Assembly: GCA_913041945.1 (NCBI GenBank)
Contig: CAJWIT010000014.1
Location: 1-33,538, forward strand
Reading direction: 5' to 3'
Source: an uncultured Fidelibacterota bacterium
GTDB taxonomy: Bacteria > Fidelibacterota > Marinisomatia > Marinisomatales > UBA8229
Length of the DNA stretch: 33,538 bases
Positions 1 to 33,538 of the stretch are shown one piece after another. Position 1 is the stretch's first letter; each line of letters starts with the position of its first letter. Below the pieces are notes generated by a model. The model was not told the origin of the DNA. It was given only the letters and a program-made list of their open reading frames with translations, and did no database searches. The translations under genes were made by a program, and so were the position numbers.

Positions 1-2
1 TG

Positions 3-1508
3 CTAGGTGATATTTACAATATATGGGGTAGAGGTTTATTATTAAACCAATTTGATAATCAAGGTATTGATATTGATAATGGTCTTACAGGTTTGAATTT
101 TCAATTTAATAATGATAGATATAATTTCAATTTAATATATGGGAAAGCAAATATTTGGAAGTTGGATAGATTAGATTTGCGTATTCCAAGTTACGAAGTA
201 CATCACAATGTATTTGCTTCGGATTTAGAAGTTTTTGTAGAGAACTATACAATTGGTGCTTCATTTTTACAAACGCGAGAAAAGCATCCAGCTTTAGTAA
301 AAATCCCGAATCCTCCATTTTTTAAAGAAGAAACTTTAGGATTAGTTCATCAAATGAAAGGTTTGCGGTTTGAATATCCAAACGACCGGTTTGATATTTA
401 TGGAGAATATGTGGATAAAACTGTTTACCATGAATATGATGATCTTTTGGGAGGTCAGGTTGATTCATTGATTAATAAGGGTAATGGATTTTTCAGTAAT
501 GTGAATCTCTATTTTTGGGACTGGTCGTTTTCGATTGATTATAAGCGTTATAATTTTATTCAGCTTTCCCCCGATAATCGTGGGGATTTTTCAAAAAACT
601 ATGGTGGGGTGACTGATTTCCAGATGCCTCCCATTTCTATGCGGGAGCATTCTTCAACCTTATTAGGGGGGATCAACCATCAGGTGGATTTCAATGATGA
701 AATTGGATATCAAATTGAGGTATTTTGTCCCATTAAAGATTGGTTTACCTTATTAGTAAATTATTCACAAGCAAGCCGGCTTAATATCTGGGAGGGTGCA
801 TTAGGCGAATGGGCCCCAAAATCTAGCGCAGGAGTTTTTCCTTTAACTAATCCAGCTGCGAATCCGTTTCAAGAGATTTATGCAGAAATTGAAGGATACG
901 GATTTGATGGTAACTTTCATTATCAGGTTGGTGCGGGATTTACCAAAGATGTTCCTTCCCTTTGGATAAATAGTAAAACAGATTCAATGCATGAACTGAA
1001 ATATCAGTTAATTAAAGCTGTTACTGTTCCCACTGCTTTTGATGTTTCCTTATCTAACGGCTGGAGTATGGAAATGAAATTGGAATATCAGCAGCTAACG
1101 AATGGCAATTGGGTTTATTTTAAACAGAATAGCGAAGTTGTGGCGGATAGCCTTTATTCAAGCGAGTTTGAGGATGATAAAGAAAAACAGTATAATTCAA
1201 TAGTGAGCATAGGCATAGGCAAGTCACCCACATGGGCTTTATCCCTTATCATTGATGCTGTTTCAGTTGATGAGATAGGGAACCTTGGAGAGAGTGAAAC
1301 AAATCCACTGGAACGATTGATGGGGAATGTTATGGATATTGATAGGAAATGTATTTCTCTGGAGCTGGCTTATAATATTACACCAACACACAGACTTTCA
1401 CTTATGTATGGTACCCAGAGAGGTGGCTTGGTGTGCAGTAACGGGATATGCAGGATAATTCCCCCCTTTGATGATGGATTTAAAGTTAATTTGACTTCGA
1501 TATTCTAA
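3..1508 (+). CDS. Outer-membrane beta-barrel protein, DUF6029-like (5' truncated)
   Basis: The reading frame is open from the left edge of the window, so the gene starts upstream; 501 residues are visible. A TTG at 93 is in frame but is not the start, because homologous-looking sequence (GDIYNIWGRGLLL, then IDNGLTG) precedes it. This opening resembles the GDFYExFGRGL / DNALRG pattern that I associate with DUF6029 proteins of Bacteroidetes and relatives. The rest consists of alternating aromatic/polar strands (for example the segment with YFWDWSFSIDYKRY), with loops rich in Asp and Asn. The protein ends in Phe (NLTSIF), as do many beta-barrels assembled by BAM. I infer an integral outer-membrane protein of unknown substrate. 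It lies 27 bp upstream of an Omp28-like gene on the same strand, which suggests an operon. The family name rests on recollection of the motif, not a search. Confidence 0.72.
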   Translation, partial: LGDIYNIWGRGLLLNQFDNQGIDIDNGLTGLNFQFNNDRYNFNLIYGKANIWKLDRLDLRIPSYEVHHNVFASDLEVFVENYTIGASFLQTREKHPALVKIPNPPFFKEETLGLVHQMKGLRFEYPNDRFDIYGEYVDKTVYHEYDDLLGGQVDSLINKGNGFFSNVNLYFWDWSFSIDYKRYNFIQLSPDNRGDFSKNYGGVTDFQMPPISMREHSSTLLGGINHQVDFNDEIGYQIEVFCPIKDWFTLLVNYSQASRLNIWEGALGEWAPKSSAGVFPLTNPAANPFQEIYAEIEGYGFDGNFHYQVGAGFTKDVPSLWINSKTDSMHELKYQLIKAVTVPTAFDVSLSNGWSMEMKLEYQQLTNGNWVYFKQNSEVVADSLYSSEFEDDKEKQYNSIVSIGIGKSPTWALSLIIDAVSVDEIGNLGESETNPLERLMGNVMDIDRKCISLELAYNITPTHRLSLMYGTQRGGLVCSNGICRIIPPFDDGFKVNLTSIF

Positions 1509-1535
1509 ATTTAGACAAAGAAAATTAAACCAAAT

Positions 1536-2597
1536 ATGAAAGTAAGCAGTATGTATAGAATAATTATAATTGGTTTATTATTTTGTATTTTATCTTTAGT
1601 AAAAGCGCAAGTGGATAGAGATATGGTTATATTGGAAAATTTTGGGGGAACTTGGTGTACAAATTGTCCTGGTGCTGCAATGGGTGCAGAGGATTTAGTA
1701 GCAAATGACCATGATGTAGCTGTGATTGAGTATCATGTTTGGGATGAGTATGCAAATGATTTTTCTCAATTTAGATTTTCCTTATATGAGGCCCTTTATG
1801 CTGACATTGTTGGGGGTCAAATGGCATGTCCTACCGCAGTTTTTGACGGTCAATATTTTTACTTAGGTGGTGATCAAGCATCCAGTTTGTATAGTACTTA
1901 TTTACCATTTTATGAATATTATGAGTCAGTTCTTTCTTCTTTTACCATTGCGATAAACGGAGAAAATACAGGATTGGATTATACAGTTTCAGTAATAGCA
2001 AATAAGGTTGCCTCTACATCCAGTACCAACATTGTGCTTCATTTAGTTCTCACAGAGAGTCAAATAGCAGAAGAATGGCAAGGACAAACTGAGTTAAATT
2101 TTGTGGAAAGGTTAATGATACCAGATCAATATGGAACCGCTCTGGATTTCTCAACTGGAGATACACAGACTGTCGATCTTGAATTTACCCTTGATCTAGG
2201 GTGGGCATCTGGCAATTGTGAACTGGTAGCATTTATTCAGGATAATGATTCAAAAGAAATTTTGCAGGGAACCAAGATTGCATTATCAGAACTTCAGCCT
2301 CTTGCAGTAGATAATTTTTCAAAAAACTTACCCATTTCTTTCCAACTGCAGCAAAATTATCCCAACCCATTCAATGCTTCCACAACCATAGAATATGAAC
2401 TGAAAGAGAACAGACCAGTTAAGCTGTCGATTCTTGATATTAATGGAAGAGAAGTTGACGTCATAGTAAACGATTATCAGACAGCAGGTGAGCATTCGAT
2501 CGCTTGGAGTGGTAAGAATATTCCATCAGGAATTTACTTTATTCGACTTTCATCAAAAGAATTTGTCCAAACCAAAAAAGCAGTATTATTAAAATAA
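1536..2597 (+). CDS. Omp28-like thioredoxin-fold protein with T9SS sorting domain
   Basis: This 353-residue protein has a signal peptide (MYRIIIIGLLFCILSLVKAQ; ATG at 1536, with an alternative ATG five codons later). A thioredoxin-like domain with the redox motif WCTNCP (C41/C44) follows, then a PTAVFDG segment where the cis-Pro loop is expected, then a beta-rich region typical of Omp28-related proteins. The last ~85 residues are a type-A T9SS sorting domain (NYPNPFNAST ... SGIYFIRLSS ... TKKAVLLK). The protein is expected to be exported and attached to, or released from, the cell surface. Unlike most of its neighbours it lacks the WNMVGLPL module. It sits between a beta-barrel gene and a second Omp28-like gene that carries TGA at the position of C41, so it serves as the cysteine-containing comparison for that gene. 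Its partner proteins are unknown. Confidence 0.85.
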   Translation: MKVSSMYRIIIIGLLFCILSLVKAQVDRDMVILENFGGTWCTNCPGAAMGAEDLVANDHDVAVIEYHVWDEYANDFSQFRFSLYEALYADIVGGQMACPTAVFDGQYFYLGGDQASSLYSTYLPFYEYYESVLSSFTIAINGENTGLDYTVSVIANKVASTSSTNIVLHLVLTESQIAEEWQGQTELNFVERLMIPDQYGTALDFSTGDTQTVDLEFTLDLGWASGNCELVAFIQDNDSKEILQGTKIALSELQPLAVDNFSKNLPISFQLQQNYPNPFNASTTIEYELKENRPVKLSILDINGREVDVIVNDYQTAGEHSIAWSGKNIPSGIYFIRLSSKEFVQTKKAVLLK

Positions 2598-2742
2598 TTT
2601 TAATAATATTTCAATACCAGAGATGTCTTAAAGATTGAGTAAATTGCACCTGTTTCACGTTATGAAGTCAATGGGGTAAAATTATTTACGAACTTTCAGA
2701 GAAGAAATTCAAGTCTAGCCAAATAAAATCAAGGGAAATAAA

Positions 2743-4551
2743 ATGAAAAAAATAATGAATGGAATCATGTTGACATTTATTATGTCCACTTCTTTTGCAT
2801 CTCAAACTTTTGTTGTTGGTGAGGTATTTACCGCAACCTGGTGACCCTACTGTCCATCAGCCCGGGCCGGGTTGAACCAAATGATGAATGAATTAGATAA
2901 TTTTGTCCCATTAATTTGGGAGAGTGATGGGCATTTCAGTCCCAACTGCACAGAAAGAGAAAACATGTATGCTGTCAGTGGAATTCCCCACGCTGCATTT
3001 CAGGGTCAGGAAATGATTGTAGGCGGTATAGGCGGAGGAAACATGTACTCTTATTATTTGCCTGTTTATAATCAATTTATACTTAATAATAGTCCAGTTT
3101 ATATGGATATCACCATGCCCACAAATGCTTCTGGAGGGGTTGATATTGAAGTAGACGTAGTGATGACGGGAAACATAAATACTACTAATAATAAAATCCT
3201 CTTTATGCTTACATATTATTATGGTTCAAGCTATTGCGCTACTGTGTCGCGATATCATGAAGAATCCTTTAACTTGAACCTTACAGGCCAGGAAGGATCC
3301 TTCAGCCACAGTTTTGATCTGGATAATTCGTGGGATCTTGAAAATGTAAAAGGAGTAGTTCTCATTCAAACATTTACATCTACGGGAAATGATTATGACG
3401 GATCTTATGGGCCTTATCCAATGTACCCCATTCATCAGGCTGGAATTACGGGGGTTTCTTTGGATCCGGATGTTGAATTAACTCTTATTCATCAGGATGA
3501 TTGGAATATGGTTGGATTACCCCTTGGTATGGAAGATTCAGATTATCTCACTCTTTTCCCGGATGCAATGAATAACACATTGTATTCGTTTGGTGAGGGA
3601 TATGTCCTAGAAACGGAATTGGTGGAAGGTACAGGTTACTGGCTGCGCTTTGATGGGTATGGTTCAACTACCATGATTGGTGATGATTTTGAGGAGATAA
3701 CCATAACACTTGACGAAGACTGGAATATAATTTCCGGTGTTTCAAATCCGGCAGATGTGAATAGTATTTCCGACCCTTATGGAATAATAGTTCCCAATAC
3801 AATCTATTCATTCGGTGAGGGATACAATCTGGCTGATGTCATTGAGCCCGGCTTTGGATATTGGATTCGTTCTTATGGGGAAGGGGATATTACGATCTCC
3901 TCTGATGCAGGGAGCAGGAAATCGAAATTTGTAAATCGTCTTATAGATGCCAATACAATCAGCTTCAATGGTCAAACCCTTTATTTTGGTGTAGAGATCC
4001 CTAAGGAAGAAATCCTGAGTTATAGTTTGCCTCCTAAGCCACCAGCGGGAGCCTTGGATGTTCGTTACACTGGTGACTGGAAAGTTGTACATAATGGTGG
4101 AGAGATTGAAGTGATGAATAACTCAGAGTCATTGAAGATTGATTATTCAATTTATCATGATGTTTATGATTGGGTTCTTATAGATCAATCAACTGGAGAT
4201 GAATATAAATTAAACAGTTCTGGCACCATAGAGATCATCGGTGATGCTGACCGGTTCTCTTTATTGAAGAGGAGTGGTTCTCTACCTGAAAAATACACCC
4301 TTGATCAGAACTATCCAAATCCGTTTAATCCTGTGACCGCAATCAGTTATTCGGTTCCCTCATCCGGTCCTGTCTCATTGAAGGTGTATGATCTTTTAGG
4401 GGAAGAAGTATCTACAGTTGTTGAGGGAGAACATAAGATTGGCTTTTATACCGCACAGTTTGACGGGAGTCATTTATCCTCAGGAGTTTATTTTTACAGG
4501 TTAAGCTCTAAAGATCATACTATCACCAAAAAATTGATTCTCATGAAGTAA
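2743..4551 (+). CDS. Omp28-like protein with in-frame TGA at the redox Cys; candidate UxxC selenoprotein, T9SS substrate
   Basis: ATG 2743 is preceded by AAGGGA and begins a clear signal peptide (MKKIMNGIMLTFIMSTSFAS). The frame then reads EVFTATW, TGA (2842-2844, codon 34), PYCPSARAGL, and stays open to TAA at 4551. Read through, the product has 602 residues. The TGA falls on the first Cys of the WCxxCP motif seen intact in the preceding gene (WCTNCP) and typical of Omp28 proteins; the second Cys (C37) is present. Downstream come the Omp28 beta-region, a WNMVGLPL module (about residues 246-388), the LPPKPPAGALDVR domain and a type-A T9SS sorting domain (about 514-602, NPFNPVT ... LILMK). No other lesion is visible. 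Selenocysteine is the most attractive reading, supported by a hairpin at 2857-2875. A nonsense mutation or sequencing error is the alternative. Conventional gene callers would report only an N-terminally clipped ORF. Confidence 0.72.
2857..2875 (+). promoter_or_regulatory. Bacterial SECIS-like hairpin downstream of TGA 2842
   Basis: Positions 2857-2863 pair with 2869-2875 (seven base pairs, one of them G-U), leaving the five-base loop GGGCC at 2864-2868. The loop begins 19 nt after the TGA. In E. coli fdhF, 18 nt separate the UGA from the GGUCU loop, and bacterial SECIS loops usually have G among their first two bases. The segment is strikingly GC-rich (13 of 14 bases in 2858-2871) for this AT-rich gene, consistent with codon choice constrained by RNA structure. 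Whether SelB would recognise it cannot be judged by eye. Confidence 0.5.
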
Positions 4552-4607
4552 GGCCAGTTGCGTAAATCTTAAAGGAAAGAAGTTTCAATTAAGTTTGAGA
4601 AAAGAGG

Positions 4608-6416
4608 ATGAAGAAATATTATTTATCCTTCCTACTGCTGTTCATCAGCTTTCCTCAATTGAGCGTTGCGCAAACTTTTTCGTTTGATTATGGAGAGACA
4701 TCAGCGGATGTTGATCTAGGCACATATGTCCAGTTTGAAGGATCAATAACAAACACTACTGATTCCCTTATCACTATTGCAGTAGTAAAAAATGTAAATG
4801 AGATACCCGATGGCTGGGCTTCTATGATATGTATTGGAAATTTGTGTTATCCTCCTTATGTAGATTCGGTTACTGCAGATATTGTGGGGATTGATTACAG
4901 CGTATCAATTCAGCCTATTTTTAACCAGAGCTGTACAGGATGTCATGATGGCTCAAACCCAGCAGGTGGATTGAATTTATTATCGTATGAAGATTTAATG
5001 TCTAATAATGTGATTGTTCCTGGTGATCATGAAGCGAGTGAATTGTATGATAGAATTACACGACCCGAATCTTCTAATGGCAACATGCCTCCGGCGGGTT
5101 CGCTGGGACAGGATGAAATCGACCTCATAGCCGATTGGATAGATGAGGGTGCACTAAATGGAGAAAAAACGGCTGATTTTTCTCTTGATGTGGTTGTCCA
5201 GGAGACCGAAGGTATTGGAAATATCCAAATAGCCCTGCTTGATGTGGCATATCCAGAAGAAGCAGTTACCGTAGATTATACGGTTTCAACAACTCAATCG
5301 GAGATGACTCTTACGGTTGACCATTTAATTGACTGGAACATGGTCGGGCTTCCTCTTGTTGTTGAAGATGGAAATGTATCAACAATTTTTCCTGATGCCA
5401 TAAATGGAACTTTATACTCCTTCGGCGTGTCTTATATACTGGAAGAAACCCTTGAAAATGGCAAAGGATACTGGCTTCGCTTTGACGATTCAGGGAGCAG
5501 TGATATCACTGGTGGTGAGATAACTTCTCTTACAATGAGCATGAATGAGGGATGGAACCTAATCTCCGGTATTTCTTCTACTATTTTTCTTGAAAACATA
5601 CTTGATCCTTGGGAAATTATTATTGATGGGACACTCTACGGTTATAATGGTTCTTATCTGTATACAGAGAGTCTGGTCCCTGGAGAAGGCTATTGGCTGC
5701 GGACCAATGATGAGGGGGACATTACTTTGTCCAGCTCACAGCAATCAGCAAGAGCTGTATCCTCTGCAGATAGATTGGACCGGAGTAATAGGCTGGAATT
5801 TGCAAATGGTAATTACACCAATACTTTGTATTTCGGAGAGAACATTCCTGATGAAACCCGCTTAAGTTATAGTTTGCCCCCTGTATTTCCATATATGGCC
5901 TTTGACGCCCGTTTTACTGATAATATGAGGAATACGGAGGATGGAGGGAAGATTCAGGTTATAAACACCAATTCAAGCTTAAACATTCACTATAACATAA
6001 TGATAAATGCAGGGGAACAGAAAGAATGGATTCTTGCTACCGGAGTTGGAGAGGAGTATGTTCTTACAGGAGCGGGAGAGATCACACTTCCTGGAGGTTC
6101 TCAAGAAATGACCTTAGGCAAGAGAACCATTCTTCCTGATAACTATACTCTTCATCAGAACTACCCCAATCCCTTTAATCCAGTGACAACCCTCAGATAT
6201 AGTCTTCCATTTTATGATCATGTAACGCTAACAATATATGATCTTAGCGGGAGAGAGATAAACCAAATAGTCAATACAAGTCAGCCTGCCGGATTCCAAT
6301 CAGTTGTCTGGAATGCTACAGATTATTTCGGTAGATCTGTGGGTGCAGGTGTTTATCTTTACCAGATCCAGGCAGGAGATTTCAAAGATACAAAAAAGAT
6401 GGTACTCCTTAAGTAG
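4608..6416 (+). CDS. Secreted c-type cytochrome-domain protein with WNMVGLPL module and T9SS sorting domain
   Basis: This 602-residue protein has a signal peptide (MKKYYLSFLLLFISFPQLSVAQ). Residues ~23-95 are a beta-sandwich ending in CIGNLCYPPYVDS. A compact cytochrome c domain follows, with heme motif CTGCH at 109-113 and a likely axial Met at 160 in NMPPAG. It resembles the small cytochromes fused to surface proteins in Planctomycetes and FCB bacteria. After the cytochrome the beta-sandwich seems to resume (TADFSLDVVV ... EGIGNIQIALLD). The module occupies about 233-375, and a LPPVFPYMAFDARF domain and the sorting domain (NPFNPVTTL ... KKMVLLK) complete it. The expected role is extracellular or surface electron transfer, with heme attached in the periplasm before T9SS export; the redox partner is unknown. 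The gene is 56 bp after the candidate selenoprotein and ends at a strong terminator. Confidence 0.85.
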   Translation: MKKYYLSFLLLFISFPQLSVAQTFSFDYGETSADVDLGTYVQFEGSITNTTDSLITIAVVKNVNEIPDGWASMICIGNLCYPPYVDSVTADIVGIDYSVSIQPIFNQSCTGCHDGSNPAGGLNLLSYEDLMSNNVIVPGDHEASELYDRITRPESSNGNMPPAGSLGQDEIDLIADWIDEGALNGEKTADFSLDVVVQETEGIGNIQIALLDVAYPEEAVTVDYTVSTTQSEMTLTVDHLIDWNMVGLPLVVEDGNVSTIFPDAINGTLYSFGVSYILEETLENGKGYWLRFDDSGSSDITGGEITSLTMSMNEGWNLISGISSTIFLENILDPWEIIIDGTLYGYNGSYLYTESLVPGEGYWLRTNDEGDITLSSSQQSARAVSSADRLDRSNRLEFANGNYTNTLYFGENIPDETRLSYSLPPVFPYMAFDARFTDNMRNTEDGGKIQVINTNSSLNIHYNIMINAGEQKEWILATGVGEEYVLTGAGEITLPGGSQEMTLGKRTILPDNYTLHQNYPNPFNPVTTLRYSLPFYDHVTLTIYDLSGREINQIVNTSQPAGFQSVVWNATDYFGRSVGAGVYLYQIQAGDFKDTKKMVLLK

Positions 6417-6427
6417 TTTTTCAAATC

Positions 6428-6455
6428 AAAAACCCCGCTACTGTGGGGTTTTTTT
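6428..6455 (+). terminator. Rho-independent terminator
   Basis: An A-rich arm and CCCCGC (6433-6438) pair with GTGGGG (6443-6448) around the loop TACT, followed by seven T (6449-6455). It begins 11 bp after the stop of the cytochrome gene and closes that transcription unit before the tRNA cluster. Confidence 0.9.
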
Positions 6456-6560
6456 CGTTTCATGTAATTATTTTTATTATCCGTTATTAGTCCACGAAAA
6501 CTTCCTTGGTCATAAATCTATACTCATCTGTAAATTGTCAGGTGTGATTTCCCTGTAAAA

Positions 6561-6631
6561 TGGGGTGTCGTCTAATGGTAGGACAGCGGACTCTGAATCC
6601 GTCAGTCGGGGTTCAAATCCCTGCACCCCAG
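6561..6631 (+). tRNA. tRNA-Gln (anticodon CTG)
   Basis: The acceptor stem TGGGGTG/CACCCCA is perfect. The anticodon stem GCGGA/TCCGT encloses the loop CTCTGAA, with anticodon CTG at 6593-6595. The T-loop is TTCAAAT and the discriminator base is G6631. The CCA end is not encoded. It decodes CAG. Confidence 0.95.
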
Positions 6632-6638
6632 CATTATT

Positions 6639-6710
6639 GGCCCGTTCGTCTAACGGTTAGGACGCAAGATTCTCAATCTTGTAATAGGGGTTCGATTCCC
6701 CTACGGGCTA
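6639..6710 (+). tRNA. tRNA-Glu (anticodon CTC)
   Basis: The acceptor stem GGCCCGT/ACGGGCT has a terminal G-U pair. The anticodon stem CAAGA/TCTTG encloses TTCTCAA, with anticodon CTC at 6672-6674. The T-loop is TTCGATT and the discriminator is A6710. CCA is not encoded. It starts 7 bp after tRNA-Gln, so the two are probably co-transcribed. Confidence 0.95.
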
Positions 6711-6719
6711 CGAAAATAT

Positions 6720-6793
6720 GCGCCCGTGGCTTAATTGGATAGAGCACCTGGCTACGGACCAGGGGATTGGGGGTTCGAATCCTCCCGGGCGTA
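6720..6793 (+). tRNA. tRNA-Arg (anticodon ACG)
   Basis: The acceptor stem GCGCCCG/CGGGCGT has a terminal G-U pair. The anticodon stem CCTGG/CCAGG encloses CTACGGA, with anticodon ACG at 6754-6756; A34 would be edited to inosine by TadA. The T-loop is TTCGAAT and the discriminator is A6793. CCA is not encoded. It is the last of three tandem tRNAs. Confidence 0.95.
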
Positions 6794-6955
6794 CGATTAA
6801 TATGAGAGTATTATGAGTAAATCGCTATTGTATTTCGTTGGTTTTATACCTAGGTTAAAAAGTTCTTAGATCGGCTTGATTAGTCATGGCGTAAAAACGT
6901 TGCAAAAATATTTGGGATATTCATGCAAATTTTTATTCAATTTTTCTCTAAATAT

Positions 6956-6997
6956 ATGACATGATAGCTGTCATGCAATTATGGCTCTGGATATAAT
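6956..6997 (+). promoter_or_regulatory. Candidate promoter with overlapping palindrome upstream of the first C25 peptidase gene
   Basis: The 264-bp gap between tRNA-Arg and the peptidase gene holds a TATAAT (6992-6997) and, just upstream, the inverted repeat ATGACA (6956-6961) / TGTCAT (6969-6974) with a 7-base spacer. The right arm lies where a -35 box would be for a 17-bp spacing, so the palindrome could be an operator. No good -35 consensus is present. The rest of the gap shows nothing I recognise. Confidence 0.35.
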
Positions 6998-7057
6998 AGT
7001 ATTATCCAATAAATTCTTCAGCAAATGGTATCTGACTAGTACCGAGGAGATTATTTG

Positions 7058-10000
7058 ATGTTAAAGAGTTCAATGAGAATGTTCTTCATTTTTCCGGTTG
7101 CTTTCTTATTAGGGGAAAGTCATAGTATTACATTACGTCCAGATAATACCGAACTTGCCCTCTTGGAAAATACCGAAGAAAAAATAGCACTGAAATATGA
7201 GGTCTCTCATATCAATGGATTTGATGTAGAGACTGAGAAAGGTGTTTTTTCTGAGATTAGCATTCCTCAAGGTCATTATATTGGTTCAATCGGTACACCA
7301 AAGCTCCCTGCAAGGAAAGAACTGATTGAAATACCTTTTGGTGCGGAAGTGTCCATCCGTGTGACCGGATTTAATGTTGAAGAGTATGCTCTTGATGATT
7401 TAGGTATTACTCAAAAACTAATGCCAGTTCAGCCATCTATCTCCAAAAGTGCTGATATGGATAAAGTTAAATTTGAATATGAGGAGACTGCTTACAATAG
7501 AGACATATTTTCAGATCATGAACTGGCTTCCATAGAAGTTCTTGGCACCCTGCGGGGAATGCGCATTGCCCGGGTTGTGCTGGCTCCAGTGCGTTATAAT
7601 CCAACCACAAACCGGATTCGTATCTACAATGACCTGGTTGTCCAGGTTGATTTAACCGGCAGCAATCAAGACTTGACCAAGCACATAAAAGCTTCCACCT
7701 ATTCACCATATTTTGACGTCATATATCAAAGTGTGCTCAATGGTAGAGATCAGGAGTACCCTGACCATCCAGATTTAACAAAATTTCCAGTAAAATATCT
7801 TATTGTTTCCGATCCCATTTTTGAAACTGTGCTGCAACCATTTATTGAATGGAAAACCATGAAAGGATTTGAGGTTATAATTGGTTACACCAACGATATT
7901 GGATCATCCGTTGCGAATATTCAAAACTGGATTTTTGGTCATTATAACGATGGTACTCCTGATGACCCTGCACCTTCCTTTGTACTTTTCGTCGGGGATG
8001 TCCAGCAGGTTCCTGCTTCTGCCACTGGTTCTTCGACTAATAAGAAGACTGATCTCTATTACTGCAGTGTTGACGGCGATTATTTCCCGGAAATGTATTA
8101 TGGCAGGTTTTCTGCAACGAATACTTCACAGCTCCAGGCTCAAATCAATAAAACCCTGTACTATGAGAAATATGAATTTGAAAATCCATCCTACCTGGAT
8201 GATGTGACTCTCATTGCTGGTGCAGATGGCTATTGGAATTCTGCGGTGGGTCAACCGACAATTTTATATGGAACAGAAAATTATTATAATTCTTTATATG
8301 GTTTTAGTCAAATTAATTCTTACTTAAATAGCTACTCCGGTTGCTACGATACTGTAGATGAAGGAATTGGTGTTATTTTGTACACTGCCCATGGTACGGA
8401 GACTGAATGGAGTTCTCCCAATTTATCCATACCAGCTGTAAATAATTTCAATAATCCTGATATGTATCCTTTAGCCATTGGCAATGCCTGCCTCACCGGA
8501 GATTTTGGTTATTCTGAATGTATCGGCGAAACCTGGGTACGCAAAGAAAATGGCGGAGCAGTTGCCTATATTGGTTCTTCACCATCTTCTTATTGGTTTG
8601 AAGATTTTTACTGGGCTGTTGGAGCTTTTCCAATTTCAGGGAATAACGGTGGTTACGTGCCAACTTATGAAGAGACATCCTGGGGGCTTTTTGATGGACC
8701 TTTTGCGAGTGAATATGTCTCCACAGATGCGTTGGTATTTGTAGGTAATTTGGCTGTTACAGAAGTTGACATTCAGGGATATCCGTCTCATTCAAGTCCG
8801 CTTTATTACTGGCAGGCGTACAACATGCTTGGAGATCCCTCCCTTGTGATTTACCAAACTCAGGGTGAAGTCAACAGTGTGAATTATATGGATGTTTTAC
8901 CGATTGGCATCGATTTTTTCGAAGTGTCAGCAGAACCTGGCTCCTACGTTGCCATTTCTTTCAATGGAACGTTGCATGGTACAGCGATGATTGGTGAACA
9001 AGGTATAGTTGAAGTGCCAATCACACCTATTTATGAGCCTGGTATGGCAGATGTTGTCATCACGAAGCCTCAATTTCAGCCGGTGATGAACCAGGTTTTG
9101 GTCACTCCTTTGGATGGCCCTTATGTGACAATAGATGAATTTACAGTTGATGCTGGGGGTGATGAGGTGGTAGAATTTGGTGAAACCGTTCTCATTACGG
9201 TGACGCTGGAAAATGTAGGGAGTGATCCTGCTACGGATGTGGAAATGACGCTCTCAGAAGATGATGAGTATATCACGTTGATGGATGATTCTGAAGAATT
9301 TGGAACAATCCTGCCAGAGGGTACTTTCACCCAGACCTATGCTTATTCTTTCACTGTATCCAATTCAGTACCGGATGATCATCTTTTTGAGTTAGCTGCA
9401 TCCATTACCGCTGATGAAGATACATGGGAAAGCAGCATGCATATGACAGCGTATGCACCTGTTATTTCTGCCGGTACCATACAGGTTACAAATGATGATA
9501 ATGGTAATGGGCGGCTAGACCCGGGTGAATCGGCAGACATTGGTGTCACTCTTGATAATGATGGTGGCGCTGTAGCCCGTAATCTTAGTGTTTTTCTTTC
9601 AACCTCTGATCCTTTTTTGACTATTAATGTTGATTCTGGTACTCTTGAATCCTTGGAGGCTTATTCAAATGCTCAAGTTATTTTTAGTGTGTCCGTATCA
9701 GAAGATACAGAAATTGGTCACAACGTTTTGTTCGATTTAAGTATTTCTGCTGATAATGATTACGATACCACCGATAGTTTTACTCTATCAGTCGGCTTAG
9801 TTCTTGAAGATTTTGAAATGGGAAGTTTTGCTGGTTATCCATGGGAATTTGGCGGCAATGGTCCATGGACTATTTCCACTGAGGCATATGAAGGAACGTA
9901 TAGCGCTCAATCTGGTGCTATTGCCAACAATCAGACTTCAGAGATGTATGTCTCGGTGAACGTGACAACCGACGGAGAAATTTCTTTTTATTATAAAATA

Positions 10001-12313
10001 TCCTCAGAAGCCAGTTATGACTATCTCAGGTTTTACATTGATGGATCAGAAATGGATGCCTGGTCAGGAGAAGTGAACTGGCTGCAAGCAGCCTATCCGG
10101 TATCTCAAGGTGAACATACTTTCAGATGGAAATACGAAAAAGATTGGACTGTTTCCAATGGGAGTGATTGTGCCTGGATTGATTATATCATTTTTCCTTC
10201 CGTATCTCCCCCCCAGTATCCTGACATTTCCGTTACTCCCATGAGTCTTGAAGCAAATGTGGAATCTGGTGAAACGACAGAGGAAAATCTCACTATTGCC
10301 AATTCCGGTGAAGGTGTTTTGAACTATAGTGTGATTGTTGCAACAGACAGTAGACAGTCCGCTGATTTCATAAGCTATAAATTGGGCAAGGGAGAGGTAG
10401 ATACCCGACCCGGAGTACGGTCTGAGAAAGATTTTGGCGGTCCCGATGAATTTGGATATTACTGGATTGACAGCGATGAAGAGAGCGGACCGGATTACGA
10501 CTGGATTGAGATTAACTCCGTTGGAACCGCACTTACTGGAGATTCTATGGATGACTATTCATGGGGTTCGATTGATTTAGGATTTGACTTTAGTTTTTAT
10601 GGTAATATGTATGATATGGTCAATATTTGCAGTAATGGCTTCATTACGTTCACATCGTCGTCAACGACGTATTCCAATCAGGAAATACCAAATGCAGGTG
10701 AACCTAATACGCTATTGGCTCTTTTCTGGGATGATTTAAATCCGAATAATGGCGGTACAATCTACTATCATGGAGGATTTGATAGATTTATCGTAGAATG
10801 GGATAGTGTTCCCCATTATGGAAATGGTGGAGGTCCAGAAACCTTCCAGGTGATTATTAATGCAAATGGTACGATAATTTACCAGTATAAAACAGTAGAT
10901 ACCGGAGATGGCTGTACTGTGGGGATTGAAAATGCGACGGGCACGGATGGATTACAGGTTGTATTCAATTCATCATATCTCCACGATGAAATGGCCATCT
11001 TGTTCTATGCAGAAGATCCATGGTTAACAGTTTCACCAATGAGCGGTAGTATTGATCCTGATGGCTCTGCAAATTTAATGGTAATCTTTAATGCTGAAGA
11101 ACTTGAGGAAGGCGAATATACTGCTTCAATCATTATATCTAGTAATGATCCAGATGAATATAATATTTCTGTTCCGGTTATATTAACCGTAGGCGCTGGC
11201 ATGATTGTGGAAATGACTGTTGATCATTTTGAAGATTGGAATATGGTCGGGCTGCCGCTGGCTGTGGAAGATGCCAATGTCATGTCCGTTTTTCCTGATG
11301 CTGTGGAGAGTACAATGTATTCGTTTGGAGAAAATGGGTATGAACAGGAACAAGAGTTAGTTATGGGTGCGGGTTATTGGTTACGTTTTGATGAAGAAGG
11401 TTCGAATACAATGTCGGGTGAAATGGTATCTGAAATTACTGTGAACTTATTGGAAGATTGGAATATGATTTCTGGCTGCTCTGAGTCGAACGGTGGCTGG
11501 ATTGATCCAGATGGGCTGGTGATCCCCAATACCTTGTACAGTTTTGGAGAAAATGGGTATGAAAATGCTAATTCAATCGAGCCAGGATTGGGTTATTGGG
11601 TTCGTTCTTACGGAGAAGGCCAGATTATTATTTCATCGGATATTGGGCTAGCAAAGTCTAAACCTGTTTCTCTGGATGGATTAAAATATGCAAATACTAT
11701 TTCATTCAATGGTAATACACTGTATTTCGGTATAGAAATCCCTGATAGAGAAGCGCTCAGTTATGGACTGCCTCCTAAACCACCTGCAGGTGGTTTTGAT
11801 GTACGTTTTTCAGACAATATGAAGTGTATGAAAGAGTCCGGGACGATCGAAATCATGAATAATTCAGATCAGCTTACAATTTCTTATAATGTAAAAATTA
11901 ATGATGATAAACACATGAACTGGGTTTTGATAAATTCTGTGACACACGAAGAATTTACACTTTCCGAACAGGGAGTGTTGGAAGCATCTGGGGAAATCTC
12001 AAACTTTGAATTGAGGAAAGTTCCTGAAATACCTGAATCATTCAGCCTTTCTCAAAATTATCCAAACCCGTTTAATCCGGTTACGGAGATACAATTTGAA
12101 TTACCAAGAGATGATAAAATATCTTTGAAAGTGTATAACCTCAAAGGTGAGGAAGTCCGAAATCTTGTTTCAGGAACATATAGAGCCGGATATCACACCA
12201 TCAGATGGAATGGAACAAATCAGGACAGAGAACCTGTTGCCAGCGGTGTGTATATCTATATGCTGGAAGCAGGTACATTCCATTCGGTAAAAAAAATGCT
12301 GTTGATGAAATAG
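7058..12313 (+). CDS. Gingipain-type C25 cysteine peptidase, multidomain, T9SS substrate
   Basis: ATG 7058 is preferred over TTG 7055 because GAGGAG (7044-7049) is well spaced from it. The product has 1751 residues and a signal peptide. Residues ~30-200 resemble the C25 propeptide. The catalytic domain (~244-603) contains the His-Gly of TAHGTE (H445) and the nucleophile of GNACLTGDF (C478); the 33-residue spacing equals that of H211/C244 in RgpB. There follow two CARDB/Ig-like beta domains (~690-915), a MAM-like jelly roll (~916-1048), a beta-sandwich split by a nidogen-like domain (~1127-1305), the WNMVGLPL module (~1384-1528), the LPPKPPAGGFDVRF domain and a type-A sorting domain (~1658-1751). 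It is expected to be an extracellular or surface endopeptidase activated by propeptide cleavage; its specificity cannot be read from sequence. A second C25 gene lies at 20665. Confidence 0.92.
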   Translation: MLKSSMRMFFIFPVAFLLGESHSITLRPDNTELALLENTEEKIALKYEVSHINGFDVETEKGVFSEISIPQGHYIGSIGTPKLPARKELIEIPFGAEVSIRVTGFNVEEYALDDLGITQKLMPVQPSISKSADMDKVKFEYEETAYNRDIFSDHELASIEVLGTLRGMRIARVVLAPVRYNPTTNRIRIYNDLVVQVDLTGSNQDLTKHIKASTYSPYFDVIYQSVLNGRDQEYPDHPDLTKFPVKYLIVSDPIFETVLQPFIEWKTMKGFEVIIGYTNDIGSSVANIQNWIFGHYNDGTPDDPAPSFVLFVGDVQQVPASATGSSTNKKTDLYYCSVDGDYFPEMYYGRFSATNTSQLQAQINKTLYYEKYEFENPSYLDDVTLIAGADGYWNSAVGQPTILYGTENYYNSLYGFSQINSYLNSYSGCYDTVDEGIGVILYTAHGTETEWSSPNLSIPAVNNFNNPDMYPLAIGNACLTGDFGYSECIGETWVRKENGGAVAYIGSSPSSYWFEDFYWAVGAFPISGNNGGYVPTYEETSWGLFDGPFASEYVSTDALVFVGNLAVTEVDIQGYPSHSSPLYYWQAYNMLGDPSLVIYQTQGEVNSVNYMDVLPIGIDFFEVSAEPGSYVAISFNGTLHGTAMIGEQGIVEVPITPIYEPGMADVVITKPQFQPVMNQVLVTPLDGPYVTIDEFTVDAGGDEVVEFGETVLITVTLENVGSDPATDVEMTLSEDDEYITLMDDSEEFGTILPEGTFTQTYAYSFTVSNSVPDDHLFELAASITADEDTWESSMHMTAYAPVISAGTIQVTNDDNGNGRLDPGESADIGVTLDNDGGAVARNLSVFLSTSDPFLTINVDSGTLESLEAYSNAQVIFSVSVSEDTEIGHNVLFDLSISADNDYDTTDSFTLSVGLVLEDFEMGSFAGYPWEFGGNGPWTISTEAYEGTYSAQSGAIANNQTSEMYVSVNVTTDGEISFYYKISSEASYDYLRFYIDGSEMDAWSGEVNWLQAAYPVSQGEHTFRWKYEKDWTVSNGSDCAWIDYIIFPSVSPPQYPDISVTPMSLEANVESGETTEENLTIANSGEGVLNYSVIVATDSRQSADFISYKLGKGEVDTRPGVRSEKDFGGPDEFGYYWIDSDEESGPDYDWIEINSVGTALTGDSMDDYSWGSIDLGFDFSFYGNMYDMVNICSNGFITFTSSSTTYSNQEIPNAGEPNTLLALFWDDLNPNNGGTIYYHGGFDRFIVEWDSVPHYGNGGGPETFQVIINANGTIIYQYKTVDTGDGCTVGIENATGTDGLQVVFNSSYLHDEMAILFYAEDPWLTVSPMSGSIDPDGSANLMVIFNAEELEEGEYTASIIISSNDPDEYNISVPVILTVGAGMIVEMTVDHFEDWNMVGLPLAVEDANVMSVFPDAVESTMYSFGENGYEQEQELVMGAGYWLRFDEEGSNTMSGEMVSEITVNLLEDWNMISGCSESNGGWIDPDGLVIPNTLYSFGENGYENANSIEPGLGYWVRSYGEGQIIISSDIGLAKSKPVSLDGLKYANTISFNGNTLYFGIEIPDREALSYGLPPKPPAGGFDVRFSDNMKCMKESGTIEIMNNSDQLTISYNVKINDDKHMNWVLINSVTHEEFTLSEQGVLEASGEISNFELRKVPEIPESFSLSQNYPNPFNPVTEIQFELPRDDKISLKVYNLKGEEVRNLVSGTYRAGYHTIRWNGTNQDREPVASGVYIYMLEAGTFHSVKKMLLMK

Positions 12314-12384
12314 GCTCATAATGCCAAATGGAAAATATTTTAGAACGAAAGAAGAAAAATATCTTCGAATAATAATGTAAACCT

Positions 12385-12417
12385 AGAGGAGCCGATGTAC
12401 TCCTCTTTTAATTTTGA
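12385..12417 (+). terminator. Rho-independent terminator
   Basis: AGAGGAG (12385-12391) pairs perfectly with CTCCTCT (12400-12406) around an 8-base loop, followed by a T-rich run (TTTTAATTTT). It ends 15 bp before the carboxypeptidase ATG, so it may also serve as a leader attenuator for that gene. Confidence 0.65.
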
Positions 12418-12431
12418 TATGAAAAAATAAG

Positions 12432-15400
12432 ATGAAATTGATCCTGAACAGAATATTGATAGCTGGATTAGGAATGATTTTGTCAGGTCTTGTTGCCGAA
12501 GAAAGAATGGTAGTCAGATTTGTTGGTCCGGATAAAACCGTATTAACTGAATTTAACGAAACTGATTACGATATTGCTGCCTTCAAACCTGGGGAATTTC
12601 TGGATTTAGTGGTTTCAAAATCTCAATATGAGGAATTATTAACACGAGGCTTCCGTATTACTGTTACACAAACTGAAGAACAGTTAAAGGAAAATCTCGG
12701 GGAGGTACGAGATTTATATGGATACCGGAATTATGATGAACTTCTGGAGGACCTCCAGGAAATAGAATCACAATATCCAGATATATGTAAACTCTATGAT
12801 ATCGGGAATACCCGTGGCAAAGAGTATTCCATGGCTGGTAATTCATACTATAATGATTATAACCATGAAATCTGGGCAATGAAAGTTTCAGATAATGTGG
12901 AAGAGGAGGAGGATGAACCCTCAGTGTTTTATATGGCGGAACATCATGCTCGGGAGCCAATTAGCCTTGAGGTGAATATGTATGTTTTGAATCACATAAT
13001 CTCTAATTATGGAAGTGATCCAACAATTACTGATGAGGTTAATAATAAACAAATCTGGTTTATGCCGTTGGTGAATCCAAATGGTCATAAGATTGTCACT
13101 GATGAAGTTGATCTGTGGTGGAGAAAAAACATCAGGGACAACAATGAAAATGGATCAATAAATTTTGGCGGCGGGGATGGAGTGGATCCGAACAGGAATT
13201 ATGCCTGGAATTGGGGAGGGGAGGGTTCATCAGGTGATACGTACAGCGAAACTTACCGTGGGCCTTCAGCATTTTCAGAACCTGAAATTCAGGCCATGAG
13301 AGATATGTTAGGAAGTCATCATTTTGTTACTGGAATCACCTACCACAGTTATAGTGAGTTAGTGCTGTTCCCCTTTGGATACGCTAACAATATCCAGGCA
13401 CCCGATCATGATGCACTTGAAGAATTAGCTAATGAAATGGCATTTACAATACCAGGACAGAGTGGAGGATATTATGATCCAATGCCATCCTACGAACTTT
13501 ATCCTGCCAGCGGTACCACTGATGATTATGCATACGGCGAATATGGCGTCTTTTCATTTACAATTGAATTGGGAACGGAATTTATTCCGCCTGCCAGCCA
13601 GATTGAGGGAATTTGTGAAGACAATCTTGAAGCTGCCCTCATACTGTTAACCCGTGTTAATAGAAAGGCATTGACGGGGCATATTACGGATGCTGAAAGC
13701 GGTGATCCTGTAGTTGCCGAAATTTATATCGATGGTATTGACAATACAGGCGAATTCAGAAAACCTTATGAAAGTGATCTTTTCTTCGGAAGATATTACC
13801 GTCTTCTTCAAATGGGATCATATGGTGTGACTTTTTCGGCATTAGGCTATGAAACACAAACAATAAATAATGTGAGCATATCACCGTTACAACAAACGGT
13901 TTTAGATGTAGAGCTTGAACCGATTCTCATGGTTCCTGTTACTGGCCAGGTTACTGACGGATACACCGGAGCTCCCATTGCACAGGCGCAGTTAACTTTG
14001 AGCAGTGATCCAGATAACCTGGTTTATTCTGATAATAGTGGTTATTTTTCTTTTCCAGCTGTTTATGAAGGCACGTATATAGTTCATGCTGAAGCGGGAA
14101 ATTATTCTACAGCTGATATACCAGTTACCATTACAGTCGATGATTATTTTATTGAAATGGAGATGTATACGTTCTATACAGAGTCGTTTGAATCGAACGA
14201 ATTTTCCGATGAATGGAATTCTAATGGCAATGCACAATGGTATTTCGATACGGAATCTGTTTATGATGGTATGTATTCTGTCCGGTCGGGTGAAATCAGT
14301 CATGATCAATCGTCAATCTTGAATTTGAATTTAAATGTAACCGGATATGGTCAGATTGGATTCCACTACCGGGTTGCATCTGAGTACAGTACTTCCGGCA
14401 ATTATTTTTATGATGGTTTGGTTTTTTCTTTTGACGGAACAGAAATGGGGCAATACCAGCCTACAGAGGATGGCGGCACACCATGGACTTATGCTTCATT
14501 TTCAGTATCTCCGGGTGAGCATGTTTTTACCTGGAGTTATGTAAAAGACGGAGGGGATGGTTCTACGTACATGGAGGAAGATTGCGCTTGGATCGATGTT
14601 GTGGAATTTCCACCAACTGGAGATTCAGAGCCACCTGTAGATAACGTGGAGTTTATTGTTTATTCAGACTGGAACATGGTTGGACTTCCCTTGAACGTAG
14701 AAGATTCAAATTATGAGAATTTATTTCCAAATTCAGTGACCAATACTCTCTTTTCATTTAATGGTCAGTATATTCAGGAAGAAAACCTTGCTCCCGGAAT
14801 TGGTTACTGGATACGAATCACTGATGAAGGAAACGTCTCAATATCTGGACAAGCAATCAATGAGTTATCGATTTCTCTTATGGAAGGGTGGAACCTGATT
14901 TCAGGAATTACCACACCCGTAAATGTTCAAAATATAATTGATCTTGATGGACTGATCATCCCTGGAACAGTCTATGGCTTTGAAGATGGATACACTGAAA
15001 CAGAGACCATGGATCCCGGCTATGGCTATTGGCTGAGAAGTTCCGGGGAGGGTGAGATAACCTTATCTGCTTCAGCTACGGCAAGTAGAATTAGATTATT
15101 AGAACCGTCTGAACACTTGAACGCATTAGTATTCAATAACACCACCTTGTATTTTGGTGAAGGTATTCCTGAAGAAGATAAATTGAAATACAGTTTGCCA
15201 CCAAAACCACCAACTGGTGCAAGAGACATCCGTTTTTCCGGTAACGCAAAACTCTGCACAACTGATGACTGTGTAATTGAAGTGATGAATAATGGCAGTC
15301 CACTTACGTTTAACTGCAATATAAAAGATGGCAAATATTGGGAGTTAGTCCCTGTCATTGCGAACGGAACGGAGTGGAGTGCGGCAATCTACTTAACCGG

Positions 15401-15737
15401 CCAAAACCAAATCACTTTGTCTCCAGAAGTTGAACAGTGGATATTGAGAAAGTCTGCACAAACCGTTCCAGAAACATTTGCTTTACACCCCGTTTATCCG
15501 AATCCCTTTAATCCGACCACCACGTTACGATTTACCGTAGGAATAACCCATGCGTCATCCCTACTGCAGGTTTTTGATATAACCGGGCGGTTGGTGGAAA
15601 CCCTTATAGATGAACACCTGAAACCGGGAACCCATTCTGTTCAATGGAATGCTTCCAGGTTTTCCAGCGGGGTGTATTTTGCTCATCTAGAGTCAGAATC
15701 TTTTTCCCAATCACAAAAGATCATTTTATTGAAATAG
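12432..15737 (+). CDS. M14 zinc carboxypeptidase, multidomain, T9SS substrate
   Basis: This 1101-residue protein has a signal peptide (MKLILNRILIAGLGMILSGLVAEE). A prosegment is followed by an M14 domain (~95-410) with the zinc ligands H172 and E175 (HHARE), H305 (TYHSYS), the substrate-binding Arg in DPNRNYAW (R255) and the catalytic E379 (TIELG). The set is complete, so activity is expected: removal of C-terminal residues from peptides outside the cell. Two carboxypeptidase regulatory-like beta domains follow (~414-495 and 502-575). A MAM-like domain (~582-735, long-loop type shared with the S8 protease), the WNMVGLPL module (~740-880), the LPPKPPTGARDIRF domain and a sorting domain (~1012-1101, NPFNPTTTL ... 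KIILLK) complete it. It lies between a C25 endopeptidase and a subtilisin, whose products would provide its peptide substrates. Confidence 0.93.
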   Translation: MKLILNRILIAGLGMILSGLVAEERMVVRFVGPDKTVLTEFNETDYDIAAFKPGEFLDLVVSKSQYEELLTRGFRITVTQTEEQLKENLGEVRDLYGYRNYDELLEDLQEIESQYPDICKLYDIGNTRGKEYSMAGNSYYNDYNHEIWAMKVSDNVEEEEDEPSVFYMAEHHAREPISLEVNMYVLNHIISNYGSDPTITDEVNNKQIWFMPLVNPNGHKIVTDEVDLWWRKNIRDNNENGSINFGGGDGVDPNRNYAWNWGGEGSSGDTYSETYRGPSAFSEPEIQAMRDMLGSHHFVTGITYHSYSELVLFPFGYANNIQAPDHDALEELANEMAFTIPGQSGGYYDPMPSYELYPASGTTDDYAYGEYGVFSFTIELGTEFIPPASQIEGICEDNLEAALILLTRVNRKALTGHITDAESGDPVVAEIYIDGIDNTGEFRKPYESDLFFGRYYRLLQMGSYGVTFSALGYETQTINNVSISPLQQTVLDVELEPILMVPVTGQVTDGYTGAPIAQAQLTLSSDPDNLVYSDNSGYFSFPAVYEGTYIVHAEAGNYSTADIPVTITVDDYFIEMEMYTFYTESFESNEFSDEWNSNGNAQWYFDTESVYDGMYSVRSGEISHDQSSILNLNLNVTGYGQIGFHYRVASEYSTSGNYFYDGLVFSFDGTEMGQYQPTEDGGTPWTYASFSVSPGEHVFTWSYVKDGGDGSTYMEEDCAWIDVVEFPPTGDSEPPVDNVEFIVYSDWNMVGLPLNVEDSNYENLFPNSVTNTLFSFNGQYIQEENLAPGIGYWIRITDEGNVSISGQAINELSISLMEGWNLISGITTPVNVQNIIDLDGLIIPGTVYGFEDGYTETETMDPGYGYWLRSSGEGEITLSASATASRIRLLEPSEHLNALVFNNTTLYFGEGIPEEDKLKYSLPPKPPTGARDIRFSGNAKLCTTDDCVIEVMNNGSPLTFNCNIKDGKYWELVPVIANGTEWSAAIYLTGQNQITLSPEVEQWILRKSAQTVPETFALHPVYPNPFNPTTTLRFTVGITHASSLLQVFDITGRLVETLIDEHLKPGTHSVQWNASRFSSGVYFAHLESESFSQSQKIILLK

Positions 15738-15752
15738 GATAGACATAAAATT

Positions 15753-16844
15753 TTGCGAAATATCTTTCAGATCAAAAAAGGCTCAATTGGTAGATTCTCT
15801 TTTATACTTTTATTATTAGTATATTTCTCACCGCTGTATTCCCTCACAGGTTATCTTCGTGAAGCGGAGGCATCGTGGTGTATGGATCTCTGCTCACATT
15901 ATTACTTGGAAAACGAATCTGGAGATTTTATAACTTGGGTTACTCAATTGGATAACCTGGAAATTCTGGACCTCTATATTCACAGGTTTGTGGAAATTGA
16001 AGGTGAGGAATTTGAGTGTGTGGAATGCACTGCAATAAATGTATCGTCTATTTCCATATCTGATGAGTGTGAATTCCCGGTAGAATGTTTCGCTGATCCC
16101 TGTGAAGTAGGGGAGTGCCCTGCCTACCCGGAAGCGGAATGTGTAGCAAATTACTGCGATGGGTGCTGGGCTGATTTTTATATCAATGGTGAATTACTGG
16201 ATTGTTCTTCAAATCTTGAGTGTATTGACCTTACGGGGATTGATTTCGGTAATTGTGATATGGCTTTGGGAATTGGCTGGAGTGAGGAAGAATGTCAATA
16301 TCTTTCCGGATGCGACTGGGTTGTGAATGGTGTGGATTATTCCGATGCATTCTTTACTACCATGGAGGAGTGCTATGCTGTCTGTTCTGCAACACCACCG
16401 CAAGAAAGTATCTCTATTGACTATCTTTCAGACTGGAATCTCGTGGGCCTGCCTCTTGAAGTGGAAGATGCATCATATAGCACCTTATTTCCTGAGTCAA
16501 TCGAAGGGACGCTTTATTTTTTTGATAATGGCTATATGGCTCAATCATATCTTTTTCATGGTGAAGGATACTGGTTACGGTTTCCCGATCCTGGAATTAG
16601 TATCATTACCGGTTTTCCAATCAGTGAACTTACAATTAGCCTGAATGAAGGATGGAATCTGATCTCTGGTATTTCAGAATCGATTGCTATTGGAGATATT
16701 TCTGACCCATCCACTATAATAGTGGGTGGCACTATCTATGGATTTGGGAATGATGGTTATTCTCAGGTAGATACATTGGAACCCGGGGGAGGATATTGGG
16801 TACGTGCAAACAACCCAGGAAATATAATTTTAACGAGTAACTGA
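15753..16844 (+). CDS. Secreted Cys-rich protein with WNMVGLPL module, 3' end decayed
   Basis: The start is a TTG 15 bp after the carboxypeptidase stop; no in-frame ATG lies between them, and a hydrophobic signal segment (RFSFILLLLVYFSPLYS) follows, so the TTG start with possible translational coupling is the best choice. The mature part is Cys-rich. It has a beta region (CMDLCSHYYLE ... FVEIEGEEFECVEC), a knot-like stretch (DPCEVGECPAYPEAECVANY, then CDGCWADFYINGELLDC) and a third Cys cluster (EECQYLSGCDWVV). No enzyme signature is visible. The module (~220-363) ends the protein at TGA 16844. The next 300 bp hold remnants of the domain and sorting signal that follow the module in sister genes, so the protein has probably lost its T9SS signal. 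It may be a decaying gene or a functional shortened form. Confidence 0.7.
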   Translation: MRNIFQIKKGSIGRFSFILLLLVYFSPLYSLTGYLREAEASWCMDLCSHYYLENESGDFITWVTQLDNLEILDLYIHRFVEIEGEEFECVECTAINVSSISISDECEFPVECFADPCEVGECPAYPEAECVANYCDGCWADFYINGELLDCSSNLECIDLTGIDFGNCDMALGIGWSEEECQYLSGCDWVVNGVDYSDAFFTTMEECYAVCSATPPQESISIDYLSDWNLVGLPLEVEDASYSTLFPESIEGTLYFFDNGYMAQSYLFHGEGYWLRFPDPGISIITGFPISELTISLNEGWNLISGISESIAIGDISDPSTIIVGGTIYGFGNDGYSQVDTLEPGGGYWVRANNPGNIILTSN

Positions 16845-17150
16845 GACCCGGTTTTCAGTCGACAGGAAATACTGTGGAGATTATGGAGAAATTCAGGTTA
16901 TGAGTAACAGGGATAGGTTAGACGTTTCATATACAATTTAAGATGATGATATCTGATGGTTGAGATCTTGTTCTTCTGAAAGAGACATTAGTGACCATTT
17001 CAGTTTTCAGCATTGCAGGGCAGAAGGTAAAAACATTACTTTCTGAAGATACCAAAGCAGGAGAACATAACGTTATCTGGGATGGAACCAACTAAATGGG
17101 TGAGAATGTTTCGTCAGGTATTTATTTAGTATTGATACAGATAATTTGAT
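16845..17150 (+). pseudogene. Decayed post-module domain and T9SS sorting domain
   Basis: Two frames hold recognisable fragments. At 16873-16938 the translation CGDYGEIQVMSNRDRLDVSY matches the GGEIEVMNNSDQLTISYNV segment of sister proteins. At 16991-17140 it reads VTISVFSIAGQKV ... AGEHNVIWDGTN, a TAA stop (17093-17095), then MGENVSSGIYLVLIQ, which is the second half of a sorting domain. The NPFNP part and the end are missing. Frameshifts, a deletion and stops separate the fragments from the upstream gene. They explain most of the 410-bp gap before the subtilisin gene. Confidence 0.8.
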
Positions 17151-17183
17151 CTCGATGCAATAAATGTTATTATTAAGAAAATT

Positions 17184-17217
17184 TTGTTTAAATTGGGAAA
17201 GTTTATTCTTTAAACAA
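17184..17217. repeat. AT-rich inverted repeat upstream of the subtilisin gene
   Basis: TTGTTTAAA (17184-17192) is repeated inverted as TTTAAACAA (17209-17217) across a 16-base spacer, 38 bp before the S8 protease ATG. It could be an operator or leader hairpin. In AT-rich DNA it may be fortuitous. Confidence 0.3.
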
Positions 17218-17254
17218 TAACAAACGAAGAGAGAAAGAGGAAAAGAATAATACT

Positions 17255-20200
17255 ATGAACAGAGTGAGTTGTTTGCTTTTGATTGCCATTCGTTTTTTGC
17301 TGGCGAACGACATTCAAAATGTACAGACACCGATTACCCCTCAATTATCTGAGGAATTATCCCGGACAAATTCGGAGTCTTTTATCAGGATTAATATTGT
17401 GATGAAAGAACAAATTGATTCAGATATTTTGTATTCGAATGTGCAGGGTTTGTCAAAAGCAAATCGGCGTCAATTTGTTATAAACGAACTTAAATATTTT
17501 GCTCAAAATACTCAGGGTGATATATTAAATCAGCTTTCCACCCTAGAAAATACAGGGCAGGTCAAAGATGTAACTTCCTTATGGATTACTAATGTAATTA
17601 ATTGTTACGCCACTCCTGAGGCAATTAAAACACTTTCAAGTAGATCCGATGTTCATCGTATTGACCATGATGAAAAAAGGAAAATGTTAATAGATACTCC
17701 GCAGGATATGGCAGCCATTTCAAATTCCGATAGAGACCGTGAAATAACCTGGAATGTAACAATTGTAAACGCAGACGATGTCTGGGCGTTGGGATATACC
17801 GGTGATGGGGCGTTGGTTGCAGTGATTGACACGGGTGTGAACTACGATCATGTGGATTTACAGGATCACATGTGGGGTGGACTTTTTTATCCAAATCATG
17901 GGTATGATTTCGCTAATAATGATAACAATCCCATGGATGATCATGGTCATGGAACACATTGTGCGGGAACGGTTGCCGGAGATGGAACAGCAGGGTCTCA
18001 AACCGGAATGGCTCCTGATGCGAAAATTATGGCTTTAAAGGTACTGGATTCAGGAGGGAGTGGAGCAGAGTCCGATTGTTGGGAAGCTATTCAATTCTGT
18101 GTCGATATGAATGTTGATGTTATGAGTTTCTCTTTAGGATGGCTGCATGCTTGGGGGCCGGATCGGTCCAGTTGGAGGGATGCAATGAATAATGCCTTGT
18201 TTGCTGGTGTCATAGCTTCAATTGCAGCAGGGAATGAAGGTGGAGACCAAGGTTCATATCCAATTCCAGATAACGTCCGTACTCCAGGAGATATCCCACC
18301 GCCATGGCTCCATCCTGATCAAACTCTGACAGGGGGGATTTCTGCCGTAGTGTGTGTTGGCGCAACCAATAGCAGCGATAATATTGCTTCTTTTTCCAGT
18401 CGCGGTCCTGTCACATGGGAAAGCATCAGTCCATTTAACGATTATGCTTATAGTCCCGGCATGGGATTGATTCGTCCAGATATTTCTGCTCCAGGGGAAA
18501 ATATAAAATCACTTGCCCATTACAGCAACACAGGATATGAAAGTGGATGGTCGGGAACCTCCATGGCTACTCCCTGTGTAGCTGGTGTTATTGCTTTGAT
18601 GCTTTCCAAGGATAATTCGTTGACTCCCGAACAAATAAATCAGACTCTGGAGGAGACTGCTCTGGATTTAGGGAGTAATGGAAAAGATAATACTTATGGC
18701 TCTGGAAGAGTTGATGCCCTGGAAGCTGTAAATGCAATATTTACAGAACCAATACCGCCTTATCCTCCCTACAATCCTAACCCAGCTGATGGTCAGGGAT
18801 TTGTCAATGTAGGATCGAATCTTTCCTGGTCAAATGGAGGTGGGGCTACATCATATTTGGTATTTATAGGTACGGATAATCCCCCAACCAATATTGTGAA
18901 TGGTGATTTATCAAGTTCAAGTTCCTATATGTTGAGTGGTTTAGACTTTTCCACCCATTATTTTTGGAATATAATTGCCATGAATGATTATGGAGAAACA
19001 GTGGGACCCGTATGGGATTTCACCACTGTAGGTCCACCGGATGAAGACTTTGAATCCGGAGATTTCAGTCAGAATGATTGGGCATTCGGTGGGAATGCTG
19101 ATTGGATTATTGACAGCAGTAATCCTTATAACGGTACCTACTCCGCCCAATCTGGTGATATTGATCATAGTGAAACTTCTCAGTTGATTATTACTTTAGA
19201 TGTTATATACGATGGAAATATTGATTTCAATTATAGAGTGGCATCTGAATACAGCCCAACCGGTACCAATTTTTATGATGGATTAGTATTTTACATTGAT
19301 GATCAGCAAATGGGGCAATATCAGCCTACAACAGATGGTGGGACACCCTGGGTTTTTGCCAGTTTTCCAGTGACTGTTGGGCCCCATACATTTAAGTGGT
19401 CTTTTGAAAAGGATGAGGGTCCTGGGTCAACTGATATGGAAGAGGATTGTACCTGGCTGGACGATATTACCTTTCCTCCAACAGAAGAACCATCCAGCGA
19501 TATTACTGTAGAATATTTGTCTGATTGGAATATTGTAGGTTTACCAATGGAAGTGAGTGATGCAGGTTTTGAATCACTTTTTCCCGATGCTATTGAAAAT
19601 ACGTTATTTTCCTTTGGAGTGAATGGATATATTCCAGAAACAGAATTAACCATGGGAACAGGATACTGGTTGAGATTTTCAAATGAAAATATGACCACCA
19701 TCAGTGGCTCCTACGTTGAGAATTTAACAATCTCATTACAGGAAAACTGGAATTTAATTTCTGGTATCTCTGCAGATTTTGCCTTGGATAATATTCTTGA
19801 CCCGGATAATTTGATCATTCCCCTTACATCGTTTGGTTTTGGTGGAAATGGGTATTTCGCTGTTGAAACATTGGAACCAGGACATGGCTATTGGGTTCGA
19901 TCCTATGGTGCAGGTGAAATTACCATTTCAAGTTTAGCAAGAGAGAAATCACGGCAAATAATTGAGAATCGTGTCAGTGAAGCTAATGTTATCGCATTTA
20001 ATGGATTTCCCCTCTATTTCGGGGTAGATATCCCTGAGAGTGAAATATTGAGTTATAGTTTGCCTCCCAAGCCGCCGGCAGGAGTGTTTGACGTTCGATT
20101 TACTGGTGGGTGGAGAGTTGTTGAAAATGAAGGACGAATTGAATACTTCAATCCCCAAAGCGATTTAAGTGTTCACTATCAAGTGAATGACAATGAACGT

Positions 20201-20590
20201 TGGATTTTGATCGGTGATGATGGAAATGAATATAAACTCACAGGAAATGGTGATTTTATGATACCGGATCAATCAGGAACTTTTTCACTAAAAAAATCTT
20301 CTATATCGCCGGATCAGTACTTATTATCTCAAAATTTTCCCAATCCGTTTAATCCTGTGACAACCATCACCTACGAATTGTCTCAGGAATCGTATATTTC
20401 TCTCGAGGTGTATAATATGAATGGTCAACAGGTAACCAGTTTAGCTTCCAAAAGCCAGAAAGCAGGGAAGTACACAGTGCAATGGGATGGCACTGATCTG
20501 AATGGCCATAAAGTATCCAGTGGTATATACCTTTACAAATTGGAAACCCCTGATTTTACAAATATCAGAAAAATGGTTCTCATGAAATGA
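17255..20590 (+). CDS. S8 subtilisin-family serine protease, multidomain, T9SS substrate
   Basis: This 1111-residue protein has a signal peptide (MNRVSCLLLIAIRFLLA). An I9-like inhibitory propeptide (~35-140) precedes the S8 domain (~170-500). The triad is D192 (VIDTGVNY), H232 (DHGHGTHCAG) and S436 (SGTSMATPC), complete and in order. A fibronectin-III-like domain (~505-590) follows. A MAM-like domain (~597-745), the WNMVGLPL module (here DWNIVGLPM, ~750-893), the LPPKPPAGVFDVRF domain and a type-A sorting domain (~1020-1111, NFPNPFNPVTT ... KMVLMK) complete it. The MAM-like domain is the same long-loop subtype as in the M14 carboxypeptidase. The stop is TGA at exactly the conserved LMK end, which shows that TGA is a normal terminator in this genome. 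Expected role: extracellular endopeptidase. Confidence 0.93.
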   Translation: MNRVSCLLLIAIRFLLANDIQNVQTPITPQLSEELSRTNSESFIRINIVMKEQIDSDILYSNVQGLSKANRRQFVINELKYFAQNTQGDILNQLSTLENTGQVKDVTSLWITNVINCYATPEAIKTLSSRSDVHRIDHDEKRKMLIDTPQDMAAISNSDRDREITWNVTIVNADDVWALGYTGDGALVAVIDTGVNYDHVDLQDHMWGGLFYPNHGYDFANNDNNPMDDHGHGTHCAGTVAGDGTAGSQTGMAPDAKIMALKVLDSGGSGAESDCWEAIQFCVDMNVDVMSFSLGWLHAWGPDRSSWRDAMNNALFAGVIASIAAGNEGGDQGSYPIPDNVRTPGDIPPPWLHPDQTLTGGISAVVCVGATNSSDNIASFSSRGPVTWESISPFNDYAYSPGMGLIRPDISAPGENIKSLAHYSNTGYESGWSGTSMATPCVAGVIALMLSKDNSLTPEQINQTLEETALDLGSNGKDNTYGSGRVDALEAVNAIFTEPIPPYPPYNPNPADGQGFVNVGSNLSWSNGGGATSYLVFIGTDNPPTNIVNGDLSSSSSYMLSGLDFSTHYFWNIIAMNDYGETVGPVWDFTTVGPPDEDFESGDFSQNDWAFGGNADWIIDSSNPYNGTYSAQSGDIDHSETSQLIITLDVIYDGNIDFNYRVASEYSPTGTNFYDGLVFYIDDQQMGQYQPTTDGGTPWVFASFPVTVGPHTFKWSFEKDEGPGSTDMEEDCTWLDDITFPPTEEPSSDITVEYLSDWNIVGLPMEVSDAGFESLFPDAIENTLFSFGVNGYIPETELTMGTGYWLRFSNENMTTISGSYVENLTISLQENWNLISGISADFALDNILDPDNLIIPLTSFGFGGNGYFAVETLEPGHGYWVRSYGAGEITISSLAREKSRQIIENRVSEANVIAFNGFPLYFGVDIPESEILSYSLPPKPPAGVFDVRFTGGWRVVENEGRIEYFNPQSDLSVHYQVNDNERWILIGDDGNEYKLTGNGDFMIPDQSGTFSLKKSSISPDQYLLSQNFPNPFNPVTTITYELSQESYISLEVYNMNGQQVTSLASKSQKAGKYTVQWDGTDLNGHKVSSGIYLYKLETPDFTNIRKMVLMK

Positions 20591-20664
20591 AGTGAGTGAA
20601 TCATGTTATTAATACGTTGTATTTTTGATAGTAAGAAAATTATTTTCAAAGGGATTAAAAAATT

Positions 20665-23600
20665 ATGAAAAAAATCATTACTGCATTATTTTGCGTAACC
20701 TTTCTCATCGGTTCAACCTGGCAGGATATTACCTCTGATACTCCAACCAAGACCCAGTTAAAACTGATCTATTCAGATCTTGAAACCAGTAAAATTGAGT
20801 TCTCAATTGATGGCTTTCATCTCACTCCTGTCAAAACTCCTGCGGGGGACATGTATTTGATCAAATTGGATGATGGTGCCTCCCTGTTGTTGGAGGGTTC
20901 TCCGGATGTCCATAAATATTCCCGTTCAATTATTATTCCCGATCAGGCGAAAATGGAGGTGAAAGTAATTTCATCAGAATTTGTGGAGTATAGAGATGTT
21001 CTGGTTGCTCCTTCAAAGGGGAACCTCTCCCGTTTAATTGATCCTAAAGATGTTTCCTACACATTCGGGGATGTTTATCAAAATAATGAGTTTTTTCCTG
21101 GGGAAATTGTTGGTTTAGAAAATCCTTATATTCTTAGAGATCTTCGGGGCCAAACGGTTGTTTTCAATCCCATTCAGTATAATCCTGTACAGAAAATATT
21201 GAGAGTTTACCAACGCATTCTTGTTGAAGTCTCAGCTGCTGAAAAGGATAATATCAACATTTTTGAAAGGTCGAATGAAGAAGTCAAATATTCCCGTGAA
21301 TTCCTGAATATTTACCAGAATCATTTCCTCAATTTTGATGAGGACTCCCGGTTTACTTATTTGGTTGATCATGGGAATATGCTTGTCATCAGTTACGGAA
21401 CTTTTATGGATGAGATGCAGCCGCTGGTAGATTGGAAAAACAAGAAAGGGATTCCAACAGAAATGCTCGATGTGAGCAATATAGGATCAAATTCCAGTGC
21501 AATCCAGAATTTTGTTTCAGATTATTATAATGATAATGGATTAACATTTTTACTCCTTGTAGGGGATATTGCACAGATTCCGTCCCCTTCAGTGGGTGGT
21601 AGCGCCTCTGATCCTACCTATGGCTTTATTTTAGGGAATGATTCTTATGCGGAAGTCATTGTTGGAAGATTTTCTGGAAGCAACTCTGTCCAAATATCTA
21701 CCCAGGTAGAACGAAGCATTGAATATGAACGATATCCTCAATTAGGATTTACAGAATGGTATGATGATGCCTTGGGAATCGCTTCCAACCAGGGAACTGG
21801 CTTTGGCGGATATGATGATGATGAGTTCAACGATTTCTTGTGGGAAACAGTACTCTCACCATTTACCTATGACAGTTACGAAGGCATTTATGATCCCAGT
21901 GGAACTGATCAGCAGGGTATTACAGCCATTAACAACGGGGTAAGCTTAATCAATTATACGGGACATGGATCAATAAACAGTTGGGGAAATGGTGCTTCCC
22001 TTAATACTTCCCAAATAAATTCACTTGAAAATGACAATTTATTGCCCTTTGTCATAACGGTAGGATGTAATGTTGGTGAATTTCAAAGCACTAATGAATG
22101 TTTTTGCGAAGCCTGGCAAAGGGCGACACATAATGGAGAACCAACCGGGTCTATCGGTCATTATGGTTCTACCATCAGTCAATCGTGGGAGCCTCCTATG
22201 CATGGCCAGTATGGAATGAATCTCATATTAACTGAGAGCTATAATGAAAATTTAACCAGAACCATTGGCGGTATTGCAACCAATGGATGTTTGTATATGA
22301 ATGATGCTCAGGGATCACAGGGTATTAATGAAACAAAATATTGGACAATGTTTGGAGATCCATCAGTACCGATTAGGACTGCACCTCCCACAATAATCAA
22401 TGCCGAATTCGAGGATGTAATTATTTTGGGTGCTAATACGTTTTCAGCCTATACTGGAACAGAAGGTGATTTGGTTGCCCTTTCCCTCAATGGAGAACTG
22501 CTTGCTTACGGTTACACCGATGAATCAGGTACAGCCACTTTGGAGCTTGGCGATGCGGGAGATGTACCAGGGGAACTTGATCTGGTGATCACTGGTTTTA
22601 ACTATATCCCATATGAATCAACTGTTATGGTTTTATCACCGGATGGTCCCTATCTGGTCATCGATAATGTTTCTGTAAATTCTGGTTTAGATGAAATAAT
22701 TGAATTTGGTGAATCGGTGGAGCTGACTCTTGCTCTTGAAAATGTGGGCAATGATGATGCTTCGGATGTTACGGTCACCATTACTTCTAGTGATTCCTAT
22801 ATATCCATTACAAACGGCATTGGAACCATCAGTTATATTGGGCCGAATGAAACAGCGGCTGTGAGCGGACTGTCCTTTGATGTATCCATTGATGTTCCTG
22901 ATGAGCATAATTTTGATTTATCCTGTGTTATAAATGCTGGCAGTGAAACCTGGGAATCTACCATTTCCCTGATTGCGTACGCTCCGCTGGTTTCAGTTGG
23001 TATGGTGGCTGTGGATGATGAAAACGGTCAACTTGACCCGGGTGATACCGCAGATCTAATTGTTACACTGGTTAACGACGGTGGTGCTGCTATAAGCAAT
23101 GTGGCGGCTATTCTTAATTATCCTAATGATGATGGGTTGATCATCGTTAATGATGGAACTGATGAGCTATCGGTTATGCCGGCTAATTCAAGTGGTACGA
23201 TTACTTTTAATGTAACAGTTGCTGATTGGGCAAACATTGGTTCAGTAGCAGATTTTATAATAGAGATCAGCGCTGATAATAACTATTCCGTTTCTGATCA
23301 GGTTTCTCTCACAATTGGACTTTGTCTGGAGGATTTTGAATCTGGTGATTTTGTCCAATATCCTTGGGAGTTTAATGGAAATGCGGAGTGGACGATTGCT
23401 GAAGATGCTTACGAAGGCAATTATGCTGCAAAATCTGGTGCTATCTCACATAACCAGACTTCCGTGATTTCAGTCACTTTGGATGTCTTTGCCAGTGATG
23501 AGATATCTTTTTACTACAAAGTTTCATCAGAGAATAACTATGATTATTTAAAGTTTTACATTGATGGATCGCTGCAAGGGGAGTGGGCTGGTGATGTGAA

Positions 23601-25611
23601 TTGGTCACAAGCTTCTTTCTATGTAAACGCTGGAAATCGGACTTTTACTTGGGAGTATGACAAAGATGGATCAGTCTCAAATGGCAGTGATTGTTCTTGG
23701 GTTGATTATATTATTTTCCCTCCATCCAATCTGCCAACACCACCCCAAATGGATGTTGATCCCATTTCATTTGACGTGTCTGTTCCTGCAGATCAAACAT
23801 TAACGGAAATATTATCCATTTCAAATGTTGGAGGAGGTTCGGTTGATTACAGCATAAATCTTATTGAAACCACTTCAGGAAGGAGCAACCCTGATGATGG
23901 AAGCATCAATATGGAAGAACAATTAGCTCTTGAAACTGACCAAGATATAGAGAAAAAGAGAAGAATTTCTGCTGGATTGGAGATAGAAGCAGCCGAAGTT
24001 ACTTCTATGATTCATCCTGATTATGCTCCCGATTTGCGGGCTACTGATGTCACAATTGTATGTGACGGGGGAGACTATCAATATGAAGTTTCATGGAGAA
24101 TAGTTGATCCTTTGGGAAATATTGTTGCATCAGGTGGTGCTCCATTTAATGGAGATGCTTCCTTGGACAATGGTGTGTATACCGTCTATGCTGAAGATTC
24201 GTTTGGTGATGGTTGGAACGGTAACTATCTCACTGTGACTGGCACGGATGGAACTGAATATTTACATTACACCCTTGCGAATGGTTCGGAGGGAACTACA
24301 ACCTTTGAAATAAATGCTCCTGATCCCCTTTCATGGATAAGCCTGAGTCAAAGTAACGGAAGTATATTAGGCGGGGATACCGATGAAATTGAGATTATAT
24401 TTGATACAGCTGATCTGGAAGGGGGTTCAATGTACACGTGTGATATGGAAATTAATTCCAATGTTGGACTGATTACTGTACCGGTAACCCTCACAGTTGG
24501 AGCACTGAACATTACAGTGAATGTTGACAATCTTAATGACTGGAATATGGTTGGTTTGCCACTCATTGTTGAGAATGCAGACTGCCAGGCAGTTTTCCCT
24601 GGTTCTATTGAGAACACGCTCTATTCCTTTGATGAAAATGGTTATGGACTCAATTCAGAACTGTCCATCGGGAATGGTTACTGGCTTCGGTTTGGGGAAG
24701 CGGGCACATCAGCGATCTATGGAGAAGTTTTTTCATCGGTTACAATTTCTCTTAATGAGGGTTGGAATATGATCTCAGGATGCTCGTTGCCTAATGGAGG
24801 CTGGATTGATCCGTTGGATATTGTAATACCAAATACACTCTATGGATTCGGAGAAAATGGCTATTTTAACTCACCGTCAATTGAGCCAGGTTATGGCTAC
24901 TGGATACGTGCCAATGCTACCGGTGAAATTATTGTGACCGGGCCTGGTGGTAATGCTAAGGTTGTTGTCGACAATACCATGAAAGATGCAAACCAAATCA
25001 CGATCAATGGTACAATTCTTTATTTCGGGATTGATATCCCGGAAGAGAGACAGCTGAGTTACAGTCTGCCTCCAAAACCACCGGTAGGAGCAGCTGATGT
25101 CAGATTTGAAAATAATATGAAATATGCTGAAGAGGGTGGACTTGTTGAAGTGATGAGTAACCGTGAAAGTTTTCAGATTGATTACCAGATAAATGTTGAT
25201 GCCGGGGAGAAAATGCAATGGGTTTTGGTTGACCAGAGCACGGGTCAGGAATATGAGCTGAAGGACATGGGACATATCGAACTTGACGGAACTGCTGATT
25301 CCTTTATGCTGAAGAGGGCAGCTGAACTGCCGAAAACATTTGTGTTGTCACAGAACTATCCCAATCCTTTCAATCCAGTCACGACTATTAATTACGAATT
25401 GCCGGAAGAATCATTTGTAACAATCAGAGTGTATAATCTTGTGGGACAGCAGGTAACTGACATCGTGTCGAAGGTAAAACCAGCAGGGTATCACCAGGTA
25501 ATGTGGAATGGTAAAGATCAATTCGGTGAACCGATGGCAAGCGGAATCTATATCTATTCAATAACCGCCAAGAATTTCCATGCCTTCAAGAAAATGGTTC
25601 TGATGAAATAA
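20665..25611 (+). CDS. Second gingipain-type C25 cysteine peptidase, multidomain, T9SS substrate
   Basis: AAGGGA precedes ATG 20665; the product has 1648 residues with a short signal peptide. A divergent propeptide region (~35-190) precedes the C25 domain (~225-570) with H434 (YTGHGS) and C468 (TVGCNVGEF), a 34-residue spacing close to that of gingipains. Ig/CARDB-like domains (~660-885) and a MAM-like domain of the short subtype (~890-1025) follow. A beta-sandwich is then interrupted by a DGWNGN-type domain (~1110-1215). The WNMVGLPL module (~1282-1427), the LPPKPPVGAADVRF domain and the sorting domain (~1555-1648) end it. Its order of domains parallels the C25 gene at 7058, and both modules share the unusual SGCS..NGGWIDP, so the two probably arose by gene duplication. 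The catalytic domains have diverged substantially, suggesting different cleavage preferences. Confidence 0.92.
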   Translation: MKKIITALFCVTFLIGSTWQDITSDTPTKTQLKLIYSDLETSKIEFSIDGFHLTPVKTPAGDMYLIKLDDGASLLLEGSPDVHKYSRSIIIPDQAKMEVKVISSEFVEYRDVLVAPSKGNLSRLIDPKDVSYTFGDVYQNNEFFPGEIVGLENPYILRDLRGQTVVFNPIQYNPVQKILRVYQRILVEVSAAEKDNINIFERSNEEVKYSREFLNIYQNHFLNFDEDSRFTYLVDHGNMLVISYGTFMDEMQPLVDWKNKKGIPTEMLDVSNIGSNSSAIQNFVSDYYNDNGLTFLLLVGDIAQIPSPSVGGSASDPTYGFILGNDSYAEVIVGRFSGSNSVQISTQVERSIEYERYPQLGFTEWYDDALGIASNQGTGFGGYDDDEFNDFLWETVLSPFTYDSYEGIYDPSGTDQQGITAINNGVSLINYTGHGSINSWGNGASLNTSQINSLENDNLLPFVITVGCNVGEFQSTNECFCEAWQRATHNGEPTGSIGHYGSTISQSWEPPMHGQYGMNLILTESYNENLTRTIGGIATNGCLYMNDAQGSQGINETKYWTMFGDPSVPIRTAPPTIINAEFEDVIILGANTFSAYTGTEGDLVALSLNGELLAYGYTDESGTATLELGDAGDVPGELDLVITGFNYIPYESTVMVLSPDGPYLVIDNVSVNSGLDEIIEFGESVELTLALENVGNDDASDVTVTITSSDSYISITNGIGTISYIGPNETAAVSGLSFDVSIDVPDEHNFDLSCVINAGSETWESTISLIAYAPLVSVGMVAVDDENGQLDPGDTADLIVTLVNDGGAAISNVAAILNYPNDDGLIIVNDGTDELSVMPANSSGTITFNVTVADWANIGSVADFIIEISADNNYSVSDQVSLTIGLCLEDFESGDFVQYPWEFNGNAEWTIAEDAYEGNYAAKSGAISHNQTSVISVTLDVFASDEISFYYKVSSENNYDYLKFYIDGSLQGEWAGDVNWSQASFYVNAGNRTFTWEYDKDGSVSNGSDCSWVDYIIFPPSNLPTPPQMDVDPISFDVSVPADQTLTEILSISNVGGGSVDYSINLIETTSGRSNPDDGSINMEEQLALETDQDIEKKRRISAGLEIEAAEVTSMIHPDYAPDLRATDVTIVCDGGDYQYEVSWRIVDPLGNIVASGGAPFNGDASLDNGVYTVYAEDSFGDGWNGNYLTVTGTDGTEYLHYTLANGSEGTTTFEINAPDPLSWISLSQSNGSILGGDTDEIEIIFDTADLEGGSMYTCDMEINSNVGLITVPVTLTVGALNITVNVDNLNDWNMVGLPLIVENADCQAVFPGSIENTLYSFDENGYGLNSELSIGNGYWLRFGEAGTSAIYGEVFSSVTISLNEGWNMISGCSLPNGGWIDPLDIVIPNTLYGFGENGYFNSPSIEPGYGYWIRANATGEIIVTGPGGNAKVVVDNTMKDANQITINGTILYFGIDIPEERQLSYSLPPKPPVGAADVRFENNMKYAEEGGLVEVMSNRESFQIDYQINVDAGEKMQWVLVDQSTGQEYELKDMGHIELDGTADSFMLKRAAELPKTFVLSQNYPNPFNPVTTINYELPEESFVTIRVYNLVGQQVTDIVSKVKPAGYHQVMWNGKDQFGEPMASGIYIYSITAKNFHAFKKMVLMK

Positions 25612-25631
25612 AATTCTCAGGCGAGAAGATA

Positions 25632-25669
25632 GAGGGCACAGGTTAAAACTTGTGCCCTCCTGATTTTAG
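25632..25669 (+). terminator. Strong hairpin, probable terminator
   Basis: GAGGGCACAGGT and ACTTGTGCCCTC pair over 12 positions (25632-25643 with 25648-25659, one G-U) around AAAA. Only a short T run (TTTT) follows, after CTGA, so efficiency is uncertain. It lies between the C25 gene and the deiminase gene. Confidence 0.6.
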
Positions 25670-25687
25670 GTTAAACCGGGTAAAACC

Positions 25688-27595
25688 ATGAGAAAGTTTC
25701 TTTCGTTAATAGGACTTTTTACTATGATCGGGTTGTTGCATGCTGGCAATCAGGGCAGTGATTTGCAAATAAAGACCGATGAATGGTTTCAGAATCATCC
25801 GGATTCTTATCCTCACTGGTTGACACCCGAAGAAGAACAGCGGAAAGATGAAATCGGACGTGACTTTTATCCAACTGATCCGCCAATTGGCCCAGTCCGT
25901 AACATTGCAGAGTTTGAACCCATGGAAGGTGTTTTGGTCCGTTATCCTTTTGGAATTTCTTATTCTGTTATCGCAGAGATGTCGGAGGACATAATGGTAA
26001 CAACCATTGTAAGCGGCCAAAGTCAGGAAAACACAGTCACAAATTATTATAGTTCCAACGGTGTAAACTTAGATAATTGCATTTTTTTACATGCTCCAAG
26101 TGAATCATATTGGACAAGAGATTATGGCCCCTGGTATGTTGTGAATGGAAATAATGAAGTAGGGATTGTGAATTTTATCTATAATAGGCCCCGGCCGAAT
26201 GATAATGACATTCCAATTGAGATGGCAGAATTTCTAGATGTAGAGCTCTATGGAATGAGTTTGATCACGGCTGGTGGTAACTATATGACTGATGGTATGG
26301 GTATTTCGGCAGCTTCCGAACTTGTCTGGGAAGAAAACCCGTCTCAAAGTCATGCGGAAATCGCACAACTGTTAGAAGATTTCACAGGTGTAACTAATTT
26401 TCATGTTATCCCTGATCCGAACAACACATATATCGACCATATAGATTGCTGGGGGAAACTTCTGGATGTTGATAAGGTTTTGGTTCGTTCCGTGCCTACA
26501 AGTCATAACCAATATGACGAAATCGAAGCTACAGCGGATTATTTTGCAAATCAAATGTCATCCTATGGAACACCGTATGAAGTATATCGTGTGTATACCC
26601 CACAAAATCAACCTTATACAAATTCTCTAATTTTGAATGATAAGGTGTTTGTTCCTATTACAGGATCATCCTGGGATGACGATGCTTTAGCATCTTATGA
26701 AGAAGCTATGCCCGGGTATGAAGTTTTGGGATTCACAGGCAGTTGGGAATCCACAGATGCATTGCACTGCCGTGCAAAAGGAGTTGCAGACCGGGGTATG
26801 CTTTATATCCGACATATTCCTCTTTCAGGAGAAATTCCGTCCAGTAATGGCGATTTTGAAATTACAGCTACTGTCATTCCCTATAGCGGTGCATCAGTAA
26901 ATAATAATTTTCCAATTGTATATTATCGTGTTAATGGCGGTGTTTATCAATTAGCAGTCATGGAATCAATCGTTGGTAATGAATTTTCGGGATATATACC
27001 TGCTTTGCCCTTTGGCGGTGAAGTGGCTTACTATATACACGCAGCTGATGCTTCTGGCCGAAGTGCGGATCATCCGTTCATAGGAGCCCCGGATCCTCAC
27101 ATTTTTCAAGTTATCAGTACCCAGGTGGAAATGGATTTACCGCACCTGGAAAGTTGGAATTTAGTTGGATTGCCTCTTGTAGTTACTGATCCGGGTTATT
27201 TGAATCTGTTTCCAACAGCGACTGAAAATTCCTTTTTTTCGTATAGTCCAAGTGGATATACCCCTGAAACATCATTCTCAGCTGGTAACGGGTACTGGCT
27301 TCATTTTGAGGAAGCAGGCACTCATATAATTCTGGGGGAGCCATTTAGTGAAATAACGATTGAACTGACAGAAGGATGGAATCTTATCTCGGGTATTTCT
27401 TCTTCAGTGAATGCAGATCAAATTATTGATCCTAATGACCTCATTATTCCAAATACTTTGTTTGAATTCCAAGGTGCTTCCGGTTATGTTTATGCTCAAT
27501 CTCTCGAGCCTGGTAAGGGCTATTGGATACGATCTTTCAATGCTGGTGAGATCACTATTACGAATTCAAACAATACTCAAAATCGAAAAAATTAA
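25688..27595 (+). CDS. Secreted peptidylarginine deiminase, PPAD-like
   Basis: This 635-residue protein has a signal peptide (MRKFLSLIGLFTMIGLLHAG). The guanidino-modifying catalytic domain (~60-385) carries D145 (TRDYGPW), H251 and D253 (IDHIDCWGK), N312 and C361 (DALHCRAKG). P. gingivalis PPAD has D130, H236, D238, N297 and C351; the offsets from the first Asp to His (106) and from His to Asn (61) are identical. R167 and R169 in YNRPRPND fall at the offsets of PPAD R152 and R154, which contact the substrate's C-terminal carboxylate. This argues for deimination of C-terminal peptidyl-Arg to citrulline, with ammonia release, rather than agmatine hydrolysis. An Ig-like domain (~390-475) and the WNMVGLPL module (~481-628) follow. 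The protein then ends with no T9SS sorting domain, and no remnant of one is visible downstream. The export route is therefore unclear beyond the Sec signal. Confidence 0.9.
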   Translation: MRKFLSLIGLFTMIGLLHAGNQGSDLQIKTDEWFQNHPDSYPHWLTPEEEQRKDEIGRDFYPTDPPIGPVRNIAEFEPMEGVLVRYPFGISYSVIAEMSEDIMVTTIVSGQSQENTVTNYYSSNGVNLDNCIFLHAPSESYWTRDYGPWYVVNGNNEVGIVNFIYNRPRPNDNDIPIEMAEFLDVELYGMSLITAGGNYMTDGMGISAASELVWEENPSQSHAEIAQLLEDFTGVTNFHVIPDPNNTYIDHIDCWGKLLDVDKVLVRSVPTSHNQYDEIEATADYFANQMSSYGTPYEVYRVYTPQNQPYTNSLILNDKVFVPITGSSWDDDALASYEEAMPGYEVLGFTGSWESTDALHCRAKGVADRGMLYIRHIPLSGEIPSSNGDFEITATVIPYSGASVNNNFPIVYYRVNGGVYQLAVMESIVGNEFSGYIPALPFGGEVAYYIHAADASGRSADHPFIGAPDPHIFQVISTQVEMDLPHLESWNLVGLPLVVTDPGYLNLFPTATENSFFSYSPSGYTPETSFSAGNGYWLHFEEAGTHIILGEPFSEITIELTEGWNLISGISSSVNADQIIDPNDLIIPNTLFEFQGASGYVYAQSLEPGKGYWIRSFNAGEITITNSNNTQNRKN

Positions 27596-27725
27596 AGTGA
27601 GCATCCTGTTATAACGGAAATGTATCTTTACCCTGTTAAATCTGTAGGATTTTATTTCATTGGAAAGATAATTTATCTACAATAAGATCTGATTCATCCT
27701 ACTAAAGTTTTCAACAAGGCGATTG

Positions 27726-28910
27726 ATGAAATTGAAAAATATCATAAATTTATCATTATTTGTGCTGACGTATGCATATTCAATAAGCCTGTATGATGTT
27801 TATGTGCAAGCAGGACCTGCCTACGGTTATGACAGGTACATAGTGTTAGATCCGAATTTTATTTATACAGGAGGAATCGGCTCAGGTGAGGAATCTATCT
27901 ATATTCAAGGAAATGGCGCTGTGATTGATTTGTTGGAGGGCACTGGCATATGGATTGCCGGCGATAGCAACAACAATATCACTGGCTCCCTTGATATTGA
28001 TCGTTGTACTATAGTAAATGGTGGTTCATACGGAATTAATTTATCCGGCTACTCAACAAATTCCATCACAAATTGTAATCTGATTAATGTTCACTGGGGA
28101 ATTCAAGTCAATGACGATATTCATGCTACCATCATAAACTGTAATCTAATAGACAATACATACGGATTAGCACTAGTTGGAGAGGATACTAACGTGGAGC
28201 TTTCCTATTGTAATGCCTGGAATAATGATTACAATTATATGCTGAATTGCGTTGGGTGAGGGACGATTTGGGCAGAGTGTCTGCCTGAGCCAGGTACCGG
28301 GAATATTTTTGAAAATCCTCAATTCATAAATCCCAATGAGTATCAGTTTTCTTATGATCCTGCATCTCCCTGCATCGATACTGGTGACCCTGAATATGAA
28401 GACCCTGATGGAACCAGGATCGATATTGGAGCAAATTATTTCAATCAGTCTGAAGAAATAATATCACTGGGAATTGATTGTTTTTCTGGATGGAATATGA
28501 TTGGTCTACCGGTTCAGGTGGATAATAGCGGATATCTAAACCTTTTTGATAATGCAGTTGAAAACACATTATTTTCTTTTGGAGAAAACGGCAGTTATAT
28601 ACAGGAAGAAATGCTTACACCAGGGACTGGATATTGGCTCAGGATGACGGATGAATATGTTCAGGATTTTTCAGGCGAGCAAATTTCTGAAGTGACTGTT
28701 AATCTTGTTGAAGGATGGAACCTGATTTCAGGTATTTCATATCCAATTAATGTGGATGCAGTAATTGATCCGGATGGACTTCTCATTCCCAATACAATCT
28801 ATGAATATTTTGGGGGAGGTTATGTCACTGTATCTTCAATTGGACCTGGTAAAGGGTACTGGGTGAGATCTTTAGGAAATGGAACTATTTCTATTGTCTT
28901 TGAAAGATAA
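27726..28910 (+). CDS. Beta-helix-like secreted protein interrupted by in-frame TGA, with WNMVGLPL module
   Basis: ATG 27726 has AAGG upstream and begins a signal peptide (MKLKNIINLSLFVLTYAYSIS). Residues ~20-240 contain repeated strand/turn units (ITNCNLINVHWGIQV, IINCNLIDNTYGLAL, VELSYCNAWNN) typical of right-handed parallel beta-helix surface proteins. They continue with the usual closing segment (FENPQFINP ... SPCIDTGDPEYEDPDG). The frame is continuous from 27726 to TAA 28910 except for TGA at 28257-28259 (codon 178), after which translation resumes with no shift. The context is NCVG-TGA-GT, so a selenocysteine would make CxxU. A hairpin follows at SECIS-like distance. A nonsense mutation is at least as likely. 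The module (~247-394) ends the protein, with no sorting domain. If the TGA terminates, the module would be lost and the 177-residue product would stop within the helix. Confidence 0.65.
28271..28285 (+). promoter_or_regulatory. Hairpin 17 nt downstream of in-frame TGA 28257, possible SECIS
   Basis: GGCAGA (28271-28276) pairs perfectly with TCTGCC (28280-28285) around the loop GTG; weaker, partly wobble pairs could extend the stem outward. The loop begins 17 nt after the TGA and starts with G, both within the usual bacterial SECIS range. The three-base loop is tight, and the coding context gives less support than for the hairpin at 2857. Confidence 0.3.
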
Positions 28911-29018
28911 TTTAATAAGAACTTTTATTTCTGTGTTTAGTATTTATATCAAGGAATAAACCAATGCGTTAACTATTGGTTTGACAATCATGAAGAGGAA
29001 AAACATTTCCATCACAGG

Positions 29019-29050
29019 GGCAGAAGAAAATTTTTTCTGCCTTTTCTTTT
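29019..29050 (+). terminator. Rho-independent terminator or leader attenuator before the endonuclease gene
   Basis: GGCAGAAGAA (29019-29028) pairs with TTTTTCTGCC (29032-29041) around a three-base loop, followed by TTTTCTTTT. It lies 109 bp after the beta-helix gene and 56 bp before the chosen endonuclease start. It lies inside the longest possible endonuclease frame, which argues against translation starting upstream of it. Another inverted repeat (AAACCAAT / ATTGGTTT, 28958-28982) lies just before it. Confidence 0.75.
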
Positions 29051-29106
29051 ATAGAATAAGTTCATTTCTCAAATTACTTGGTAATCTTATGGATAATCAA
29101 TTAGTA

Positions 29107-30357
29107 ATGATCAAGCATGTGTCGATTGTATTAGCATTAGTGACCATAACCTCTTTTGTATATCCGGATGAATTTGATATTCCAGACGGTTATTATGATC
29201 CATCAGAAGGATTATTCGGTATTGAATTAAAAACTGCTCTCCATGAAATTATTAATGATCATGACAGCCAGAGTAATAGTTCGCTTTGGACTCATTTTCA
29301 ATCTACAGATGTGAAGACAAACAGCAAGGTGTGGGACATGTATTCCGATATTCCCGATGGAACACCGCCTTATGAGTTTACATTTGTCACTGATCAATGT
29401 GGAAATTACAGCCAGGAGGGAGACTGCTATAACAGGGAGCACTCCTGGCCTTCCAGTTGGTTTGATGATAATTATCCCATGAAAACCGATCTTTATCATG
29501 TATATCCAACGGATGGTTATGTCAATAATCGCAGGGCTAATTATCCTTTTGGAGAGGTTGGTACATCAACCTGGGTATCAGAGAACGGCAGTAAAGTTGG
29601 AAGTTGCTCATATCCGGATTGTGAGGGAACAGTTTTTGAACCAATTGATGATTACAAAGGTGATTTTGCACGAACGTATTTTTATATGTCCACCCGGTAT
29701 TTTGGTGAAGATTCCGGGTGGGATGCAAATCAGATGGTTGATGGTGCTGAATTGAAACCATTGGCAGTAAATCTTTTGATGGATTGGCATGAAAGTGATC
29801 CCGTGAGTGAGAAAGAACTGGACAGGAATGAAGTTGTTTATGAAATCCAGGGAAATCGGAATCCATATATTGATCATCCGGAATACGCAGATAGAGTTTG
29901 GAGAGCAGCAACAATAAATGTGGTTTCTCTTGAAAATTGGAATATGGTTGGGTTGCCTCTGGCAGTTGATGATCCATCATATCAGACCATTTTCCCCTCT
30001 TCGGTTGGAGGAACATTATACTCATACAACGGTGCATACATTCCTGAGACTGAACTTATTCAGGGGGATGGATACTGGCTTCGATTCCAGGAAGCTGGTT
30101 CGGTCCAAATTACCGGAGTCGAAACAGATCAACTTTATATTTTACTTACAGAAGGATGGAACATGATCTCCGGAATTTCATCGGAAATAAATGTTTCCAA
30201 TATTATTGATCCTGATGGATTGATTTTACCCAATTCAATATATGGATTTTCTACAAATTATTTTGCCTCAGACATATTAGAACCGGGGCATGGTTATTGG
30301 GTACGATCCAGTGGGATTGGAGAAATTATTATCACAGTTCCTGCATCCCGGGAATAA
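29107..30357 (+). CDS. Secreted endonuclease I family nuclease with WNMVGLPL module
   Basis: The chosen ATG gives a clean signal peptide (MIKHVSIVLALVTITSFVYP); ATG 29089 is a close alternative. The frame extends upstream to TTG 28981 but runs through a terminator hairpin and a poor N-terminus. Of 416 residues, about 30-265 match the endonuclease I (EndA/NucM-like) family: CYNREHSWPSSWF (with H112, the likely general base), TDLYHVYPTDGYVNNRRANY, ARTYFYMSTRYF, then WHESDPVSEKELDRN and QGNRNPYIDHPEY. It is expected to be a metal-dependent, sequence-nonspecific extracellular nuclease for nutrient DNA. The module (~270-416) ends the protein with no T9SS sorting domain, as in the deiminase and beta-helix genes just upstream. 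Confidence 0.9.
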   Translation: MIKHVSIVLALVTITSFVYPDEFDIPDGYYDPSEGLFGIELKTALHEIINDHDSQSNSSLWTHFQSTDVKTNSKVWDMYSDIPDGTPPYEFTFVTDQCGNYSQEGDCYNREHSWPSSWFDDNYPMKTDLYHVYPTDGYVNNRRANYPFGEVGTSTWVSENGSKVGSCSYPDCEGTVFEPIDDYKGDFARTYFYMSTRYFGEDSGWDANQMVDGAELKPLAVNLLMDWHESDPVSEKELDRNEVVYEIQGNRNPYIDHPEYADRVWRAATINVVSLENWNMVGLPLAVDDPSYQTIFPSSVGGTLYSYNGAYIPETELIQGDGYWLRFQEAGSVQITGVETDQLYILLTEGWNMISGISSEINVSNIIDPDGLILPNSIYGFSTNYFASDILEPGHGYWVRSSGIGEIIITVPASRE

Positions 30358-30389
30358 TCTCCATAGAAATTCCTGTTTACATTCCCTCT

Positions 30390-32036
30390 GTGAATTTTAG
30401 TTATTGTCATACCAAACGATTGATTGTGGTCGTAATACTGATCTTTGTCAGTCAAATATTTGCTCAGAGTCCTGATTTTTCCGTAACAATCAATGTCATG
30501 GGAGGAGTAGGAAGTTATGACCTTACAATCGGTTTTTCTCCAGATGCAACAGATGGATATGACGATGGGATTGATCAGTATGCACCTCCACAACCCCCAT
30601 CGCCTGCGTTTGATGCAGCCTTGTTTTGGGAAAATGATCGTTATTACACTCAAATTGTAAATGGAGACAGTTTAGATCTTATAGAACATGTATGGAACAT
30701 TCAGCTGCAATATCCCGAAGATAACTTAATAACTCTTAGTTGGGATAATGGATGTCTATCAGTTCTGGGAACATTTACTCTTCAGGATGCATCTGGTGGA
30801 AATTTGGTCAGTGTAGATATGACAACTGTGGATAGTTTGGTTTTGGATAATCCATCCCTAAATACATTAAAATTAAAGGTAACACCAAAAGAATATTCTC
30901 CTGAAACTCCTCCTGAAGGTTTTGATTTTACTCCCAATCCCGCATCAGGTACTTTTATTGGTACAGTTACTATAAACGGCCAAAATGCTGAAGAATGTGA
31001 CTGGATTGCTGCTTTTGATGAGAATGGCAATTGTGCCGGTTCAGCAATTTTGGTACTTAATGATGATTTAGCTTGGATTAATATTCCAATCTATGGAGAT
31101 GACAGTACAACTCCAGATGTTGATGAAGGTATGAATCCTGGAGAAAATTTTGTTTTGAAACTCTGGGATGTTTCTTCCGGTCTTATTCTTGAATATCCGA
31201 TAAGTTTTGACTGCTGGTCAAATCAGAACGGTGCTCCCATGCCAAATTGTGGTGGAATTGACGAGATTTATAATTTTTTCTATTCTTCTTTTTTTTCTGT
31301 ATCATTGTTAATAGAACCAGAAGGGAGTGGTATTGTATCCGGTTCAGGAAATTATTTTGAAAATGCAATTGTGACTGTAACTGCAACAGCAAATGATGGA
31401 TATACTTTTGTAAACTGGACAGAGGATGGGATAGAAATATCTGCAGAAGCTTCCTACAACTTTACGATTATCGAAAGTCGTAATCTGGTAGCGAATTTTA
31501 GGGAGATAGTATACACAGGTCCAACAGCAGGTTTCATCTATAATGCTGACAATCTTGAAGTAACGTTTACTGATAGATCAGTTGCAGGAGATGGCGATAT
31601 TACCAATTGGAATTGGGATTTTGGGGATGACAGTACTAGTACTGAACGAAATCCGTCTCATGCATATTTTGGAGCAGGTAATTATTTTGTCAAGTTGGTT
31701 GTAACTGATGAATATGGAATGATAAATGAAAGGACTGAGTTTATTAGTGTTGCTACAGATGAATTATTATTGCCTGTAAATTATCCAAACCCTTTCAAAG
31801 ACAATACAACAATTATATTTGAGATTTCAATTCCATCCATTGTGAAAATTGATGTATTTAATTTATTAGGGAAAAAGGTTCATTCCCTAATTTCAACCTA
31901 TGTAAACGAAGAAGTTAATCGAGTCGTTTGGGATGGGAAGAATTATCGTGGGAAATTAGTGAGATCAGGGTTGTACTTTTACCGAATTCAAACTGACAAT
32001 GAAATTCAAACTGGAAAAATGGTCGTCATTCGATAA
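30390..32036 (+). CDS. Secreted PKD-domain protein with T9SS sorting domain
   Basis: GTG 30390 is chosen because it yields a good signal peptide (MNFSYCHTKRLIVVVILIFV, then SQIFAQ). The frame is open back to 30297, which would overlap the endonuclease gene and bury the signal. The product has 548 residues. A beta-rich region ends in TLKLKVTPKEYSPE. A second beta domain follows (GTVTINGQNAEECDWIAAFD ... GENFVLKLWD), of a kind common in T9SS proteins. A bacterial-repeat-like domain (VTVTATANDGYTFVNWTEDG), a PKD domain (WNWDFGDDSTSTERNPSHAY) and a divergent type-A sorting domain (NYPNPFKDNTT ... SGLYFYRIQ ... KMVVIR) complete it. The WNMVGLPL module is absent. No enzymatic motif is visible; adhesion or a structural surface role is a guess. 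Glutaredoxin follows 21 bp downstream. Confidence 0.75.
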   Translation: MNFSYCHTKRLIVVVILIFVSQIFAQSPDFSVTINVMGGVGSYDLTIGFSPDATDGYDDGIDQYAPPQPPSPAFDAALFWENDRYYTQIVNGDSLDLIEHVWNIQLQYPEDNLITLSWDNGCLSVLGTFTLQDASGGNLVSVDMTTVDSLVLDNPSLNTLKLKVTPKEYSPETPPEGFDFTPNPASGTFIGTVTINGQNAEECDWIAAFDENGNCAGSAILVLNDDLAWINIPIYGDDSTTPDVDEGMNPGENFVLKLWDVSSGLILEYPISFDCWSNQNGAPMPNCGGIDEIYNFFYSSFFSVSLLIEPEGSGIVSGSGNYFENAIVTVTATANDGYTFVNWTEDGIEISAEASYNFTIIESRNLVANFREIVYTGPTAGFIYNADNLEVTFTDRSVAGDGDITNWNWDFGDDSTSTERNPSHAYFGAGNYFVKLVVTDEYGMINERTEFISVATDELLLPVNYPNPFKDNTTIIFEISIPSIVKIDVFNLLGKKVHSLISTYVNEEVNRVVWDGKNYRGKLVRSGLYFYRIQTDNEIQTGKMVVIR

Positions 32037-32057
32037 ACTTTACGATTTAGGAAAAAG

Positions 32058-32297
32058 ATGAACGTAAAAGTATACACAACACACTGGTGCCCATATTGTC
32101 CCAATGCAAAACGGTTTTTGAATGAGAAAAATATTGAGTTTGAAGAAATTAATATTGAAACAGAAGGGATGAGCCGTGAGAATCTTGAAAGGATTACCGG
32201 CGGACGAACAGTCCCTCAAATCGTCATTGATGATACGCCCATTGGTGGATATGAAGATCTAATTGCTTTGGATTCTGAAGGAAAATTGCCAGGATAA
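32058..32297 (+). CDS. grxC: Glutaredoxin
   Basis: This 79-residue protein is a full-length glutaredoxin 3 type. It has an N-terminal strand (VKVYTTH), the dithiol motif CPYC (C11/C14), the TVPQI cis-Pro loop and the GGYEDL glutathione-binding segment. Lacking a signal peptide, it should act in the cytoplasm, reducing disulfides or glutathione/low-molecular-weight thiol mixed disulfides, for example with ribonucleotide reductase. AGGAAAA lies 7 nt before ATG. It is the only clearly cytoplasmic protein in the window and probably shares a transcript with the PKD gene upstream. The next gene is convergent, with stops almost touching. Confidence 0.93.
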   Translation: MNVKVYTTHWCPYCPNAKRFLNEKNIEFEEINIETEGMSRENLERITGGRTVPQIVIDDTPIGGYEDLIALDSEGKLPG

Positions 32298-32299
32298 TT

Positions 32300-32450
32300 T
32301 TAGCGAAGGAGAGTAACTTTCTGCCATGTGTGGAATTGATCTCCCTCCACAAATATAAAATAGATTCCTGAAGGCGCTTTTTTTCCATTCCCCATTTTTC
32401 CGTCCCAGGAAAGGTGATCGTAATAACCATCACTTACAGGGTTGCCGAGT
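32300..32450 (-). pseudogene. Out-of-frame remnant of a T9SS sorting domain at the 3' end of the minus-strand gene
   Basis: On the minus strand the frame ending at TAA 32302-32300 reads NRLGNPVSDGYYDHLSWDGK, then APSGIYFIFVEGD ... WQKVTLLR, the second half of a type-A sorting domain. It is one frame off from the upstream coding region, and the NPFNP half is missing, so both a deletion and a frameshift are needed to explain it. Confidence 0.75.
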
Positions 32451-33538
32451 CTATTCCACATTTATCGTTGCTGATTTTGTCAAGTTAGGTATAGTTACCT
32501 TACTTCCACTTGAATCATAGAAGAATAGGAAGTTGGATAATATCTCCACGAGGTGACTCCCTTCTGACTTCCCTTCAAACTCAAGCGTATAAAGAATGCC
32601 GGAACCGAACACACCTTCACCTGATGTCAATGTTGTAGCTATGTGAATTGTAGAAGACGTATCTTTTACAAAAGTTACTGCTTCTGAACCAAAGAAATAT
32701 CCCTCTCCAAATTCTGTAGAACCAGCAAATGACACACCAGTCGAATCATATGCAATACGAAGGCTAATCCCGAATATTGCATCCTCTAAATCCTCTATGT
32801 TGAGGGTTAATTCGCCTACTGATCCAATGTCAATGGATAGACTCTCAGGTGTGAGCGAAAGGACTGAAATGAGTACTTCTATTGCCTTTGTATAAGTATC
32901 TACCAAACTATTTTCATCGGTCACCGTCAGGGTGACCGAGTATATTCCATCTTCTGCATATGTATGGACAGGGTTCTGTTCTGTGCCTGTGTTCCCATCT
33001 CCAAAATCCCACGCCCATGTGAGGATTGCTCCATCTCCTTCTGTTGAAATATCCGTAAATGTCACCTCTAAAAAGTTTACTGAATAACCAAAACTAGCAG
33101 CCGGACCTGTCCCTGTATACTCTTCCACAGTTATATCATCTTCGGTATAAGTGTCATTTAAATCATTTTCATCTGTCACTGTCAAGCTGACTGTGTATGT
33201 TCCTGCTTCTGCATATGTATGGACTGAGTTCTGTTCTGCGCTTGTGCTCCCATCTCCAAAATCCCACGCCCATGTGTTGATTGCACCATCTCCTGCTGTT
33301 GATGCATCAGTAAATGAAACGATTAGATAATTTGCTGTATAAGTGAAATCTGTGGTTGGTGACCTGAATTCTACAGTTACATCTTCGGTATAAGTGTCAT
33401 TTAAATCATTTTCATCGGTCACGGTCAGGGTTGCTGAGTATGTTCCCGGTGCAGTGTATGTGTGTGTTGGGTTCTGTTGACCAGATGTTTCCCCATCTCC
33501 AAAATCCCACGCCCATGTGTTGATTGCACCATCTCCTG
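32451..33538 (-). CDS. PKD-repeat/cohesin-like surface protein (5' partial, sorting domain broken)
   Basis: The frame is open to the right edge of the window, so the N-terminus is missing; a GTG at 33422 lies inside a PKD repeat and is not the start. From the N-terminal side there are one partial and two complete PKD domains, each with WAWDFGDG and HTY...GxYxxxLTVTDEN. A domain resembling cohesin follows (LTPESLSIDIGSVGELTLN ... GVFGSGILYTLEFEGKSEG). The frame stops at TAG (32453-32451) right after SATINVE, where a T9SS sorting domain would be expected; half of one is found out of frame beyond it. As it stands the product would not be sorted by T9SS. Function is probably adhesive or scaffolding, by analogy only. 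Confidence 0.75.
   Translation of the reverse strand, partial: GDGAINTWAWDFGDGETSGQQNPTHTYTAPGTYSATLTVTDENDLNDTYTEDVTVEFRSPTTDFTYTANYLIVSFTDASTAGDGAINTWAWDFGDGSTSAEQNSVHTYAEAGTYTVSLTVTDENDLNDTYTEDDITVEEYTGTGPAASFGYSVNFLEVTFTDISTEGDGAILTWAWDFGDGNTGTEQNPVHTYAEDGIYSVTLTVTDENSLVDTYTKAIEVLISVLSLTPESLSIDIGSVGELTLNIEDLEDAIFGISLRIAYDSTGVSFAGSTEFGEGYFFGSEAVTFVKDTSSTIHIATTLTSGEGVFGSGILYTLEFEGKSEGSHLVEILSNFLFFYDSSGSKVTIPNLTKSATINVE
32996..33538 (-). repeat. Tandem PKD-encoding DNA repeats
   Basis: The PKD units are very similar at DNA level. The string CATCTCCAAAATCCCACGCC starts at 32996, 33251 and 33494, giving unit lengths of 255 and 243 bp. Similarity extends to the linker encoding DENDLNDTYTED. 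The last unit runs off the window, so the array may be longer. Confidence 0.85.

Follow-up and report, generated by a model that had tools for sequence, protein, structure and literature searches.

The locus and its in-frame TGA

The window, by which we mean the whole stretch of 33,538 nucleotides analysed here, carries two adjacent paralogous genes near its start, the first with a cysteine and the second with an in-frame TGA at matching positions. Their features are given below, all on the + strand; scores refer among others to the NCBIfam model NF045500, named "Omp28-related selenoprotein."

1536 to 2597, +: sister gene, Cys form (WCTNCP), with a type IX secretion system (T9SS) tail above cut-off; PF11551 34.3 bits, NF045500 67 bits
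2743 to 4551, +: predicted selenoprotein gene, 602 residues if the TGA at 2842-2844 is selenocysteine (U34); open on either side
2743 to 3480, +: signal-like N terminus and Omp28/thioredoxin-like domain; NF045500 match below its cut-off, profile and fold matches to thioredoxin and HBP35
2842 to 2844, +: TGA read as selenocysteine, the U of U-P-Y-C; aligns with the sister's Cys and with the TGAs of the clade
2851 to 2853, +: TGT, putative resolving Cys of UxxC (C37); invariant in the alignments
2857 to 2875, +: predicted bacterial SECIS hairpin with an 8-bp stem; the GGC loop of 3 nt occupies 2865-2867, at a distance of 20 nt from the UGA
3490 to 4290 (limits approximate), +: linker and "WNMVGLPL" repeat module; many matches in the same genome, common to many secreted proteins
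4312 to 4539, +: T9SS type A C-terminal sorting domain; TIGR04183 8.4e-13 and PF18962 1.1e-11, both above cut-off

In translation, the second gene starts with ATG and a signal-like N terminus, reads VVGEVFTATW-TGA-PYCPSARAGL and continues through 568 open codons to a TAA, so that the TGA at 2842-2844 is its sole in-frame stop. The sister has a cysteine at the matching residue (GGTW-C41-TNCP). An earlier reading of these letters (the sequence-only reading) had described a single TGA in an otherwise intact gene, at the place where the sister protein has the first Cys of CxxC, and both translation and alignment bear this out. A scan of the whole window gave 11 TGAs that are preceded by 30 or more open codons and followed by 70 or more. 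A hairpin conforming to the SECIS model, at -10 kcal/mol or better, lies behind only two of the 11 (those at 2842 and 28257), which places the TGA at 2842 beyond chance. It very probably encodes selenocysteine in a thioredoxin-like surface protein of this Marinimicrobia bacterium. Ordinary annotation truncates such genes by placing the start after the UGA, with loss of the signal peptide and the active site.

Most open reading frames between 2743 and 30354 of the window share the module WNMVGLPL...GTGYWLRF...GEITIS, which has 77 matches in the window's genome. One of the proteins with this module at its end is a secreted Cys-rich protein encoded at 15753-16844 (CFADPCEVGECPAYPEAECVANYCDGCWADFY). 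A phage search gave no match.

Conservation of the TGA among relatives

The repeat and T9SS modules dominated a search with the whole protein, and we therefore used the N-terminal domain alone as the query. With its profiles we searched 130 genomes from the order and 245 from the phylum, each species being represented by one genome and the sequences being mostly metagenome-assembled genomes (MAGs). The distinct genes with CxxCP or UxxCP were then read codon by codon, giving 51 rows: 44 Sec genes, 5 Cys homologues and 2 unrelated or remote sequences. Within the coding part of the Sec genes, TGA occurs solely at the Sec codon, any extra TGAs either preceding the start or standing at the gene's end. 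A maximum-likelihood tree separates three groups: the clade of the window gene, with 12 Sec rows and 1 Cys row (support 100/99); a Cys group of 4 rows that includes the neighbor gene 1536-2597 (100/99); and a larger Sec group of 32 rows (97/97), which includes a gene passing NF045500 (L043).

In the window clade, 11 further genes from other genera and families have TGA at the same codon. Three of them (L072, L073, and L074) share 54, 52, and 41% identity with the window protein over the domain and have the TGA in the same alignment column. Because this column recurs across genera, the TGA can be put down neither to a sequencing error nor to a recent nonsense mutation. The sole Cys member (L111) comes from a Cloacimonadota MAG (JASUTE010000014.1, TGC codon near 4072). 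Relatives have either TGA or a Cys codon at this position, and no further lesion was seen in the near relatives; both had been proposed as checks by the sequence-only reading. The replacement of CxxC by UxxC that it put forward is likewise supported; the sister and the Cloacimonadota relative have Cys there.

This distribution bears directly on the possibility that the TGA is a real stop in a decaying pseudogene. TGA does mean stop in the standard code, and the downstream frame could begin at an internal TTG (2872). Yet a TGA at the same codon, with no other lesion, recurs in the 12 genes of the clade, from several families, and in dozens of genes of the NF045500 clade, and protein similarity extends on either side of it. 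We rejected this explanation, whose probability we regard as negligible, because the TGA is conserved in independent genomes.

More distant thioredoxin-like secreted relatives, with UPTC, UPSC, UPYC, and UTYC, were seen in four further genomes. These proteins (L077, L125, L127, and L128) have the TGA at the same place, some of them come from other families of the phylum, and we read them as candidates for further Sec subfamilies. Separately, genomes of one family (f14; L122, L133, L124, and genome G116) carry several Omp28-type selenoprotein genes each, some clustered on one contig, which we read as an expansion of selenoproteins.

A SECIS-like hairpin behind the TGA

The published model of the bacterial SECIS element (bSECIS; PMC13188914) has a stem of 4 to 16 bp, a loop of 3 to 9 nt with G in the first two loop positions, a spacing of 16 to 37 nt and a minimum free energy of -7.5 kcal/mol or lower. 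The hairpin at 2857-2875 lies within all these limits, with its 8 bp, GGC loop, 20-nt distance and -10.7 kcal/mol when folded alone (-12.3 for the 43-nt fold). We compared it with 1000 to 5000 synonymous recodings drawn from the window's codon usage, which gave p = 0.002, and an equally good hairpin stands behind only 13 of the 7609 codons in the window's reading frames. Against dinucleotide shuffles the hairpin alone is not unusual (z = -0.97); such z-scores are unremarkable for the hairpins of both genes discussed here, and we do not count them as support. What sets the hairpin apart is its position and the comparison with synonymous recodings.

The same recoding test gave p < 0.05 for most of the related Sec genes and 0.19 to 0.34 for four Cys paralogues, values that are not independent of each other and should not be multiplied. 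The Cys relative from Cloacimonadota retains a similar SECIS-like hairpin (p = 0.022), perhaps a relic of a change from Sec to Cys, so a hairpin alone is no proof of selenocysteine. In the NF045500 clade, the hairpin has its loop GUU at 20-22 and shows paired changes. Covariation across 27 sequences was 0.325, versus 0.139 when shuffled; one slid control (-2) exceeded the observed score, and covariation is therefore not decisive alone.

A complete selenocysteine system in the same genome

The assembly that holds the window has 1.83 Mb in 119 contigs and is about 87% complete. It encodes SelA (435 bits) and, adjoining it, a reading frame that we assigned to SelB by sequence and position rather than by model score. 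It also has a tRNA-Sec (63 bits versus a gathering score of 47, anticodon TCA according to ARAGORN) and SelD (387 bits), the latter itself a Sec form whose gene has an in-frame UGA in GUACKI. The occurrence of SelA, SelB, tRNA-Sec, and SelD in one genome amounts to a complete Sec system, precisely the machinery that the sequence-only reading had proposed to look for. Together with the TGA or Cys found in relatives and the lack of further lesions, it supports the selenoprotein claim. A clear TGA form is present in 27 genomes of the order (a hand count from two tables that omits G013). A strong SelA accompanies it in 25 of them, the exceptions being one genome without SelA that is 77% complete (G096) and one with a weak SelA match that is 64% complete (G121); since most of the order commonly has SelA, this co-occurrence is modest evidence.

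These observations also leave next to no room for a genome-wide reassignment of UGA to Trp or Gly (tables 4 or 25), which does occur in other bacteria: we rejected it because TGA normally ends other genes of the window (e.g., 17255-20590 and 15753-16844), no more than two of the long coding frames contain an internal TGA and each of these has a SECIS-like hairpin, the aligned residue of homologues is Cys rather than Trp or Gly, and the genome has the full Sec machinery. One could also propose that the UGA is a programmed regulatory stop, which mostly terminates translation and yields a little full-length product by low-level reading as Trp or Cys. Some read-through of UGA is general, and the insertion of selenocysteine itself competes with termination. 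However, this proposal leaves unexplained the exchange between Cys and UGA in a redox motif, the SECIS geometry and the presence of the Sec machinery, and we consider it very improbable.

Fold, export, and proposed function

The profile of the N-terminal domain matches thioredoxins in the PDB in alignments that pair up the CxxC region, 1fo5 being the best (E = 4e-8 over profile positions 15-94); it also matches Atu2684 and, at 3.7e-4, HBP35. An AlphaFold model built from six sequences reached a mean pLDDT of 58.5 and a pTM of 0.63, and its top Foldseek match was again HBP35 (E = 8e-5). The pLDDT is below 50 over much of residues 24-102, and the weakness of the model in this thioredoxin part means that the support for the fold comes mainly from the sequence profiles. 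The lower fold matches, to potassium channels and arrestins, were set aside, as they probably reflect the beta-sandwich part only. After the UxxC there is a conserved Pro (GIP/ALP) where thioredoxins have their cis-proline, and which may well be its counterpart. At the other end of the protein, TIGR04183 scores 48.1 bits versus a cut-off of 23. The translocon was checked through SprA, whose gene scores above cut-off in the same genome. Hence, the thioredoxin-like domain and the T9SS-type tail that had been proposed from the letters alone are both supported, the former by the PDB profile matches to thioredoxins and HBP35, the latter by TIGR04183 and PF18962.

These elements suggest how the gene could work. 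The hairpin at 2857-2875 would hold the SelB/Sec-tRNA complex, which would insert selenocysteine at the UGA at 2842-2844 instead of allowing termination, as the machinery, the hairpin, and the conservation of the codon suggest. Guided by its signal peptide, the protein would then cross the inner membrane, after which its C-terminal domain would pass it to the T9SS for placement on or outside the cell surface. There, the N-terminal domain could serve as a thiol/disulfide oxidoreductase in which the selenolate of U34 attacks a disulfide or an oxidized substrate and C37 resolves the selenylsulfide. The best functional model would thus be a surface thiol/disulfide oxidoreductase resembling HBP35.

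The main competitor to this function accepts a real selenoprotein and proposes that the domain is not a redox one, its Sec or Cys binding metal or haem at the surface. HBP35 also binds hemin, and the domain-model libraries that we searched gave no enzymatic name for the domain. The UxxC at the position of the thioredoxin active site, and the conserved Pro at what appears to be the cis-proline place, argue against such a role, which we consider unlikely, if clearly less so than the readings in which the UGA is not selenocysteine. We are highly confident that the gene encodes a secreted selenoprotein, a putative thiol/disulfide oxidoreductase exported by the T9SS, and that it represents a new subfamily within the known Omp28-related selenoproteins. 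The window clade would then be a case of an uncultured marine phylum spending selenium on redox proteins exported to the surface. The presence of adjacent Sec and Cys paralogues in one genome makes it testable what Sec buys outside the cell.

A second candidate selenoprotein

The other TGA of the window followed by a SECIS-model hairpin lies in a gene of a different type, again on the + strand.

27726 to 28910, +: candidate selenoprotein, a secreted right-handed beta-helix protein; 394 residues if the TGA is Sec
28257 to 28259, +: in-frame TGA, motif N-C-V-G-U-G (CxxU; C175, U178)
28267 to 28289, +: predicted SECIS hairpin of 10 bp (-10.6 kcal/mol); its GUG loop occupies 28277-28279, at a distance of 17 nt from the UGA

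The protein has a signal-like start, a beta-helix region and a WNMIGLPV module. It matches PF13229 (32.1 bits versus a cut-off of 25.9) and has no NCBIfam match even at E = 10. In the class and the phylum, our searches returned 30 strong matches, counting the window gene itself, and every one of them contains a single internal TGA. The site reads C-x-G-U-G in 29 of the 30 and NCLT-U-G in the thirtieth, a gene from another part of the phylum. These searches yielded no Cys orthologue; weaker beta-helix matches lacking the TGA were discarded as generic, with partial coverage of the profile. The hairpin of the family has its loop GU(G/U/A) at 18-20 and shows changes on both sides in 5 of 6 pairs. 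Its covariation is 0.548, versus 0.154 when shuffled and at most 0.187 in slid controls, and the recoding test gave p = 0.007 for the window gene.

A beta-helix protein is absent from Table 1 of a 2026 review, which covers 119 prokaryotic selenoprotein families, and our literature search found no beta-helix selenoprotein. We thus think it probable that the window encodes two secreted selenoproteins and that this gene founds an undescribed family: a beta-helix protein with a signal peptide and a covarying SECIS, whose conserved N-C-x-G-U-G lies where the helix ends and which was seen solely in Sec form, in 30 genomes of the phylum. It would then add a scaffold missing from the 2026 list, with selenium on a solenoid outside the inner membrane, apart from the thioredoxin-type and metal-cofactor folds.

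Comparison with known systems

Selenocysteine-containing thioredoxins and the DsbA-like and DsbG-like selenoproteins resemble the window protein in having UxxC, thioredoxin-like folds and a bSECIS just downstream of the UGA, and they belong to other families. The 2026 review covering them contains neither the term "T9SS" nor the term "secreted." The link with the Omp28 family (PF11551 and NF033782) is closest for the Cys sister at 1536-2597, just under the PF11551 cut-off of 34.9 bits; the window selenoprotein differs in having no PF11551 match.

The nearest characterized model is HBP35 of Porphyromonas gingivalis (PDB 5y1a), which also has a thioredoxin-like domain in a T9SS-exported protein. 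According to two reports on it (PMC2907840 and PMC3120885), its thioredoxin activity needs its two active-site cysteines and it reaches the surface by the Por/T9SS route. In contrast with the window protein, its active site has Cys and no selenium, and the identity in the fold alignment is 14%.

The closest relatives are the proteins of NF045500, which the 2026 review equates with the hypothetical protein GOS_C. GOS_C comes from a 2008 study of ocean metagenomes (PLoS Genet 2008, PMC2398784), which reported 74 Sec sequences of it and assigned it a UxxC motif and a Trx-like fold. The sequence-only reading had regarded an Omp28 selenoprotein as new; this does not hold, and the novelty is confined to the subfamily, even if our literature search found no paper linking a selenoprotein with Omp28. 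The two groups share the Omp28/thioredoxin-like domain with Sec first in UxxC, a marine origin, the existence of Cys homologues and a SECIS-like hairpin at a corresponding place behind the UGA. The window selenoprotein scores 74.8 bits against NF045500 and five public members of its clade score 37 to 70, far under the curated cut-off of 200, so by this measure they are not members, though clearly relatives; two genes from sister species (L042 and L043) score 311 and 304 bits, and no gene above the cut-off was found in the window's genome. The window clade also differs in its separate place in the tree (100/99) and in its hairpin, mostly shifted by at least one base (loop GGC at 21-23 in the window gene versus GUU at 20-22). 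Finally, a T9SS tail is present in all five full-length members of the window clade that we checked, whereas most members of the NF045500 clade end otherwise and four have similar tails. By these sequence comparisons, the window clade forms a separate, well-supported, T9SS-tailed group and thereby a new subfamily within the Omp28-related selenoproteins already known.
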